Part shown: piece after piece, positions 1 to 64,000 of the stretch
Numbering within the stretch: the first letter of the stretch is position 1
Layout: each line of letters opens with the position of its first letter
DNA from: Natrialba hulunbeirensis JCM 10989
Lineage (GTDB): Archaea; Halobacteriota; Halobacteria; Halobacteriales; Natrialbaceae
Direction: 5' to 3'
DNA length: 64,000 nt
Assembly: GCF_000337575.1 (NCBI RefSeq)
Contig: NZ_AOIM01000035.1
Span: 173,498 to 237,497 of the forward strand
Translations under genes and position numbers: made by a program
The notes under the pieces: model-generated
Told to the model about the DNA's origin: nothing
The model's input: the letters and a program-made list of their open reading frames with translations, nothing else
Database searches by the model: none

Positions 1-1461
1 CAGTTCCTCGTGGAAGAAAACTCGTTCGTTCGTCATGGAGAAATCCCACTCCGAACGCGCTTGACTAACACCGACGTACTTCTGTCCTTCCTCTGGTTCA
101 AACGGCTCGATTTCGACATCCAGACCGATAACGTCGTCCTCCGTGAGCTTATCCACTTCGTCAGGCTCACTAGGACTAGTAAAGCGCGGGCTATCGTTTT
201 TGACGGAAGCGCCGTCGGCGTTGGTAAACCGATGTCTACCCCAGCGTGCCGTCCGCATCACAGCCCGCATTCTATCGGTTTCGTGATCGCTGTAGACGCG
301 ATGAACCTGGAAGACACGTTTTTGATTGAACGCTCGACTCCGAACCGTCACCATGTCGCCCTTCTCAACGCCGAGCTTGGCAGCGGTTTTTTCGTTGATT
401 CCACAGAGGAGTGCATTTCCAACCTCCTCACCCCAATCACTCAAGGCTACACCCATTCGAGGCCAGATACCGGTGAACTTTTTGACCTCACATTGCGTAC
501 CGGTATCAACATGGCCTAAACGCTCGCGGGCGTTACTACCCATTCGGATGCTTGGCCAGAAACCATCTTGGTCGTGCTGGGCCCAATAGCCGAAGCAATT
601 AGCCTGTTTGGTATCACTCCGTTCGATCCAGATATTGTCTTCCCGTGATTTAAGTTGGTCAATCTGGTACTCTGAATGTTCGAAAAATCCTTTCGAAAGC
701 CTGACTGCAAACTCGTCACCGACGTTGTCCCACTTTGTTTTAGCATACTCAATAGTTGGTTTCGGGTACGTTCGTCCAGAGGTCTCCGATGACGGTTTAT
801 ATTCCACCGGTGATGCGATGTCAGCATCCCCCAACCGTTCCCTCGCAGCGGAACTCATACGAAGTGTATTAAGCGTATAGTCTTCGTTGTGGGTCCCGGC
901 AACGCTATATAATGATTGCCCATTACCACTGAGAGAACTCACCTGAACGAAGTCCCCTACAAGATCACTATCTTCGGGTGGAACTCTGACTGTATATGGA
1001 GAACCCAATTCATACCAGCCTGTTTTTGCATAGTCGATATATGAGGGGGCTTCTTCGTCGTCTACTTTTTCCCAACTTACTTCATCATTAACTTCTGTAT
1101 TAGCTCGTTCTCGAGCATTCTTTCCCATGCGAATCGAGCTACTATAACCTTTACCGTGTGTACCATAGACTCCGAAATAGAACTCATCTGTGGTTCCTTC
1201 TACTGTAATCTTGATGATATCTCCTCCTCCGATCCCTTCAAAGCTATCTGGAACACGACAAGAATACATATCACTGATCTCTGGCCAGTCGCTCTGGGCC
1301 TTCTTGATGTATGTGCTTCCGGAGGTCTGACTAGATTCGGCCTCTCCTTCTGTTAGCGGAGTGCCTGCATCACTGCTTACTCCCGTTGCCGTCAATGCCC
1401 CGGACATGAGCATTGACCGGCGATACATTCCATCATCATTATCGTTGAAATCCTGACACAT
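1..1461 (-). CDS. Tat-exported repeat protein with barrel-like modules, 3' end cut by window edge
   Basis: Reading leftwards from the ATG at 1461, the frame stays open for about 486 codons to the window edge, so the C-terminus is missing. The N-terminus has a Tat-like signal (YRRSMLM then a short hydrophobic stretch). Beyond residue 50 a module of about 80-110 residues recurs four to five times. It begins Y-x4-A-x2-x-W and ends in an arginine-rich turn (IRMGKNARER, LRMSSAARERLG, IRMGSNARERLG, then INEKTAAKLGVEKGDMVTV). The last form resembles half of an AbrB or double-psi beta-barrel fold such as the Cdc48 N-domain; that comparison is by eye only. The start lies 3 bases after the stop of the 607-residue gene, so the two are probably one transcript. 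GGAGG at 1476-1480 is a possible ribosome site with long spacing. Function unknown. Confidence 0.75.
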   Translation of the reverse strand, partial: MCQDFNDNDDGMYRRSMLMSGALTATGVSSDAGTPLTEGEAESSQTSGSTYIKKAQSDWPEISDMYSCRVPDSFEGIGGGDIIKITVEGTTDEFYFGVYGTHGKGYSSSIRMGKNARERANTEVNDEVSWEKVDDEEAPSYIDYAKTGWYELGSPYTVRVPPEDSDLVGDFVQVSSLSGNGQSLYSVAGTHNEDYTLNTLRMSSAARERLGDADIASPVEYKPSSETSGRTYPKPTIEYAKTKWDNVGDEFAVRLSKGFFEHSEYQIDQLKSREDNIWIERSDTKQANCFGYWAQHDQDGFWPSIRMGSNARERLGHVDTGTQCEVKKFTGIWPRMGVALSDWGEEVGNALLCGINEKTAAKLGVEKGDMVTVRSRAFNQKRVFQVHRVYSDHETDRMRAVMRTARWGRHRFTNADGASVKNDSPRFTSPSEPDEVDKLTEDDVIGLDVEIEPFEPEEGQKYVGVSQARSEWDFSMTNERVFFHEEL

Positions 1462-1464
1462 AAT

Positions 1465-3288
1465 TCACAGATCATCCTCCAGTTGCCGCTCATCACTGTC
1501 ATACTCAAAGTGCTCATCAGTGTGAGCTCCCTCCATGACTTCTTCCTGGTTTGCTGCAGTAGTGACGACTCTCTTTCCCTTTGTATCTACATAGTTGATT
1601 TTTGATGATTCGATCCAGACTGATCCCTTTTCACCAGGAACAGGGCCACCACCGTCAACGTCAGTTAGAGCTCTCACTCGGTGGTCCTCGTCTACGTACC
1701 GGAACTCGTCATTCTCAATCCAAAGCGAGCCTGGGTTGATCTCATCCCCTGGCTCACGAAAGTTCCCTTCGTATTTCCAGACGGTTCCATCACCCACGGT
1801 AAAGAAAAGGTCGTCTCCATCAACCCATATATCTCCTCGAATCCCACGTTTTTGACAATTGCTGGTATCGCCCCGAGACGGTACTTTAAGCGCAGTTGTT
1901 CGCGAGTCAGCAACAACATCTCCAGCTTTGTCAACAGGGATTTTCACACCATACATACCGCTGTCATGGTTCCCTACGAATACCTCCATTGTGTCTACCT
2001 GAGCGACGGCAGCTTTGTCCCTTGTTAGTGCCGTAACTATCGCCCAACCTTCACTATCGAAGGTATAAGTAAGTGACTGGGAGACTCCCTCAGAATTACA
2101 CTTTCCGTTTGCATCAGTGACGTACCATTCAGCCCCATCACCGTCATTGGTAGTAAATATAATAGGTCTATCAGGTTGAACTCTTCTCGGTCTGCCACCA
2201 CTTATAAATCCGAAACTTGGATTGAACGTCTCTCCATATGGTGTTTCTGGTGACACATCGTGCGAGATTTCAGAACTGTCGTCAAACTTTGATCCATTTG
2301 CAACGATTGATTGTTGAATAGCATCAACACAAGCCCCACTCACCGAATGAGGAAGTTCGTCGGCAGGTTCTGGTAGCGGTAAAATAGTCACTTCTTCATT
2401 CAATTCGGATAGTCGCGTGTGGAGGACATCAAACTCCGAGGTGACATCGACTATTCCTTCTTCCTCCGGTTCTGCATAGACGTGAAATGTTACGAAATGA
2501 CCTTTAGCGGAGCCATCTTTGGCATTATCTGTTTCGTGGAGGAATCCTTCTTGCAGATTTTGCTTCTCTCCATCATCACTGTTTCCGAAAATCTTTGCAG
2601 CAGCCATGCCGATAGAACCTCCGACAGCGATCGCCGTAGAATGAGGTCCTGGAATAAGTCCGATTCCAGTGAACGTCAGGCCAAGGAGTGCCTCTGGAAC
2701 ATCAGACGAAGACGCTTCGTCAATTGCACCAGACATCTCAGCGAATTGTTCTTCGTAGTCGATATCAGTGACATCCGTATCTCCAGAGATAACGAGATCC
2801 AAGATGTCATCTTGAACGTTTTGTTCTCTAAGCTCATTCATAAACGCCCCGCCAGGGATGAACCCGATTGTCTCATCTGAATGGCGTTGTGCTGGGCTCA
2901 AGTTCCCACTTGGTGCCGTCGCTCCGAATCGATGATCCCCAATAGTATTAGATGTTTTTTGCCCACCATCTACCTGCTCTACTGCCCCGAACGCAGTTCC
3001 TGTTAGAGTGAATTCATGGCGCCACTGATTGTCATCTTCAACCCATGTTGCGGTATTGTATGACAAAGTATGAATAGCAAGTGATTGGCGTTCTATGTGA
3101 TCCTTATCGTGTGTTACTTTGGAGATTTTCCAAATTGGATGTCTTATATCATCATCGGTGTTGGGTGAGTCGGAATGTGTAGGACCGAATTTCCACGATG
3201 AATGACCCGCACCCATTGCCGTCCCCCCTACGAAGGATCCACCTATGGCCTTCACGAGATTACGTCTCGAAAAATGTTTATATTCCAT
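1465..3288 (-). CDS. Tat-exported protein of unknown function, 607 aa
   Basis: The N-terminus FSRRNLVKAIGGSFVGGTAMG is a good Tat signal, so the product is probably exported folded. No catalytic family was recognised. Residues about 370-440 look like a PKD-type beta-sandwich. Residues about 490-580 contain three copies of a short beta unit (GDIWVDGDDLFF, GSLWIENDEFRYVD, GSVWIESSKINYVD) that suggests a small propeller or solenoid. Codon use is more AT-rich than in the genes after 4.6 kb, fitting an accessory or transferred origin. It is the first gene of a two-gene unit with the edge-truncated Tat protein (stop at 1465, next ATG at 1461). The real family could be a haloarchaeal surface protein or secreted binding protein; the evidence does not decide. 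Confidence 0.75.
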   Translation of the reverse strand: MEYKHFSRRNLVKAIGGSFVGGTAMGAGHSSWKFGPTHSDSPNTDDDIRHPIWKISKVTHDKDHIERQSLAIHTLSYNTATWVEDDNQWRHEFTLTGTAFGAVEQVDGGQKTSNTIGDHRFGATAPSGNLSPAQRHSDETIGFIPGGAFMNELREQNVQDDILDLVISGDTDVTDIDYEEQFAEMSGAIDEASSSDVPEALLGLTFTGIGLIPGPHSTAIAVGGSIGMAAAKIFGNSDDGEKQNLQEGFLHETDNAKDGSAKGHFVTFHVYAEPEEEGIVDVTSEFDVLHTRLSELNEEVTILPLPEPADELPHSVSGACVDAIQQSIVANGSKFDDSSEISHDVSPETPYGETFNPSFGFISGGRPRRVQPDRPIIFTTNDGDGAEWYVTDANGKCNSEGVSQSLTYTFDSEGWAIVTALTRDKAAVAQVDTMEVFVGNHDSGMYGVKIPVDKAGDVVADSRTTALKVPSRGDTSNCQKRGIRGDIWVDGDDLFFTVGDGTVWKYEGNFREPGDEINPGSLWIENDEFRYVDEDHRVRALTDVDGGGPVPGEKGSVWIESSKINYVDTKGKRVVTTAANQEEVMEGAHTDEHFEYDSDERQLEDDL

Positions 3289-3831
3289 TTGTGTGTCTAA
3301 ATAATTGTGGCGTTTAGTCTCTCACTTGATCTAGTAAGCACTCCATATTTATTCTCCATCACATCTATAAATTAGGTAGATATTTATATATCTTATTATA
3401 TCACTCCTTGAATGATAACCAGTCACTACTGTGGAAAGACATTGCTAGTAACCTCACGCTATGAGTTTCATTCTCTCTACCGCTAAGCCGTTGGGCTGTT
3501 CAGTCTGCTGCGTTTTCCCTTGACTTCGTCGATTGGCTGAAAGCCGTTCTCCACCACCGAGATTACGAACTCCGGTACGGACGCCACGACAACTCAAATC
3601 ATTTGCCTTCGTATGCCAACTCATCTGAACACTGTCCTCAGGTGGCGTGAGGTGGCTGAATTCGGGCATGGACACCCTGAACCTTCAAACCCGAATTTGA
3701 ACAGCACCCCGCTGGCGAATCGAAGCGTTCTTTGAGGGCTCGAACCCAGATCTTGGCTCTATTGAATCACTAGCTGGCGCCAGGTTAAGTCGGTAAATCA
3801 AAGGAGTTGAAGCGGGTGAGTGGTAATCTGG
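3289..3831. other. gene-poor AT-rich stretch beside a transposase remnant
   Basis: No convincing gene was found. The first 150 bases upstream of the Tat gene are very AT-rich (for example 3375-3405) and probably hold its promoter. Short open frames at 3490-3760 have no start and no recognisable family. They may be further debris from insertion sequences next to the broken transposase. Confidence 0.4.
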
Positions 3832-4455
3832 ATGCACCTCACTACTCGCTTCACCGAGGAAATGATGTCACTGGCAAAAATTTATTGCAACAATCTCGAC
3901 GAAACTGCCGCCCCGGAAGGCGGCGGTTTCGCTGAGCACGCCATGATTTCCCTCCTCGGACTGCGGATTTTCCTCGATGAAACCTACGAGATGATAATCG
4001 GTCTCCTGAGGGTGATGCCGCCAATTCTGGAGACTATCGGCCATCAGCCCGATGACCTTCCACATCCATCGACGTTGTCTGATTGAATTGATAGAGGCAT
4101 GATGCAGGTCTGACGAGTGCTATTGCGTCACTCGGCGCAGTTGCACGAACCCTCGCACACGTCGCTATTGACGCGACATACTACAAGTGGTCACCAGAAG
4201 TAAGCACTACTGCAACCGCACAATTTCCGCGTTCAAACGGTTGGAGCGACGAAACTCGTCGACACAGAGACACAAGCGGTCCTCAACGTACACTGAACAA
4301 CGACACGGGAAGGAAGCGACGCAGAGGTGTGTGCGCAAGTCGTCCGCATACCGGGGTGCGACTTGCAGACCCTCGTCGCCGACAAGGGTTACGACAGTCA
4401 GCCATTGCGGGAGACACTCCAAAGGTAGGGATACGTTCCCTTGTGAAACAACAAT
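3832..4455 (+). pseudogene. IS5-family (haloarchaeal ISH type) transposase remnant
   Basis: Residues translated from 3832-4086 (MHLTTRFTEEMMSLAK, then AAPEGGGFAEHAMISLLGLRIFLDETY and a proline/leucine-rich end) match the N-terminus of haloarchaeal IS5-type transposases. Beyond the stop at 4084-4086 the expected next parts occur in other frames: DATYYKW around 4155, a YCNRTISAFKRL-like piece around 4205, and LQTLVADKGYDSQPLRETLQR around 4365-4430. DATYY and VADKGYD correspond to the first two acidic positions of a DDE catalytic triad. Several frameshifts and stops separate them, so this copy is dead. No matched terminal inverted repeats could be assigned. Confidence 0.75.
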
Positions 4456-4573
4456 GTATGTCTGTTATCTGTCACCCACATCGGATACTGGACAAGCAAG
4501 TGGCTACTATCTGTTCCTCATTTAACATTCTAATAGCTATATTGAAGCAGCACTATCTGTTTGTCACACTCGA

Positions 4574-4984
4574 TCAAATTTCGGCCGTCTCTAGCGGTAC
4601 CAGCGAATATTCCACCGCCTGAACGCCGTCGATCGCCCGAAGTTTCCCAACGACTGTCGCCAGTTCGTCGCAGTCGGTCTCGAGTACTAGCACGTCGAGA
4701 CAGGAGTCACCAACGTGGCTGTGGGTGATCGAAGCGATGCTCCCCTCGTATTCGTGACGAAGCGCTGTTAGCTGTCGCTCGATAGGCTGGGTTTCGAAAT
4801 CGGAGACGACGCTGACGGTTCCCGCGAGTTGCTGGTTCGCCAGACGGTCGTCTTCAAATTCGGTGAGCAGGACTCGCGATCCCTCGCGGACGACTTCGCT
4901 TCGCCCCGCGTACCCGTGGCGTTCGGCGACGGTGTCGAGTCGATCGATCAGTTCGTGGGGCATAGAGACGCTGATGACGGGCAT
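4574..4984 (-). CDS. nikR: NikR-like nickel-responsive ribbon-helix-helix regulator, 136 aa
   Basis: Residues 1-45 form a ribbon-helix-helix DNA-binding domain (ISVSMPHELIDRLDTVAERH, GRSEVVREG). The C-terminal half is an ACT-like sensor domain. His77, His88, His90 and Cys95 sit almost exactly where the nickel ligands of E. coli NikR lie (His76, His87, His89, Cys95), so nickel or a related metal is the likely effector. Length is normal for NikR. The gene is divergent from two COG0523 GTPases across a short promoter region with an inverted repeat, so it probably regulates them and itself. Which metal is sensed in vivo is inference. Confidence 0.85.
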   Translation of the reverse strand: MPVISVSMPHELIDRLDTVAERHGYAGRSEVVREGSRVLLTEFEDDRLANQQLAGTVSVVSDFETQPIERQLTALRHEYEGSIASITHSHVGDSCLDVLVLETDCDELATVVGKLRAIDGVQAVEYSLVPLETAEI

Positions 4985-5094
4985 CCGTGGTTGTTAATAC
5001 CTCAACCACAAATATTGGTATTTGTTATTCAATAAGCCACCAGCACGTAATGGCTAACATTAACAACACGGACCTTCTCATTCACAATCGGCGC
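4985..5094. promoter_or_regulatory. divergent promoter region with candidate NikR operator
   Basis: Between the NikR-like gene and the first GTPase gene lies AATACC (4996-5001), 15 bases, then its exact reverse complement GGTATT (5017-5022). A second short pair, TATTG (5013-5017) and CAATA (5030-5034), overlaps it. The first arm pair has the dyad size of a NikR operator (E. coli GTATGA-N16-TCATAC), though the bases differ. The AT-rich core would also carry the TATA element for the minus-strand gene, so a bound regulator would block transcription. No binding is shown by the sequence itself. Confidence 0.5.
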
Positions 5095-6297
5095 ATGACC
5101 GACGACCCTATTCCCGTGACCGTCCTCAGTGGCAGCCTCGGAGCGGGAAAAACGACCATCTTGAATCACGTACTGACCGCAGATCACGGCCTCGACGTCG
5201 CCGTCGTCGTCAACGACATGGGGGAGGTGAACGTCGATGCCGAGCACGTCACCCAGCAGTCCGACCTGGGCGGCGAAGAGGAGATTATCGAACTGTCCAA
5301 CGGCTGCATCTGCTGTCGCCTGCGAGGTGACATGCTGGATGAAGTCGGCCGGCTCGCCGACCGGCGCGAATTCGACTACCTGCTGGTTGAATCGTCCGGT
5401 ATCTCCGAGCCGATTCCGGTCGCCCAGACGTTCGCGATGGGCTTCGAGGACGCCGAGTTCGATCCAACCGGCACCTACGAACTGGACACGATGGTGACGG
5501 TGGTCAACGCCCACAGTTTCTGGGAGTCGTTCGACTCCGGTGTTGCCCTCACAGAACAGGAACTCGAGGACCAGTCTGGTCGCGTCCCCGAGGAAGTCCT
5601 GCTCGACCAGATCGAATTCTGTGACGTGCTGTTGGTGAACAAGTGCGACCTCGTTCCCGACGATGCGCTTGCAGAGATCGAGACCGTTCTCGAGCGCCTT
5701 CAACCGCGCGCGGAGATCGTCCGCACGGAGTTCGGGAACATCGACCCAGACGAGATTCTGGGGACCGGTACATTCGACTTCCAGCGTGCCCAGAACTCGG
5801 CGGGCTGGAAACACGAACTCCAGCACGATCATCACCACGATCCACAGGAGGAACACGGCGTCACCTCCTTCGTCTACCAACGCCGACGGCCGTTCCACCC
5901 CGAGCGCATCGCCGCGTTGCTGTCGGACATGCCGGACGAAATCGTTCGCGCGAAGGGCTTCTTCTGGAGCGCAGGCCGCGAGGATGTCGCGATGGGCGTC
6001 GACAAAGCCGGCACTTCCGTCCGCGCCGGCCCCGCTGGCACGTGGCTCGCGACCCTCCCGAAAGCCGAACGCGAGCAGTACTTCGCCGCCCGCCCTGGTC
6101 TGAAAGACGACTGGCACGAGGAGTACGGCGACCGAATGACTCGGCTGGTCTTCATCGCACGCGAGTTCGACGAGGACGGGCTGATCGACCGGCTCGACGA
6201 CTGCGTGCTCACCGACGCGGAGATGGACGACAACTGGTCGCGCTACTCCGATCCGTTCGAACCGGAAGACCGACGTGAGCTTGCGCTCTCCCGGTAA
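5095..6297 (+). CDS. CobW/COG0523-family GTPase (metal chaperone), first copy
   Basis: A P-loop (LSGSLGAGKTT, residues about 11-21), the family-defining metal motif C-x-C-C (NGCICC, about 69-74) and an NKCDLV guanine-specificity motif (about 182) identify a G3E-type COG0523 GTPase. The C-terminal CobW_C domain follows a short histidine-rich linker (HDHHHD, about 243-248). These proteins use GTP hydrolysis to deliver Zn, Co or Ni to client enzymes. The ATG at 5095 fits the family N-terminus; an in-frame ATG at 5050 would add 15 residues. The second GTPase follows after 5 bases, and the divergent NikR-like gene suggests metal control. Confidence 0.88.
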   Translation: MTDDPIPVTVLSGSLGAGKTTILNHVLTADHGLDVAVVVNDMGEVNVDAEHVTQQSDLGGEEEIIELSNGCICCRLRGDMLDEVGRLADRREFDYLLVESSGISEPIPVAQTFAMGFEDAEFDPTGTYELDTMVTVVNAHSFWESFDSGVALTEQELEDQSGRVPEEVLLDQIEFCDVLLVNKCDLVPDDALAEIETVLERLQPRAEIVRTEFGNIDPDEILGTGTFDFQRAQNSAGWKHELQHDHHHDPQEEHGVTSFVYQRRRPFHPERIAALLSDMPDEIVRAKGFFWSAGREDVAMGVDKAGTSVRAGPAGTWLATLPKAEREQYFAARPGLKDDWHEEYGDRMTRLVFIAREFDEDGLIDRLDDCVLTDAEMDDNWSRYSDPFEPEDRRELALSR

Positions 6298-6302
6298 CCA
6301 GT

Positions 6303-7559
6303 ATGTCTGTTCCGGTCACCGTCCTCAGCGGCGAACTCGGCGCGGGGAAAACGACGTTGCTCTCCGGCCTCCTCGAGTCGGCCGACTGCGACGTTGCAGT
6401 GTTGGTCAACGACGTCGGCGCAGTCAACGTCGACGCCGATCTCGTGGAGGTTCGCACCGATCTCGCGACCGGCGAGGAAGTCGTCGCACTCGAGAACGGC
6501 TGTATCTGTTGTAGCCTCGGCGGCGAACTCTCGCGGGCGGTGATCCAGCTCTGGAAGGAACACGAGTTCGACCATCTCGTCGTCGAGGCCTCTGGCGTCG
6601 GCGAACCCGAGCCGATTGCCCGCCAGTTCGTTCGCGGCCCCGCTGGGGGGCCGTACGACCTCTCTGCTGTCGTCACCGTTGTCGACGCGCGGCGATTCCA
6701 CGACCGGTTCGCCGACGCCGATTCCGGCGACGCTCCCGCCGTGCAGGGACCGGACGACTCCGGAACGCGTCCGCTCGCGGATCTCGTTCTGGCGCAGGTC
6801 GAGTTCTGCGACCTGCTGGTCGTCAACAAGTGTGACCTCGTTTCCGACGCCGAACGCGATCGCGTCGCCGCCGTTCTCGAGACACTTCAGCCACGCGCCG
6901 AGGTCGTGACGACCGAGCACGGGGTGGTCGATCCTGCCGAGATCCTGGGTGTCGAGCGATTCGACCTCGAGGCGGTGACCGACGCGGCGGGCTGGAAGCG
7001 GGCGATCGAGACAGATGAGCGCGGTGACGATCACGCCCACGGTGAGGCGGGTCACGATCACTGTGCGGACGACAACGAAGATCACGAACACGATCACGCC
7101 CACCCGCCCGAGCGCTACGGCATCGCCGTCGACACCTACCACCGCCGCCGGCCGCTCCACCCCGAACGGTTCGCCGCCTTCCTCGCTGACCTCCCTGACG
7201 GCCTCGTGCGCGCGAAGGGACTGTGTTGGATCGCAGGCCGCGACAAACAGGCCATCACGATGAGCTACGCTGGCAGCGAGACCACACTCGAGGTGACGGG
7301 CCGCTGGATCGCCAGCTTCCCCGCGGATCGCCAGGAGACGTACCGTCGTGGCCAGCCCGACCTCCCGTGGGACGAAGAGTGGGGCGACCGCGAGACACGA
7401 CTCGCGCTGATCGGCCGCAACGTCGACCTGGACGCCCTCGAGGCGCGTCTCGACGAGTGTCTGCTCACCGACGCGGAGCTGGACGACGACTGGCTCGAGT
7501 ACGAGAACGTCGCGCCGACAGGCATGGGCGAGACCACGGTGATTTCGATCGAGCCGTAG
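6303..7559 (+). CDS. CobW/COG0523-family GTPase, second copy with histidine-rich loop
   Basis: This is a paralogue of the GTPase just upstream, with the same order: P-loop LSGELGAGKTT at residues 8-18, NGCICC at about 65-70, NKCDLV at about 177 and a CobW_C domain. A loop at about residues 241-267 is packed with His and Asp (DHAHGEAGHDHCADD, then EDHEHDHAH), a likely metal-loading patch much longer than in the first copy. The 5-base gap to the upstream stop implies co-transcription. The difference in the loop suggests the copies differ in metal capacity or client; this is inference. Confidence 0.88.
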   Translation: MSVPVTVLSGELGAGKTTLLSGLLESADCDVAVLVNDVGAVNVDADLVEVRTDLATGEEVVALENGCICCSLGGELSRAVIQLWKEHEFDHLVVEASGVGEPEPIARQFVRGPAGGPYDLSAVVTVVDARRFHDRFADADSGDAPAVQGPDDSGTRPLADLVLAQVEFCDLLVVNKCDLVSDAERDRVAAVLETLQPRAEVVTTEHGVVDPAEILGVERFDLEAVTDAAGWKRAIETDERGDDHAHGEAGHDHCADDNEDHEHDHAHPPERYGIAVDTYHRRRPLHPERFAAFLADLPDGLVRAKGLCWIAGRDKQAITMSYAGSETTLEVTGRWIASFPADRQETYRRGQPDLPWDEEWGDRETRLALIGRNVDLDALEARLDECLLTDAELDDDWLEYENVAPTGMGETTVISIEP

Positions 7560-7625
7560 GATCGAGTGTCGGTGTCTGGTCCGAGCGCTCTGCGAACACG
7601 AGACCCTTAGCGGTCAACGTGAGTG

Positions 7626-9179
7626 CTACTCTGGACCCGGATCCGGATCCGGATCTGGGTATGCCTGCCGCCAGACTCCGTGCAGAACGAGCGCGATGAA
7701 CGGGAGCCCGAAGACGACGTACGGAAGCGCGCCAAGCAGCGGCCACGGGCCAATGACAACCGCGACGGCACCGACGAGGAGGCCACCGAGCGGGGCAACC
7801 GCAATCGCTGCAATCCGTCTGTCGATCGGTTGCAACTCGAGTACCGTTCCACGAATCGGGAGGTCGAGCGCCTCGGCGAACGCGTCGGCGTCGACGACCG
7901 GACCGATCTCTCGCGTCGCCTCGTCGTCGCCCCAGCCCATCTGCGCCTCGAGCGTCCGGGTGTCGTACACGCGATCCGGATACCGGTCGGCGACGAGACT
8001 CACGTCGCGGATCTCGTGCAGCGGAATCTGCCACTGTGGCTCCTCGACCCAGGTGTCGTACGCGACCAGTCGGTCGTCGTATCGGCGGTACTCGAGTGGC
8101 GCGTGCGAGAGGATGTGCTCGAGCGTTTTGAGGGTCAGATAGCCGGCGAGCGCAGCGAGTGCGAGGAAACTGATGGCGACTGGGAGCGCGACCGCGAACC
8201 CGCCGCTGGCGGCATCGCCGAGAACAGCGAGAGTGATGAACCACGCGACGATCACGATGCCGGTGTAGAACGGTGCTGGCTTCACCAGTGTGTGGAGGAT
8301 GCCGGTGAGAACCACTGTGGGCGTGTGTGTTGAAACGCGAGCGTCCGGTTTGCCAGCGGGTACGGAAAGGGGTTCGAGTCTCTCTCCGTTTTCACCGATT
8401 TCGTCGGTCTTGTCGGTCCCGTCGGTCTCGTCAGTTTCGTTGGACTCGTCCTCGCCGTCCGGACCGGACAGCCACCCCGTGAGTCGGCCACCACCGCCGT
8501 TGGTCGCGCGAAAGGCCGACCAGTCGACGAGCAGTTTAACGGCGACGAACGCGGCGAGGACGATGGCACCGCTGGCCTCCGCCACGATGAAGAGGACGAA
8601 AATCAGGAAAAAGGCCTGGCGCGCAGGGGTTTCGATGACGGCGTACGGCGAGGTTTCCTCGTAGCGCCCGCCGCGGAGATAGTCACGCCAGGTTTCGATG
8701 AGTTGCCCGCTGACCAGCGCCCCGACGCTGAGCCAGACCTCCGGCCGCACGAGAGCCTCGTCGATGGCCACCTCGGACAGCAGGGCCACGATGAAGAGCG
8801 TCGACCAGACGGTCGCGAACAGCATCGCGCCGATGAACGGCACGTTCCGCGGATACACCGGCGGCAGCCAGGACACCAGCCGCACGCTCCCTCGCTTTCG
8901 TGCCAGATCCGTGTTGCCGATAGTGACGACACTCGAGTCGCCGCTACTCTCGTCGTCGTCCGTCTCTAACTCTTCGACGTTCGGTGGTTTCCCCGCGAAC
9001 AGCGCTTTCCCCGCGGCGAGCGGAAACGCGAGCAGCACCTCGAGCGCGTAGATGACGACCAGTGTCGCGGGATCCCAGCCGAACTCGAGGACGCCGACCA
9101 GCGGCACCAGATTGGCGAGTAGGATTGGGGCGAAGGCTGCAGCGGGTGGGAGCCTACCCGTGGCGTCTCGAGGGGCCAT
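7626..9179 (-). CDS. DUF6498-family multi-pass membrane protein
   Basis: The start is taken at 9179 (MAPRDATGRLPPAAAF) because TTTTATTA lies about 30 bases upstream, as expected for a leaderless haloarchaeal gene; the longer open frame has no such signal. The product is about 517 aa with at least eight hydrophobic segments. An acidic, low-complexity cytoplasmic loop (repeats of NETDETDGTDKTDE type) divides two membrane halves. The sequence LANLVPLVGVLEFGWDPATLVVIYALE is typical of what I recall of DUF6498 proteins in Halobacteria. The C-terminus ends in a DPDPDP run. No transport substrate is known or suggested by neighbours. Confidence 0.7.
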   Translation of the reverse strand: MAPRDATGRLPPAAAFAPILLANLVPLVGVLEFGWDPATLVVIYALEVLLAFPLAAGKALFAGKPPNVEELETDDDESSGDSSVVTIGNTDLARKRGSVRLVSWLPPVYPRNVPFIGAMLFATVWSTLFIVALLSEVAIDEALVRPEVWLSVGALVSGQLIETWRDYLRGGRYEETSPYAVIETPARQAFFLIFVLFIVAEASGAIVLAAFVAVKLLVDWSAFRATNGGGGRLTGWLSGPDGEDESNETDETDGTDKTDEIGENGERLEPLSVPAGKPDARVSTHTPTVVLTGILHTLVKPAPFYTGIVIVAWFITLAVLGDAASGGFAVALPVAISFLALAALAGYLTLKTLEHILSHAPLEYRRYDDRLVAYDTWVEEPQWQIPLHEIRDVSLVADRYPDRVYDTRTLEAQMGWGDDEATREIGPVVDADAFAEALDLPIRGTVLELQPIDRRIAAIAVAPLGGLLVGAVAVVIGPWPLLGALPYVVFGLPFIALVLHGVWRQAYPDPDPDPGPE

Positions 9180-9376
9180 GTACGTGACAGGTTGCTCGAG
9201 TGGTAATAAAACGTTCCGAACGGGCGTACTGGCCTGTGTAGTCGCAGACAGCGACGAGTCTTGCGGTGCTCGATTCGGTTCGACGGCGTCGGCCACCTCT
9301 CACAGTGGGCATCACTTGCGACGACCGCTACTCGTGTCGACCACCGCTTATGACACTGCAGCGTAGAGATACACGT

Positions 9377-9949
9377 ATGGCAACCGACCGAGACGATCGG
9401 CGCAGTACCGACGCCCACGGACACGACGTCATCGATCCCCTCTACGTTGGGATCGTAACGGTCTCGAGTTCGCGCGCGCAGGCCGACGATACCGGGTCCG
9501 AACCCGACGACCCCGGCGGTGACACCATCGAGGAGTGCTTCAAAGCCGAGGGCCACGAGGTACAAGAGCGGCTGCTCGTCCGAGACGACTATTCGTCGAT
9601 CCGGACCGCCGTTCGCGGCCTCGTTGCTCGACCCGATATCGACGTCGTCGTCACGACCGGGGGGACGGGCGTCACCGCGGACGATGTGTCCCCCGAGGCG
9701 ACATCCTCGCTGTTCGAACGGGACCTCCCGGGCTTCGGCGAGCGCTTTCGAGCGCTTTCGTGGGAGGAGATCGGCACGCGGGCGATTGCCTCGCGTGCGA
9801 CTGCCGGAATCGCCGTCGACACACCGGTGTTTTGCATCCCGGGGAGCACCGGCGCGTGTCAGACCGCCTGCGAGCAGTTGATCGTCCCCGAGTCGCCCCA
9901 CCTTGCGGGGCTGGCGACGCGCCACGGAGCCGACGGCGAAAATCAGTAG
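9377..9949 (+). CDS. moaB: MoaB/Mog-family molybdenum cofactor biosynthesis protein
   Basis: The 190-residue product has the MoaB/MogA fold signatures: YVGIVTVSSSR near the start, VVVTTGGTGVTADD (residues about 91-104) for molybdopterin binding, and PVFCIPGSTGACQTACEQLI near the C-terminus. The family adenylylates molybdopterin before metal insertion for tungsten or molybdenum enzymes. ATG at 9377 is preferred over the upstream in-frame start at 9266 because the extra residues overlap the divergent gene and do not fit the family. It is transcribed away from the DUF6498 gene. Confidence 0.88.
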   Translation: MATDRDDRRSTDAHGHDVIDPLYVGIVTVSSSRAQADDTGSEPDDPGGDTIEECFKAEGHEVQERLLVRDDYSSIRTAVRGLVARPDIDVVVTTGGTGVTADDVSPEATSSLFERDLPGFGERFRALSWEEIGTRAIASRATAGIAVDTPVFCIPGSTGACQTACEQLIVPESPHLAGLATRHGADGENQ

Positions 9950-10065
9950 TGCTCCATCGCTGCTCGTGAGTGGACGCTGTAAGATCGACCTCGACCTCGA
10001 CCTCGTGCTCGTGCTCGTGCGACCGACACCGTTGAGTACTCCCTCTTGCTAGTGCGAGACGACCG

Positions 10066-10713
10066 ATGCCCGACTGTGACTACTGCGACGCATCGTTCGA
10101 CGCCGAGGAGACCTACCTGGCCCACCTCGGGCGCGACCACGCCGACGAACTCGGGCGCATCGACCGCCGCCGCGTCGCCACAGCGGGGGAACTCGAGTCC
10201 CCCTCGCAGTCACAGTCGGGACCAGCGGGCGGCAAGGATCCGATCATCGTCTACGGGCTCGCGCTTTCGTTCGTCCTGCTCGTGATTGGCTCGGCCGGTT
10301 ACATCGTCGCATCTGGGCTGAGCGAGAGCGGTGAGGTCCACGAACACGGTGAGATCACCGTCAGTGTCGACGGCGAGGCGATCGACTTCGAGCAGTCTCA
10401 GTATTACTACGAGGAACTCGGCGGCACGTTCCACTTCCACCCGAACGACGGCAACGTCTGGCATATGCACCCCGAACGGGTCACGTTCGGCGAAGCGATG
10501 TCCGACATCGAGATGCCGATCACCACCTCTACGATCAGCATCCACGGCACGACCTACGACGACAGTGACGACGGGACGAGTGTCGAGATGACGGTCAACC
10601 GCGCTCCCGCGGACCCTGATCAGGAACTCACAGAGGGTGACCACATCCGCATTGTCGTCGAAACCGACGAGGGCGACGGGTTGCCGGACGACGCGACCGA
10701 GTCGGAGTCGTAA
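10066..10713 (+). CDS. C2H2 zinc-finger membrane-anchored protein
   Basis: Residues 4-25 form a C2H2-type zinc finger (Cys4, Cys7, His20, His25). A single membrane helix follows at about 59-85. The C-terminal part is outside the cell and contains a His-rich patch (FHFHPNDGNVWHMHPER, about residues 123-139). The layout means the finger faces the cytoplasm and the His-rich domain faces outside. I do not recognise a named family for the outer domain. A role in metal sensing or membrane signalling is possible but only inferred. It stands alone, between moaB and the RPA operon. Confidence 0.75.
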   Translation: MPDCDYCDASFDAEETYLAHLGRDHADELGRIDRRRVATAGELESPSQSQSGPAGGKDPIIVYGLALSFVLLVIGSAGYIVASGLSESGEVHEHGEITVSVDGEAIDFEQSQYYYEELGGTFHFHPNDGNVWHMHPERVTFGEAMSDIEMPITTSTISIHGTTYDDSDDGTSVEMTVNRAPADPDQELTEGDHIRIVVETDEGDGLPDDATESES

Positions 10714-10765
10714 CGATGTCTTCGCCCAGTGCGCACGGTTCACTTTCACTCCGGTAACCGCACTT

Positions 10766-10832
10766 TAAATATGATCGGGCGCGAATGGACGTATGCCTCC
10801 CAGTGAAACCAAAGAGGAGGCGTGACACCATG
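10766..10832 (+). promoter_or_regulatory. RPA operon promoter and Shine-Dalgarno leader
   Basis: A clear TATA element TTTAAATA (10766-10773) predicts transcription starting near 10795. That is downstream of the ATG at 10785 and upstream of GGAGG at 10816-10820, which stands 9 bases before the ATG at 10830. The gene therefore probably has a short 5' leader with a true ribosome site, unlike the leaderless genes around it, and this decides the start at 10830. Confidence 0.65.
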
Positions 10833-11759
10833 AGCGACGTACGACAGCATGCGGACGATATCCACGACCAGTTTTCGGACCACCTCGACGTGAGCGTCGA
10901 GGACGTCGAAGAGCGCCTGGCCACGCTCGTCGACGAATACAAAGTACCAATGGACGAGGCGCGCCGAAGCGTCACCAACCACTACTTAGAGGAAGCCGGC
11001 CTCGACCGCGAGGACCTCTCGAGTGGCTCCAGCGAGGCGGTGAACGTCGAAGACGTCGACGAACCCGAGCAGTGGGTCGACCTCACGGCGAAAGTCATCG
11101 AACTCTGGGATCCACGCAGCGACTCCGTCGCCCAGGTCGGCCTGCTCGGCGACCCGACGGGGACGATCAAGTTCACCAAGTGGGCCAAATCAGAACTGCC
11201 CGCACTCGAGGAGGGCGGGGTCTACTCCCTCGAGAACGTCGTCACCGACGAGTACCAGGGACGGTACTCGGTCAAACTCAACAGCACGACCATCATCGAG
11301 GAACTCGACGAGGAACTCGAGGTCGGCGACGATACGAGCGAGATCGAAGGGGCGCTCATCGACATGCAAAGCGGGAGCGGCCTCATCAAGCGCTGCCCGA
11401 AGGAGGACTGCACCAGAGTGCTCCAGAACGGGCGCTGTAACGAACACGGCGAGGTCGAAGGCGAATTCGACCTTCGGATCAAGGCCGTCGTCGACGACGG
11501 ACTCGACGCCCACGAGGTCATCTTCGATAAGGACGCGACGGAGAACCTGACCGGGCTCTCTCTCGAGGAGGCCAAGGATATGGCGATGGACGCGCTTGAC
11601 ACGACCGTCGTCGCCGACGAAATCGCAGACGATATCGTCGGCACCTACTACCGCATCGAGGGGCCAACGTTCGGCCGCTACGTGCTCGCAGACGACGTCT
11701 CCGAACTCGACGGGCCCGCCGATGCTGAACAGTTGCTGATCAAAGCGAGGTCGATGTAA
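10830..11759 (+). CDS. rpa3: replication protein A (single-stranded DNA-binding, RPA3 type)
   Basis: The 309-residue protein begins MSDVRQHADDIHDQFSDHL, typical of haloarchaeal RPA. It has a helical N-terminal domain, an OB fold at about residues 75-170 (LTAKVIELWDPRSDSVAQVG, SLENVVTDEYQGRYSVKL) and a zinc finger at about 188-206 (Cys-x4-Cys, then Cys-x2-His). It coats single-stranded DNA in replication and repair. Length, single OB fold and the following RPA-associated gene match RPA3 of Haloferax rather than RPA1 or RPA2. The stop is 2 bases before the next ATG. Confidence 0.87.
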   Translation: MSDVRQHADDIHDQFSDHLDVSVEDVEERLATLVDEYKVPMDEARRSVTNHYLEEAGLDREDLSSGSSEAVNVEDVDEPEQWVDLTAKVIELWDPRSDSVAQVGLLGDPTGTIKFTKWAKSELPALEEGGVYSLENVVTDEYQGRYSVKLNSTTIIEELDEELEVGDDTSEIEGALIDMQSGSGLIKRCPKEDCTRVLQNGRCNEHGEVEGEFDLRIKAVVDDGLDAHEVIFDKDATENLTGLSLEEAKDMAMDALDTTVVADEIADDIVGTYYRIEGPTFGRYVLADDVSELDGPADAEQLLIKARSM

Positions 11760-11761
11760 CC

Positions 11762-12394
11762 ATGAGCCAGTCAGAACTCACCCGCGAAGTCGCCCGCCGC
11801 GTCTTCGCCTCGGAATTCAACGATTCGACGTACACGTTCAAAGAAAGCGACGACGAGCGCGCGCCGAACTTCGCCCTGCTCCCGACGGGCGACCGTGCAA
11901 ACCGCGTGTTCATCGTCGGCACCCTCACCGAAACCGAGGACGTCGGCGAGGACAGCGAGTACTGGCGCGGCCGCGTCGTCGACCCGACGGGGACGTTCTT
12001 CGTCTACGCCGGCCAGTACCAGCCCGAAGCGGCCTCGATCTTGCGCGAGACTGAGCCGCCGGCATACGTCTCGGTCGTCGGCAAGCCCCGGACCTACGAG
12101 ACCGAGGACGGCAGCGTCAACGTCTCCGTCCGACCCGAATCGATCGCCGTCGTCGATGCCGCAACTCGTGACCGCTGGGTCGTCGAGACCGCAGAACGCA
12201 CGCTCGACCGCATCGAGGCCTTCGAGGAGTGGGAGGCCGAACAGGAGGCCCCCGAGAGCGCCTCGACTGCGCCGACGAACGAGTACGCCCAGATGGCCCG
12301 CGAGCAGTACGACTCGCCGGTCGTCAACTACCGCAACGACGTGATTCAGGCACTCGAGCAACTCGAGGAGCAAGAAGCCGACGCGACGGCGTAA
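11762..12394 (+). CDS. rpap3: RPA-associated protein
   Basis: This 210-residue protein directly follows RPA, as in Haloferax, where RPA genes are paired with a partner containing its own OB fold (COG3390 type). The N-terminus (ELTREVARRVFASEFNDSTYTF) and the central barrel (NRVFIVGTLTETEDVG, RGRVVDPTGTFFVYAGQYQPEA) fit that family. The C-terminus is an acidic helix. In Haloferax the partner and RPA act together on single-stranded DNA. A phosphoesterase gene that I recall as the third member in Haloferax is not present; repeats and a glyoxalase-like gene follow instead. Confidence 0.82.
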   Translation: MSQSELTREVARRVFASEFNDSTYTFKESDDERAPNFALLPTGDRANRVFIVGTLTETEDVGEDSEYWRGRVVDPTGTFFVYAGQYQPEAASILRETEPPAYVSVVGKPRTYETEDGSVNVSVRPESIAVVDAATRDRWVVETAERTLDRIEAFEEWEAEQEAPESASTAPTNEYAQMAREQYDSPVVNYRNDVIQALEQLEEQEADATA

Positions 12395-12495
12395 CCGCCA
12401 GCGTCGAGTCGATTTTTCGGCCGTGTGATGTGAGGTACGACACTGATAGCGTACCTACTCTGACACCCGCAGTCGCGCTGCCGCCCCGCTACACC

Positions 12496-12598
12496 GCTGC
12501 ACCGCCACCCGGTACATCACCACCAGACTGCTGCACCGCCGCCCCGGCACACCACCACCAGACCGCTGCACCGCCGCCCCGGCACACCACCACACCGC
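12496..12598. repeat. three-copy tandem minisatellite, 34-35 bp unit
   Basis: Copies begin at 12496, 12530 and 12565 with GCTGCACCGCC. Copies two and three are identical for about 29 bases; copy one differs at several sites. The block lies in the roughly 285-base gap after the RPA operon. The C-rich run has no spacers, so it is not a CRISPR array. Confidence 0.85.
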
Positions 12599-12679
12599 CC
12601 CACTTCCAGACCCCTTCCTTCCATCCCACTGCCCGTCGCCGGCCCCACTGTTACCCGCTCGGGCGGCGTACACGAACCC

Positions 12680-13198
12680 ATGCCCGAGTCGAACGAGTCC
12701 ACGTCTGAGTCGAGCGACACCAGAACCGAGCCGAACACAGACCACACCGACGACCGCCCGCAACTCGTCGGCATCAACCACGTCGCCCTCGAGGTCGGCG
12801 ACATCGAGGACGCACTCGAGTTCTACGCGTCGCTATTCGCGTTCGACCTCCGGGGACGGTCGGAGACGGCGGCGTTTCTCGACATGGGCGATCAGTTCAT
12901 CGCGCTATCGGAGACCGCCAACGCGGCGGCGACCGCGGACGAGAAGCGCCATTTCGGCCTCGTCGTCGATGACCTCGACACCGCCGAGCGCCGGCTCGAC
13001 GATCAGGGTGTCGACCCCCTCGACGTGTCGGGACTCGAGTTCCGTGATCCCTGGGGGAACCGCGTCCAACTGGTCGAGTACGGCGAGATCCAGTTTACGA
13101 AGGCCGAGCACGTGCGCGAGGGGATGGGACTCGAACTCGAGAAGTCGGCGGATGCGATCGCCGAACTGGCCGAGAAGGGGCTGGTACCGGAGTCGTAA
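12680..13198 (+). CDS. VOC (glyoxalase/bleomycin-resistance fold) family protein
   Basis: After an acidic, serine-rich N-terminal extension (residues 1-28) the protein has one VOC domain: INHVALEVGDIEDALEFYASLF opens the first beta-alpha-beta module, HFGLVVDDLDTAERRL opens the second and FRDPWGNRVQLVEY closes it. His33 and Glu135 are candidate metal ligands. The helical tail (about 145-172) is extra. VOC enzymes include dioxygenases, isomerases and resistance proteins, so the substrate cannot be assigned. It stands alone. Confidence 0.8.
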   Translation: MPESNESTSESSDTRTEPNTDHTDDRPQLVGINHVALEVGDIEDALEFYASLFAFDLRGRSETAAFLDMGDQFIALSETANAAATADEKRHFGLVVDDLDTAERRLDDQGVDPLDVSGLEFRDPWGNRVQLVEYGEIQFTKAEHVREGMGLELEKSADAIAELAEKGLVPES

Positions 13199-13316
13199 GC
13201 GTCCGAGCGTCCGAGCGTGCGACACCGGGCGACGAGCTGGCCGTTCGAACCGAATTCAATCTTCTCGTCTGACGAACCGTTAAGTGGAATGCCCGGTGAG
13301 TAACTGACGAGTACGA

Positions 13317-13778
13317 ATGGGCAACAAGAACAAGACGATCTCGTTTCGCGTCAACGAGGACGCGTTCGACGCGCTCCAGGACATCGCCGAGGAGCGCGAC
13401 ATCTCGCTGTCCGCGGTGTTTCGCGACTACGTCGACCAGCTCGTCGAGCACGACGGGCAGGTCGCGGTCGTCCCCGAGCGCGACCTCGAGATCAGATCGG
13501 CCGAGGGTGCTGGCAGCAGCGACGGCGACGACGCGGACCTCTCGTTCCCGCCGACCGTCGAGGTCCCGAAGAGTTTCATCCGCGAGCACGAACGACTCGA
13601 ACTCGAGACTGACCACCTTCGTGAGCAACTCGACGAGTACAAGGCCTACGTCACGCAGCTCCAGGATCGACTCGAGGACGAGGAAGACGAGGTGCTGTTG
13701 CTCGACGATCTCGACGATTTTGACGGCCTCGATGATCTCGATAGCGCGGACGTAGACGACTCCTACCAGCTTCGGTAG
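13317..13778 (+). CDS. CopG-type ribbon-helix-helix protein with coiled-coil tail
   Basis: Residues 1-45 (KTISFRVNEDAFDALQDIAEERDISLSAVFRDYV) form a ribbon-helix-helix domain, a DNA-binding fold that dimerises. The middle is acidic linker. Residues about 85-125 form a coiled coil (FIREHERLELETDHLREQLDEYKAYV), and the end is an Asp/Leu-rich tail. It resembles small haloarchaeal CopG-family proteins of unknown target. There is no neighbouring toxin gene, so it is not an obvious antitoxin. Confidence 0.75.
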   Translation: MGNKNKTISFRVNEDAFDALQDIAEERDISLSAVFRDYVDQLVEHDGQVAVVPERDLEIRSAEGAGSSDGDDADLSFPPTVEVPKSFIREHERLELETDHLREQLDEYKAYVTQLQDRLEDEEDEVLLLDDLDDFDGLDDLDSADVDDSYQLR

Positions 13779-13852
13779 GTGGGCGGCGGTTGCGAAGCTG
13801 TGGAGATACGAAAGTTCGAGTCTGCCCCCTCCCCGTCAGCCGCTTCCGGTAG

Positions 13853-14818
13853 TTAGTCGAACGCCGGCAGTACATCCTCACCGAACGCCTCGATGAACTC
13901 CTCCTGATTCGTGTTGACGTTGTGGAGGTAGACTCGATCGACATCGAGTTCCAGATCCTGTTCGATCCACTCGCGGTGCTCCTCCAGATCCGCGGAGACG
14001 CGAACGTTCGCCTCTACGTCCTCGTCACTGATCTGTGCCCCAAGTTCGTCGTAATCCTCCGGCGTCCGAAGTTCCTGCGTCACCGTCCCCGGAATACACT
14101 GATTTCGCCACTGTTCGACCGCGCCCTCGAGTGCAGCCTCCTCGTCGCTCGCGTAGGAGTGCTGGGCCTTGAGGTAGACCGGCTTCTCCGGGGCATGCTC
14201 GCGGAACGCCTCGACGCGAGCCGCGTCGTCCTCGTGATTCGGCGTCGCGATGGTGATCATGCCGTCGGCCCACTCGGCCAGCCACTCGGCGGTTTCCTCG
14301 GACAGCGCCGCCCCGATCAGCGGCGGTGGCGTCTCCGGGCGGGAGTACAGCGTCGCCTGCTCGACGTCGACGCGCCCGTGGTGGGTCACCTCCTCGCCAT
14401 CCCAGAGGCGGCGCATGATCGTCGCACACTCCTCGAGACGCGCGTTTCGCTCCTCCTTGATCGGCCAGTCCACACCCGTAATGCCCTCGTTGAGCACCTG
14501 CCCGCTGCCGACCGCAAGCCAGAACTGCTCCGGATACATCTCGCGCAGCGTCGCCGCTCCCTGCGCGATGATCGCCGGATGGTAGCGGTAGCCGGGCGCG
14601 TTGACCGTTCCGAACGTCAGGTCTGTCGCCTCCAGCGCTGACCCGAGCCACGACCAGACGAGCCCCGACTCGCCCTGTTGCTCGCTCCAGGGATGGAAGT
14701 GATCCGAAGCGAGTGCGTGCTCGAAGCCCTCCTCGTCTGCGAGTTGGGCGTACTCGAGTACCTCGCTCGGCGCGAACTGTTCGTGGGAAGCGTGGTAGCC
14801 GAGGACGTCGGCTGTCAT
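13853..14818 (-). CDS. LLM-class flavin-dependent oxidoreductase (TIGR03885-like)
   Basis: The 321-residue protein is a luciferase-like TIM barrel. LGYHASHEQFAPSEVLEYAQLADEEGFEHALASDHFHPW at the N-terminus and SGLVWSWLGSALEATDLTFGT match the F420/flavin-dependent oxidoreductases of the TIGR03557/TIGR03885 group. AVGSGQVLNEGI and PPPLIGAA are cofactor-pocket strands. The family includes F420-dependent glucose-6-phosphate dehydrogenase-like enzymes and non-F420 members; the cofactor cannot be told from the sequence. It is a single gene transcribed towards the CopG-type gene. Confidence 0.82.
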   Translation of the reverse strand: MTADVLGYHASHEQFAPSEVLEYAQLADEEGFEHALASDHFHPWSEQQGESGLVWSWLGSALEATDLTFGTVNAPGYRYHPAIIAQGAATLREMYPEQFWLAVGSGQVLNEGITGVDWPIKEERNARLEECATIMRRLWDGEEVTHHGRVDVEQATLYSRPETPPPLIGAALSEETAEWLAEWADGMITIATPNHEDDAARVEAFREHAPEKPVYLKAQHSYASDEEAALEGAVEQWRNQCIPGTVTQELRTPEDYDELGAQISDEDVEANVRVSADLEEHREWIEQDLELDVDRVYLHNVNTNQEEFIEAFGEDVLPAFD

Positions 14819-14841
14819 TGGTGGTCACCTGGTGTTTTGGT

Positions 14842-14883
14842 GGATCGTGTCTGAGTGGTCTGGGATCGTGTCCGGGTGGTCTG
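14842..14883. repeat. 21-bp tandem repeat, two copies
   Basis: GGATCGTGTCTGAGTGGTCT(G) at 14842-14862 is followed directly by a copy differing at two positions (14863-14883). It lies just upstream of the LLM oxidoreductase start, so it may influence that promoter region. The rest of 14884-15092 shows no gene. Confidence 0.8.
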
Positions 14884-15092
14884 CAGCGTCGGATGGCCAG
14901 TGCCAGTGTGTTCGGGCCACCACCGACGTTGGAGCTGTTGGTGGAATCGTCCTCGGAATGAAGGGTGTGGCGACAACACGGTGGTGTCGTCTACGGATGA
15001 CTACTTAGTTTCTCGACGCGCAAGTGCATGAAGAGCGATTCGCAGGTGTGTCAATAGCCGGCCGGTTTCAGACGAGTTGCTGTGCGAGCGAA

Positions 15093-15548
15093 CTACCGCG
15101 CGAGATCCTGCTTTGCCTGCCGAATCTCGTCGCGCTTTTCGTCTGCGCCCTCGACCCGCGCGAGACTCTCGGCCGCCTCCAGCGTCCGCACGCCGCTGTC
15201 GAGGAAGGAGAGCACGTCGCCCGAATAGGCATAGACCATGTAGTCGTCGCTCATCACATCAACGATCGCATCGGGACCGAGTCCCTGCGCTCGTAACTCG
15301 AGTAGATACTCGATGAACTTGCGCTCGGGACAGCCACAGTAGGGGTTGTTGTCGCAGTCGCAGTCGAGGAAGTCCTCCGTGAAGTCGAGTACCCGATCCC
15401 GGGTCGCGTCGTCGAGCTTCTCGAGTCCTGCGCCCTGAAAGAGCATGTCGAGGGTGGCACCCTTGAACGCGCCTTTGGGGATGTTCGTCTCGAGCTGGGA
15501 GCTCAGTTGCCGGTGGTTCTTGACGTAGATCTTGTCGGTGATGGCCAC
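15093..15548 (-). CDS. DUF5814-like conserved haloarchaeal protein
   Basis: A GTG start at 15548 is chosen because the family, as I recall it, begins (M)AITDKIYVKNHRQ; the open frame upstream of it is low-complexity and unlike the family. The 151-residue product contains a Cys-rich segment DFLDCDCDNNPYCGCPERKF (about residues 67-86) that could bind zinc or an iron-sulfur cluster, then ALGPDAIVDVMSDDYM-like sequence and a C-terminal helix. Function is unknown. It lies alone upstream of the tRNA-His locus, on the opposite strand. Confidence 0.78.
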   Translation of the reverse strand: MAITDKIYVKNHRQLSSQLETNIPKGAFKGATLDMLFQGAGLEKLDDATRDRVLDFTEDFLDCDCDNNPYCGCPERKFIEYLLELRAQGLGPDAIVDVMSDDYMVYAYSGDVLSFLDSGVRTLEAAESLARVEGADEKRDEIRQAKQDLAR

Positions 15549-15719
15549 GCGTTGGCGGACGTACGACAGCGTGGCCGAAAAACGTCTCGGTCGGCGATTC
15601 AGGTTCCGATTCAGAACGTGACCGTGAGCGCCGGACAACCGCGGTATCTGCTACCACGATCACGTACGCGAGTCGTAACGTATTTCAGGTTAACCGGACC
15701 TACATACGTCTGCAAGCGT

Positions 15720-15792
15720 GTCCGGGTTGGGGTAGTGGTTATCCTTCAGCCTTGTGGAGGCTGAGACGCGGGTTCGATTCTCGCACCCGGAC
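15720..15792 (+). tRNA. tRNA-His (anticodon GTG)
   Basis: TCCGGGT (15721-15727) pairs with ACCCGGA (15785-15791). The extra G at 15720 pairs with C at 15792, the G-1:C73 pair that marks tRNA-His in archaea. The anticodon stem CAGCC/GGCTG encloses TTGTGGA with anticodon GTG. The T arm GCGGGTTCGATTCTCGC is standard. CCA is not encoded. Confidence 0.95.
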
Positions 15793-15903
15793 TTTCTGAC
15801 GACGACTTCACGGAGGAGTCGAAAGTCCGACCGAGATCGAACCAGACGAGTCGTGCGCAGCGCCAGCGAGCACGTCTCGGCGTGGTTCGATTCTCGCACC
15901 CGG
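15771..15903 (+). repeat. tRNA-His tail unit: duplicated T-arm end plus hairpins
   Basis: The tRNA sequence GGTTCGATTCTCGCACCCGG (15771-15790) recurs exactly at 15884-15903, 113 bases downstream. Between them, CGGACTTTC (15788-15796) pairs with GAAAGTCCG (15821-15829). CGAGATCGAACCA (15832-15844) pairs with the duplicated T arm at 15883-15896 with one bulge. Note that the first stem uses the last bases of the tRNA itself. The same layout follows tRNA-Phe and tRNA-Val in this window. Confidence 0.85.
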
Positions 15904-16012
15904 TCGTTTTCCTTACGAACACCCGGTCGGTCCAGTTCCGTCTGATCACTTCCTCTAAACACGTCACAGCAGCATCACTGACCTATTTTTACTCACCAAC
16001 AAACGTGCGCAT

Positions 16013-16594
16013 ATGCCACGGATTCCACCTGTCGACCCCGAGGAGTTCCCGGCCGACAAACGCGACCTGCTCGACACACTGTCCGACAAAGACGTCCCAC
16101 CCGAAGAACGCGGCCACTCACTCGAGGGCGGCACGCTGAACGTCTACCGAACCATGGGTCAGGACCCCGCACTGCTCGAGCAGTTCCGCGCCTACGGGTC
16201 CGCAGTCTGGCGCGAGAGCGGCCTTTCGCCCCACGAACGCGAGTTCGTGATCCTCGCGACGGCCTACTACGCCGATTCGGCCTACGAGTGGCACCAGCAC
16301 GTCCGCGTCGCACTCGACGAGGGGATGGATCCCGAACAGATTCTCGCCGTCTCCCGCGAGGAACAGGACCGACTCGAGTCCGACCACGCAGCGATCGTCG
16401 ACTACGTCGCGGCGTTCGTCACGGGTGAGGTCGACGACGCGATCCACGACCGCCTGGCCGAGTGCTACGATGACGAGACGATTCTGGGAATCGGGATGCT
16501 CTCAGGGTGTTATCTCGGCCTCGCCCGACTGTTAGACGCGCTCGCAGTCGAGTGTGAAGCGCCGTTCGTTGGTTGGGATCTCGAGAACTGCTGA
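16013..16594 (+). CDS. carboxymuconolactone decarboxylase (AhpD-like) family protein
   Basis: The 193-residue protein follows the all-helical CMD/AhpD pattern: LSPHEREFVILATAYYADSAYEWHQHVRVALDEGMDPEQI holds the His-x-His core (around residues 89-91). It lacks the Cys-x2-Cys pair of AhpD, so alkylhydroperoxidase activity is unlikely and a gamma-carboxymuconolactone decarboxylase-like role is better supported. The substrate is unknown. A TATA-like TATTTTTA lies about 30 bases upstream of the ATG, giving a probable leaderless start. It is a single gene between tRNA-His and the sugar ABC locus. Confidence 0.82.
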   Translation: MPRIPPVDPEEFPADKRDLLDTLSDKDVPPEERGHSLEGGTLNVYRTMGQDPALLEQFRAYGSAVWRESGLSPHEREFVILATAYYADSAYEWHQHVRVALDEGMDPEQILAVSREEQDRLESDHAAIVDYVAAFVTGEVDDAIHDRLAECYDDETILGIGMLSGCYLGLARLLDALAVECEAPFVGWDLENC

Positions 16595-16698
16595 GGAGGG
16601 GTTCGGTTCGAATCTGGTTGCGACGCGACCGGATCAGTCTGCCTGCCAGACTGGTCGCCTTCTTGTACTTACTCCAACATGTGGAAAACCATTATGAT

Positions 16699-16708
16699 AC
16701 CGATCGGT
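16699..16708. promoter_or_regulatory. palindrome upstream of binding-protein gene
   Basis: ACCGATCGGT is a perfect 10-base palindrome 28 bases before the ATG at 16737. It lies inside TATGA (16694-16698) and TCATA (16708-16712), which also form an inverted pair. This is a candidate operator for sugar control of the gene, but no known consensus was matched. Confidence 0.35.
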
Positions 16709-16736
16709 CATAGGGCACCCCATGGGAGACAAAACC

Positions 16737-17981
16737 ATGAACGTCGACCGTCGCGGTGTACTCCGTGGCGTCGGCGGCGGGGCGATCGTACTGGCGGGAC
16801 TGGGCGGCGCTGGCAGCGTCAGCGCGCAAGATGCAGTCACAGTCACAGCGGTCTGGACTGACGACGAGGAAGAAGACTTCCTCGCTGTGGTCGACTACGT
16901 CGAGGGCGAGACCGGCGTCGACATCTCGTACGCGCCGCGAGACACCGAAACGCTCCTGACAGAGACGCTGATGGACTACGAGGCCGGCATTGCGACGGCG
17001 GATATTGTCGTGTTGCCGACTGAGGGGCGCGTTCGGCGGGACGGCCAGGCGGGCCACCTCGAACCGGTCGGCGACCTGTGGGACGAAGACGAATACTCGA
17101 CCGAGCATGCGGTCGTCGAGGCGAACGGCGAGGTCTACGCCGCTCCGTTCGGGATGGACCTCAAGCCTGGCTTCTGGTACCGACAGTCGTTCTTCGAGGA
17201 GCACGGACTCGAGGAGCCCGAGGATTACGACGCCTTCCTCGACCTCCTCGACGAGATCGACGGCATCGAAGGCGTCGAGGCACCGCTCGCGTCCGGGAAC
17301 GGCGACGGCTGGCCGCTCAGCGACGTCACGGAGGCGTTTATCCTCCGGCAAGAGGACGGCGCACAGCTCCAGCAGGATCTCATCGAGGGCGACGCCGAGT
17401 TCACCGACGACCGCGTCGTGACGGCCTTCGAGGAACTGCAGGAACTCTTGCAGGCGGGCTACTTCAGCGAAGTCCGCGACTTCGGCATCCAGTACGAGTT
17501 CTTCTGGGAGAACGAGACGCCCCTGTACTTTATGGGGTCGTGGACGCCGACGTTCGGCGCGATCGAGGATCCGGAAGACCTCGACTACTTCATGCTCCCC
17601 GGCACCGATGCGATGGTGACCAGCATCAACTGGTTCACTATTCCTGCGTATACGGACGCGACCGACGCGGCCAGAACCGCTGTCGAGGGTATCATCTCCC
17701 CCGACGGACAGGAGGTCTGGACCGAACGCGGTGGCTTCGTTCCGTCCTCGCTCGAGGTGCCGGCGGACGCCTTCGATATCGACATCATGCAGGACCTGTC
17801 CGAACACGCGGACGAGGTCGATCTCGTCCCCGACCTCGACGACGCGGTCGGTGATCCGTTCCAGGCCGAATTCTGGTCACAGCTTCTCGGCCTCTGGGCC
17901 GAACCGGACCAGGACGTTACCGGCATCACCGAGTCGCTCGACGGTGTCCTGCAAGAAACCGTCCAGGAGGACGGCCCGTAG
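16737..17981 (+). CDS. sugar-type ABC transporter substrate-binding protein, Tat-exported
   Basis: MNVDRRGVLRGVGGGAIVLAG is a Tat signal, cleaved near SVSAQ. Notably there is no lipobox cysteine, unlike most haloarchaeal binding proteins. The mature part resembles solute-binding family 1 (maltose/multiple-sugar type): APFGMDLKPGFWYRQSFFEEHGLEEPEDYDAF, FMGSWTPTFG and a helical C-terminus. ATG at 16737 is preferred over 16722 because GGGAG at 16724-16728 lies 8 bases before it. The next gene begins 2 bases after the stop. It converges on the minus-strand permease/ATPase operon that presumably completes the importer. Which sugar is bound is not known. Confidence 0.85.
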   Translation: MNVDRRGVLRGVGGGAIVLAGLGGAGSVSAQDAVTVTAVWTDDEEEDFLAVVDYVEGETGVDISYAPRDTETLLTETLMDYEAGIATADIVVLPTEGRVRRDGQAGHLEPVGDLWDEDEYSTEHAVVEANGEVYAAPFGMDLKPGFWYRQSFFEEHGLEEPEDYDAFLDLLDEIDGIEGVEAPLASGNGDGWPLSDVTEAFILRQEDGAQLQQDLIEGDAEFTDDRVVTAFEELQELLQAGYFSEVRDFGIQYEFFWENETPLYFMGSWTPTFGAIEDPEDLDYFMLPGTDAMVTSINWFTIPAYTDATDAARTAVEGIISPDGQEVWTERGGFVPSSLEVPADAFDIDIMQDLSEHADEVDLVPDLDDAVGDPFQAEFWSQLLGLWAEPDQDVTGITESLDGVLQETVQEDGP

Positions 17982-17982
17982 C

Positions 17983-18453
17983 GTGTCGAAACTCGAGACC
18001 GACGGCGGTACCGACGCTGACACCGACACCGACACCAATACCACCGCCAACGCCAACACCAACACTAACACCGACACTGGCACACCCACCACAGGTACCA
18101 CTACCGAAGGTCCCAACAGCAGCGGGAACGCCCTCGGTCTCGAGAGCGGACGTAACAACAAGGCCGGACGCGACGCTCACAACGGCGGGGTACTCGAGTC
18201 CATCCAGATCGTCGGCCAGGAAATCCGGCGCAGCAGTGCTAACGCCGTCGCGGTCGATCTGCTGTACGTGTTCACCATCGGCTTTTTTGCGAGTCTCTCA
18301 ATTCGCGGGTTCTGGCCGGCGCTGATTGCGGCCTTCCCGATCGCGGTGTTGCTCGGGTTCGCCTGGCTCTCCTCGCGGCTGTTTTTCCTGACGAACGTGC
18401 TCGCAATCGTCGTTGCGATCGCAGCAACGAGGATGGGGTTGTTGCCGCTGTGA
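17983..18453 (+). CDS. small membrane protein co-transcribed with binding protein
   Basis: The gene starts with GTG one base after the preceding stop codon, with AGGAGG at 17965-17970 as a ribosome site. The first 50 residues are a Thr/Asp/Asn low-complexity run (TDADTDTDTNTTANANTNTN). The C-terminal half has two to three hydrophobic segments (VDLLYVFTIGFFASLSI, ALIAAFPIAVLLGFAWL, NVLAIVVAIAATRMGLL). No family is recognised. Position suggests a partner of the binding protein, perhaps a membrane dock for a protein without a lipid anchor; that is inference. An unrelated reading frame overlaps but has no start context. Confidence 0.6.
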   Translation: MSKLETDGGTDADTDTDTNTTANANTNTNTDTGTPTTGTTTEGPNSSGNALGLESGRNNKAGRDAHNGGVLESIQIVGQEIRRSSANAVAVDLLYVFTIGFFASLSIRGFWPALIAAFPIAVLLGFAWLSSRLFFLTNVLAIVVAIAATRMGLLPL

Positions 18454-18528
18454 ACTGCTGAAACGGGGAACGCTATCTGGGTTGCCGAAACTGGATGCCG
18501 TGGTCGTGTTGATGGCGACCTCCCACTG

Positions 18529-19509
18529 TCAGTCCGCGACCGCGGCCACCATCCCTCGCTTGTAGTACCGTTCTAACAGCAAGAATAGGATCACCGGCAC
18601 GGCCATCGTCATGATCGAGCCGGCGGCGATCATCCCCCACTCGACCTGTACGCGTCCGGTCATCAGCGGGAGCACCTGCGGCGCGAGGTAGAGCTCCGGC
18701 GAGCGCATGAATACCAGCGGGAAAAAGAAGGCGTTCCAGACCCAGGTGAACTGAATCACCGCCACCGAGACGAGCGCGGGTGTCGACAGCGGCAGGATGA
18801 TCGTCCGGAAGATCTGGTACCGCGAGGCCCCGTCGATCCGCGCGGCCTCCTCGAGTTCCTCCGGAATCCCGAGCAGATAGTTACGCAGGAAGAGGACGAC
18901 CCAGCCCAGTCCCCAGCCGATGTGGATCAGGATCAGCCCCATGTAGGTGTCGAACAGCCCGAACTCGTGCAGTGCATTGTAGTTCCCCATCGCAACGAGC
19001 TCGGGCGGCGCGGCCATCACCAGTAGTATCAGGAAAAAGAGCGTCGTCTTCAAGGGGAACTCGAATCTGGCGAACGGGTAGGCCGCCATCACGCCGAGGA
19101 GCATCACGATGAGCACTGCCGGAATCGTGACGATGAACGTGTTTCGCAGCGCCCGGCCCATCGGTGCAGTGCTGTAGTCCCATGCCTGGTAGTAGTTCTC
19201 GAGTGTGAACGTCATTCCCTCGACGTGCCACCAGCCGCCGATAATCTCTGAGAGGGGCCGGAACGAGGCCATAAACAGGCCGATGAAGGGAACGATCCAG
19301 AGAACCGCGACGGCGATCGCAACGAGATACGTGAGCGCACGCTTACTCGTAGGGATCGTCTCGTTGAGCCGGGTCTGCCAGTCGAGATCGGCCTCGGGTG
19401 CCGTCTCGGGGATCTCTTCGGTTCGCAGGTATCGGGTACGGTCGTGGTCGTTGACTGTGTCTGCTCCCGCGTCGATGCCGGTCGGGTTGAGTGGATCGTC
19501 GTCTGTCAT
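18529..19509 (-). CDS. ABC transporter permease, sugar importer (MalG type)
   Basis: The ATG at 19509 (MTDDDPLNPTG) lies 5 bases after the stop of the partner permease, which fixes the start. After an acidic N-terminal tail there are six membrane helices and the permease EAA loop (EELEEAARIDGASRYQIFRTIILPLSTPAL, about residues 217-246) that docks on the ATPase. It matches the MalG/UgpE-type carbohydrate permease family. It is the third gene of the minus-strand operon ATPase, permease 1, permease 2. Confidence 0.9.
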   Translation of the reverse strand: MTDDDPLNPTGIDAGADTVNDHDRTRYLRTEEIPETAPEADLDWQTRLNETIPTSKRALTYLVAIAVAVLWIVPFIGLFMASFRPLSEIIGGWWHVEGMTFTLENYYQAWDYSTAPMGRALRNTFIVTIPAVLIVMLLGVMAAYPFARFEFPLKTTLFFLILLVMAAPPELVAMGNYNALHEFGLFDTYMGLILIHIGWGLGWVVLFLRNYLLGIPEELEEAARIDGASRYQIFRTIILPLSTPALVSVAVIQFTWVWNAFFFPLVFMRSPELYLAPQVLPLMTGRVQVEWGMIAAGSIMTMAVPVILFLLLERYYKRGMVAAVAD

Positions 19510-19514
19510 TGGGA

Positions 19515-20474
19515 TCACCGCATGCGTGCGATGTAGAGCGCGAGTGGGGCGACGATGAACAGTTGCAGCAGCGCCACGACCATCGCCATGCCGTAGTCGA
19601 TCTGCGGGCGGAACGCGGCCCGATACACTTCGATGCCGAGCACGGAGTAGGCGTGATTCGGACCGCCTGCAGCACCGCCGGCCGCGTAGACGATGTCGAA
19701 CATCCGCATCACCCAGATGATGCCCATGATGACGACGACCGCGGTCACCGGCTTGACGAGCGGCCAGATGATGTCCCAGAACCGTCGCCACGCGTTAGCA
19801 CCGTCGACCTTGGCTGATTCGATCAGTGATGGGTCGATAGCGGACAGCGCCGAACTGTACAGGAGCATACTGAAACCGGTGTGGACCCAGATGCCGCCTG
19901 CAATAAGCGCGTAGATCGCCACCTGCGGCGACTGGGTCCAGTTGCGGACCAGGTGTCCCTGACCGATCACCCGCAGGAACTCGTTGAAGATGCCTGCTTG
20001 TGGGTCGTAGACGAACATGAGCACCAGACCGATGACGATTGGCGGGACGGTAAACCCCGCAAAGACCATCGACCGCAGGATACGCCGTCCCTTCAGATCG
20101 GCGAACAACAGCGCGAGCGCCAGACCGAGGAACGTACTGGCCGGGACGTGGAGGACCACCCAGAGGAGGTTGTGCGTGAGCGCCCCCATCGGGTACTGGA
20201 ACTCCCGCATGTTCGACCAGTTGACGATGAGCGGGTCAGTGAGCGACCGAATCCAGTTGTCGAAGCCGACGAAGTGCTCCATCGTGAACGTGTCCCACGA
20301 ATAGAAGCTCCCGATCGCAGAGTAGACGATCGGGGCGACGGAGAAGATGGTAAAGAGCGTCAGCCCGGGAATCAAAAAGACAGCAATCGCGATCGCTTTG
20401 TCTCGGTCGACGGCCAGTCCGTCTGCTCGGTCGGTGTCTGCGGTGACCGCGTCGAAGTGGTCTCGGAGGCTCAT
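19515..20474 (-). CDS. ABC transporter permease, sugar importer (MalF/UgpA type)
   Basis: The 319-residue protein has six membrane helices and an EAA loop (IDPSLIESAKVDGANAWRRFWDIIWPLVKPV, about residues 213-243). LIPGLTLFTIFSVAPIVYSAIGSFYSWD at the N-terminus is typical of MalF/UgpA permeases without the large periplasmic loop. It pairs with the MalG-type protein encoded 5 bases downstream. The ATPase gene lies 21 bases upstream. Confidence 0.9.
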   Translation of the reverse strand: MSLRDHFDAVTADTDRADGLAVDRDKAIAIAVFLIPGLTLFTIFSVAPIVYSAIGSFYSWDTFTMEHFVGFDNWIRSLTDPLIVNWSNMREFQYPMGALTHNLLWVVLHVPASTFLGLALALLFADLKGRRILRSMVFAGFTVPPIVIGLVLMFVYDPQAGIFNEFLRVIGQGHLVRNWTQSPQVAIYALIAGGIWVHTGFSMLLYSSALSAIDPSLIESAKVDGANAWRRFWDIIWPLVKPVTAVVVIMGIIWVMRMFDIVYAAGGAAGGPNHAYSVLGIEVYRAAFRPQIDYGMAMVVALLQLFIVAPLALYIARMR

Positions 20475-20495
20475 AGCTCGGGTTTCTGTGTTCCG

Positions 20496-21641
20496 TTAGT
20501 TGACCAGTTCGCCGTTCTCGTCGTACAGGTAGGCGTCATCGTCGTCGAACGTGAGGTAGACGCGCTCATCGCGCGAGACGGTTCCGTCGGCTAGCTTTGC
20601 GTTCACGAGCTGGTCGTTGACCGTGACGTTGACGAGGACGTACTCGCCGAGCGGTTCGACGGTGTCGACCCGCCCTTCGATCACGTTTCCGGCTGTCGGC
20701 CGCGAGGTCGTGATGGTCAGGTCCTCCGGACGAACTCCCAGTGCGACCTCACCCTGGACGTCACTCGTCACCACGCTAGCAGTGTCGCCGTCCCCCGGAG
20801 CCGCCGTGCTGCCCTCGTCGTCGACTGTATCGCCGACTCGCAGTACGTCGTCTAGCTCGACGGCCCCTGCTTCGCCGAAGTCGATCGAGCCGTTTCGTCG
20901 CGTCCCCTCGAACAGGTTCATCGGCGGCGAACCGATAAACCGGGCCACCCACGCCGTCCGCGGACGCTCGTATAGCTCCTGTGGCGGCGCGACCTGCTGG
21001 ATCGTCCCCCGGTTCATCACCACGACCCGATCGGCCATGCTCATCGCCTCCTCCTGGTTGTGGGTCACGTAGACGGTCGTGATGTCGAGCTCGTTCTGGA
21101 GCCGCTTCAGCTCGACGCGCATCTCCTGGCGGAGCTTCGCGTCGAGATTCGAGAGCGGTTCGTCGAGCAGAAACACCGACGGTTCTCTGATAATCGCCCG
21201 CGCGAGCGCCACCCGCTGGCGCTGTCCACCCGACAGCGCTGCCGGTTTCTTTCCGACCTGGTCTTCGATGTGCAACAGCGTGGTGACCTCCTCGACCTTC
21301 CGGTCGCGCTCGTCGGGCGGAACGCCCCGAACCCGCAGCGGGTAGCCAATGTTCTCCGCGACCGTCATATGCGGATACAACGCGTAGTTCTGGAACACCA
21401 TCGCCACGTTCCGACTGCTCGGTGAGCGCCCGTCCACCCGCTCGTCATCGAAGTAGATCACTCCCTCGGAGGGCTGCTCGAGTCCCGCAATCAACCGCAG
21501 CGCGGTTGTCTTCCCACAGCCCGACGGACCGAGAAACACCAGAAACTCGCCGTCGACCACCTCGAGCGTTAGCCGGTAGTTCGCGATGGTTTGCCCACCG
21601 TCGAAGTACTTGCTAACGTCTTCCATGACAATCGATGTCAT
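20496..21641 (-). CDS. sugar ABC transporter ATPase (MalK/UgpC/MsmX type)
   Basis: The 381-residue protein has Walker A GPSGCGKT (residues 38-45), Q-loop in VFQNYALYPHMTV, signature LSGGQRQR (about 137), Walker B VFLLDEPLSNLDAKLR and the switch His in VYVTHNQEEAM. The C-terminal regulatory OB domain after residue 235 (RFIGSPPMNLFEG, ALGVRPEDL) is that of MalK/MsmX proteins. It powers the two permeases that follow. ATTAATGG about 30 bases upstream of the ATG is a likely TATA element, so the operon seems to start here. Confidence 0.92.
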   Translation of the reverse strand: MTSIVMEDVSKYFDGGQTIANYRLTLEVVDGEFLVFLGPSGCGKTTALRLIAGLEQPSEGVIYFDDERVDGRSPSSRNVAMVFQNYALYPHMTVAENIGYPLRVRGVPPDERDRKVEEVTTLLHIEDQVGKKPAALSGGQRQRVALARAIIREPSVFLLDEPLSNLDAKLRQEMRVELKRLQNELDITTVYVTHNQEEAMSMADRVVVMNRGTIQQVAPPQELYERPRTAWVARFIGSPPMNLFEGTRRNGSIDFGEAGAVELDDVLRVGDTVDDEGSTAAPGDGDTASVVTSDVQGEVALGVRPEDLTITTSRPTAGNVIEGRVDTVEPLGEYVLVNVTVNDQLVNAKLADGTVSRDERVYLTFDDDDAYLYDENGELVN

Positions 21642-21832
21642 TAGGGAATACGTACGCGCGAGTCATCCATTAATCCCGAACCTACCAGCACGGGTGTTGA
21701 TACGTCTAAATACCGGAGTGTTGCTGTGAAGATAGCATGTGTGAGTAGTCACTGAAACTCCGTTGTCTCCACGATTGCGGCGGGTCCCCGTCCCGCTCCA
21801 GAGACCAATCACCGGTCAAATCAATCCACTCG

Positions 21833-22258
21833 CTACTCGAGACACTCCGTTCCGTCATGCCGCGTCAAAATGGATGGCACCTCGTCAGGTTCGACCCACA
21901 CCTGCACGGTGATACATCCGTTACCGTGTTTATCTGCAATATTGCTCTCGCGGGTCGTCTCGCCGATCGCAGTTCGGACGACGAACTCGCCAGGCTCCGT
22001 CGGTAGGTCCACGTCTACTTCCATGCCACCCGTCAGACTCCCCTCCGCCGCATCGATTTCGTGTGTCGCTGCATGGAGAATCTCGCCGTCGTACTCGAGT
22101 TCCAACTCGAGTGTCTGTGCCTCTTCGATCGTATTGTCTATCAGAACCTCTTCGACGACGACGGCTGGGTCTTCGTCGTCTGCGGCGGGTAGTGAGAGAC
22201 AGCCAGTGAGGAGCACCGCCGTGCTGGCAGTCGCCTGCAGGAACTGTCGCCGATTCAT
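21833..22258 (-). CDS. Tat-exported lipoprotein, 141 aa
   Basis: MNRRQFLQATASTAVLLTGC combines a Tat twin arginine with a lipobox ending at Cys20, so the protein should be lipid-anchored outside the membrane. The rest is a beta-rich domain (EAQTLELELEYDGEILH, GEFVVRTAIGE, NGCITVQVWVEPDEVPSIL) of the kind seen in small haloarchaeal lipoproteins. ATG at 22258 is chosen because the signal begins there; the longer open frame upstream is not protein-like. Function unknown. Confidence 0.78.
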   Translation of the reverse strand: MNRRQFLQATASTAVLLTGCLSLPAADDEDPAVVVEEVLIDNTIEEAQTLELELEYDGEILHAATHEIDAAEGSLTGGMEVDVDLPTEPGEFVVRTAIGETTRESNIADKHGNGCITVQVWVEPDEVPSILTRHDGTECLE

Positions 22259-22617
22259 TAGATCACTGTTACCGATGCTTGTGAAAATAGTTGCCATCCT
22301 TCCATGTGGCCATCCGTTCCGAACGCCGCCACGCGGCGAGAGGGAGAGCCACCGCCAGTACGACACTTCGCGGGCCTTACACTGGACAACCCGTTCGATT
22401 GTGGACGGCCGGTAAGATCGCGTCGCTCCCAACCGGGATAGTTGGGTTGGTGGTGGTGGGTGCTCGAGTAGGAATTGCGTCGACATCGGTTTCACCTCCC
22501 AGATCCGTTCGAACAGATACGGTCGCTCTCGTTCTACTCGAGTACTGCGGTTTTCACAGTTTAGAATCCGTCGCCGTCAGTTTCTACACCCGTTCGCTCC
22601 GCTCACGGTTTGAAATA

Positions 22618-22756
22618 TGCCGCCTCCCGAATTATGAACAACGTCCAGAAATGCTCGCTTTGCTGCGCCTTTCTGGTCTCGTTTAAATCCGATCGGATAT
22701 CATTTTTGGCGTTCACGAACGACTCGCTACGCTCGTCGTCTTGTTCACGCCAAAAG
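22618..22756 (-). repeat. tRNA-Phe tail unit: tRNA 3'-end fragment plus hairpins
   Basis: TGCCGCCTCCCG, the complement of the tRNA-Phe 3' end (22757-22768), recurs at 22618-22629 and is followed in both places by a TGAAC a few bases on. Between the copies, TTTTGGCGT (22704-22712) pairs with ACGCCAAAA (22747-22755), and CCAGAAA/TTTCTGG forms a second stem near 22646-22677. The loops contain CTCGCTACGCTCG-like and CTCGCTTTGCTGCG-like sequence. The rest of 22259-22617 shows no gene. Confidence 0.75.
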
Positions 22757-22830
22757 TGCCGCCTCCCGGATTTGAACCGGGGACAGCTCGATCTTCAGTC
22801 GAGTGCTCTCCCAGTCTGAGCTAAGGCGGC
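22757..22830 (-). tRNA. tRNA-Phe (anticodon GAA)
   Basis: On the minus strand GCCGCCT pairs with AGGCGGC. The D arm is standard, the anticodon stem CTCGA/TCGAG encloses CTGAAGA with anticodon GAA, and the T arm is CCCCGGTTCAAATCCGGG. The discriminator base is A. CCA is not encoded. Length 74 bases. Confidence 0.95.
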
Positions 22831-23055
22831 TCGCACTCGTAGTTCAGGCCATGGTATAAAAAAGGATTTCGAATTGCATCCGGCCGTTACGTGACTTTCC
22901 TGACACCCATCACCGGCTTGCAGACCTCACTGGTAGGCACTCTCACCAACTGTAATGGCGGGACTACGCCCCGAGAAATCTCGGTGTAACGGCCGTCTGT
23001 TGGATATACAGATATTCAAGACACGTTTTTCCGCACTCGACGGTAATATCGTGTT

Positions 23056-23502
23056 ATGGGGGCACTTACCTCGAGCCAATCAGACTACGAACTCTCGGCG
23101 GATACTATCCTCGAGTTACTGGCCAACCGTCGGCGTCGGTACCTCCTGTACGCCCTTCGGGGACAGGACGGCCCGATAGAACTCTCGACACTCGCAGAGC
23201 AAGTCGCCGGCTGGGAACACGACGTCCCGCCTGAGGAGGTCGCAAAGAACGAATACAAGAGCGTCTACGTCTCGTCCGTCCAGTGTCACGTCCCGAAACT
23301 GGCGGACGCTGGCGTCGTCGACCACGACGAGGACAACCACACCGTCGTCCTCGCAGACAACTTCGAGCAACTCGAGCCGTACCTTCGTATTGTCGTCAAG
23401 GACGAACCGGAGAACTCAACGCTCCACACGGCGCTCGAACGGGAAGCTGGCGAGGGCTTCTTCAGCCAGATCAGGGAGAACGTCGCGCGACTCAAGCAGT
23501 GA
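23056..23502 (+). CDS. DUF7344 winged-helix transcription regulator
   Basis: The 148-residue protein opens with a winged helix-turn-helix: LSADTILELLANRRRRYLLYALR, then ELSTLAEQVAGWE and VQCHVPKLADAGVVDHDEDNHTVVL for the wing. This layout is that of DUF7344 regulators, common in Halobacteria. The C-terminal tail is helical. The target genes are unknown; it stands alone between tRNA-Phe and tRNA-Val. Its own promoter probably lies within 22990-23050. Confidence 0.8.
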   Translation: MGALTSSQSDYELSADTILELLANRRRRYLLYALRGQDGPIELSTLAEQVAGWEHDVPPEEVAKNEYKSVYVSSVQCHVPKLADAGVVDHDEDNHTVVLADNFEQLEPYLRIVVKDEPENSTLHTALEREAGEGFFSQIRENVARLKQ

Positions 23503-23674
23503 CTACTGCCGATTGAGCAGCGTCCTGGACCCTACCAGCCCCCGTTGACCTCCCGTGACGTACCGTTTTCTCGTCGTTCGTGGCGTGTGTACTCGAGTAA
23601 CTACTGGCTGCAATTTCGTTTCTTTCTGTTACCCAGCGTGCTGTGAGCTATTGCTGGGTGAGTCTCAATGGAGT

Positions 23675-24030
23675 AGAGTTCGGGCGGGTTCGAACCTCGC
23701 CCAGACGGTCGGCCTCACTTCGTTCGGCCGCTGCGACTGGTCTGGCTCGAATCCGCCACTCGCATCACAGTGCCGTCGCTCACGAATTGTTCGCGACAGC
23801 AATAGTGGGCTCGGGCGGGTTCGAACAACGTGAAGACGGTCGATCACTGCGTTCGCTCTGTCTTCCCTCGTTCGAACCGCCACTCGCATACATTTCTCTG
23901 GCTCACCGTTGTTCGCCAGAGAAATGGGCTCGGGCGGGTTCGAACCACGGTCGCAGCAAAGCTGCTCCCTGATTAGAACCCGCCTCGCGCTACGATTCAC
24001 TCCTCACGTTCGTTCGTCGCAGAAACGTAG
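23675..24030 (-). repeat. array of three tRNA-Val tail units with covarying hairpins
   Basis: The complement of the tRNA-Val 3' end (GGGCTCGGGCGGGTTCGAAC) recurs at 23926-23945 and 23807-23826, and in a shorter form at 23680-23696, stepping away from the tRNA at intervals of 106, 119 and 131 bases. Each unit carries two hairpins whose stems differ while loops stay alike. Stem A is CATTTCTCTGGC/GCCAGAGAAATG (23891-23926), TGCCGTCGC/GCGACAGCA (23771-23801) and CTACG/CGTAG (23990-24030). Stem B is CCAGAC/GTCTGG (23701-23745), GAAGAC/GTCTTC (23832-23865) and GCAGC/GCTGC (23953-23965). Loops of stem A share TCAC...GTTC. This fills the 530-base gap. Confidence 0.88.
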
Positions 24031-24104
24031 TGGGCTCGGGCGGGTTCGAACCACCGACCTCGGCCTTGTAAAGGCCGCGTCATAACCAGCTAGACCACGA
24101 GCCC
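24031..24104 (-). tRNA. tRNA-Val (anticodon TAC)
   Basis: On the minus strand GGGCTCG pairs with CGAGCCC. The anticodon stem CGGCC/GGCCG encloses TTTACAA with anticodon TAC. The T arm is GCGGGTTCGAACCCGC, with discriminator A and no encoded CCA. Length 74 bases. Three partial copies of its 3' end lie downstream. Confidence 0.95.
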
Positions 24105-24164
24105 GCATCCGGAACAAGACACCCCGTCCGAATAACCTTTACTTTCTCGCGTCGCATCGCCGGT

Positions 24165-24656
24165 ATGGTTCTCGAGCGGGTCTGGAAAAGCCTGCTTGCC
24201 GTCGCCGCACTCTTGCTCATCGGCGCGCTGACCCTCCAGATCGGGCTCATCGCTGCACCGTGGGCGGACGACACCCGAACCCTCCACGTGCTCGACGAGG
24301 ACGGCGACCCCAAAGCGACCATCGAGGTCGAACTCGCGGATACGGCAATGGAGCGCTACACCGGCCTGAGCGACCACGACTCGCTGGCGGACGGTGAGGG
24401 AATGCTGTTCATCCATGCAAGCGAAGGCGAACGAACCTACGTCATGCGAGACATGGACTTCGACATCGACATCATCTTCATCGATGCTGACCGCGAAATC
24501 ACGTCGATCGAACACGCCCGCGCACCCGAACCCGGCGAAGATGGCGAGGCACTCGAGTACACCGGCCAGGGTGAGTGGGTGCTCGAAGTGCCACGGGGCT
24601 ATGCGAACCAGACTGGGATGGAACCGGGGGATGAGGTTGCACTCGGTGAGGAGTGA
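24165..24656 (+). CDS. DUF192-family protein, membrane-anchored
   Basis: A single N-terminal membrane helix (SLLAVAALLLIGALTLQIGLI) is followed by a DUF192 domain from about residue 45: VELADTAMERYTGLSDHDSLADGEGMLFIH, then MRDMDFDIDIIFIDADREI and VLEVPRGYANQTGMEPGD. These are the conserved blocks of this small beta-barrel family. The domain faces outside the cell. Its biochemical role is unknown. It stands 61 bases from the divergent tRNA-Val. Confidence 0.88.
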   Translation: MVLERVWKSLLAVAALLLIGALTLQIGLIAAPWADDTRTLHVLDEDGDPKATIEVELADTAMERYTGLSDHDSLADGEGMLFIHASEGERTYVMRDMDFDIDIIFIDADREITSIEHARAPEPGEDGEALEYTGQGEWVLEVPRGYANQTGMEPGDEVALGEE

Positions 24657-24732
24657 TCCCCGAACCGATGTGATCTGATGTGTTTCGATTCGTAGCAAAC
24701 CCTTATTGCCAGTCGGCTCACAGGTGGGTATA

Positions 24733-26757
24733 ATGGCCGGCGTCGACTGGGATGAAGACGATCCGTTCGAGGAGCAACGCGAGCAGGCAGAGAGTCCGAT
24801 GCGGCGGCTCATATTCGATTTCGGCCGTCCGTACTGGTTTTCGATGACCGTTGGACTCATTTCGAGCGTGTTCGCGCGTGCGCTGGATCTGTTACCAGCG
24901 CTGTTGCTCGCGGTTGCGATCGACTCGATCTTTGGCGAACAGGCGTTTCACGAGCAGGTCCCGTTATCCGTCCTGCCGGAGGCGTGGCTTCCGGCGAGCG
25001 AGACGGAACAGTTCGTGTTCGTCGTCGTCGTGGTCGCGGGGTCGTTCGTCCTCGGAGCGGTGTTTCACTGGCTGCGCAACTGGGGATTCAACTCCTTCTC
25101 ACAGGATGTCCAACACGACGTGCGAACGGCGACGTACGACAAGATGCAGCGCCTCGACATGGAGTTCTTCTCGAACAAGCAGACCGGTGAGATGATGTCG
25201 GTGCTCTCGAACGACGTCAACCAGCTCGAGCGCTTCCTCAACGAGGGGATGAACTCGGCGACCCGGCTGATCGTGATGGTGTTCGGGATCACGTTCCTGC
25301 TGTTCTGGCTCAACCCACAGCTGGCGCTGGTCTCGCTCGCGCCCGTTCCGTTGATCGCTATCTTCACCTACATCTTCGTCCAGAAGATCCAGCCGAAGTA
25401 CGCCGCCGTCCGCTCCTCGGTCGGGAAGGTCAACTCCCGACTCGAGAACAACCTCGGTGGGATTAACGTGATCAAGTCCTCGAACACCGAGGAGTACGAG
25501 TCCGACCGCGTCAACGACGTGTCGCGCAAGTACTACAACACCAACTGGGACGCCATTTGGCTGCGAATCAAGTTCTTCCCCGGGCTACAGGTCATCTCCG
25601 GCATCGGCTTCGTCCTGACGTTCCTGGTCGGTGGCTACTGGGTGCTCATGGGCACCGCACCGGGGCCGTTCACGGGAACCCTCGAGACCGGTGTCTTCGT
25701 CGCGTTCATCATGTACACCCAGCAACTCGTCTGGCCGATGGCCCAGTTTGGACAGGTCATCAACATGTACCAGCGCGCGGAGGCTTCGAGCGAGCGTATC
25801 TTCGGTCTGATGGACGAACAGGGCCGCATCGAGCGCGACGAGGATGCCAACGAGATTGAGGTCCGAGACGGCCGGGTCGAGTACGACCACGTCAGCTTCA
25901 GTTACGAGGACGAACTGCACGACTCTGGTGACGATGACGGTCACGGTCACGGTCACGGTGACGGTGACGGTGACGATGACAATGACGACCAAATCCCGGA
26001 CGAGAACCTGATCATCGACGACATCAGTTTCGACGTCGACGGCGGCGAGACGGTCGCACTCGTCGGCCCAACGGGAGCCGGCAAGTCGACTGTCCTCAAG
26101 CTCCTCCTCCGACTCTACGACGTCAACGAGGGAGCGATCCGCATCGACGGACAGGACGTCCGCGACGTCTCCCTGGCCAGTCTTCGCCAGTCGATGGGAT
26201 ACGTCGGCCAGGACTCGTTCCTCTTCTACGGCACCGTCGAGGAAAACATCACCTACGGCACCTTCGGCGCGGACCGCGAGGAGATTGTCGAGGCAGCCAA
26301 GGCCGCCGAGGCCCACGAGTTCATCCAGAACTTGCCAGAGGGGTACGACACCATGGTCGGCGAGCGCGGCGTCAAACTCTCGGGTGGTCAGCGCCAGCGC
26401 GTCGCCATCGCCCGCGCCGTCCTCAAAGATCCGGACATCCTCATCCTGGACGAGGCGACCAGCGACGTCGACACGGAGACCGAGATGCTCATCCAGCGCT
26501 CGATCGACGACCTGACCGAGAACCGAACCACGTTCGCCATCGCGCACCGCCTCTCGACGATCAAGGACGCCGATCAGATCCTCGTCCTCGAGGACGGCCG
26601 AATCGTCGAACGCGGCACACACGCCGAACTCCTGCAGAACGAAGGTCTCTACTCGCACCTCTGGGGCGTTCAGGCCGGCGAAATCGACGAACTTCCACAG
26701 GAGTTCATCGAGCGCGCCCAGCGCCGCCACGCGCGCACAGAAATCAGCGACGACTAA
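24733..26757 (+). CDS. ABC exporter half-transporter with His/Asp-rich hinge
   Basis: The 674-residue protein fuses a six-helix exporter membrane domain (residues about 35-340) to an ATPase: Walker A GPTGAGKS at about 446-453, signature LSGGQRQR at about 550, Walker B ILILDEATSDVD and the His switch in AIAHRLSTI. It is of the MsbA/Sav1866 type and should work as a homodimer. The hinge between domains (about 397-418) has an unusual run, DDDGHGHGHGDGDGDDD, not normally found in these proteins. ATG at 24733 follows a TATA-like TATAATG; an upstream in-frame start at 24706 adds nine weakly supported residues. Substrate unknown. Confidence 0.88.
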   Translation: MAGVDWDEDDPFEEQREQAESPMRRLIFDFGRPYWFSMTVGLISSVFARALDLLPALLLAVAIDSIFGEQAFHEQVPLSVLPEAWLPASETEQFVFVVVVVAGSFVLGAVFHWLRNWGFNSFSQDVQHDVRTATYDKMQRLDMEFFSNKQTGEMMSVLSNDVNQLERFLNEGMNSATRLIVMVFGITFLLFWLNPQLALVSLAPVPLIAIFTYIFVQKIQPKYAAVRSSVGKVNSRLENNLGGINVIKSSNTEEYESDRVNDVSRKYYNTNWDAIWLRIKFFPGLQVISGIGFVLTFLVGGYWVLMGTAPGPFTGTLETGVFVAFIMYTQQLVWPMAQFGQVINMYQRAEASSERIFGLMDEQGRIERDEDANEIEVRDGRVEYDHVSFSYEDELHDSGDDDGHGHGHGDGDGDDDNDDQIPDENLIIDDISFDVDGGETVALVGPTGAGKSTVLKLLLRLYDVNEGAIRIDGQDVRDVSLASLRQSMGYVGQDSFLFYGTVEENITYGTFGADREEIVEAAKAAEAHEFIQNLPEGYDTMVGERGVKLSGGQRQRVAIARAVLKDPDILILDEATSDVDTETEMLIQRSIDDLTENRTTFAIAHRLSTIKDADQILVLEDGRIVERGTHAELLQNEGLYSHLWGVQAGEIDELPQEFIERAQRRHARTEISDD

Positions 26758-26794
26758 CTCCGCGACAACTACCTCTGCGACGCCTCATTTCGCC

Positions 26795-27139
26795 TCAGAA
26801 CGACTCCTGCTCGCGCTGGCCTTCCTGGTCCGGCGCACCCTCATCCTGCCGGTCCTCCCCCGCCGCAGGCGGCGTTCGATCGCTGTAGTTCTTCCGCCCA
26901 ATTGCCTCGTCACCAACCATGTTCATAATCGCCTGTTCGACTTCTCCGTAGTCCCGGTACTCATCCTCGTTCAGCGGCCCGATGATCTCCTCGAGTGTCG
27001 CCGTTTTCTCACCCATCTCGAGTTCCGTGTCGCCGTGCTCCTCGAGTAGTTCGTCCTGGCTGATCGGGTACGACACCGACTCGAGTTCGTCGCCGAGGTC
27101 GCCCAGTTCGACGCCGAGTTCGCGGCTATCGTCGGTCAT
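26795..27139 (-). CDS. DUF5789 family protein
   Basis: The 114-residue acidic protein has the blocks I associate with DUF5789: VELGDLGDELESVSYPISQDELLEEHGD, then ATLEEIIGPLNEDEY and EQAIMNMVGDEAIGRKNYSDR. The tail after residue 95 is low-complexity Gln/Glu/Gly. It is a small cytosolic Halobacteria-specific protein of unknown function. It converges on the ABC exporter gene. Confidence 0.82.
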   Translation of the reverse strand: MTDDSRELGVELGDLGDELESVSYPISQDELLEEHGDTELEMGEKTATLEEIIGPLNEDEYRDYGEVEQAIMNMVGDEAIGRKNYSDRTPPAAGEDRQDEGAPDQEGQREQESF

Positions 27140-27325
27140 AGTGGTCTTTCGCCGATGGGTCGGAAACCGGTTGACCTTGCGTTCGCCACGGTGGTGTATA
27201 CGTGATCTTTCCGGTCGACGAGCGGCGCGTCACGCGTCACGCGCCACGCGTCGTACGTCACACTCGCTCGCCACGAGTCACGAGTCACCGACGGTTTCAT
27301 GTCCGAACGCCGAGCCTATGCTGCT

Positions 27326-28060
27326 ATGAACCTCGCCAGCGCTACCTGGACCGATGTGGGAGAACTCGAGGCCGACCTCGCTGTCGTCCCCGTTGGCAGC
27401 ACGGAACAACACGGCCCACACGCACCGCTCGGAACCGACGTGCTCACTGCCGAGGCGGTCGCCGACGCCGGCCTCGAGCGCACGGACCGCGACGTGCTCC
27501 GAACGCCAGCGATCCCGATCGGCGTCGCCGAGGAACACCGCCAGTTCCCCGGCACGATGTGGGTCTCGCCGGACACCTTCCGCAGCTACGTCCGCGAAGC
27601 CGTCCAGAGTCTGTCCCACCACGGCGTCGAACGCGTCGTCCTCGTCAACGGCCACGGCGGCAACGTCGACGCGCTCCGGGAGGTCGGTGGGCGGCTCACG
27701 CGCGACGGCGACGCCTACACCGTCCCGTTCACCTGGTTCAACGCGGTTGGCGACCACTCCGCCGATATGGGCCACGGCGGGCCACTCGAGACGGCCCTCC
27801 TCCGACACATCGAACCCGACCTGGTCCGCGACGACCGCCTCGAAGAAGCGCGCGACGGCGCTGCCGATGGCTGGGGGGAGTGGACGAGTTACGTGAACTT
27901 GGCCTACGATTCCGCGCAGTTCAGTGAGAACGGTGTCGTCGGGGATCCAGCCGAGGGCGACGAGGCGCGAGGCGAGGCGCTACTCGAGTTGGCGGCCGAG
28001 TCGCTGGCGCGGTTGCTGGATGCGGTTGCGGAGCGGGATGTGTCGCGACCCGAGAGTTGA
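27326..28060 (+). CDS. creatininase-family amidohydrolase (ArfB/MftE type)
   Basis: The metal-binding blocks of the creatininase fold are present: VPVGSTEQHGPHAPLGTD (Glu, His and Asp ligands, about residues 20-37), LVNGHGGNVDAL and GHGGPLETALLRHIEP with the last Glu ligand. In archaea this family includes ArfB, the formamide hydrolase of early flavin and F420 synthesis, and MftE-like peptidases. Halobacteria make F420, so ArfB is attractive, but sequence alone does not choose. ATG at 27326 is preferred; 27299 is an alternative adding nine residues. A pterin gene (mptD-like) lies 0.8 kb away. Confidence 0.8.
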   Translation: MNLASATWTDVGELEADLAVVPVGSTEQHGPHAPLGTDVLTAEAVADAGLERTDRDVLRTPAIPIGVAEEHRQFPGTMWVSPDTFRSYVREAVQSLSHHGVERVVLVNGHGGNVDALREVGGRLTRDGDAYTVPFTWFNAVGDHSADMGHGGPLETALLRHIEPDLVRDDRLEEARDGAADGWGEWTSYVNLAYDSAQFSENGVVGDPAEGDEARGEALLELAAESLARLLDAVAERDVSRPES

Positions 28061-28186
28061 TAGTCGATAGCCGATACTCGGTAGTCGGTAGCCGGTCGTC
28101 CGTAGCCGATACCTGCCAGTTCGCAGGCGGACTGCGGATATGAAACGACGGTGGACGGTGGACGGTTGGGGTGGCGTGCGGCGATA

Positions 28187-28675
28187 TTACTCGTCGTCTT
28201 CGTCCTCGCCCTCGCCCTCGCCCTCGCCCTCGTCTTCGTCGCCGTCGTCAGCCGCCGCCTCCTCTTCTTCGGCGTCTGTCTCTGGACCGGCGTCCTCGAG
28301 TGCCCCGCGCAGCGCCGGAATCGTCGCGGTGAGGTCACCGACCTGGTCGCCGGCCTCGCTGATATCGGTGATGGTCTCCTCGAGGTTGGCAATTTCTTCT
28401 TCGAGGTCCTCGGCGTCGTCGAAGGCGTCGGCGCGCTGGCCCATGGTGAACCACTTCTTCGCGTCGCGGAGGTGCTCTTCGGCGTCGCCGGCGTCGAGCG
28501 CGGAGTTGAGTGCGTTGAGCACGCCGAGGACGTTATCTGCATCGGCCTCCCAGACGTCGTCCGAGTCGGGGAGGGCGCCCCAGGCGTCCGCGAGCGAGGA
28601 TTCGACGTCCTCGCGCATTTCGTTGGCCGCTTCGCCGAAGAGTTCCTCGTCGTCGCCGAGTGTCGCTTGGCTCAT
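28187..28675 (-). CDS. DUF5790 family protein
   Basis: SQATLGDDEELFGEAANEMREDVESSLADAWGALPD at the N-terminus and LNALNSALDAGDAEEHLRDAKKWFTMGQRADAFDDA are the blocks I associate with DUF5790 of Halobacteria. The predicted structure is nearly all helix, and the last 35 residues are an acidic run (EGEGEGEGEDEDD). It is probably a soluble cytosolic protein. Function unknown. It is a single gene, with its promoter in 28676-28720. Confidence 0.82.
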   Translation of the reverse strand: MSQATLGDDEELFGEAANEMREDVESSLADAWGALPDSDDVWEADADNVLGVLNALNSALDAGDAEEHLRDAKKWFTMGQRADAFDDAEDLEEEIANLEETITDISEAGDQVGDLTATIPALRGALEDAGPETDAEEEEAAADDGDEDEGEGEGEGEDEDDE

Positions 28676-28846
28676 GTCACCACGTTCACGGTCACCGAGG
28701 TTAAAAGGTCGCCCGAAAGTGAAAGTGAAAATAGCCAGGAGCGAATCGGTACCGTCCGAACGGCGCGCGGGTTTCGAAAGGAAGGTCGTGTGTTGTGGTG
28801 GTTATCGTCTGATCAATCCGTTCGGATCGCCCGTATCGTTGCCTCC

Positions 28847-29257
28847 TCAGTCGTCCGCGTCGCGACCGCTCACGGAAACCACCTTCATCAGCGGGTAGCC
28901 ATCTTCCATCGCCATCTGCGTAACGACCTCGCGGCCTTCGTAGTTCACGACGATTTCGACCTCGAGAAACCGTCCCGTCAGTTCGGTGTAGTCGGCTGCC
29001 GACCCAGCGAGTTCGGACTCGAGTACGTCGGTGCGAACGTCGACAGTCACGTCGACGCAGTGGGGCTGGTTCTCGATGGATGCTTCCATCGCGCGGGCGA
29101 GACTCGGCGCGCTCTCAGGTGCGACGGGCGTGCCGGCGAACTGGTGGTAGAGCGTGCCGAACTTGATGCCGGCTTCGAAGCAGGCGGTTTCGGCGGTTGT
29201 CGGGGCTGTCGCCGTCGTCGAGTCGGCTGGTTCGGACTCGTCGTCGCTTTCGTTCAT
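28847..29257 (-). CDS. mptD: archaeal dihydroneopterin aldolase (MptD)
   Basis: After an acidic N-terminal tail, CFEAGIKFGTLYHQFAGTPV, MEASIENQPHCVDVTVDV and TELTGRFLEVEIVVNYEGREVV with YPLMKVVSVSG match the archaeal MptD/COG2098 family. This aldolase splits dihydroneopterin (or its phosphate-free form) on the way to tetrahydromethanopterin or folate-type cofactors. ATG at 29257 gives the family length (136 aa); 29302 is an alternative with an implausible basic extension. It is divergent from azf. Confidence 0.82.
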   Translation of the reverse strand: MNESDDESEPADSTTATAPTTAETACFEAGIKFGTLYHQFAGTPVAPESAPSLARAMEASIENQPHCVDVTVDVRTDVLESELAGSAADYTELTGRFLEVEIVVNYEGREVVTQMAMEDGYPLMKVVSVSGRDADD

Positions 29258-29392
29258 AGTCGCGGTTCGCGGGCGCGATGGAAGGTCGTTCCGCTCCGGC
29301 ATTTTACCTTATCGGGCCGTGGTGTGACACTGACGTGCGCCCCGGTCCAGAACCGCATGGTTCTTATCGACGCTTTCCCTCACACCGAACGA

Positions 29393-30136
29393 ATGGCACA
29401 GTCGGTCCTGCTTACCGGGGCTGCGGGGCGCGTCGGAACGGCGATCCTCGCCGACCTCGCGGACGAACACGAGTGGCGGCTGATGGATCGCGACCCGATG
29501 ACGGAGGACCATCCGGGCGAATTCGTCGTCGCGGATATCACCGACGAGGAAGCCGTCCGTGACGCGATGGAGGGCATCGACGTGGTGATCCACCTCGCGG
29601 GCGATCCGCGTCCGGAAGCGCCCTGGGATAGCGTCCTGACGAACAACATCGACGGCACGCAGACGATTTTCGAGGCCGCAGTCGACGCCGACGTGGAGAA
29701 GGTCGTCTTCGCCTCCTCGAATCACGCCGTCGGCGCGTACGAAACCGATGAACGCACCCCCGAGATGTACCGCGCGCACGACGACTACCTGCTCGACGGG
29801 ACGGAACTCCCGCGACCGGGGAACCTCTACGGCGTCTCCAAGGCAGCCGGCGAGTCGCTCGGGCGGTACTACCACGACGAACACGGCCTCTCCGTCGCCT
29901 GCGTTCGGATCGGGAACCTCACGAAGGGCCATCCGCCGATCGACTACGAGCGCGGGCAGGCGATGTGGCTCTCCTACCGCGACTGTGCACACCTGTTCGA
30001 CCGCTGCATCCGCGCGGAGTACGAGTTCGAAATCGTCTACGGCATCTCCGACAACGACCGCAAGTACTACTCGATCGACCGCGCGAAAGCGTCGCTCGGG
30101 TACGAACCGCAGGACAACTCCGCACAGCACGACTGA
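29393..30136 (+). CDS. azf: NAD-dependent glucose-6-phosphate dehydrogenase (Azf)
   Basis: The extended-SDR fold shows the NAD motif LLTGAAGRVGTAIL (residues 6-19) and the catalytic Tyr-x3-Lys in NLYGVSKAAGE (about 144-154). Long identical-looking stretches (FASSNHAVGAYETDERTPEMYR, MWLSYRDCAHLFDRCI, IVYGISDNDRKYYSIDRA) match Azf of Haloferax volcanii as I recall it, which oxidises glucose-6-phosphate with NAD+ in the oxidative pentose pathway. ATG at 29393 is taken because it starts at the nucleotide-binding strand. Length 247 aa fits the family. Confidence 0.9.
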   Translation: MAQSVLLTGAAGRVGTAILADLADEHEWRLMDRDPMTEDHPGEFVVADITDEEAVRDAMEGIDVVIHLAGDPRPEAPWDSVLTNNIDGTQTIFEAAVDADVEKVVFASSNHAVGAYETDERTPEMYRAHDDYLLDGTELPRPGNLYGVSKAAGESLGRYYHDEHGLSVACVRIGNLTKGHPPIDYERGQAMWLSYRDCAHLFDRCIRAEYEFEIVYGISDNDRKYYSIDRAKASLGYEPQDNSAQHD

Positions 30137-30217
30137 TCAGAGTCGCGTTCGTTGTGTCTCCGGAGTTCTCCATTTGCTCCGCTCTTCTCTCCACTCTTCT
30201 CCGACCTTCGCGCACCC

Positions 30218-30832
30218 TCAGAACAGTCCTTCCACATCCGACTCCTTCGCCTGCCGACGCTCGACGTGTCCCGCCAGCCGCTGGGCGACGATCCCGCGAT
30301 GGGAATCTTCGCGGACGAAATCGAACAGCAACGAGATGAACGCGCTGTCATCCTCGCCCGCTGCCAGATCTCGCTCGGCGTACTCGAGTCCCTGCTCGAT
30401 CACACCCACCTCGTAGTCGAGTTCGTCGGCGAGGACGAGCGCGGCGATCGTCGTCGCGTCGAAGCCGAGGTCCTCGCGTGTTGGCACTTCGCCCTCGTGT
30501 TCGATGCGGACAGGTGGACGCCGTTCGACGAGTTCGGGATCGGCGGCGAGCGCGGCGAGGAACGAGCGCAGGGGTGAGAGCTGAACGTTGCGATAGGTGG
30601 ACGGGAGCCCGGCGAGGTACTCGAGTGCACTGTCGGCCAGCCCAACCGTGCCCTCCCAGTTTTGGGTGTGAGCGTGGTGGACGGCGGCGGTGGCCTGGAT
30701 GAGGCCGTGAAGTAGTTGTTCGTCGTCGGTACCGGTTTCGAGGTCGAGCCAGTGGTTCTCCCAGGCGTCGTGGGCGGCGTGGTAGAAGCCGTCGTTGTAG
30801 ATGGCGATGCCGGCCCGGAGGTGGTCGCGCAT
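30218..30832 (-). CDS. DUF309-family protein
   Basis: The 204-residue protein contains the DUF309 core: AGIAIYNDGFYHAAHDAWENHWLDLETGTDDEQLLHGLIQATAAVHHAHTQNWEGTVGLA-type sequence at residues 7-70, with conserved His, Glu and Trp. The C-terminal half is helical and less conserved. DUF309 proteins are all-helical and of unknown function. It converges on azf. Confidence 0.88.
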   Translation of the reverse strand: MRDHLRAGIAIYNDGFYHAAHDAWENHWLDLETGTDDEQLLHGLIQATAAVHHAHTQNWEGTVGLADSALEYLAGLPSTYRNVQLSPLRSFLAALAADPELVERRPPVRIEHEGEVPTREDLGFDATTIAALVLADELDYEVGVIEQGLEYAERDLAAGEDDSAFISLLFDFVREDSHRGIVAQRLAGHVERRQAKESDVEGLF

Positions 30833-30952
30833 AGGTGGGTGTCTGTCGGTCAGTATTCGGGGGATAGTGGAGAGGGTGTCGGTGGCTGCTTCTCACGACG
30901 GTGGCACGACCCTCTCGGATCGAGCATTGCTGATGCTGTTGCTGGTATTTGG

Positions 30953-31043
30953 CCGGGCTGGTACTGAGCCGGGATGGTACTGGACCGGGCTGGTACTGAG
31001 CCGGGATGGTACTGGACCGGTACTGGGCCGGTGCTGGTATCGT
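30953..31043. repeat. 32-bp perfect tandem repeat with a third partial copy
   Basis: CCGGGCTGGTACTGAGCCGG begins both 30953-30984 and 30985-31016, which are identical over the 32-base unit. A shortened third copy reaches about 31043. Each unit is itself two related halves of about 16 bases. It lies in the 520-base gap between the DUF309 and aminopeptidase genes, and no gene is seen there. Confidence 0.88.
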
Positions 31044-31352
31044 GGTAGCGTCAGGAACTGAAAGTGCCGGATATCTACCGCCTCCGGCGGGGCGGGCAGA
31101 CAACTGTCGAAACGGAGAGTGCGGCCAAACCATGACGGAAACTGGACGCCGGGATGCACTCTCTGACCGGTTACTCGCCGCCACCGGTGAGGCGGTACTC
31201 GATCCGAGCACGGAATCGCATATTATTATGAGCGGGGTTCCGACTGTTTAGGCACCCGTTGTGTCGGGCGAAATCGTTCTATGGCTGCCCTAAGAGTCGT
31301 CTCGACAGATTTGCTCGACAATCCTGTTCGACCGTGTCCCTCCCCACTCGCC

Positions 31353-32447
31353 CTACTCGTCGTCCCAGTTCCAGCGGAATCGGCCGTCGCGCTGGACGAC
31401 CTCGCCGTCGATTTCGAGCCGCGACTCCTCGCTCACGTCGGTAATCATGTCGACGTGGACCGCTGAGTCGTTGCCCGTCTCTCCCTCCGGCAGGCAGGCG
31501 TCGTAGGCCCGGCCGAGCGCCAGGTGGACCGTATCTCCCATCTTCTCGTCGAAGAGAATGTTGTCCGTATAGCGGTCGATACCGCGGTTCATCCCGATTC
31601 CGAGTTCGCCCAGGCGGCGTGCGCCCTCGTCTGCATCGAGGATGTCGCCGATCACGTCCGCGCCCTGATCCGCGTCGTAGTCGACGACCTCTCCGTCTTC
31701 GAACTCGAGTTGGACGTTCCGGACGGCGTCCCCGCGGAGCGTCATCGGCACGTCGAAGGTGACCTCGCCTTCGGTGGCGGCGGGCGCGGTGAAGACCTCG
31801 CCGCTCGGGAGGTTGTGCGAGTCGTAGGCGACCGAGGCGGCGCTGTTGACTGCCGTTCGGCCCTCGATACTCATCGTGAGGTCGGTTCCCTCGGAGACGA
31901 GTCGGACCTCGGAGCCCTCGTCAAGGAGTTCTTTCATGTTCGCCATCTCGTCGGCCAGTGACTCCCAGTCGCGCAGGATGGCGTCGTAGGCGAACTCCTG
32001 GTACTCCTCGTAGGCCATGTTGGCCTGCTGGGCGAGCGAACGGTTCGGGTGGACGGTTGACACCCAGCGCGTGTCGTAGCGCGCCTCGCGGATCTCGTCG
32101 CGAGCCTGGCGGTGTGCGGTACGAGTCTTGCCGGGCACGTCGGCCGTCGCGCTCGTGTTCCGTCCGCCGCGAATCGAGAGGTAGACGTCCGTTTCCTCCA
32201 TGAGTGCGCGCTCGTGGCTTGGATTCTCGTCGAACTCGTCATCGTGTGCCTGGAGGTACGCTCGTGTCACCTCGCCGGAGCTGTAGGTCGCGAGGAGGTT
32301 CGCGCCGCGCTCGCCGAGTTTCTCGGCGACGGCGACGGCAAGTTCGTGGGCATCAGGACCGACGGAGAGAACGACGTTATCGCCGGCCTCGACGCGCGCG
32401 CTCCAGTCCACCAGTACGTCCGCGTGCTTGCGGATGCGTTCGTCCAT
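31353..32447 (-). CDS. M29-family metallo-aminopeptidase
   Basis: The 364-residue protein has the N-terminal helical domain DERIRKHADVLVDWSARVEAGDNVVL and the C-terminal catalytic region of M29 (AmpS/AmpT) peptidases: FEDGEVVDYDADQGADV, RRLGELGIGMN, HLALGRAYD and SAVHVDMITD, which hold the Glu, His and Asp metal ligands. It should release N-terminal residues in the cytoplasm using cobalt or zinc. It stands alone. Length is a little below the family average of about 400. Confidence 0.88.
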   Translation of the reverse strand: MDERIRKHADVLVDWSARVEAGDNVVLSVGPDAHELAVAVAEKLGERGANLLATYSSGEVTRAYLQAHDDEFDENPSHERALMEETDVYLSIRGGRNTSATADVPGKTRTAHRQARDEIREARYDTRWVSTVHPNRSLAQQANMAYEEYQEFAYDAILRDWESLADEMANMKELLDEGSEVRLVSEGTDLTMSIEGRTAVNSAASVAYDSHNLPSGEVFTAPAATEGEVTFDVPMTLRGDAVRNVQLEFEDGEVVDYDADQGADVIGDILDADEGARRLGELGIGMNRGIDRYTDNILFDEKMGDTVHLALGRAYDACLPEGETGNDSAVHVDMITDVSEESRLEIDGEVVQRDGRFRWNWDDE

Positions 32448-32528
32448 ACCGGCACGTGTGAGTGCCCCTTTAAAATCGTCATCGTTTGGCTCTACACAGT
32501 ACCGGCGAGTCGAGAGTACTGGTTACAG

Positions 32529-33326
32529 TCAGGTCGACGCTTCGACCGCTCCAGAGCCGTTCCGCGAGCGGACGAACGAGACAATCGCGTAGACCACAGG
32601 TGTGTCGAGAACCGCGATCGCGAGCTTCAACAGGTACTGGCCAATAATCAGGCCGACGACGCCCTCGAAGCCGGGGTAGAAGCCAACACCGAGGGTCAGC
32701 GGCGCAATGGCGAACGCGATCGAGACGAAGATCACCGTATCGATCGCCTGACTGCTCGCCGTTGAGGCGATGTTTCGCAGCCAGAGCTTCTCGCGGCCGG
32801 TCCGGTCTCTGATCCAGTGAAAGACGAGTACGTCCCAGTTCTGGCTGACGACGTACGCGAGCAGACTCCCGATGACGATGTTCGTCGACGCACCGAGTAC
32901 GTTTGCGAACTCGCTCGCGACTGCCGGGTCCTGTGCCGGTGCGGCGATCGTCGACCAGACGAGTACAAGCACGACGAAGTTCAGCGCGAAGCCGACGTTG
33001 ACGACGACCTGTGCCGCCCGCCGTCCGTATAGTTCGGCGTAGCAGTCACTCGCCAGGAAGGTCAACGCGTACGCGAGCGCTGCACCCGGCAACACGAGTT
33101 CCGCACCCGTCACCGGGAGTGCAAACGGCAAGGAGAACTCGAGTACCTTTGCGGCCGTCACCTGGGCGGTGACGAGTGCGGCGACGAAGAGGCCGATGAG
33201 CGAGACCTGCGGTATCGTGGGTGTTGGTGCCGGTGTCGATGCTGCTGATGGTGATGGTGATGGTGATCTCGGTCCATGGTCGTGTGTCGATGGTGTTGTC
33301 TCGTCACTCCCCTGCTGGTGTTCCAT
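32529..33326 (-). CDS. YhhQ/QueT-like queuosine-precursor transporter family protein
   Basis: After a Ser/Pro-rich cytosolic N-terminus (about 38 residues) there are six membrane helices. LPGAALAYALTFLASDCYAELYGRRAAQVVVNVGFALN and LLAYVVSQNWDVLVFHWIRDRTGREKLWLRNIAST are diagnostic blocks of the YhhQ (DUF165) family, which imports 7-deazaguanine precursors (preQ0/preQ1). In archaea the precursor would serve archaeosine in tRNA. The substrate here is inferred from family. The stop lies 81 bases from the aminopeptidase start. Confidence 0.85.
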   Translation of the reverse strand: MEHQQGSDETTPSTHDHGPRSPSPSPSAASTPAPTPTIPQVSLIGLFVAALVTAQVTAAKVLEFSLPFALPVTGAELVLPGAALAYALTFLASDCYAELYGRRAAQVVVNVGFALNFVVLVLVWSTIAAPAQDPAVASEFANVLGASTNIVIGSLLAYVVSQNWDVLVFHWIRDRTGREKLWLRNIASTASSQAIDTVIFVSIAFAIAPLTLGVGFYPGFEGVVGLIIGQYLLKLAIAVLDTPVVYAIVSFVRSRNGSGAVEAST

Positions 33327-33379
33327 ACCCGCGGGCTCTCTGGCGAGTACCCCTAAACGATGCTATTTCACGGCCCGCA

Positions 33380-33455
33380 GCTGGCGGCAGTGGTAGTGGT
33401 GGTAGCAGTAGTGTTGGTAGCGGTAGTGGTGGTAGCGGTAGTGGTAGTGATGATA
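33380..33455. repeat. GGTAGTGGTAGC-type simple repeat
   Basis: About 75 bases between the YhhQ-type and PadR genes consist of GGTAGTGGTGGTAGCGGTAG-like triplets. In the frames examined they yield only Val/Gly/Ser low-complexity peptides without a plausible gene. The rest of 33456-33782 has no gene; a CTATTG...CAAATAG inverted pair near 33719-33750 could be a PadR operator. Confidence 0.7.
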
Positions 33456-33782
33456 TCCGTGACGGATCATCGTGCGAACAGTCTTCCAGCGATAATGGCG
33501 GGTGTGAGCGCGCCATCCTCGAATTGGGGCGAACCTACGAACCCGCTAATGAAGACATTCGATATCGAAGTCGTTCGGTACTGCCGTCGAGACCGACTGT
33601 CTGTCGCCATCTCAGCATACTGTCCGAACATCATCGGTCTCTTGGCTTCCCAGATCGATTCTGTATTCCGACTCGAGTAGTGGCCGAAAACGCGCGTTAG
33701 ATTGCTTGAAACTCCGATCTATTGCCTGATACGCCGTAGATAACAAATAGCCGCTGTCGTGGTGTGAGCGTATGGGTGAAAC

Positions 33783-34058
33783 ATGGACGATCTGACCGGG
33801 TTCCAGCGGGACCTCCTGTATGTCATTGCAGGAGCGGACCAGCCGTCCGGCCAGGACGTAAAGGATGAGATCGAGACCTATTACAGCGCCGAGATCAATC
33901 ACGGACGGCTGTATCCAAACCTCGACACGCTCGTGAACAAGGAACTCGTCGAGAAGGGAGAGCTCGACCGACGAACGAACTACTACGCGATCAGCGACGA
34001 GGGTCGACAGGTAATCGATGATCGGCGGGAGTGGGAACGCCAGTACGTCGATACCTGA
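33783..34058 (+). CDS. PadR-family transcription regulator
   Basis: The 91-residue protein is a minimal PadR winged helix: LTGFQRDLLYVIAGADQPSGQDVKDEIE, then INHGRLYPNLDTLVNKELVEKGELDRRTNYYAISDEG, where NHGRLYPNL is the recognition helix and RRTNYY the wing. The usual long C-terminal dimerisation helix is almost absent, as in other short haloarchaeal PadR proteins. Targets unknown. Confidence 0.88.
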   Translation: MDDLTGFQRDLLYVIAGADQPSGQDVKDEIETYYSAEINHGRLYPNLDTLVNKELVEKGELDRRTNYYAISDEGRQVIDDRREWERQYVDT

Positions 34059-34687
34059 CCGCCGAGTGCATTCAGATCACTCCGTTCTCCGCTACAGCCC
34101 GTCGCCGCTATCGATGGGCCGTAGCGATTGGTGAATTCCACCGGTACGAGCGATTTGCGCCCAAAATGTGGCAGTATGTTGCCGTCGTACAACGCCAGTG
34201 CGGCTGGGTCGATAGCGCCCTGTCCGGCGTTCCGTACTCATCAATGCAGTCGCTTTGGTCAGGTGTGGTCCGGGAGGAAGTCCGCTGCCCCCTGTCGAAC
34301 GGGCCTCATTGAGGCGCTCGCAACCCTGGATATCCCGTTTCCGTTGTTGCTAGCGGTGTGACGGAGTCGGCCGATACTGGAACCACCGTGGTCGGTCGGA
34401 GTGTCTGTGAGTAGCAGGGACAAAATAGGGTAGTTGCCCGAACCGGTGGCTCTCGACCCGATAGTCGGCGACAGGAGCCGCATAACGTCCGGGTGGCCGG
34501 TAGGTGGTGGCGGTGGTAAATTGTTGCCGACCCGGACAGTTGTCTGTTCCGGGTGTGGGGTCATTAAACCAACTGTCTTGTGTTCGCTGTTTGTTCTTCA
34601 CGATAGATGATGGGTATCGTTTCGATGATCTGTGTGGTGTGATACTGTGGGGCAACCTTATTGACGGGTGCGACCGTATCCACTGTC
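34059..34687. other. gene-free stretch with a strong hairpin
   Basis: No convincing gene was found in these 629 bases. ACCCGGACAG (34530-34539) pairs with CTGTTCCGGGT (34544-34554) with one bulge and a four-base loop. It stands about 130 bases before the TrkA-like gene. It could be a terminator-like or regulatory element, or a remnant. CTTATTG near 34657 is the likely TATA element for that gene. Confidence 0.5.
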
Positions 34688-35401
34688 ATGCGGTTCGTGA
34701 TTATTGGCGCTGGCCGAGTCGGCCTTCGGACGGCGCGCGTCCTGCGCGAGGAAGACCACGACGTGACGATCATCGAGCGCGACGAGGCGATGATCCGGCG
34801 CGCTCGCACACAGTCGTTCACCGTTATCGACGGCGACGGCTCCCGCGAAGCGGTTCTCGAGGAAGCCGGCGTCGCGGACGCCGACGCACTCGGTGCGCTG
34901 ACCGGTGATCTGAACGTCAACTTCACCGCCTGCATGATCGCCAAACACCACGGCTGTCGGACGGTCATGCGGATCGACGAAGCCTATCGCGAGGGTATCT
35001 ACCGCAAGTACGCGGAAGAAGTCGACGAGGTGATCTATCCCGAACGACTCGGCGCGATCGGCGCGAAGAACGCCCTCCTGGGTGGCACAATCCGCGCAAT
35101 CGCGGACATCGCCCAACATCTCCAGATCGTCGAACTGACGATCACTGACGAGGCTCCCGTCAACGGCTACAGCATCAGCGAACTGCAACTGCCCGGCGAC
35201 GCAACCGTCCTCGCGTTCGGCAAGGAAGAACAGCCACTCGAGATCCCCTCCGAGGACGAGTCGCTCGCGGTCGGCGACCGACTCGTGGTGCTCGCCGACT
35301 TCGACGTGTTGAGCGAGGTCAGGCAACTACTGGTCGGTGAGAGTTCGAGCGAGGCCGCGACGGCAATCGACGCGGATACGACGACTGGAGGACTCAACTA
35401 A
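34688..35401 (+). CDS. TrkA-N/TrkA-C NAD-binding regulatory protein
   Basis: The 237-residue protein opens with a Rossmann motif VIIGAGRVGLRTARVL (about 4-19), then DHDVTIIERDEAM, and ends with a TrkA-C type domain (about 140-215: VELTITDEAPVNGYSI, LAVGDRLVVLADF). Such RCK proteins gate Trk/Ktr potassium channels in response to NAD(H) or ATP. The membrane partner is not within the window. The last base of its TAA stop is the first base of the next ATG, so the Lrp-like gene is translationally coupled. Confidence 0.88.
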   Translation: MRFVIIGAGRVGLRTARVLREEDHDVTIIERDEAMIRRARTQSFTVIDGDGSREAVLEEAGVADADALGALTGDLNVNFTACMIAKHHGCRTVMRIDEAYREGIYRKYAEEVDEVIYPERLGAIGAKNALLGGTIRAIADIAQHLQIVELTITDEAPVNGYSISELQLPGDATVLAFGKEEQPLEIPSEDESLAVGDRLVVLADFDVLSEVRQLLVGESSSEAATAIDADTTTGGLN

Positions 35402-35631
35402 TGGTCACAGCATTCGTCATGATCAAAGCGAACACCGGCGAGGCGGATCGACTGCGAACTGATATTACGGGAATCGACGGCGTCGAGTCGGCACATATCG
35501 TCGCCGGTGACGTCGACCTCATCGCCAAGGCGAGCGTCGAGACGCCCGCTGCGGTCAAGGAGATTGCAGCGACACAGATTCAGGGAATCGAGGGCGTCGA
35601 GGATACGCAGACGTATATCGCGATGGACTAA
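35401..35631 (+). CDS. stand-alone Lrp/AsnC ligand-binding (RAM) domain protein
   Basis: The 76-residue protein is only a RAM domain (MVTAFVMIKANTGEADRLRTDI, GVESAHIVAGDVDLIAKASV, GIEGVEDTQTYIAM). The DNA-binding helix-turn-helix of Lrp is absent. Such proteins bind amino acids as oligomers. The overlap with the TrkA-like gene (TAATG) and their conserved pairing in Halobacteria, as far as I recall, suggests the domain tunes the potassium-channel regulator; this is inference. Confidence 0.87.
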   Translation: MVTAFVMIKANTGEADRLRTDITGIDGVESAHIVAGDVDLIAKASVETPAAVKEIAATQIQGIEGVEDTQTYIAMD

Positions 35632-35722
35632 TCGACACACTCGAATACGTCGGGAGTCGGGAAGCACCAGCCTACCGGTGTCTGCTCGCCATCTTCTCGC
35701 TGCACCGTCAGTCCTCCGCCGC

Positions 35723-36313
35723 TCACAGCGGAGCGTTGCCGTTCCCCTGGCCGTGGTCGTCTCGTCCCTGCGCTGGTCCGGACGTCCCATCGGCCGCCTG
35801 CTGGCCGCGACTCTGTGCACTCTCTAGCAGCGTCGCCGCCGGCCCCGCATACTCGTAGCCGGGAATAATCCCCTGGGCGTACGTCCCTTCGACGTACTCG
35901 ATCAGCGCCTTCGCATCCGCGACCCCGTTGGCCGCATCCCACGCGGTGAACTCGAGTTCAACCGTCACCGTCTCGTCGTGGCGCTCAACCTGTGGCTCCT
36001 CGTGGGTATCCGTCTGTGCGACGGTGAAGGCGTCCGCGAGTCGCCGCTCGAGCGTTTCGAACCAGCCGTCTTCGACGACGGGGGCGACGGGTTCGTCTGC
36101 CACGGCGGCGTCGAGGGTTGGGACTGTGACCTCGACGGAGAGTTGTCCATCACGTGGCTCAGGGGCGTCGGTTGCACTTACGCGCGCGTCGAACACGGTA
36201 GTCGTCAGTTCGTACTGTTCGGGGTCCTCGTTGGCCTCAGTGGCCGAGTCGGCTGGGTCGAACGCATCGTGGGCCGCGAGTTCGCGGTCGATCGCGTCAG
36301 GAAGGGACGTCAT
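35723..36313 (-). CDS. DUF5813 family protein
   Basis: The 196-residue protein has the block I associate with DUF5813: PVVEDGWFETLERRLADAFTVAQTDTHEEPQVERHDETVTVELEF, followed by AKALIEYVEGTYAQGIIPGYEY. The first 45 residues are acidic and variable, and the C-terminus is low-complexity Gly/Gln. ATG at 36313 is chosen because the upstream in-frame codons are not protein-like. It is a cytosolic haloarchaeal protein of unknown function. Confidence 0.82.
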   Translation of the reverse strand: MTSLPDAIDRELAAHDAFDPADSATEANEDPEQYELTTTVFDARVSATDAPEPRDGQLSVEVTVPTLDAAVADEPVAPVVEDGWFETLERRLADAFTVAQTDTHEEPQVERHDETVTVELEFTAWDAANGVADAKALIEYVEGTYAQGIIPGYEYAGPAATLLESAQSRGQQAADGTSGPAQGRDDHGQGNGNAPL

Positions 36314-36609
36314 GTTCGTACAGCAAGCAAGGGTCGTCGGCGAAAAGGGTGTTGCGTTCGTGGGACAACAGACTGCTGTCGGCCGGGGCTGGTGTCCCCG
36401 TCTGATCGCAGCGGATTCGTTCACTGGCTGTCGTACTCGAGTCCGACTGTCTGGAGAACGGAGTGGTTACTCACCCCGAGAGTCGCCCGTAGGGAACTGT
36501 TACAGGCCACAACCGCACGCAGGCGTGGCACCGTTTCATGATCGTAGTCGTCCCTTTCCCGTGGAAACGACGTGCATTACTACAACCGATCCCGACGTGT
36601 TTCGTTGGC

Positions 36610-36798
36610 ATGGATCTCGATAGACACGCTGCTGAACGTCGTCGCTTTGCGCGTCTCCTCGGAACTGATGGCGATCTCGGCTCTGGCCTCCCGATCGGTG
36701 CCGTTTCGGACCAGCAACCGTCACCGGCCCGCGATGACGACGCGTCATCCAGGTCGCGCGCGCCAGATGACGCTGCCAGCGACTCGGATTCCAGCTAA
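36610..36798 (+). CDS. possible small acidic protein, 62 aa
   Basis: This open frame in the roughly 620-base gap between DUF5813 and the DUF7522-like gene begins MDLDRHAAERRRFARLLG and ends in an acidic Asp/Ser tail of haloarchaeal style. No family is recognised, and codon use alone supports it. It may be spurious; apart from this the gap shows no gene. Confidence 0.25.
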   Translation: MDLDRHAAERRRFARLLGTDGDLGSGLPIGAVSDQQPSPARDDDASSRSRAPDDAASDSDSS

Positions 36799-36931
36799 GA
36801 CGACCAGCCGCTTTTTGCGTTCGTTTTCCCCTCGAGATCGGACACTCGTGAGGCGTGGCTGTGCGACTGAATCGTGTTCGTCCGGTCTGCGGCCGCCTGT
36901 GATCTGACGCTCGTCTGCTCTTTCGCGCCTG

Positions 36932-37324
36932 TCACACCGAGTCGTCGACGTCGCTGAGAACCGTATCGAGTGCCGTCGCGACCTCCTCGAAATCCTTCAG
37001 CGTGAGGCCGTCGGTCGTAATAATGACGCCCTCGCTCTCGGTGGTAACCCGGAGGAGAAAGCCGTTGTCGAAGACGCGGATGGTGTAGTTATACTGGCCG
37101 AGTTCGGACCGCTCGTAGGCGGTCTGGACGGTTTTGAAGCCGCGCCACTCGTGGCCGATGAACGTCGAAAGGTCGGCGTCGCGCTCGAGATCCTCGCGGA
37201 GATAGAGCTGTTCGTAGTCGTCGCGGGTGAAGTACGTGACCGATCGGAGGCTGTCGCCGATCGCGGTTCGACAGGTCGTGATAATCCGTTCTGCAGCCGC
37301 GGACGTGAGGAGCCCCGTGGTCAT
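36932..37324 (-). CDS. DUF7522-like haloarchaeal protein
   Basis: The 130-residue protein has blocks of a small Halobacteria-specific family, probably DUF7522: CRTAIGDSLRSVTYFTRDDYEQLYLREDLERDADL and NGFLLRVTTESEGVIITTDGLTLKDFEEVATAL. ATG at 37324 is taken because the frame upstream of it is low in structure and overlaps the next gene's promoter. Function unknown. Confidence 0.7.
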   Translation of the reverse strand: MTTGLLTSAAAERIITTCRTAIGDSLRSVTYFTRDDYEQLYLREDLERDADLSTFIGHEWRGFKTVQTAYERSELGQYNYTIRVFDNGFLLRVTTESEGVIITTDGLTLKDFEEVATALDTVLSDVDDSV

Positions 37325-37388
37325 ACTACCCGATACCTCAACCCCGGATACCTTAACAGCGGTGGACACGGAAGACGTGAAAGCGGAG

Positions 37389-38585
37389 TCACCGGTAGGG
37401 CCAGGAGAACAGCGTGCCGTCCCAGGCGCTGTTCGTGACGAGGTTTCGAACGCCCAATTGATCGAGGTGTGACCAGATACGCTTTTGTAACTCGGTGGGG
37501 GCGTACAGGTCCCAGTGAGGCGACAACCAGAGTGCCGCGGTTGCGTCTCTCGTTCGATCGTCGCCGCGGTCATCTCGCGTATCAGCTTCGAGCCACGTAG
37601 CGATGATCTCGAGGACAGTTGCAGCCTGGTCAGGATCGATCCCGAGATCGAACGATCCAGTGATTGGCCCTTCCTGGGTGGCAATAGCCCGTTCGACCGC
37701 CTCGTCGGTTCTCTCTGATCCGTTAGCGGTAAGATACGGGTTCAAGACGTGACCGGCCAGCGCCTTGAGCGCGTGCCCACGCAACACAGTCGGTTCGGTC
37801 GAGTCTTCGATTGCCTCGAAGAGAAATGCCCGATCGGCCTGATCGAACGGCTCTTGAACGACGTTTCGGGCCAGCCCAGTCGAGGGGTTCTTGATGACGT
37901 TGTAAGTGTGCCGTTCCCAGCACTCTTGTGCCGCGCGCAGACGCACACCTTTGTCCCCTGTGCGGACGAGAAGAGCGACATCCGGCCGGCGAATGACTGT
38001 ATCGATATTGGAGCGAGTCCCGCCCCTGAACCCGTGTTCCCGGTAGATGTCGGCGACGACATCCGTCGCGTGGTGTTCCGGTGAGCCGTAGTACTCCTCA
38101 CGGAGCGACAGCGTCCAGCCGTCCCGTTCGTACAACCGTCCGACTGTCTCGTCTTCGGGGTCGAACTCGAGAGCGAGCAGTCGGTCGACACCATCTGGAG
38201 GCACATCGAGCACCGGCCTGGGATCGAACACCATCTGATCGGGCTCGGAAGCCACCTTCCGATCGACTTTCACGACGAGGTTTCCACACGCCGACGAGAT
38301 GATTACCTGTCCGAGACGCGTCCGGAGTTCGTTTCGGAGCGTGAACGTATCCACATTCTCACTATCCGGTTCGTCTGATTTTGCGTCCTTGCCACTCACA
38401 GTACCCGGTGACCGCTGTCCATCCTCCGTGGCCAGATCTCCGAGCCAACCCGGCTTCGAACCTGGTCCGCTGGAAGCTGCCAGACCGTACGATATGGCAT
38501 CTGCAGGCACCGAGTCAGTACCGTCTTCGCGCGGCAGTTCGACCGTTACCGTCGTCCACCGCTCCATCCTGTTTGTCGAACCCAT
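37389..38585 (-). CDS. protein of unknown function, 398 aa
   Basis: No family is recognised. The first 75 residues are variable and acidic. Residues about 80-125 look like a beta-rich domain, then a Trp/Tyr-rich stretch (ERDGWTLSLREEYYGSPEHHA) and a helical, HEAT-like region (about 200-330: AAQECWERHTYNVIKNPST, FLFEAIEDSTEPTVLRGHALKALAGHVL, AATVLEIIATWLEA). Position between two core genes but with lower similarity to known Halobacteria families suggests a lineage-specific gene. ATG at 38585 or 38567 could serve as the start. Confidence 0.6.
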   Translation of the reverse strand: MGSTNRMERWTTVTVELPREDGTDSVPADAISYGLAASSGPGSKPGWLGDLATEDGQRSPGTVSGKDAKSDEPDSENVDTFTLRNELRTRLGQVIISSACGNLVVKVDRKVASEPDQMVFDPRPVLDVPPDGVDRLLALEFDPEDETVGRLYERDGWTLSLREEYYGSPEHHATDVVADIYREHGFRGGTRSNIDTVIRRPDVALLVRTGDKGVRLRAAQECWERHTYNVIKNPSTGLARNVVQEPFDQADRAFLFEAIEDSTEPTVLRGHALKALAGHVLNPYLTANGSERTDEAVERAIATQEGPITGSFDLGIDPDQAATVLEIIATWLEADTRDDRGDDRTRDATAALWLSPHWDLYAPTELQKRIWSHLDQLGVRNLVTNSAWDGTLFSWPYR

Positions 38586-38660
38586 TTTCTTCGCACTTCA
38601 TTGTACATATTTCTCAACGAATATAACAGTGTCCGCCTCTGACGACCTTCAAGTCGGTAG

Positions 38661-39947
38661 CTAGACCGACTCGATCGCTTGATCCAGATCCGCGATGATA
38701 TCGTCGACGTCCTCGATCCCGACCGAAATACGCACGAGGTCGTCGGTCGTCCCGCTCGCCAGTTTCTCCTCCTCGGTCAACTGCTGATGGGTCGTACTCG
38801 CCGGATGGATGATCAGCGACTTCGCGTCGCCGACGTTCGCCAGCAGGCTGAACAGTTCGACCTCGTTGCAAACCGTCTCCGCGGCGTCGTAGCCCCCTTC
38901 GAGGCCGAAGGTGATCATGCCGCCGTAGCCACCCTCGAGATACTCGCTCGCCTCTTCGTGAGTTTCGTGGCTCTCGAGTCCGGGATAGTTCACCCAGGAG
39001 ACGTCGGCGTGGCCCTCGAGGTACTCCGCAACAGCCATCGCGTTCTCGGAGTGTTTCTCCATTCGCAGCGGAAGGGACTCGAGTTTCTGGAGCGTGACCC
39101 AGGCGTCGAACGGCGACTGCTGGTTACCCAGGTCGCGCAATCCGCGGGTGCGAGCGGCGATCGCGAAGGCCTGCGCACCGAACGTCTCGGCGAAGTTGAT
39201 GCCGTGGTAGGCCGGATTTGGTTCGGCCAGTTCGGGGTAGTCGCCTTCCTCCCAGGGGAACGAGCCGCCGTCGACGAGGATGCCGCCGACCGTCGAGCCC
39301 GCGCCGTGGAGCCACTTCGTCGTCGAGTTCCAGACGAGGTCTGCGCCGTGCTCGAGTGGCCGGCACAGGTAGGGCGTCGCGAAGGTGTTGTCGACGAACA
39401 GCGGGACGTTGTGCTCGTGCGCGATATCGGCAATCCGCTCGATGTCCGGCGTGACGAGCGCGGGGTTACCGATCGTTTCGAGGTGGACGAACGCGGTGTC
39501 GTCGTCGATCGCTTCCGCGTAGGCGTCGTAGTCGAGCGTGTCGACGAACTTCGTCTCGATACCGCGCTTTGCGACGGTGTGGGTGAGGTAGGTGTACGTG
39601 CCGCCGTACAGCGACGAGGCGGAGACGATGTTGTCGCCGACCTCCGCGAGGATGAACGTCGCGAGGTCGAACGCAGCCATTCCAGAGGAGGTGGCGAGCG
39701 CGCCGACGCCGCCCTCGAGTTCGGCGATGCGCTCCTCTAGCATCGCGTTCGTCGGGTTCATGATCCGCGAGTAGATGTTGCCGAACTCCTCCAGCCCGAA
39801 CAGCGCCGCGGCGTGGTCCGTGTCCTCGAACTCGTAGGAGGTCGTCTGATACAGCGGTGGCGCACGCGCGCCTGTCGTCGGGTCTGACTCCTGGCCGGCG
39901 TGGATACTGCTCGTCGCGAACTGCCGCTCGTTGGTGTCGTCTCCCAT
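38661..39947 (-). CDS. metY: O-acetylhomoserine sulfhydrylase-type PLP enzyme
   Basis: The 428-residue protein is a Cys/Met-metabolism PLP enzyme. The PLP lysine lies in NSTTKWLHGAG (about Lys211), with SRIMNPTNAMLEERIAELEGG and SSGMAAFDLATF as further family blocks. Length and GARAPPLYQTTSYEFED at the N-terminus favour MetY (O-acetylhomoserine plus sulfide to homocysteine) over shorter cystathionine synthases. It acts in the cytoplasm in methionine synthesis. A homoserine acetyltransferase is not in the window. Confidence 0.9.
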   Translation of the reverse strand: MGDDTNERQFATSSIHAGQESDPTTGARAPPLYQTTSYEFEDTDHAAALFGLEEFGNIYSRIMNPTNAMLEERIAELEGGVGALATSSGMAAFDLATFILAEVGDNIVSASSLYGGTYTYLTHTVAKRGIETKFVDTLDYDAYAEAIDDDTAFVHLETIGNPALVTPDIERIADIAHEHNVPLFVDNTFATPYLCRPLEHGADLVWNSTTKWLHGAGSTVGGILVDGGSFPWEEGDYPELAEPNPAYHGINFAETFGAQAFAIAARTRGLRDLGNQQSPFDAWVTLQKLESLPLRMEKHSENAMAVAEYLEGHADVSWVNYPGLESHETHEEASEYLEGGYGGMITFGLEGGYDAAETVCNEVELFSLLANVGDAKSLIIHPASTTHQQLTEEEKLASGTTDDLVRISVGIEDVDDIIADLDQAIESV

Positions 39948-40148
39948 AGTAGCACCTCACAGCGAGCAGACGTAAAGCTGGGAGTAGCTGCAATATCGGT
40001 CGACATGGATGACACTCGACGTTCGACAGTCGGCACCCAACACTCGACAGTCGACACCTGATCGGAAACCCACACGCAGTACTCGAGTCCCCTTTCGTCA
40101 CCGTCGAGACTACCAGCGCGGCGCACAGTTTCAAGTGCGCGGTCGCGA

Positions 40149-40865
40149 ATGAACTGGCCGATGACCGACGATGGGCTGACTGACGGGGGCGGCCGAGCCG
40201 ACGGCGACACTGACGATAGCGGTGACGGTAGCCGTGATCGTGACGACGAGAGTACCACCAACTCGTCGGCACCGCGATCTACTATCAGCGACGAACTCGA
40301 GGTACCCAACTGTCCGCCGAATCCCGACGAGACAGCTCACGTCCTTCCCGACGAGAAACTCGCCTATCCCGAGTTCGCGTTCGACAACGGCGAGATGGCT
40401 GCGGACGGGAGTTTCGATCTCGAGCAGTCACTCGACCGCGACGAACTGGGGGACTGGCTCGCGGACCTCGCTGCCGGCCTCGAAAGCCACGATGTCGCGG
40501 TCTCGACGACCGATGAAATCGCCATCTTCGGCGTCGGAAGCGGCGACGCTGCGATTTCGTTCGAACCCGACGACACCGACACTGGTGCCCACACGGGCAC
40601 GCTCGAGGTAACGTTCTCGCTGAACGCGAAACTGATGACGTTCTCGGACGACCCCGACGAACGCCGCGCGGGCGCTCGCGCTGGTGAGGGGTTCATCCCG
40701 CTCGAGATGCTCACGTCCGATGCAGCGCCGTCGTCGTTTCGATGTTACAACTGGATCGACGACCCACTCGGTGACTCGACCGCGGCGTCGACTACCGACT
40801 CGAGTAGCGACTCAGTCAGTAATCCGACTGCCGACCCGACTACCGACTCGGGTAACGATACCTGA
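40149..40865 (+). CDS. conserved haloarchaeal acidic protein, possibly amphi-Trp domain
   Basis: The 238-residue protein has a disordered acidic start (about 50 residues), then a compact domain (FDLEQSLDRDELGDWLADLAAGLESHDVAVS, then DAAISFEPDD and GTLEVTFSLNAKLMTFSDDPDE) that could be an amphi-Trp type fold of Halobacteria. A segment IPLEMLTSDAAPSSFRCYNWIDDP follows. The C-terminus is Ser/Thr/Asp repeats (TTDSSSDS) from short repeated DNA. Function unknown. ATG at 40161 is an alternative start. Confidence 0.6.
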   Translation: MNWPMTDDGLTDGGGRADGDTDDSGDGSRDRDDESTTNSSAPRSTISDELEVPNCPPNPDETAHVLPDEKLAYPEFAFDNGEMAADGSFDLEQSLDRDELGDWLADLAAGLESHDVAVSTTDEIAIFGVGSGDAAISFEPDDTDTGAHTGTLEVTFSLNAKLMTFSDDPDERRAGARAGEGFIPLEMLTSDAAPSSFRCYNWIDDPLGDSTAASTTDSSSDSVSNPTADPTTDSGNDT

Positions 40866-40901
40866 TGCGCTCGAACCGGCCGCAAAAACTCACCTCAGCA
40901 G

Positions 40902-42425
40902 CTACTCGAGTAGCGACTCGCCGGTCATCTCCGGCGGCTGGTCGATCCCAATCAACCCGAGCATCGTCGGGGCAATATCGGCCAGGGTACCGCCCTCGCG
41001 GACGGTCCGACCGCCGTCCGTCCCGTCGCTCGCGAGGTAGACCAGTGGCACTTCGTTGTACGTGTGGGCCGTGTGTGGCTCGGCTTCGGTCCCCATATCG
41101 TCGGCGTTACCGTGGTCCGCCGTGATGAGTACGTCAGCACCGGCGGACTCGAGTGCGTCCGTGAGCCGACCCAGTTGCTCGTCGACGGCTTCGACGGCTT
41201 CGATGGCGGCCTCGTAGTCACCGGTGTGGCCGACCATGTCGGGGTTGGCGTAGTTGAGAACGAGTACGTCCGGATCGTCACTTTCCACGATCGAGATTGC
41301 GGTGTCCGTCACCTCGGGCGCGCTCATCTCCGGCTGTAAGTCATAGGTCGGCACGTCCGGGCTCTCGACAATTTCGCGGATCTCGCCGTCGAACTCGACC
41401 TCGCGGCCGCCGTTCAGGAAGTAGGTGACGTGGGCGTACTTTTCGGATTCCGCGATTCGGAGCTGCGTTTTGCCCGCGTCTGCGAGCACCTCGCCGAGCA
41501 CGTTTTCGGGCTGGTTCGGCGGGTAGGCAATCGGGAGGTCGAACGTCTTGTCGTACTGGGTCAGCATGACGACCTCGGTGTCCGGCGGGCTGGTTTCGAG
41601 TTCGTCCGCCCAGTCTTCGGGGCGGATATCTGCGAGCATGCGGGTGAGCTGGCGCGCGCGGTCCGAGCGGAAGTTGAACCAGACAACCGAATCACCGTCT
41701 GCCAGTGCTGGCTGGTCAGCAACGAGGGTCGGCTCGACGAACTCATCCGTTTCACCGCGGTCGTAGGACTCCTCGACTGCCGCCACCGCGGAGTCGGCTT
41801 CATACTCTGCCCGCCGGTCGACGATTGCGTCGTACGCCCGCTTCGTTCGCTCCCAGTTCTGGTCGCGATCCATCGCGTAGTACCGTCCCGAGACCGTCGC
41901 GACGTGACCCGTGCCGTGTTCAGCGACGACGGACTCGAGTTCCTGCAGATACTCGCGGCCACCGGTCGGTGAGGTGTCTCGGCCGTCCGTAATCGCGTGC
42001 GTGATGGCCTCGACCTCGCGGTCCGCGGCGAGTTCGATGAGGGCGTGGAGATGTTCCTGGTCCGCGTGGACGCCGCCGTCGCTGACGAGGCCGAGAAAGT
42101 GGACGCGGCCACCATTCTTGCGTGCGTTCTCGAAGGCGGTGTTGATCGCGTCGTTCTCCCGGAAGGTGCCGTCCGCGATGGAGTCTGCGATTCGGGTGTA
42201 CTCCTGGTAGACGACGCGACCGGCCCCGATGTTCAGGTGGCCGACTTCGCTGTTTCCCATCTGTCCGTCCGGCAGGCCGACGCGGCGGCCGGCGACCTCG
42301 AGTTCCCCGGTCGCGCCAGCCGCTGCGAGCCGATCGAAAGTCGGCGTCTCGGCGGCGGCGACGGCGTCTCGTCCGTCGTCGGTGCCGAGTCCCCAGCCGT
42401 CGAGTACGATCAACGCGGCGTCCAT
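40902..42425 (-). CDS. gpmI: 2,3-bisphosphoglycerate-independent phosphoglycerate mutase
   Basis: The 507-residue protein is a standard GpmI: ALIVLDGWGLG at the N-terminus, the phosphorylated serine in LPDGQMGNSEVGHLNIGAGR (Ser59) and TADHGNADDM near the C-terminus for manganese binding. It interconverts 3- and 2-phosphoglycerate in glycolysis. The C-terminus PTMLGLIGIDQPPEMTGESLL is also typical. It stands alone and converges on the acidic protein gene. Confidence 0.95.
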   Translation of the reverse strand: MDAALIVLDGWGLGTDDGRDAVAAAETPTFDRLAAAGATGELEVAGRRVGLPDGQMGNSEVGHLNIGAGRVVYQEYTRIADSIADGTFRENDAINTAFENARKNGGRVHFLGLVSDGGVHADQEHLHALIELAADREVEAITHAITDGRDTSPTGGREYLQELESVVAEHGTGHVATVSGRYYAMDRDQNWERTKRAYDAIVDRRAEYEADSAVAAVEESYDRGETDEFVEPTLVADQPALADGDSVVWFNFRSDRARQLTRMLADIRPEDWADELETSPPDTEVVMLTQYDKTFDLPIAYPPNQPENVLGEVLADAGKTQLRIAESEKYAHVTYFLNGGREVEFDGEIREIVESPDVPTYDLQPEMSAPEVTDTAISIVESDDPDVLVLNYANPDMVGHTGDYEAAIEAVEAVDEQLGRLTDALESAGADVLITADHGNADDMGTEAEPHTAHTYNEVPLVYLASDGTDGGRTVREGGTLADIAPTMLGLIGIDQPPEMTGESLLE

Positions 42426-42541
42426 GTGTACGTATTGGCGATATTCGGCCTGGGGTAACTAGCTGTCGCTGTTGGCGATCGAGGCAATCTGAAATAGGCG
42501 GGAGCGTCAAAAAGTGACGATATTCAAATAGGATGTCGTCG

Positions 42542-42802
42542 CTACTTAGCGTCGTGGTCGAACGTCGCCCCACAGTCGCCGCAGATGGTGCTCTTTCCGG
42601 GTTTACACCGCTGGGCGAACACCGCGCCGCAGTCGTCGCAGATCATGTAGAGTCGGTGCGCCGGGTCGACGCCGGCTTCGAACTTGAGTCGGATCCAGGC
42701 ATCCGGATTCTCGTCCTCGTAGAGTGTTACGCTGGCGTTCGACTGCCGCCAGTTGACCGCGTGTTCCTCGCGCTCGCCTGTCTCCATACCTCGGTGTGAC
42801 AT
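42542..42802 (-). CDS. small zinc-ribbon protein, 86 aa
   Basis: Two Cys-x2-Cys knuckles, CDDCGAVFAQRC and CGDCGATF, about residues 56-82, would form a zinc ribbon. The first half has a conserved beta strand (SNASVTLYEDENPDAWIRLKFEAG). The start at 42802 is chosen because TTATAT lies about 30 bases upstream, consistent with a leaderless message; ATGs at 42820 and 42787 are alternatives. It is divergent from the NurA gene. Role unknown. Confidence 0.75.
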   Translation of the reverse strand: MSHRGMETGEREEHAVNWRQSNASVTLYEDENPDAWIRLKFEAGVDPAHRLYMICDDCGAVFAQRCKPGKSTICGDCGATFDHDAK

Positions 42803-42977
42803 CGGGACAGTGACACCCATGCGACCACCTCATATAATTTTTCTGATGGTAATTTACCCGCGCTCGAGTTAACAGGATTCGTATATGTCAGTACAATCGA
42901 TGGGCGAACAGCAACTCCGCTCGCGATCGGCGACCATGACCACTGGCTTTTTGCGCTCACGGCGGGAGCCAACGGGC

Positions 42978-44252
42978 ATGACACTCGATCCGGTCCACTT
43001 CGACGGCATCGCGCAACTCGCCAGACGGATCGACCACGGCGCAGACGAACGCGACCGCCGCGAGTTCGCCGAAACCGTCTGGGAGTCGTTTCTCGACCCC
43101 CTCCGTCACGACGGACGGACGGTACTCGAGCCGGTCGACGAACAGGTCCGCCGGCTGGTCGACTGCGAGAACGTCGCCCTGCAGGACCGCCAGTTCCCGA
43201 CCGTCCACGGCCTCGACGCGGGGACGATCAACCCGACGACGTTCAAGAACGGCCTCGTCATCGACATCGCGCAGGCGGCGATGAGCACGACGCCGAGTGA
43301 CCTCGACCTCCATCGCTCGCGGACGACGGTGATGACGGTCCACTCGAACGACGAGACGATGACCGTCGACGAGGAGTGGGGCAAGTTCGACGAGGGCTAC
43401 AGCCACAGTCGCGCCGTGAAGATCCCGCCGCTACCCCGCTTCGCTGAGGGCGTCGTCCACGCACTCGCACTCTACCTCGCCGAGAGCAAGCACGCGCTCG
43501 CCTACGCCGAGGATGTGTCGGACCTGCTCGTCCTCGACGGACCACTCTATCCGCGGGGCCTGCTCCGCTGGGCCGACCAGCACCCCGACCTCGCGGACTT
43601 CCTGCTCGAGGACCCGCGGCCGACGACGGTACTCGAGAACTACGTCCGACTCGTCGAGTCGTTCGTCGACCGCGGCGTCCCCCTGATTGGCTTCGTCAAG
43701 AACCCCGCGACGCGGGTTATCACGCGCACGCTGAAGCGCAATCGGGACGTGGACGTCAGCGTTCCCTGGGCCGACGACAGCGCGCTGTTCACCCGTCTCC
43801 TCGAGCGCGGCGAGTTCGTCGACGACGTCGAGGGCACCCGCTGGGTGCGGGACACAGATGCACTCACGTACACGAACTGGTTCCGCTCGCGCGGCGGGGT
43901 CGACCGGCCGCTGTCGATCGAAGGCGACGCACTCGGCGTCGAGCGCCACCTCGACCGCGAGCAGTACGAGGTCACCTTCTTCGTCGTCTACGACCCGCGC
44001 GAGGACCTCATGTTCCGCGTCGAGGCTCCCTACGCGTTCACTCGCGATCCGGAGACCCGCGAGCGCCTCACGCTGCAGGTTTTGCAGGACGTGGCGGTTT
44101 CCCACGGCCCGCCGACCATCGTCGAGAAGGCCGACGAACTCGCCCGGATCAGCGCCACGGAGAAGCGTTCGCTTCGAGAGACACTCGAGTCCCAGTTCGA
44201 GACGTCACAGCGCCGGACGTACGACGACCATCGGTGGGAGGGGGATTTTTAA
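42978..44252 (+). CDS. nurA: NurA-family nuclease
   Basis: The 424-residue protein has the NurA catalytic blocks: an Asp in VHGLDAGTINPTTF (Asp80), a second in DLLVLDGPLYPRG (about 187) and VGFVKNP-type sequence (PLIGFVKNPATRVI). NurA is a 5'-3' exo/endonuclease that resects DNA ends with the HerA translocase. HerA is encoded about 8.5 kb downstream on the same strand rather than next to it. ATG at 42978 fits the family; 42885 would add 31 weakly conserved residues. A TTTTTGC-like element lies about 30 bases upstream. Confidence 0.85.
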   Translation: MTLDPVHFDGIAQLARRIDHGADERDRREFAETVWESFLDPLRHDGRTVLEPVDEQVRRLVDCENVALQDRQFPTVHGLDAGTINPTTFKNGLVIDIAQAAMSTTPSDLDLHRSRTTVMTVHSNDETMTVDEEWGKFDEGYSHSRAVKIPPLPRFAEGVVHALALYLAESKHALAYAEDVSDLLVLDGPLYPRGLLRWADQHPDLADFLLEDPRPTTVLENYVRLVESFVDRGVPLIGFVKNPATRVITRTLKRNRDVDVSVPWADDSALFTRLLERGEFVDDVEGTRWVRDTDALTYTNWFRSRGGVDRPLSIEGDALGVERHLDREQYEVTFFVVYDPREDLMFRVEAPYAFTRDPETRERLTLQVLQDVAVSHGPPTIVEKADELARISATEKRSLRETLESQFETSQRRTYDDHRWEGDF

Positions 44253-44306
44253 CACAGGGAATACTCAAACAACAAGACTTTATGGGTAATTCGGATAACA
44301 TCTGGT

Positions 44307-44852
44307 ATGCCCTCCCGTCGCGCTGTCCTCCGTTGTAGCCTTGGAACCGTCCTCGCAAGCACGGTTGCTGGTTGTTCGGCCGTGAACGAGACGAGTGAAC
44401 CCGAGAGCAAGTCGTATATCGAACTGGCTGACTACCCGGTGTTAGTCGACTCATTGACGGACGAGCGTCGGCCGATTGATGCCTACGTATTTCTGAACGA
44501 CGAACTGGTTGCTGACGAACGCGAACGTGACCACGAGGTGTTTCGCTGGGGCGACCTCACCGAGGTCGCCACAGCGCGACTGCAAGAGAGTATCGATAGC
44601 GGAGAGGATCTACTGGTAGTTCAAACGCGAGTATCGTTTGATCCGGACGCGACGACTGGGCTACCTATCGTTGTCGAGTTCGAGGACGATCACACTGCAG
44701 TCCGGCCCCGGTACGACGAAGCCGGTCGCTCGGAGTGGCAGGGGCCGGAGAGTTGGGAGACAGAGACTGGCTCTGTCATGATTCGTAGCTATGAGTCGAT
44801 TCCCGAGGACGCGGCCGAGCGAGTACGGGTATCGTTCGATATTCGCCAGTAG
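44307..44852 (+). CDS. Tat-exported lipoprotein, 181 aa
   Basis: SRRAVLRCSLGTVLASTVAGC is a Tat signal with lipobox (Cys23). The mature part is beta-rich (YIELADYPVLVDSLTDERRPIDAYVFLNDEL, DLLVVQTRVSFDPDA, VRVSFDIR). It should be anchored outside the membrane. No family is recognised. It lies 54 bases after nurA, but a promoter-like TATGGGTAA near 44280 suggests separate transcription. Confidence 0.78.
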   Translation: MPSRRAVLRCSLGTVLASTVAGCSAVNETSEPESKSYIELADYPVLVDSLTDERRPIDAYVFLNDELVADERERDHEVFRWGDLTEVATARLQESIDSGEDLLVVQTRVSFDPDATTGLPIVVEFEDDHTAVRPRYDEAGRSEWQGPESWETETGSVMIRSYESIPEDAAERVRVSFDIRQ

Positions 44853-44953
44853 TGTCGTTCTGTGTCGCCGTCTCTGCCATTGCTATCGTCTCTGACCCCA
44901 GTCGCAACGACTACTATAGTGTGATTTGATACACAGTGAGATCCGACCGTCCG

Positions 44954-45601
44954 TCACGCTTCGTCGAAGCTCTTCAGCAGGTCCGAGACGGTCTCTTTGT
45001 ATTTCGGGACGATGTGTCGCCGGTAGACGATCAGAAGCGAGACGGTCGCGACCGTTCCCGCTCCCAGACCAAGGAGCGTCTGGTCGACGAGAACGCCACC
45101 ACTCGCGATCAGGACGCCCGTGACGGTCGCGTAGACGATGACGAGAACGTCCGGAATATCGACACCCTTGTCGATACGAAAGTCCGTGATATCGTCGGTG
45201 CGTCTGCGACTGGCCGAGAGTTCGAAGTCGTGCTTCGCGATGAGTTCGGTCGTCAGGAAGAAATCGAGAAACGGAACCCGAAGCAGGTAGACGATGAAGA
45301 ACCCGAGTATAGACATGACGACACCGAAGAACGCGGCGCCGAGTTTTGCTTCGAGCGGGATACTCGAGCCGAGCACCGTGAACACGGCAGTAATGATGAG
45401 CGCCCAGATTCGCGTGTACGCCCACATCTCCTCTTCGACGTGTCGAACGTGGTTCCAGTACTGGTCATAGACGATTTCGGCCGGTCGGCGCTGCTCGTAG
45501 GCGACGTTTCCTCGTTGGCCCGCACCGAACGTGGCCGTCGTCCCCTCGCGGTCGCTCTTCGACCGGGCGGGCTCCGACGGCGCTGATTCGTCCGATTTCA
45601 T
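44954..45601 (-). CDS. four-helix membrane protein coupled to epimerase gene
   Basis: Its ATG (45599-45601) overlaps the TGA stop of the epimerase gene (45598-45600) in an ATGA arrangement, so translation is probably coupled. The 215-residue protein has an acidic N-terminus, two membrane helices (IWALIITAVFTVLGSSI, LGAAFFGVVMSILGFFIVYLL), a cytosolic loop and two further helices (VLVIVYATVTGVLIASG, GLGAGTVATVSLLIVY). The family is not recognised, and no substrate is suggested. Confidence 0.75.
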   Translation of the reverse strand: MKSDESAPSEPARSKSDREGTTATFGAGQRGNVAYEQRRPAEIVYDQYWNHVRHVEEEMWAYTRIWALIITAVFTVLGSSIPLEAKLGAAFFGVVMSILGFFIVYLLRVPFLDFFLTTELIAKHDFELSASRRRTDDITDFRIDKGVDIPDVLVIVYATVTGVLIASGGVLVDQTLLGLGAGTVATVSLLIVYRRHIVPKYKETVSDLLKSFDEA

Positions 45602-46449
45602 GTTGGTGGCCCCGTCCATTCGTCGGCGCTATCGAGCGGTTCGTAGCCGATTGCGTCTCGAGCGTGCTCGATATCGAACCATCGCCGTGAGTTGTCACTC
45701 ACACCGTAGAACGTGTCGTACCCCGGCTCAGTCGAGCGCAGACAGCAGTCAACCAGTTGTGCGAGATCACGGCGCGAGTGCCACATCGCGTTCTGTCGAG
45801 CGACGCGGCGGCGGTAGGCCTCGCTGTCGCGTTCCCACTGCCCCTCGTCGACACCTCGTTCCGCGGGGCCGTAGGGGTGGTCGTACGCCGGCGGATGCAC
45901 GCTACAGATCCGAAGCGCGTGAAGGTAGTCGATCGGCCCCTCGCGTTCGACGTAATACCGCCCCAACCCCTCGCCGAAAACCTTCGAACAGCCGTAATCC
46001 GAATCCGGCCGCACCGGATCGGTGTGATCGAGTCGGAAATCGACGTCGTCACCGTACAACTCCGGCTCGTACTCGCGTTCGTACATCCCCATCACGTGGT
46101 TCGTCGACGCGAAAATTACCCGCTCGACGCCCGCCTCGTGGGCCGCCCGATACACGTTGTGCGTGCCAATAATGTTGCTCTCGAGTACGTCCGCCCACGG
46201 ATCGTCGACGCGAGGCGCCGCCGCGAGATGCACGACGGCGTCCTGTCCGTCGAACGCTGGTCGGATCGACTCGTAGTCCGCGACGTCGGCGACGACGACA
46301 TCGCTCTCGGCATCGATTTCTGCGTCCATCTCGAGTGCAGGATCGGGTTTCGCGTCCAGATCGAGATAGGTGAACGTATGCTCGGAGCCGATGTGTTCGA
46401 TGACGGCGGTTCCGACGCGTCCGAAGGCCCCCGTGAGTAACACCCGCAT
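45598..46449 (-). CDS. NAD-dependent epimerase/dehydratase, Azf-like
   Basis: LLTGAFGRVGTAVI at the N-terminus (residues 4-17) binds NAD(P). The catalytic Tyr/Lys are in SDYGCSKVFGEGL. The C-terminal half has blocks shared with Azf (GVSDNSRRWFDIEHARDAIGYEP) and FASTNHVMGMYE. It is thus a distant paralogue of the azf gene at 29393, perhaps acting on another sugar or sugar acid. ATG at 46449 is chosen because the fold starts there. It is the first gene of a two-gene overlapping unit. Confidence 0.83.
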   Translation of the reverse strand: MRVLLTGAFGRVGTAVIEHIGSEHTFTYLDLDAKPDPALEMDAEIDAESDVVVADVADYESIRPAFDGQDAVVHLAAAPRVDDPWADVLESNIIGTHNVYRAAHEAGVERVIFASTNHVMGMYEREYEPELYGDDVDFRLDHTDPVRPDSDYGCSKVFGEGLGRYYVEREGPIDYLHALRICSVHPPAYDHPYGPAERGVDEGQWERDSEAYRRRVARQNAMWHSRRDLAQLVDCCLRSTEPGYDTFYGVSDNSRRWFDIEHARDAIGYEPLDSADEWTGPPT

Positions 46450-46635
46450 CGTCTCCGTGCTACACAGAGGGAACATATCAAGCTACTTGCCGATGTCTCG
46501 GACGGGTGCGTGTGGATGAGCACACTGTCTGTCCCGTTCGTTGGTGACTCCGTTCGCAACGACTACCGTACTATAGTTTGACACACATAGTGCAAATTGT
46601 AAACGTATTTGTGTCTGTTATCACCGTTTGTTGGC

Positions 46636-48909
46636 ATGGCTCGGGATTCCGGGATGCGGGAGAACGACAGTACACAGGACGACCACGCTGGCAGCACAGC
46701 CAGTCGCCGACGGTTCCTCGGGACCACTGCCGGCATTTCCGCCGGTGCGTTGTTGCCGGCGGCCGCGACCGGCGCGGCCGAGACTGGTGCCGACGTCGGA
46801 ACTGCGGCGGACGCCGACGACACCGTTACGCTCGTCCACGACACGCACTTCCACGGGCGCTTCTTCGACGCCGAGGAGGACGACCTGAACCTCGCACGGT
46901 ACTACACCGTGGTCGAGGACGTGCTGGCGGACCACGAGAACTCGCTGTTCGTCGGCAACGGCGACGACCTCGCGCCGTCCATGCTCGGACTCGAGTACGA
47001 GGGCGAGCACATGATCGAGGCGATGAACGAGATGGACATCGACGTCGTCGGCGTCGGTAACCACGAGTACGACTTCGGGGCCGAGGTCGCAACCGAGCGC
47101 TTCGAGGAGAGTGAGTTCCCGTGGGTCGTCGCCAACTTGCTCGACGAGAACGGCGACGCCGTTCCCGGCACCGAGCGCTGGAAGACGTTCGAGGCGGGCG
47201 ATCTGACGGTTGGTATCTTCGGCCTCGTCTCGCGGAACTTCCACTCGCTGACGGACTACCCACAGGAGTGGCAGGTGCTCGACTACGTCGAGGGCTCCCA
47301 GGAGGCGGTCGACGCGCTCCGCGAGGAGGGCGCAGACGTGGTCGTGCTCGCCTCACACGTCTCGACCGGGATCCACTACACGCTCGCCGAGGCCGTCGAG
47401 GGGCTGGACGCTATCGTCGGCTCGCACTCCGGCGTCGTCTTCGACGAACCCGAACTCGTCGGCGACACGGTGATCTCCGAGTTCGGCGACGAGTTCGACC
47501 ACGTCGGCGCGATCACGCTCGACGCTGACGGTACTCTGGTGGACTGGGAGCGGACCGACCTCCTGTTGCCCGAGTGGGAGCCCGAACCGGCCGTCGAGGA
47601 GTACGACGAAATCTCCGTCCGCTACACCGACGAGGTCGAGGAAGACGAGACAATCGCCGACATCGCCGAGTCGTGGTCGGCCGAACTCGAGGCCGAACTC
47701 GGCCAGACGGCCTTCGAGAGCGAGGTCGAACTCGACGCGACGTTCGACAACTACGCTGTTGAGACCAACTGGGGGAACCTGATGACCGACACGATGCGCT
47801 CGGTCGGCGAGATCGGCGATATCGAGGTCGACATCGCCGCCCAGAACGCGGGCGGAATTCGTGGTGACTCGACCCACGGTCCCGGCGAGATTCCCGGCAC
47901 CGCCGTGATGGATATCCTTCCGTTCCCGAACGAAATCGAGGTCGTCGAAGTCACCGGCGAGCAGGTCCGTGACTACCTCGAATCTGAAGTCCGTTCGCAC
48001 CCGGCCGACCAGTTCGGTGCCCAGCCCGCGATTCAGGTTTCGGGCGTCTCCTACGAGTGGTCCGGTCACGCTGACGAGGTCTGGGTCGACAACGTCTTCG
48101 TCGGCGGCGAACCGATTGACGAGGACGCGACCTACTACCTCGCGCACAACGACTACTCGATCGGCAACTCGGACATCCTCTCTGCGGGCGAGATCGTACT
48201 CGAGTCCGGTCAGTTCCAGGGGCCGTATATTCTGGACCAACTCGAGGAGAAAGACACCGTCGCGCCGGAACGCGAGAACCGGATGCTTCGAGTGGACGAG
48301 GAAGTGGATGAGGCGACCGTCGCTCACGACGGTGGGACGGTGACGCTGACGATCGACGTGCCGCCGGGTGCTGCTGAGATCGCCGAGGAGTCGTTCCGTG
48401 CGGTCATCCGAACGGGTGATGACCTTCCGGCGACGGATGCGAGTTCCGATGGCGAGACGGTCGACGTGACGTTCGACGCGGACGAACTGACGGCTCTCGC
48501 AGAACAGGTCGACGACCCGGTGGTTCGCCTGTTCGGCGAGTACGAACCGGACCAGGACGCCTGGGACTACGAGTTCGAGGTGCCGACGTCCGACGGTTAC
48601 GACCGGTTCAAGCTCAAGGCGGACGTGAGCGCGGACGCGGTGCTCGGCGAGGAGTCTGACGGTGACGGTGCAGCGGATGAGGGAGCGGATGCAGATGAGG
48701 ATGAGGATGCGGACGCAGGCGAAGACGACGGCGATGCGGATGCGAACGCGGATGATGACGAAACCGACGGCGGAGACGACGGGCTCCCCGGCTTCGGTCC
48801 GCTCGCTGCACTCGGTGGCGGCGCCGCGGGGACGTACCTCTACGCACGCCACCACTCCGGCGACGACACGGGGTCGGGGCGAGTGGGTGACGACGGTCCG
48901 GACGCGTAA
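46636..48909 (+). CDS. secreted 5'-nucleotidase/2',3'-cyclic phosphodiesterase, PGF-CTERM
   Basis: SRRRFLGTTAGISAGALLP is a Tat signal. Residues about 65-310 form a metallophosphatase (DTHFHGRFF, GNGDDLAPS, GVGNHEYDFG, SHVSTG), and about 350-560 the 5'-nucleotidase C-terminal domain (NAGGIRGD, TYYLAHNDYS). An Asp/Glu-rich stalk follows, then PGFGPLAALGGGAAGTYLYARHH, a PGF-CTERM anchor of the kind processed by archaeosortase ArtA. The enzyme would release phosphate and nucleosides outside the cell. The first metal motif is DTHFHG rather than the commoner DxHG, a small variation. Start at 46636 fits the signal. Confidence 0.88.
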   Translation: MARDSGMRENDSTQDDHAGSTASRRRFLGTTAGISAGALLPAAATGAAETGADVGTAADADDTVTLVHDTHFHGRFFDAEEDDLNLARYYTVVEDVLADHENSLFVGNGDDLAPSMLGLEYEGEHMIEAMNEMDIDVVGVGNHEYDFGAEVATERFEESEFPWVVANLLDENGDAVPGTERWKTFEAGDLTVGIFGLVSRNFHSLTDYPQEWQVLDYVEGSQEAVDALREEGADVVVLASHVSTGIHYTLAEAVEGLDAIVGSHSGVVFDEPELVGDTVISEFGDEFDHVGAITLDADGTLVDWERTDLLLPEWEPEPAVEEYDEISVRYTDEVEEDETIADIAESWSAELEAELGQTAFESEVELDATFDNYAVETNWGNLMTDTMRSVGEIGDIEVDIAAQNAGGIRGDSTHGPGEIPGTAVMDILPFPNEIEVVEVTGEQVRDYLESEVRSHPADQFGAQPAIQVSGVSYEWSGHADEVWVDNVFVGGEPIDEDATYYLAHNDYSIGNSDILSAGEIVLESGQFQGPYILDQLEEKDTVAPERENRMLRVDEEVDEATVAHDGGTVTLTIDVPPGAAEIAEESFRAVIRTGDDLPATDASSDGETVDVTFDADELTALAEQVDDPVVRLFGEYEPDQDAWDYEFEVPTSDGYDRFKLKADVSADAVLGEESDGDGAADEGADADEDEDADAGEDDGDADANADDDETDGGDDGLPGFGPLAALGGGAAGTYLYARHHSGDDTGSGRVGDDGPDA

Positions 48910-49010
48910 TCGACCGGCGTGAGTCACCACTGCTGACCGTTCACGAACGGTTCAGCCGGTTCACTGCGCTTCTCGCAGTGGCCCAATCACCACTTACCCA
49001 GTATTTGCCT

Positions 49011-49916
49011 ATGACACGCCCTGGATCCGATCCCACGAAGACCAACGGAACTACAGCCGCCCGCAGTACATCCCTCGCAGTCGCCATCGTCGGCGTACTC
49101 GCCGCGCTCCTCGTACTCGCCATGATCGGAACGTTCGCCGCGGGAACAGCCCTCGTCGGCCCCGCTGTGGCCGGCGATCAGTATGCGACCCTCACGCCGA
49201 CACCGTACACCGTCGACGCCGAACCCGGCGAGAAGTTCACCGTTGAGGTCCTTCTCTACACCGAAGGCGGCCACGACGGCGAGGGCGTCAGCGAGGTCGA
49301 ACTCGTCGCACAGTACCATCCGGACGTACTCGAGATCACTGACATCGAGCGCGGGCCGTGGCTCGAGCAGGGTGAGGAGGCAACGATCGAGTCCGAACAG
49401 GTGCTTGCACACGAGGCTGGAACCGCCATTTTCGACCAGTGGCGTGAGCCGGCTGGCGACGGGGCGACGGGTCACGGTGAGCTCGTCACGATGACTGTGG
49501 CGGTCCCAGCGGATGCACCCGACGTCGAGACGGCGATTTCGTTCGATGAGACGAGGATCGACCTGATCCGTGACTGGCCGCTCCCACTGGATGCAGATGC
49601 TGTCGAGGTGACGGTCGGCGATGGCGATGGTGCCGGCGATGCCGACGATACCGACAGCGAGAACGCAATTGCGCCGTTCGACCACCCAGATCCGGCGGAG
49701 ATCGACACCGAGTCAGCTGACTCGTCGGTGGACGCCGACGCAACCGGTGAGAACGACGCTGACGAGCACACTGTTGATACCGAGACAGACGACCAGCCGA
49801 ACGACGACGCGACTACAGCGACAGACTCAGTCCCTGGCTTTTCTGGCCTGCTGACCGGTCTGCTTCTGGTTGGCGGTGTACTCGTACGTGCACTCACCCG
49901 CCGTCACACCGTGTGA
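49011..49916 (+). CDS. cohesin-like surface protein with PGF-CTERM-type anchor
   Basis: One N-terminal hydrophobic signal (SLAVAIVGVLAALLVLAMIGTFAAG) precedes a cohesin-like beta-sandwich (about 60-205): YTVDAEPGEKFTVEVLLYTEGGHDGE, then YHPDVLEITDIERGPWLEQG. An Asp/Glu/Thr stalk (about 205-270) leads to DSVPGFSGLLTGLLLVGGVLVRAL, a PGF-CTERM-like anchor. The domain and even the DNA are closely shared with the gene at 51804. Haloarchaeal cohesin-type proteins sit on the cell surface; dockerin partners are not in view. TATA-like TATTTG is very near the ATG, so the true start is uncertain. Confidence 0.78.
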   Translation: MTRPGSDPTKTNGTTAARSTSLAVAIVGVLAALLVLAMIGTFAAGTALVGPAVAGDQYATLTPTPYTVDAEPGEKFTVEVLLYTEGGHDGEGVSEVELVAQYHPDVLEITDIERGPWLEQGEEATIESEQVLAHEAGTAIFDQWREPAGDGATGHGELVTMTVAVPADAPDVETAISFDETRIDLIRDWPLPLDADAVEVTVGDGDGAGDADDTDSENAIAPFDHPDPAEIDTESADSSVDADATGENDADEHTVDTETDDQPNDDATTATDSVPGFSGLLTGLLLVGGVLVRALTRRHTV

Positions 49917-50020
49917 CGCCAGCGGTTTCCAACACTCGTCACTGGCTGTGAGTACACTCCACACTCCTTACTCTCTGTCTTGCACCGCAAGCGCCAACCA
50001 GACTCCGGCAAATACAGATC

Positions 50021-50365
50021 CTACGGGTCCGTCTCCAACTCCGCCTTTTCGACCTCGAACTCGACGCTTGTCGGATCGACACCGATCCGTGCGAACTGCG
50101 TCCGAACGTGTTCCTTGGCGGCGTCGACCGCCTGCTCGCGCGTATCGAACCCACGCGGCATCGGCGACTCGAAGGCGAGGTTGACCTCACGGCCGTCGAC
50201 CAACTGAATCGAGCCGCCGCTGTCGACCTCGTAGAACTCGTCACAGACCCAGACGTACGCGGCGGCCTCGTTCGGCGCACCTTTGAACGTCGGCGCCTGC
50301 TCGCCCCGTTCGTACAGCGTCCCCGTCAGCTCGGTCCCACCTGCACGACCGCGTACCATGAGCAT
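50021..50365 (-). CDS. DUF7113-like haloarchaeal protein
   Basis: The 114-residue protein begins MLMVRGRAGGTELTGTLYERG and contains NEAAAYVWVCDEFYEVDSGGSIQLVDG, blocks I associate with a small conserved Halobacteria family (DUF7113). ATG at 50365 matches that start; the frame upstream (to 50434) is not family-like. Function unknown. It lies on the strand opposite to the cohesin-like genes. Confidence 0.72.
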   Translation of the reverse strand: MLMVRGRAGGTELTGTLYERGEQAPTFKGAPNEAAAYVWVCDEFYEVDSGGSIQLVDGREVNLAFESPMPRGFDTREQAVDAAKEHVRTQFARIGVDPTSVEFEVEKAELETDP

Positions 50366-50883
50366 ACGTTCACTACGGGTCCCCGATGCAAAAGCTTCCT
50401 GCACGGTTTCGCGGGCAGAGACAACGTCTGTCACGGTGTCTCCCGATCGATTACCGGTTCATCTCATCCGCTCCTGTTCAGCCGCACTGGTTGATGCCTT
50501 GTTGTGCTCGCTGTCGCGGTCGAGCGCTCGCTACACTTGCTTCACTTTCCGCACCTGTCGTGCTTGCTCACTTGCTGCGCTTGCTGCACTCGCCGTACTC
50601 GAGTGCAGACCGTTTACCCCGGCTGAACTGTCGCATCGAACCTGGTAATCATCAACTACGATGAACGTAGCGTTGCCCCGCGAATCGGGTCACACTGCTC
50701 GCACTGGTCCGAAGGGTACACAATCAGTCAGCTATGACTGTAAATAGAGGTTATACGTCCGCTCTCTGGGTCGAATTCCGACGGCTGTTCCGGTAATGGA
50801 CGGATTCGGTGAGTAATATCATATGTGGTGCCCAAATCGTTTTGGAAATGTGCTTATCCCCCTTGCAGCGGTTGTTTCGGGTG
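50366..50883. other. gene-free stretch with T-rich short repeats
   Basis: No gene is supported. Around 50520-50600 the plus strand has GCTTGCTGCGCTTGCTGCAC-like repeats on a loose 9-12 base step. GTAAATAGAGGTTATAC (about 50741-50757) could be the promoter region for the winged-helix gene that follows. Confidence 0.45.
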
Positions 50884-51543
50884 ATGAGTTCCGACGTTCA
50901 CTTCGGCGGTACTGGGGAGCCGGATCCGTTAGCCGACGTGCCGCCTGAGCGGTACGACGTGCTCCGACACCCGCGCAGCGTCCGCATTCTCTCGCTACTC
51001 ACGGATGCGAGCGACTACACGTACACGTTGTCGGAACTAACGACCGCCCTCGTCGAACAGACCGGTGCGGACGCCTCGACCGGCCACCGCCGTCAGGAGA
51101 TTCGCATCGACCTCGTTCACCACCACCTGCCGTGTCTCGACGCACACGGCCTCGTCGACTGGTCGCCAGCCGGTGCCGAGAGCGAGACGGACGCCAACGA
51201 CGGCACCGTCACCCTCATCGAGGAGCCACCTCTCTCGCCGGCTATCCTCACACTGCTCTTCGAAACTGGGTCGGGCACCGAAGAACTCCTCCTCGACCGC
51301 CTCGTCCACCCTGTCCGCCTGGGCCTACTCGAGTACATCGAGAACGCAGACGAGTCGCTGTCGGTGGACGAACTGGCGACGGCGCTTGCGACGACGCTGT
51401 CGGTTGGTCCGACCGACGCGTACGAGGCGACGATTGAACTGCACCACAACCACCTGCCGGCGCTTGCCGAGATCGGTGCGATCGACTACGATCGTGAGGC
51501 AGGGCAGGTGTCGCCGGCGGCTGCGTCGACGGATGTGCTCTGA
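50884..51543 (+). CDS. double DUF7344-type winged-helix regulator
   Basis: The 219-residue protein has two similar winged-helix domains: residues about 20-110 (YDVLRHPRSVRILSLLTDASDYTYTLSELTTAL, VHHHLPCLDAHGLVDW) and about 135-210 (LVHPVRLGLLEYIENADESLSVDELATALAT, LHHNHLPALAEIGAIDYD). Each has the same HHxLPxLxxxGxIDW/Y recognition end. It probably binds DNA as one chain covering two sites. It sits between the two cohesin-like genes, so it may control them; this is inference. ATG at 50884 is taken as start. Confidence 0.8.
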   Translation: MSSDVHFGGTGEPDPLADVPPERYDVLRHPRSVRILSLLTDASDYTYTLSELTTALVEQTGADASTGHRRQEIRIDLVHHHLPCLDAHGLVDWSPAGAESETDANDGTVTLIEEPPLSPAILTLLFETGSGTEELLLDRLVHPVRLGLLEYIENADESLSVDELATALATTLSVGPTDAYEATIELHHNHLPALAEIGAIDYDREAGQVSPAAASTDVL

Positions 51544-51803
51544 GTCGGGCGTTCACGACGGTATGTTCGGTTGCATTGGCTCCGAGTTCTGTCTCCGTTT
51601 GGCTGGAACCGTCAGACCAGTTCGGGTGTGTACGGTACGATTGTCCCGGGCTGTACTGGCGATTGCCCAGCCGTGAAACTGCAGCGACGTTAAACGCGCC
51701 CTGCTGTACGAACTGTCCACCCATTCCGACCAGTTGCCAGCCGTCCGTCGATCAACTCCGGCCGTCGGGATTCATATGTCGACGGAGCGCGAACACCCAC
51801 CGC

Positions 51804-52640
51804 ATGTCCGGGTCCAGTTTAGCGGTTCCTCACCGCCCGCGGCTGCTTTTGCACCGCTCTCGACTCACCAGTACCAGGCCGAGTCGATCCACGGCCTCTG
51901 TCTGGGTCGTCAGTTCACTCCTGCTCGTTGTATCACTTCTCGGCATCGTCACTGCCGTCGGCCCCGCTGCCGGCGCTGATCAGGTTGCCATTCTCTCAAC
52001 TGACGAGGACGATCACTACCTCGAACCCGGTGAGTCTACCACGATCGACGTCGACCTCTTCGCGGAAGGCGGCCACGACGACGACGGCGTCGTCGCACTC
52101 GAGTTCGTCGCGGAGTACGACCCGGACGTACTCGAGATCACCGACATCGAGCGCGGCCCGTGGCTCGAACAGGGTACTGAGACGACCGTCCACGCCGAAG
52201 GGACACTGGCCCACGACGAGGGAACGGCACTCCTCGAGCAGTGGCGCGATCCGGTCGCCGGCGGCGCAACCGGTCTGGACACCGTTGCGACGGTGACCGT
52301 CACGGCCCACCCGGACGCCCCTGCCGGCGAGACTGCACTCGAGTTCGGTGAGACGGATATCGAACTGGAGAGCGAGTGGCCGGTCCCCGTGGTGGATGGG
52401 CCGACGACGGTTGTGATCGAGGACGACGAGGCAGTAAACGGGGAGAGCCAGTCCGCGGATGCGGCCGACACCGACACCACTGACGCGGGTGGCTCCGAAC
52501 GCGGCCCCGTCTCGGATGTGATGGCGGCAGTGTCCGAGGGGTACGGTTCGCTTCTCGTGACTGTGTTCATCGGTCTCTCCCTCGCGGTTCTCTGTGCCCT
52601 CGTGGTCGTCGTTGCCCGGCGCACGGGTCGGATATCGTAG
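51804..52640 (+). CDS. cohesin-like surface protein, second copy
   Basis: A long basic N-terminus leads to one hydrophobic signal (SVWVVSSLLLVVSLLGIVTAVGPAAG), then a cohesin-like sandwich similar to the protein at 49011 (ESTTIDVDLFAEGGHDDDG, EYDPDVLEITDIERGPWLEQG). The end is a plain membrane helix (YGSLLVTVFIGLSLAVLCALVVVVARRTG) without the PGF motif, so anchoring differs from its paralogue. The block around 52122-52175 is nearly identical in DNA to 49320-49373. The ATG at 51804 is the best start available but leaves an odd basic leader. The herA gene follows 61 bases on. Confidence 0.75.
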   Translation: MSGSSLAVPHRPRLLLHRSRLTSTRPSRSTASVWVVSSLLLVVSLLGIVTAVGPAAGADQVAILSTDEDDHYLEPGESTTIDVDLFAEGGHDDDGVVALEFVAEYDPDVLEITDIERGPWLEQGTETTVHAEGTLAHDEGTALLEQWRDPVAGGATGLDTVATVTVTAHPDAPAGETALEFGETDIELESEWPVPVVDGPTTVVIEDDEAVNGESQSADAADTDTTDAGGSERGPVSDVMAAVSEGYGSLLVTVFIGLSLAVLCALVVVVARRTGRIS

Positions 52641-52701
52641 CTGGCTGAACACTCTGGCCAGGAGGGAAACGCGTTTTAGGAACCAGTCAGATGAGTTGTG
52701 T

Positions 52702-54666
52702 ATGACTGATCTGGGTGACTTTGGTGATTTCGACGCCGATGCTGATGCTGATGCCGATGCCGATGCCGACGCCGGTGACGCCGACACCGACAGCAACGGC
52801 AACGCGGCGGACGCCACGACAGCGTCCGAGGCGGGCGACCACGGTCACGGTCACGGCCACGGCCCTGCCAACACGTCGCCAAGCACACACTCGAGTTCGA
52901 CCGGGTCCGGGTCCAACTCTGACGCTGACTCCCCCTCGGACGCCGACACTGACGCGTTCGAAACGACAGCCGTCGAACCGAGCGGCGACGATGTCGGCAT
53001 CGGCGCACTCTGTGTCTCCCAGGGGCTACGAATCGCCGAAGACAGCGACGACACCGAGTTGCGGGCCTACGTCACCCGCGGCAACCGCTCGTCGGTCCGC
53101 ATCGGCAGCTATCTGCTCGCGCCGTACCCAGGTGGCGCTGGCGAAACCCTGTTCTGTCGCATCACCGGACTCGAGTACGCCCAGCAGTATCACGCAGACG
53201 ACGCGACGGAGATTCACGCGCGCCGCGCGATGCGCTCGGACGGTATCGAGGAAGCCGATTACAAGTTCGTCGCGAATCTCGAGCCGGTCGCCATCCTCTA
53301 CGACGATGATGGGGAACTCAAGCGTCGGATGACCGACCGCGTTCCAAAGCCCCAGACAGTGATCCGCGAGGCAGACGACACCGAGGCGATCAAGACCGGG
53401 CTGAAGATGCCTGACGACGGCGTCTTCCTCGGCCACCTCTCGGTCGGCGGCGAGAAAGTCCGAACAGCCGCCTCGCCGCCCACCATCGACTACCGGCTGA
53501 AAGACGACTACGACGCGGGCGATCCGCTCGTTTTCCGCCATACGCTCGTCGCGGGCGGCACGGGATCGGGGAAGACCCACGGTGCGAAGAACGTCCTCCG
53601 GCAGTATCTCGCCGATGAGCGCCGGTATCCGATGGAAGACGGCCGGGAGGTCGGCCCTGCCGTCGTCCAGTTCGACCCGCAGGACGAGTACGCCCAGATG
53701 CACGACGACAACCCCGACATGGACGACGAGTTCGCGCGTCGACTCGAGCGCGAGGGCGTCGCCCACGGCGGGATCGACGACACGACGGCGTTCGTTCCCA
53801 AGGTCGGATCCTCGTCCTACGCTGCGGGTCACCACCGTGCGGAGCAGGTCGAGTTCACGATTCCGTTCTCGATGGTTCACGAGAATCCGTGGTTGGTCGC
53901 GAGCAGCGGGCTGAACGACAACCAGTACGGCGCGCTCGTCAGCGTGCTCCTGCCGCGCTTCCGCGAGCAGTACGGCAACGACGCGACCTACGACGAGTTC
54001 ACGCGCTTCCTCGACGATCCCGCCCTGCGCGAGGAGCTAGACGAGTCGGGTCGCGTCCACGAGGCCACCTTCGACGCCGTCCGCCGGCGTGTGCTCGGCT
54101 TCGGGCACGTCTTCGATCAGGACGCGCGACCGATCACTGATCTGGTCCACGAGTTCGTCCGCCCCGGCGGCCTGACCGTGGTGCCGACCTACCACATCAA
54201 CGATACGCGGGCGACGGAGACGATCGTGCTCGCGCTCTCCTCGCTGCTGATCGACCAGAAGCTCTCGAACGACCCGACCTACGACCGGATCAAGGAGACG
54301 CCGCTCGTCCTCGGCATGGACGAGGCACACAACTTCCTCACCGACGCCGACAGCGTGCAGGCCGGGAAGGTCATCACGAAGTTCACCGAGGCCGCCAAAC
54401 AGGGCCGCAAGGAGCGACTCGGCCTGTTCCTGATCACACAGGACCCGCAGGACATCCACGACGCGGTGTTCAAGCAGATCAACACCACCATCGTCCTGAA
54501 TTTGGGCGACGAGGACGCCATCAAGAGCGTGAACATCCCGAGCAATCTCGAGTCGAAGGTTCCCTACATGGAGAAAGGCCAGATGGTCGTCTACTCGCCG
54601 GACAACTCCGAACCCGTCGAGTTGATCGGGCTCTCGAAGTGTCTCACACGACACGGTCGGGACTGA
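52702..54666 (+). CDS. herA: HerA-type DNA translocase ATPase with long acidic N-terminus
   Basis: Residues about 100-654 form a HerA/FtsK-class hexameric ATPase: Walker A VAGGTGSGKTHGAK (about 281-294), Walker B PLVLGMDEAHNF (about 534-545) and LFLITQDPQDI (about 572-582) before an arginine-finger region. HerA pumps DNA and drives NurA in end resection. The first 95 residues are unusual: DADADADADADA, then DHGHGHGHG and Ser/Asp runs. The family start is normally near residue 100, so this is an added disordered tail. NurA lies at 42978 on the same strand. A start at 52702 is supported by GTTGTGTATG. Confidence 0.85.
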   Translation: MTDLGDFGDFDADADADADADADAGDADTDSNGNAADATTASEAGDHGHGHGHGPANTSPSTHSSSTGSGSNSDADSPSDADTDAFETTAVEPSGDDVGIGALCVSQGLRIAEDSDDTELRAYVTRGNRSSVRIGSYLLAPYPGGAGETLFCRITGLEYAQQYHADDATEIHARRAMRSDGIEEADYKFVANLEPVAILYDDDGELKRRMTDRVPKPQTVIREADDTEAIKTGLKMPDDGVFLGHLSVGGEKVRTAASPPTIDYRLKDDYDAGDPLVFRHTLVAGGTGSGKTHGAKNVLRQYLADERRYPMEDGREVGPAVVQFDPQDEYAQMHDDNPDMDDEFARRLEREGVAHGGIDDTTAFVPKVGSSSYAAGHHRAEQVEFTIPFSMVHENPWLVASSGLNDNQYGALVSVLLPRFREQYGNDATYDEFTRFLDDPALREELDESGRVHEATFDAVRRRVLGFGHVFDQDARPITDLVHEFVRPGGLTVVPTYHINDTRATETIVLALSSLLIDQKLSNDPTYDRIKETPLVLGMDEAHNFLTDADSVQAGKVITKFTEAAKQGRKERLGLFLITQDPQDIHDAVFKQINTTIVLNLGDEDAIKSVNIPSNLESKVPYMEKGQMVVYSPDNSEPVELIGLSKCLTRHGRD

Positions 54667-54689
54667 CTCCTGGATTAGTTCCCAGACAG

Positions 54690-54752
54690 ACCGATGACCA
54701 GCAGACCGGCAAACCGATGACCAGCAGACCGATGACCAGCAGATCAGCTGAG
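54690..54752. repeat. short ACCGATGACCAGCAG direct repeats
   Basis: ACCGATGACCAGCAG occurs three times within about 60 bases just after herA, with spacers of different lengths. It may act as a slippage-prone terminator-side spacer. No function is visible. Confidence 0.75.
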
Positions 54753-54769
54753 CCGACTGGCTGCCCCGC

Positions 54770-55438
54770 TTACTCCGTGCGGAGCGCCGACTCGAGAAAC
54801 GGCCCCACAGTCTCGGCGACAGTGTCTGTCTGGCCGACGAAGAAGTGATCCGCAGGGAGGGTGACGACCTCGATTTCGTCTCCGTCTTCGCCTTCGTCTT
54901 CATCACCAGCCTCACACCCATCAGCTAGCTCCTGTGCCCGCTCGACCACCGGCTCCCACTCTGCCGTCGTATCTCGCTCACCGACGACAATTCTGACTGG
55001 ACAAGAGACGGACTCGAGTGCCGCCGTAGCATCCAGGTCAGGTGCGAGTGTCGCGGTTGGTGCGAGCGCGACGATGGCCGCAACTTGTGGGTCGTCCGCG
55101 CCGTCCAGGCTGGCCGGTGCGAGCAGACTGAGACTCGCACCGAAACTAAAGCCGAAGACGCCGACGCGCTCGTAGCGGTCGCCAGCCCAGCGGATGGCGT
55201 TTCGCACGTCCTCGCGCTCGCCGTAGCCCTCGTCCCACGCGCCGTAGTCGAATCGGAGGCAGGCGATTCCGTGCTCCTGCAGGCGCTCTGCGACGGCGAC
55301 GAGTCGACTGTCGCTTCGCGAGCCGCCGTGTTGGGGGTGGGGCGGACAGGCGACGACGATTGTGGCTGCCCCGTTGTCAGGCTCCGTGAGCGTCCCGCGT
55401 ACGTCTCGGCCGCCGGGCACGAGCACGTCACTGTTAGT
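54770..55438 (-). CDS. alpha/beta hydrolase
   Basis: The 222-residue protein has the nucleophile elbow GFSFGASL (Ser about 98), the acid in VGERDTTAEW and a catalytic His in LPADHFFVG near the C-terminus. CPPHPQHGGSRSDSRLVAVAERL and CLRFDYGAWDEGYGE are the oxyanion-hole and loop blocks of small hydrolases related to dienelactone-hydrolase-like proteins. The substrate is unknown. It ends in an acidic insert (GDEDEGEDGDEIE). ATG at 55438 fits the fold. Confidence 0.85.
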   Translation of the reverse strand, partial: TNSDVLVPGGRDVRGTLTEPDNGAATIVVACPPHPQHGGSRSDSRLVAVAERLQEHGIACLRFDYGAWDEGYGEREDVRNAIRWAGDRYERVGVFGFSFGASLSLLAPASLDGADDPQVAAIVALAPTATLAPDLDATAALESVSCPVRIVVGERDTTAEWEPVVERAQELADGCEAGDEDEGEDGDEIEVVTLPADHFFVGQTDTVAETVGPFLESALRTE

Positions 55439-55560
55439 CATGGCCGGTCGTTCGTGCCCGCGACTAATCAAATCGGCGAGAGACGACGCACCGGCCGGAA
55501 TTTCGTCTCAGTCTGTCGTTGATGTGATGTTTTTAAGGGTGACGAGCGTTACGTAGGAGT

Positions 55561-56442
55561 ATGGGCATCCTCTCTCGGACCTCCTACGTCATCCGGTCGA
55601 AGATCAACTCCCTGCTCAACCGGGCTGAGGACCCGACGCAGACGCTTGATTACTCATACGAGCAGATGCGCGACCAGCTTCAGGAGGTCAAACGCGGCAT
55701 TGCCGATCTCACCACCCAGAAGAAACGTCTCGAGATGCAAAAGCGGCGTCTCGAGGAGAACGTCGAGAAACACAACGAACAGGCACGAACCGCGGTACAG
55801 CAGGACCGCGAGGATCTGGCTCGGCGTGCACTCGAGAAGAAGAAGACGAAGATGAACCAGATCGAGGATCTGGAGCGCCAGATTTCGGAGCTTCAGAACC
55901 AGCAAGATCAGCTCATCGACCAGAAGGACGAGCTCCAGAACCGCATCGAGGAGTTCCGGACGAAAAAGGAGACGATGAAGGCCCGCTACGAGGCCGCCGA
56001 GGCCAGCTCGACCGTCTCCGAAGCGATGACCGCGACCGGCGAGGAGTTCGAAGACGTCGGCCGCGCCATCGAGCGCGCCGAAGAGCAGACCGAGGACATG
56101 GAGGCCCGCGCGGCCGCCCTCGACGAACTCCACGAGACCGGTGCGTTCGACGACGTCATGTCCGACAAGGACAAGATCGACCGCGAACTCGAGGACCTCT
56201 CGACGGGCAGCGGTGTCGAGGCCGAACTCGAGACGCTGAAATCCGATATGGGGCAGGAGGAAGTCGCCGCGGATACTGAGGCTGCCGGGACCAACGCCGA
56301 AACCGAAACTGAGGCAGAGGCAGAGGCAGCCGCCGAACCCACCGGTGACGTCGACCTCGACGAGTCAGACATCGAGACCGATGTTGACGACTCCGAAATC
56401 GAATCCGAACTCGCGGAACTGCAGGACGAAGAAAACTCGTAA
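55561..56442 (+). CDS. pspA: PspA/IM30 (ESCRT-III-like) membrane-stress protein
   Basis: The 293-residue protein starts GILSRTSYVIRSKINSLLNRAEDP, the amphipathic membrane-binding start of PspA/Vipp1. Residues about 30-180 are a continuous coiled coil, and the tail is acidic (ETETEAEAEAAAE). The family coats and repairs stressed membranes. Haloarchaeal members are strongly salt- and stress-linked in general, but no regulator is nearby. TTTTTAAG (55530-55537) is a likely TATA element about 28 bases before the ATG. Confidence 0.9.
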   Translation: MGILSRTSYVIRSKINSLLNRAEDPTQTLDYSYEQMRDQLQEVKRGIADLTTQKKRLEMQKRRLEENVEKHNEQARTAVQQDREDLARRALEKKKTKMNQIEDLERQISELQNQQDQLIDQKDELQNRIEEFRTKKETMKARYEAAEASSTVSEAMTATGEEFEDVGRAIERAEEQTEDMEARAAALDELHETGAFDDVMSDKDKIDRELEDLSTGSGVEAELETLKSDMGQEEVAADTEAAGTNAETETEAEAEAAAEPTGDVDLDESDIETDVDDSEIESELAELQDEENS

Positions 56443-56469
56443 CGACTCCCTTCTGTTCGCAAGCGCCGT

Positions 56470-57009
56470 CTACGTCGGCGTCCCGATAACCGCAATATCG
56501 TAGGACGCGATATCGTCCGGAGACTCGAGTAGGATCACTTCGAACGCCCATTCGCCGCCCTGGTCGAGGTCGCCGGTGGTGTCGAGGTAGCGCCCGAGTT
56601 GGTCGCCCTCGTCGTTGTAGACGCGGACGCGGATTTCGACCATTTCGACACGCTCGCCGGTGTTTTCGACGGTTCCCTGTACGGTCGAGCCGCGGAAATC
56701 GTCCTCGAAGGCGTACTCGTGGTCGACGATAGCGAGCCGGTCGAGTGGCGTCACGCCTTCCTGGCTCTCGAGTTCGGCGACCGCTTCGGCGGTTGCCATC
56801 TCTTCGACGGAGCGTTCCTCGGCGTCGTCGGGAACGTCGACGGTTCCGTCCTCGTATGTCGGACCGGTTTCGACGCCGAGGCCGAGACCGGCGTCGGTAC
56901 AGCCGGCGAGAGATGCGGGAACACCGACGCCGAGTGCGGCAAGCAGGCGTCGTCGCGTCGCCGTTCGATTCTCGCGAGTACGGCGACCGGGAGTGCTCGA
57001 CGAGGTCAT
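56470..57009 (-). CDS. Tat-exported lipoprotein with FxLYD-like domain
   Basis: RRRLLAALGVGVPASLAGC is a Tat signal with lipobox Cys. The body (LAIVDHEYAFEDDFRGSTVQGTVENTGERVEMVEIRVRVYNDEGDQLGRYLDTT) is typical of the FxLYD family, a beta-sandwich seen in secreted lipoproteins. It should be lipid-anchored outside. ATG at 57009 is preferred over 57018. It converges on pspA. Confidence 0.82.
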   Translation of the reverse strand: MTSSSTPGRRTRENRTATRRRLLAALGVGVPASLAGCTDAGLGLGVETGPTYEDGTVDVPDDAEERSVEEMATAEAVAELESQEGVTPLDRLAIVDHEYAFEDDFRGSTVQGTVENTGERVEMVEIRVRVYNDEGDQLGRYLDTTGDLDQGGEWAFEVILLESPDDIASYDIAVIGTPT

Positions 57010-57145
57010 CTCGGCCACCGTCGATAGGCTACCAGCAGTTCTCTCTGGACGGATGTGGGCATCGCTGGTGAGAGCGACACTGCCGACGCATTTTAGTGTA
57101 GGCCCTGAACCGTCAGCCTGGCGGTGTTCGTGGTGGCTTTTGTGC

Positions 57146-57258
57146 TCTCGCGTTCTCGCCTTCTTGTTTTCTCATCCTTTTGCTTTCTCGCGTTCTCGCC
57201 TTCTTGTTTTCTCATCCTTTTGCTTTCTCGCGTTCTCGCTTTTTCGTTTTCTCACCTT
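57146..57258. repeat. 40-bp T-rich tandem repeat, nearly three copies
   Basis: Units start at 57146, 57186 and 57226 (TCTCGCGTTCTCGCCTTCTT at the start of each). The first two are identical over the 40 bases; the third is diverged after about 15. The minus strand reads as AG-rich. It is in the gap between the lipoprotein and the membrane cassette. There are no spacers, so it is not CRISPR. Confidence 0.88.
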
Positions 57259-57387
57259 CTCGTACGTTCGACCTCTCACCGTAGTCTCCGCCACGATCAC
57301 ATACGAACGCCGGCATGAGCGCTCACGATCCGTGAGAGTAGGATATGCAACGCAGGCGCTTATTGTCACGTCGGTGGAACGCCAGCT

Positions 57388-58443
57388 ATGGCGGCTCCGG
57401 AGGCAGACGAGGCGCTCGAGTCGTATGGCACGGATATGGGTCAACGAACGAACTCACTGACCCGGGTTCGAGAGTGGCTGCTAGTCGACGGTGATCGGTT
57501 ACTCGTCGCCGCACTCATCTCGCTCGTCATATTCGTTCTCTTCTTGCTCCTGAACGAACTCGGTCTGATCTCGTTCGTCAACGATGATTCGATCACCCGC
57601 CTGGCCGGCGGCATGATCGCCGGAACGTTCTCGCTCGTCACCCTCGTCGTCTCGATCAACCAGCTCATCCTCTCACAGGAGTTCGCGGCCGCTGGCGACG
57701 CTCGCAGTCAGCTTGAGGGCGTCCTCTCGTTTCGGATGGACGTCTCTGACACCGCTGGCGCACCAGCGCCACCGGCATCACCGGCGGCCTTCCTCGAGTT
57801 GCTCGCCGAGTCGATCCACTCGAGTGCGTCGACGCTCTCGGAATCGGTTGCGGGCCACGAAAATGAGGATCTGGAGACGTTGATCGGCCAGTACACACAG
57901 TCGGTGTTCGAGAGTAGTGACCGTCTCGACGACACACTCGAACACTCGGAACTCGACGCGTTTACTGCATTATCGGCGGCGATCGGCTACAATGCGCCGT
58001 GGCAGCTGTACGTTGCTCGCCAGCTTCGGAATCGGTACGATGACGAACTCTCGGATGAATCGGTCGGTGCACTCGACGATCTGATCAACGACCTGACGCT
58101 GTTTGCGACCGCACGCGAGCACTTCAAGACGACATACCTGCAACGAGAACTGACGCGCTTCTCACAGCTGACGATCTATACGGGCGTGCCGGCGATTCTG
58201 GCGGCGATGCTCATCGGCTTCATCTACGCTGACTTCACCGGCCCGAGTATGACCGTTGCATATCTGCCGTACGTCGTTAGCGCGCTCATCACGGTCGTTC
58301 TTGCGCCGCTTGCCTTGCTCGCGTCGTACATCCTCCGCACCGCATCGGTCACGCGCCGCACTGCGTCGGTCGGTCCGATGATGCCCCAGAAAGAGCCCGA
58401 AAGTGGTCCGTTTTCCACCTCTGGAAGCGAGGAACTCGAGTAG
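57388..58443 (+). CDS. membrane protein A of the HPP cassette, 351 aa
   Basis: Residues about 35-110 have two membrane helices (LLVAALISLVIFVLFLLLNELGLI, MIAGTFSLVTLVVSINQLIL), then the block SINQLILSQEFAAAGDARSQLEG. A cytosolic helical domain follows, then AREHFKTTYLQRELTRFSQL and two C-terminal helices with ASYILRTASVTRRT. The protein at 59273 has the same length (351 aa) and the same blocks, flanking an HPP-family gene. No named family is assigned. CTTATTG about 30 bases before the ATG suggests a leaderless start. Confidence 0.75.
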   Translation: MAAPEADEALESYGTDMGQRTNSLTRVREWLLVDGDRLLVAALISLVIFVLFLLLNELGLISFVNDDSITRLAGGMIAGTFSLVTLVVSINQLILSQEFAAAGDARSQLEGVLSFRMDVSDTAGAPAPPASPAAFLELLAESIHSSASTLSESVAGHENEDLETLIGQYTQSVFESSDRLDDTLEHSELDAFTALSAAIGYNAPWQLYVARQLRNRYDDELSDESVGALDDLINDLTLFATAREHFKTTYLQRELTRFSQLTIYTGVPAILAAMLIGFIYADFTGPSMTVAYLPYVVSALITVVLAPLALLASYILRTASVTRRTASVGPMMPQKEPESGPFSTSGSEELE

Positions 58444-58604
58444 GGAGCGGTCTTGGCTTCGTCCTTAGTCCAGTCTCGGTCTCGGTCTCGGTTACTGATC
58501 TGCTGTCCACTGCGGTTCCCATATCGAACAGTCACTGCTCGCTGTTTGTTCGGTGCGCCTTCCGGGCTGACACTTATACCGCCGGTCGTGTTCACCAACA
58601 GTCG

Positions 58605-59171
58605 ATGGGCTTTTGGAACAAGGTCCGTGCCAGCACGGAAGAGACGATCAACGTTCGAGATGACTTGAGCGCTGGCACGAACGTGACACTTCACTTCCTC
58701 TTTCTCGGCGGGCTCGCCTGGGCGTCCGGCCAGCCGTTTCTCTTTCCGAGTCTGGGCCCGTCCGCCTACCTCCTCGCGACCGGCGAGAAAGACCGTGCCG
58801 AGGGTCCCTACCACGTCATCGGTGGCCACGCCGTCGCGGCCATCTGCGGGCTCATCGCGTACGTCCTCTTCGCCGACGGCATCGTCGTCGTCGACGCCTT
58901 CGAACAGGGCGAACCCTTCTCGAGTGAGGTCGGCAGACTCGTCATCAGCGGCATCGTTGCGATGATGTTGACGACCGTCGGGATGCTCTGGACAAATACG
59001 AACCATCCCGCAGCCTGTGCGACGACGCTCATCGTCGCGCTGGGGCTCATGTCGACACTCCTCGAGGGGGTAATCATCGTTATCGCGGTTGCGTTGCTCG
59101 TCGTCTTCCACAACACTATCGTTGACTACGTTCAGGATCTCTACGGCGTTGAACCCGAGGATCCCCGATAG
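58605..59171 (+). CDS. HPP-family membrane protein
   Basis: The 188-residue protein has four to five membrane helices and the HPP blocks LFPSLGPSAYLLAT and NTNHPAACATTL, where the classical His-Pro-Pro reads His-Pro-Ala. Plant and cyanobacterial HPP proteins transport nitrite; the role in archaea is unknown. The first 30 residues are a cytosolic tail. It lies between two paralogous membrane genes, 161 bases after one and 101 before the other. Confidence 0.85.
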   Translation: MGFWNKVRASTEETINVRDDLSAGTNVTLHFLFLGGLAWASGQPFLFPSLGPSAYLLATGEKDRAEGPYHVIGGHAVAAICGLIAYVLFADGIVVVDAFEQGEPFSSEVGRLVISGIVAMMLTTVGMLWTNTNHPAACATTLIVALGLMSTLLEGVIIVIAVALLVVFHNTIVDYVQDLYGVEPEDPR

Positions 59172-59272
59172 CGTTCGAGTGACTGCCGATATGGACACTT
59201 TCGGGCAGTGTGCTCCCGACGACTTCCTGCCAACGGTTTTTGTAACTCGACGTGGTCGGTCCGCTACAGTCG

Positions 59273-60328
59273 ATGAGCAACGCGAATTCGGGCGCGACAG
59301 ACGACGGGTCGGCGAGTGGACCAGAGGACACGGAAAGCACCGAACGACTCGGTGGCCTGAAGCTCTGGCTCTTGCTCCGCGTCAATCGCCTTACACTCAC
59401 AGCGAGCGTTCTCATTGTCGTGTTTGCAATTCTGGTCGTCACAAGCCAGATCGGCTTAACGCCGTTGCGCGAAATCGTGGCCAATCAGGACGGTATTGAG
59501 TTCCTGTTCTCCTCGTTCATCGGTGCGATCATCACCGGTACCTCGATCGTCGTCACGATCAACCAGCTTGTTCTCTCCCAAGAACTGGGGGCCGTTGGAA
59601 GCCAGCGAAGTCGGATGCAAGAATCGGTCAAGTTCCGACAGGATACCGAGGACACGATTAGCGAGGATATCAGTCCTCCAGAGCCGGCCGGCTTCCTCTT
59701 CGAACTCGTCGACGGCGTTCAGGAACGAGCGGACGAACTCGAGTCCGCCATCGAAGACGAACGTGACGCGGAGCTTCGGGAGGCGATCAACGACTACACC
59801 GGCGACGTTCGGAAGAACGCGGATCACGTCAAAGACGACCTCGAAGACGCCCAGTTCGGCACGTTCGAGGTAATCTGGGGAGCGCTCAAGTACAACTACT
59901 CGCGAAAGATCTACGACGCGCGTAAGATCCGCGTCGACCACGAGGATTCGCTCACCGAGGAGGCAAACGAGAAACTCGACGAGATGATCGATACGCTCAA
60001 ACTGTTCGGTCCGGCTCGTGAGCACTTCAAGACGCTGTACTTTCAGTGGGAACTGATCAACCTCTCTCGGGGACTGCTCTACATCGCGGTGCCCGCACTG
60101 ACAGTGATGGGGATTATGATTATGTATATCGACGCGAGTGCGCTGCCGGGGACCACACTCGGTGTCGACAACCTCGTCTGGCTCACCAGTGCGGGCTTCG
60201 TGATCGGAATCTCCCCGTTCGTGCTGTTCATCGCATACATCCTCCGAATCGCAACGATCGCGAAACGGACGCTCGCAATGGGGCCGTTCATCCTCCGGGA
60301 ATCCGGCCGGGACGAGGATCTGGGCTGA
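59273..60328 (+). CDS. membrane protein B of the HPP cassette, 351 aa
   Basis: This is a paralogue of the protein at 57388 with equal length and the same order of blocks: TINQLVLSQELGAVGSQRSR after two helices, AREHFKTLYFQWELINLSRG, and AYILRIATIAKRT before the C-terminus. The cytosolic middle is acidic. The equal length suggests a heteromeric pair with the HPP protein, though the sequence cannot show it. ATG at 59273 is chosen over 59252 because it begins the acidic tail typical of the pair. Function unknown. Confidence 0.75.
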   Translation: MSNANSGATDDGSASGPEDTESTERLGGLKLWLLLRVNRLTLTASVLIVVFAILVVTSQIGLTPLREIVANQDGIEFLFSSFIGAIITGTSIVVTINQLVLSQELGAVGSQRSRMQESVKFRQDTEDTISEDISPPEPAGFLFELVDGVQERADELESAIEDERDAELREAINDYTGDVRKNADHVKDDLEDAQFGTFEVIWGALKYNYSRKIYDARKIRVDHEDSLTEEANEKLDEMIDTLKLFGPAREHFKTLYFQWELINLSRGLLYIAVPALTVMGIMIMYIDASALPGTTLGVDNLVWLTSAGFVIGISPFVLFIAYILRIATIAKRTLAMGPFILRESGRDEDLG

Positions 60329-60451
60329 GTCGGCTCGCCCGACTCTGGTGCGATCCGTTGACGGACATCTACCAGAACAGCTATGTCGCCATCAGAGCCT
60401 GGTGGCTGGTCACAAGGCACATGTACACCTGCCGTCTTGTGAGCAGTAGTC

Positions 60452-61231
60452 ATGGACATTCGCGCCGAAACAGCGTTCGTTACCGGCGGCAGCGTTGGCA
60501 TCGGTCGTCAGATCAGCCTCGAACTCGCGAGCCACGGTATTACGGTCGTTGTCGCGGACCTCGAGGAGTCAGCACGCCAGGAGACAGTCGACGGGATCGA
60601 GGCCACAGGCGGGTCGGCGATCGAAACACACCTCGATCTTACCGATCCCGAGAGCGTCACTGCGGCGATCGAAACGGCCAGAGACCAGATTGGTCAGCTT
60701 GACGTTCTCGTCAACAACGCCGGAATCGCAGGACCGACGGCCCCGATCGAGAACGTCTCCCTCGAGGAGTGGGACGAGACACTGTCGGTCAACCTCCGCG
60801 GGCCGTTCCTCTGTACGAAAGCGGTACTCGAGGCGATGAAGGGCCGAGAGTACGGCCGCATCATCAACATCTCCTCGGCGTCGGGCAAGCGGGTGGTTCC
60901 CGAACGGAGTCCGTACACGAGTTCGAAAGCGGGAATTCTCGGTCTTACGCGAACGACTGCGGCGGAGGGCGGCCCACACGGTGTCACGGCAAACGCGATC
61001 TGTCCCGGGTCAGTTGAGGGGCCACGGATCGAGGCCGTTATCGACGAGGAAGCGGCCACCTCCGAGAAATCACGCGAGGAAATCGTCGCCGAAAAGGAAG
61101 GGAAGACGCTCACCCACTCGTTCGTCACGCCAGCGGATGTGGCACAGACTGTCTCTTACCTCTGTTCTGACGCTGCGGATCGGGTTACGGGCCAGGCGCT
61201 CAACGTCTCCGGCGGCAAAGTTACCTACTGA
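60452..61231 (+). CDS. short-chain dehydrogenase/reductase
   Basis: The 259-residue classical SDR has the NAD(P) motif VTGGSVGIGRQI (residues 10-21), NNAGIAG, the catalytic Ser in INISSASG and Tyr-x3-Lys in YTSSKAG (Tyr about 155). ADLEESARQ suggests an acidic residue after strand two, which favours NAD over NADP. The C-terminus (VTGQALNVSGGKVTY) is typical. The substrate cannot be told. It is a single gene. Confidence 0.9.
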   Translation: MDIRAETAFVTGGSVGIGRQISLELASHGITVVVADLEESARQETVDGIEATGGSAIETHLDLTDPESVTAAIETARDQIGQLDVLVNNAGIAGPTAPIENVSLEEWDETLSVNLRGPFLCTKAVLEAMKGREYGRIINISSASGKRVVPERSPYTSSKAGILGLTRTTAAEGGPHGVTANAICPGSVEGPRIEAVIDEEAATSEKSREEIVAEKEGKTLTHSFVTPADVAQTVSYLCSDAADRVTGQALNVSGGKVTY

Positions 61232-61311
61232 GTCAGCTCTCTCCTGGAACATCCAGCTGAAAAACGATACAATCGACTGCGATGGGGCGTCACACTGTCT
61301 CCACGGGATCG

Positions 61312-61656
61312 CTACAGCGGCGCACCGACCAGCACTAGCTTCGCACGCTCGTCACCGCGGTTGTGTAACTGGCGGGTCTCCTCTGGATCGAGTCGAATGG
61401 CCTCGTCCGACTCGAGTGTCACTGTCTCCTCGCGGTCGGTCAGGTCGACGTCGATTTCACCCTCGACGACGTAGTAGATCTCTTCCTGATCCGTCTGGGT
61501 CTCGTCGTGTTCTTTCCCCTTGCCGTCGGGCTCGAGTTCGAGAACCGAGAGGCCGAGTTCGTTTGTTCCCAGTTCGTCCTTGAGAAACCACATGCCGCCG
61601 AACTCTTCGGGAACGACCGACTCTGGATCAGTTTTTGCTGCAGTATCGTAGCCCAT
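61312..61656 (-). CDS. cupin-domain protein
   Basis: The 114-residue protein has a single cupin barrel with motif 1 around EHDETQTDQEEIYYVVEGEIDVDL (His and Glu ligands) and motif 2 around LDPEETRQLHNRGDERAKLVLVGAP. The fold usually binds a metal or a small ligand. It could be an isomerase, dioxygenase or binding protein. ATG at 61656 marks the compact protein; upstream in-frame codons look non-coding. Confidence 0.82.
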   Translation of the reverse strand: MGYDTAAKTDPESVVPEEFGGMWFLKDELGTNELGLSVLELEPDGKGKEHDETQTDQEEIYYVVEGEIDVDLTDREETVTLESDEAIRLDPEETRQLHNRGDERAKLVLVGAPL

Positions 61657-61980
61657 AGCTCCCTTTCCGTCTGCGATTCCTAAATTGGTGTGGATACCCG
61701 GTCCGGGTCGCCTGTTCCGGCCGCTTTTTCGCGGTGGTTTGTGATTGTTGTCGAGGATTCGAGACTCGAGAGTCGGTGTTCGTCGCTCAGGTTTATGCCC
61801 CGTTTTGTCGTCTCTGAGTTGGCAATCGCTGTCCTCCTGCTCGCCGTTCGCTACTCGCCACTCATCAGTCTTCGCCGCCGCTCGACACTCAGCACTCGCC
61901 ACTCGTCGCTCGCTCCACCTCACACGACACCCGTACCAACACCGACGTATACCCCCACTCCCTACAGCCAGCAGACAGCC

Positions 61981-62442
61981 GTGATCGTCGTCATCTGCGG
62001 GCCGCCAGGTGCCGGAAAAACGAGTATCGCTACCCGGCTTCACCAAACGCTGGTACTCGAGTACCCCACCCACACAATCTCGCTCTTTCACTCGGATGAC
62101 TACTCGCGACGCACGTACGAGCGGCTATACGAGGCGGTTCGCGAGACCGAAAGCGACGAGATTGCGATCGTGGACGGGACGTTCTACCGGCAGCGCTGGC
62201 AGACACGGTTTCGGTCGTTGCCGAACGTTCGGGTTCGATTCGTGTACGTGACGGCGAGCCTCGAGACGTGTCTGGCGCGAAATCGTGCCCGCGCTGAAGC
62301 GGACCGAATCGACGAGCAGGGAGTGCACGTGGTGTATCGGGAGTTCAGCGAGCCGGCTGCGGACGTGCGAGTCGAGACGGACGAGTGTTCGGTGGCGGAG
62401 GCGGTCGAACGCGTGGCTGCTGCGGTCCGATCGTGGGTGTGA
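61981..62442 (+). CDS. small P-loop kinase-like ATP-binding protein
   Basis: The protein begins with GTG (61981) and has Walker A GPPGAGKT (residues 7-14), then FHSDDY and EIAIVDGTFYRQRW in the substrate-binding region, a lid with RARAEADRI and a C-terminal helix. This resembles adenylylsulfate kinase or KTI12/PSTK-like kinases, but motifs do not decide. The upstream stretch 61690-61980 holds ACTCG-like repeats and no gene. Confidence 0.7.
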   Translation: MIVVICGPPGAGKTSIATRLHQTLVLEYPTHTISLFHSDDYSRRTYERLYEAVRETESDEIAIVDGTFYRQRWQTRFRSLPNVRVRFVYVTASLETCLARNRARAEADRIDEQGVHVVYREFSEPAADVRVETDECSVAEAVERVAAAVRSWV

Positions 62443-62493
62443 GGGGCGTGTGCGTGTTTGCGTGGTCACTGGTGAAAACGGCACATCGGAGCT

Positions 62494-63633
62494 CTATGGC
62501 AGGAATCGGTCCAACAACGGGAGTTCGATTTCGTGTGGGAGTTGGGCAGGTCGTTCCTGTTCCGGGAGGACGTCCCAGCCGAGGTCGTCCGTGCTGGGGT
62601 CGGCGTCGGTTTCGAAGCCGGCTTCGGCGACGGGCGGCTGTTCGCGGTATTCGGCCGGTGGTGCGTCGTGTGCGTAGACGCCCTCGGGGTGGTCGATCGT
62701 CCAGACGTGCATCATGCAGGGTGTGCGACAGGGAAGGGTCTTCTCGCCGTCGGTGAACTGGGTTTCGTAGGCCTGCTGGTAGAACCACCACGCGAAGCGA
62801 CCGGGGAGGCCAGCGTGGTAGTGCCAGGGTGAGCAGTGGGTGTCGGTTTCGTCTCCGTGGTCGTCGTGTCCGTGCTCGTCATGTTCGTGTCCATCGTGCC
62901 CGTGGTCGTCGTGTCCGTGCTCATCATCGCTGTGCTCGTGGTCGTCGTTCCCGTGCTCGTCGTCGCCATGCTCGTCGTGTCCATACCCATTCCCGTTTTC
63001 GTGCTCGTGTCCATCCCCGTGGCTGTGACTGTAACTGTCCCCCTCCCCGTTTCCGTCCCCGTGGTGTGCTCCATAGTCGTCGTCTCCATCGTCATCACGA
63101 CCAGCACCGTCCTCGTCGTACACCACCGGCGGCTCGACCGCCTCTCCGTCGCGCGTCGCGATGAACATGACACCGATGGAGCGCCAAGAGCTGTTGTCGA
63201 CGAGGACGGACTCCGGTCGCGTCGGATCCAGAACGTCGTCGTCGCCGATGAACTCCGGGTTGAGCCAGTGGGACCAGCCGTCCTCGTCGGCCACGTCGAG
63301 AGTATCGAAGTACGGTTTGAACCCCGCGTCGAGCAGCGCACCCGCGTCCGGATACTCGCTCTCGAGTGTCTGCTGGACCGCCTCCCGAAGTTCGATCGTC
63401 ACGGGGTGGTCGTCAGCACAGCCCTCCATACTCGCTCCCTCACAGTGACCCATACTCGGCCTGACCGTCGCGTCGGGGCAGCGCTCGAACGCCGCGTGAC
63501 CCTCGCCCGGTCCGTTCGCACCGTCTGCACTCGCCGCTCCCGTACCGAAAACAGAAAGTGCAGCGGCGCTCCCGGATGCTTGCAGTACTGTCCGCCGAGA
63601 GATGCGCACCCGCTCACTGTCGTCTTCGCTCAT
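62494..63633 (-). CDS. Tat-exported protein with very His/Asp-rich metal-binding linker
   Basis: ISRRTVLQASGSAAALSVFGTGAASA is a Tat signal. Residues about 60-200 form a compact domain (HPVTIELREAVQQTLESEYPDAGALLDAGFKPYFDT, SVLVDNSSWRSIGVMFIATRDG). A linker at about 200-275 is then almost only His, Asp, Gly and Glu. A Cys/His domain follows (CSPWHYHAGLPGRFAWWFYQQAYETQF, CRTPCMMHVWTIDHPEGVYAHDAP). The linker is likely to bind many metal ions outside the cell. I do not recognise a named family. Confidence 0.75.
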   Translation of the reverse strand: MSEDDSERVRISRRTVLQASGSAAALSVFGTGAASADGANGPGEGHAAFERCPDATVRPSMGHCEGASMEGCADDHPVTIELREAVQQTLESEYPDAGALLDAGFKPYFDTLDVADEDGWSHWLNPEFIGDDDVLDPTRPESVLVDNSSWRSIGVMFIATRDGEAVEPPVVYDEDGAGRDDDGDDDYGAHHGDGNGEGDSYSHSHGDGHEHENGNGYGHDEHGDDEHGNDDHEHSDDEHGHDDHGHDGHEHDEHGHDDHGDETDTHCSPWHYHAGLPGRFAWWFYQQAYETQFTDGEKTLPCRTPCMMHVWTIDHPEGVYAHDAPPAEYREQPPVAEAGFETDADPSTDDLGWDVLPEQERPAQLPHEIELPLLDRFLP

Positions 63634-63758
63634 GCCAGCATCACCACAGCAACTGGCGTTGTAAACCATGTTGGCGGTCCGAGAGACCGTCTTTTCTATC
63701 GAAAACGCGTGTCAGCAGAAATGGCTACACCACGGTGCTCGTCGACGAGCGCAGTCGA

Positions 63759-64000
63759 CTACTCGAGTTGGGCGCCAGTTCCCGGCACGTCGAGTGCGGC
63801 GAGATCGATCGTACCGTTCGGCATCGGAACGCCGTCGTAGGGGTCCTCCTCGAGCAGTAGCGAACCGTCGAGGTCGGCGTAGTCGAGCATCGGTGCGAGG
63901 TGGCAGGCCGCCGCGATGGAGGCGTTCGACTCGTTCATACAGCCACACATCACTTGCATGCCGTGAGCGCGGGCGGTGTGGATGATGCGCTTTGCTTCCT
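63759..64000 (-). CDS. dipeptide epimerase-type enolase-superfamily enzyme, C-terminal part
   Basis: The open frame continues past the right edge, so only the last 80 residues are seen: EAKRIIHTARAHGMQVMCGCMNESNASIAAACHLAPML, then YADLDGSLLLEEDPYDGVPMPNGTIDL. The block VMxGCMxESNASIAAACHLA and the C-terminal loop fit L-Ala-D/L-Glu (dipeptide) epimerases of the muconate-lactonizing subgroup. The catalytic lysines lie beyond the edge. The stop is at 63759. Confidence 0.78.
   Translation of the reverse strand, partial: EAKRIIHTARAHGMQVMCGCMNESNASIAAACHLAPMLDYADLDGSLLLEEDPYDGVPMPNGTIDLAALDVPGTGAQLE

Follow-up and report, generated by a model that had tools for sequence, protein, structure and literature searches.

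PspA/IM30 proteins are widespread in haloarchaea. In Haloferax volcanii, PspA rises under salinity stress, and HVO_2637, a protein with four transmembrane segments (TMs), has its gene downstream of pspA (Popp and colleagues, PMC9239133); the same work describes archaeal Psp networks as largely unknown. For the HPP family, PMC4137279 states that plant and cyanobacterial members carry nitrite, and that the relative AtNITR2;1 transports nitrite (citing Maeda 2014). Here we describe a locus of Natrialba hulunbeirensis JCM 10989, within a stretch of 64,000 nucleotides that was analysed as a whole (hereafter the window), in which an HPP gene lies between two four-TM (4TM) paralogues, P1 and P3, downstream of a PspA/IM30 gene (Table 1).

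Table 1. Positions of genes, promoter-like boxes and repeats in the window
Feature	Position	Strand	Description
Alpha/beta-hydrolase-like	54770..55471	-	Divergent from PspA, in conserved block; FSH1/DLH Pfam matches weak, below cut-off
PspA/IM30 homologue	55561..56442	+	Upstream of 4TM array; PF04012, E 3.7e-32
Putative lipoprotein	56470..57018	-	N-terminal LAGC, lipobox-like; kept between PspA and P1 in Natrialbaceae
40-bp tandem repeat	57146-57258		2.8 copies, 94% matches; 130 bp upstream of P1
TATA-like box TTATT	57360..57364	+	28 nt upstream of P1 ATG; putative, read in the sequence
P1, 4TM paralogue	57388..58443	+	351 aa
P1 segments (residues)	TM1 ~38-56; TM2 ~72-95; acidic helical domain ~97-257; TM3 ~261-281; TM4 ~293-315		Predicted
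TATA-like box TTATA	58574..58578	+	31 nt upstream of HPP ATG
HPP, TM_HPP protein	58605..59171	+	188 aa; Pfam profile match and predicted structure
T-rich box	59237..59241	+	36 nt upstream of P3 ATG; putative, weak, read in the sequence
P3, 4TM paralogue	59273..60328	+	351 aa counted from ATG
His/Asp/Gly-rich protein	62494-63669	-	Probably secreted; His/Asp/Gly-rich repeat region, possibly metal-binding
Tandem repeats	62849-62982		Within the His/Asp/Gly-rich protein gene

Results

A 4TM protein family of Halobacteria

As the initial annotation had recognized, the HPP gene is flanked on the same strand by genes for two related membrane proteins: P1 and P3, which align over 304 aa at 34% identity (E 6e-59), are paralogues that share the blocks INQL[IV]LSQE, AREHFKT.Y and [SA]YILR, the last in the version SYILR in P1. 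Their equal length, also pointed out there, holds when both are counted from ATG; it depends on the chosen start (the longest ORF of P3 begins at a GTG at 59252 and encodes 358 aa) and carries no significance in a family of ~340-370 aa. Besides this pair, the N. hulunbeirensis genome encodes three further P1-type paralogues and, elsewhere, a second HPP gene. An Rfam search of positions 55000-61500 yielded zero matches.

The AlphaFold2 model of P1 (120 sequences, pLDDT 86.3, pTM 0.80) runs from TM1 and TM2 through a long helix into a helical bundle, and back through a second long helix to TM3 and TM4, an arrangement with which the hydropathy of P1 is consistent. The central domain is acidic (K+R 10 vs. 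D+E 29), a composition typical of the soluble parts of haloarchaeal proteins, and this helical domain of P1 and P3 would project into the cytosol. Residues E98, R243, K247 and R317 are conserved and located near the TM ends. Searches of P1 and P3 against Pfam and NCBIfam gave no family match, only weak and inconsistent ones, as did searches of 18 4TM family members against Pfam, in which PspB, PspC, LiaI-LiaF-TM and Toastrack were not matched. Sequence and fold searches of the PDB with P1 and HPP were topped by coiled coils, designed bundles, and unrelated receptors or transporters, none of them significant; for P1, no fold match reached E 0.001 in a type of search for which long helices are difficult.

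The 4TM family is essentially confined to Halobacteria: across 148 genomes of the phylum, it was found in 19 of the 24 belonging to the window's order and in 1 of ~124 others. This single outlier (G323:C2:322045-323064, locus L270) is a full 4TM homologue without PspA, for which transfer or a binning error is possible. Plasmid records carrying the family label its members just "hypothetical protein". P1 and P3 are best read as members of an uncharacterised, unnamed and Halobacteria-specific family, whose membrane proteins are linked to PspA and carry a long stalk of helices.

PspA is the more widely conserved neighbour

PspA, absent from the initial annotation, is a more widely conserved neighbour of 4TM genes than HPP. 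It occurs in 34/36 fetched array loci, and within the 6-kb flank of 58/79 loci from public genomes, these having been selected by 4TM similarity. Outside Natrialbaceae, 23 of the loci selected in this way bear PspA, and in 14 of them PspA is followed directly by a 4TM gene on the same strand, with a gap of 22-192 bp in 13 of these 14 pairs. The genera with PspA-4TM loci include Haladaptatus, Haloprofundus, Halogeometricum, Halorientalis, Halarchaeum and Halobium. A separate check of 22 genomes covered 14 other-family genomes having both genes, which were at most 5 kb apart in 6 of them, and identified two genomes (G323 and G144) with 4TM but without PspA above the cut-off, as well as four with PspA but without 4TM. 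Many 4TM paralogues are also located far from PspA, and the link across Halobacteria is strong but not obligate. Part of it may correspond to plain gene-order conservation, because the alpha/beta-hydrolase gene and f7/f10 are also syntenic, and it is not wholly new, since the H. volcanii four-TM protein downstream of pspA had already been noted.

Other neighbours recur at these loci. The putative lipoprotein between PspA and P1 had zero Pfam matches. Among L129, L142, L150, L157 and other loci, a RIC/ScdA-type di-iron repair protein (PF04405 plus hemerythrin) is encoded downstream of the 4TM array in several genomes, and in others a divergently oriented HPP gene has that of a halocyanin-like blue copper protein next to it.

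A motif-divergent HPP protein

The middle gene product matches TM_HPP (PF04982) with an E-value of 5e-17 and 62.4 bits, against a cut-off of 27.2. Its motif is His-Pro-Ala (NHPAAC), as initially annotated, and not the His-Pro-Pro signature, so that it is classed by profile as a divergent, non-canonical relative; HPAAC or HAAAC is found across its clade, and the other HPP encoded in the genome has HPPAC. The predicted structure (pLDDT 87.7, pTM 0.82, from only 24 sequences) consists of a helix, a short half-helix and a helix, twice over, with the half-helices at residues 46-59 and 137-145. Most of the invariant residues fall in these two half-helix regions, and the modelled anatomy would be channel- or transporter-like.

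By analogy, nitrite is a possible substrate, since plant and cyanobacterial HPP proteins transport it. The nitrite role initially suggested for this protein found no echo in gene content: across 125 Natrialbaceae genomes, window-type HPP was associated neither with the copper nitrite reductase NirK (24/44 genomes with HPP vs. 44/81 without, p 1.0) nor with NIR_SIR (p 0.17). We flag this clade as one whose substrate may differ from nitrite. A literature search for HPP in haloarchaea returned nothing relevant.

The HPP gene appears to have decayed recently in L098 (G045), where it contains an internal TGA, and in L176/L147 (Salinadaptatus halalkaliphilus), where it is split across two frames. 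The second HPP type (HPPAC) is adjoined by 4TM paralogues in L163, L026, L028, L031 and others, and adjoins UspA and DUF7118 where looked at.

A TTAT/TTTTT box starts 30-32 nt before the HPP ATG in 16/17 loci (some from the same species) vs. 1% of random positions. A box ~30 nt before the ATG fits leaderless haloarchaeal transcripts, and its recurrence suggests that HPP may be transcribed from a separate promoter. A reading of P1-HPP-P3 as one operon is disfavoured by this promoter-like box.

HPP is associated with P1 but not with P3

Across the 125 Natrialbaceae genomes, P1 orthologues were detected in 103, close P3 orthologues in 69, and window-type HPP in 44. Both P1 and P3 occur in 66 genomes, and in 63 of these they share a strand and are no more than 3 kb apart. 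P1 was present in 44/44 genomes with HPP vs. 59/81 without (Fisher p 3e-5, uncorrected for the relatedness of the genomes, as in all our co-occurrence tests). In 41 of the 44 genomes the HPP and P1 genes were no more than 3 kb apart, and in the remaining three >1 Mb apart. An HPP-P1 association exceeding chance is supported by these counts. P3 did not track HPP in the same genomes (27/44 vs. 42/81, Fisher p 0.35), and was rejected as the HPP partner for this lack of association.

The arrangement itself is variable. 4TM arrays comprise 1-5 paralogues, not all of them on one strand; most arrays are without HPP, and where HPP is present its position and orientation vary, including placements upstream of P1 in either the divergent or the same direction. 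The link between HPP and the paralogues nevertheless survives the possibility, raised at the outset, that the genes might rarely co-occur or never be adjacent, because both co-occurrence and adjacency recur. As for conserved synteny of the triplet, which the initial annotation proposed to check, the exact order P1>HPP>P3 was found in 15/125 genomes. The three-part membrane complex it suggested is not supported as a fixed unit, in view of this rarity, of the independence of P3, and of the 59 genomes in which P1 occurs without window-type HPP. HPP is best described as an accessory neighbour of the 4TM family, rather than as the constant centre of a nitrite complex with three parts.

HPP-4TM adjacency extends to other families of the order (f2, f4 and f9). 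The 60 genomes considered there encode 86 HPP domains, at least 11 of which (in at least 10 genomes) have a 4TM gene at 3 kb or less and at least 9 at 600 bp or less, where for the latter ~0.2 would be expected from random placement (a rough estimate). Such neighbouring pairs are spread over several separate clades of HPP, and their orientations differ. On a tree of 109 HPPs, the adjacency label changes 13 times, at least 8 by starred branches, figures from which the number of gains is not readable because the sample includes loci picked via 4TM and many branches are long. In 16 of the 60 genomes, a second, long HPP-domain protein (frames mostly 460-700 aa) is encoded 15-29 kb away from the principal 4TM gene, reflecting either old synteny or a wider link.

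Discussion

The reading we favour, with a confidence slightly short of even, is that 4TM proteins form a PspA-linked membrane-stress module beside which HPP was recruited as an accessory, permease-like protein. The 4TM proteins, anchored in the membrane, would most likely serve as partners or receptors of PspA/IM30, the ESCRT-III-like protein encoded next to them, in a module enlarged by tandem duplication in Natrialbaceae. The small HPP, placed next to P1 under what may be its own promoter, would probably move a small solute or ion and work with P1. A more elaborate version, in which 4TM is the membrane receptor of this ESCRT-III relative via a cytosolic stalk, and gates or stabilises an HPP channel under membrane stress, is distinctly less likely; if true, the haloarchaeal Psp system would be made of parts unlike the bacterial ones.

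Among the alternatives, HPP and P1 may instead work as a pair without PspA, HPP as the permease and P1 as its regulatory or anchoring subunit, and the adjacency of PspA would reflect only old gene order. This is unlikely but the best of the remaining explanations: HPP genomes always include P1, even the three in which the genes are >1 Mb apart, and the second HPP type and other-family HPPs likewise adjoin 4TM genes. However, most 4TM genes have no adjoining HPP, and short, same-strand PspA-4TM pairs exist in many genera without one. Rather unlikely is the explanation that no functional link exists at all, HPP having been brought by chance into a duplication-prone region of old synteny and kept by descent. 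The synteny of further unrelated genes, an HPP adjacency in clade A that may trace to a single event, and the decay of HPP in two genomes are consistent with this, whereas the excess of close HPP-4TM pairs in the 60 other-family genomes and their recurrence in separate clades and orientations argue against it. A single P1-HPP-P3 complex for nitrite transport is very improbable, since the same-strand adjacency of all three genes in 15 genomes, the activity of AtNITR2;1 (PMC4137279, citing Maeda 2014), and the halocyanin-like and RIC/ScdA proteins nearby in some genomes are outweighed by an untied P3, a variable order, arrays mostly lacking HPP, absent co-occurrence with NirK and NIR_SIR, and the box ahead of HPP.

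Under the PspA-linked module that we favour, the 4TM family represents a concrete, unnamed and Halobacteria-wide candidate for a PspA partner, with a confidently predicted fold and residues for mutation. Compared to AtNITR2;1 and the cyanobacterial nitrite transporters, the window HPP is alike in its above-cut-off match to TM_HPP, and shares with the HPP family the predicted helix, half-helix, helix repeat with invariant residues at the half-helices. It differs from that family in the His-Pro-Ala or His-Ala-Ala of its clade in place of the eponymous His-Pro-Pro, and in its location among 4TM paralogues without nitrite reductase co-occurrence. The bacterial Psp network (PspB, PspC, LiaI-LiaF) similarly has a PspA/IM30 gene beside membrane protein genes, whereas the 4TM family gave no Pfam match to known Psp membrane domains and is arranged in tandem arrays. 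By description, HVO_2637 of H. volcanii, with four TMs and a position downstream of pspA, may be a member of the 4TM family.
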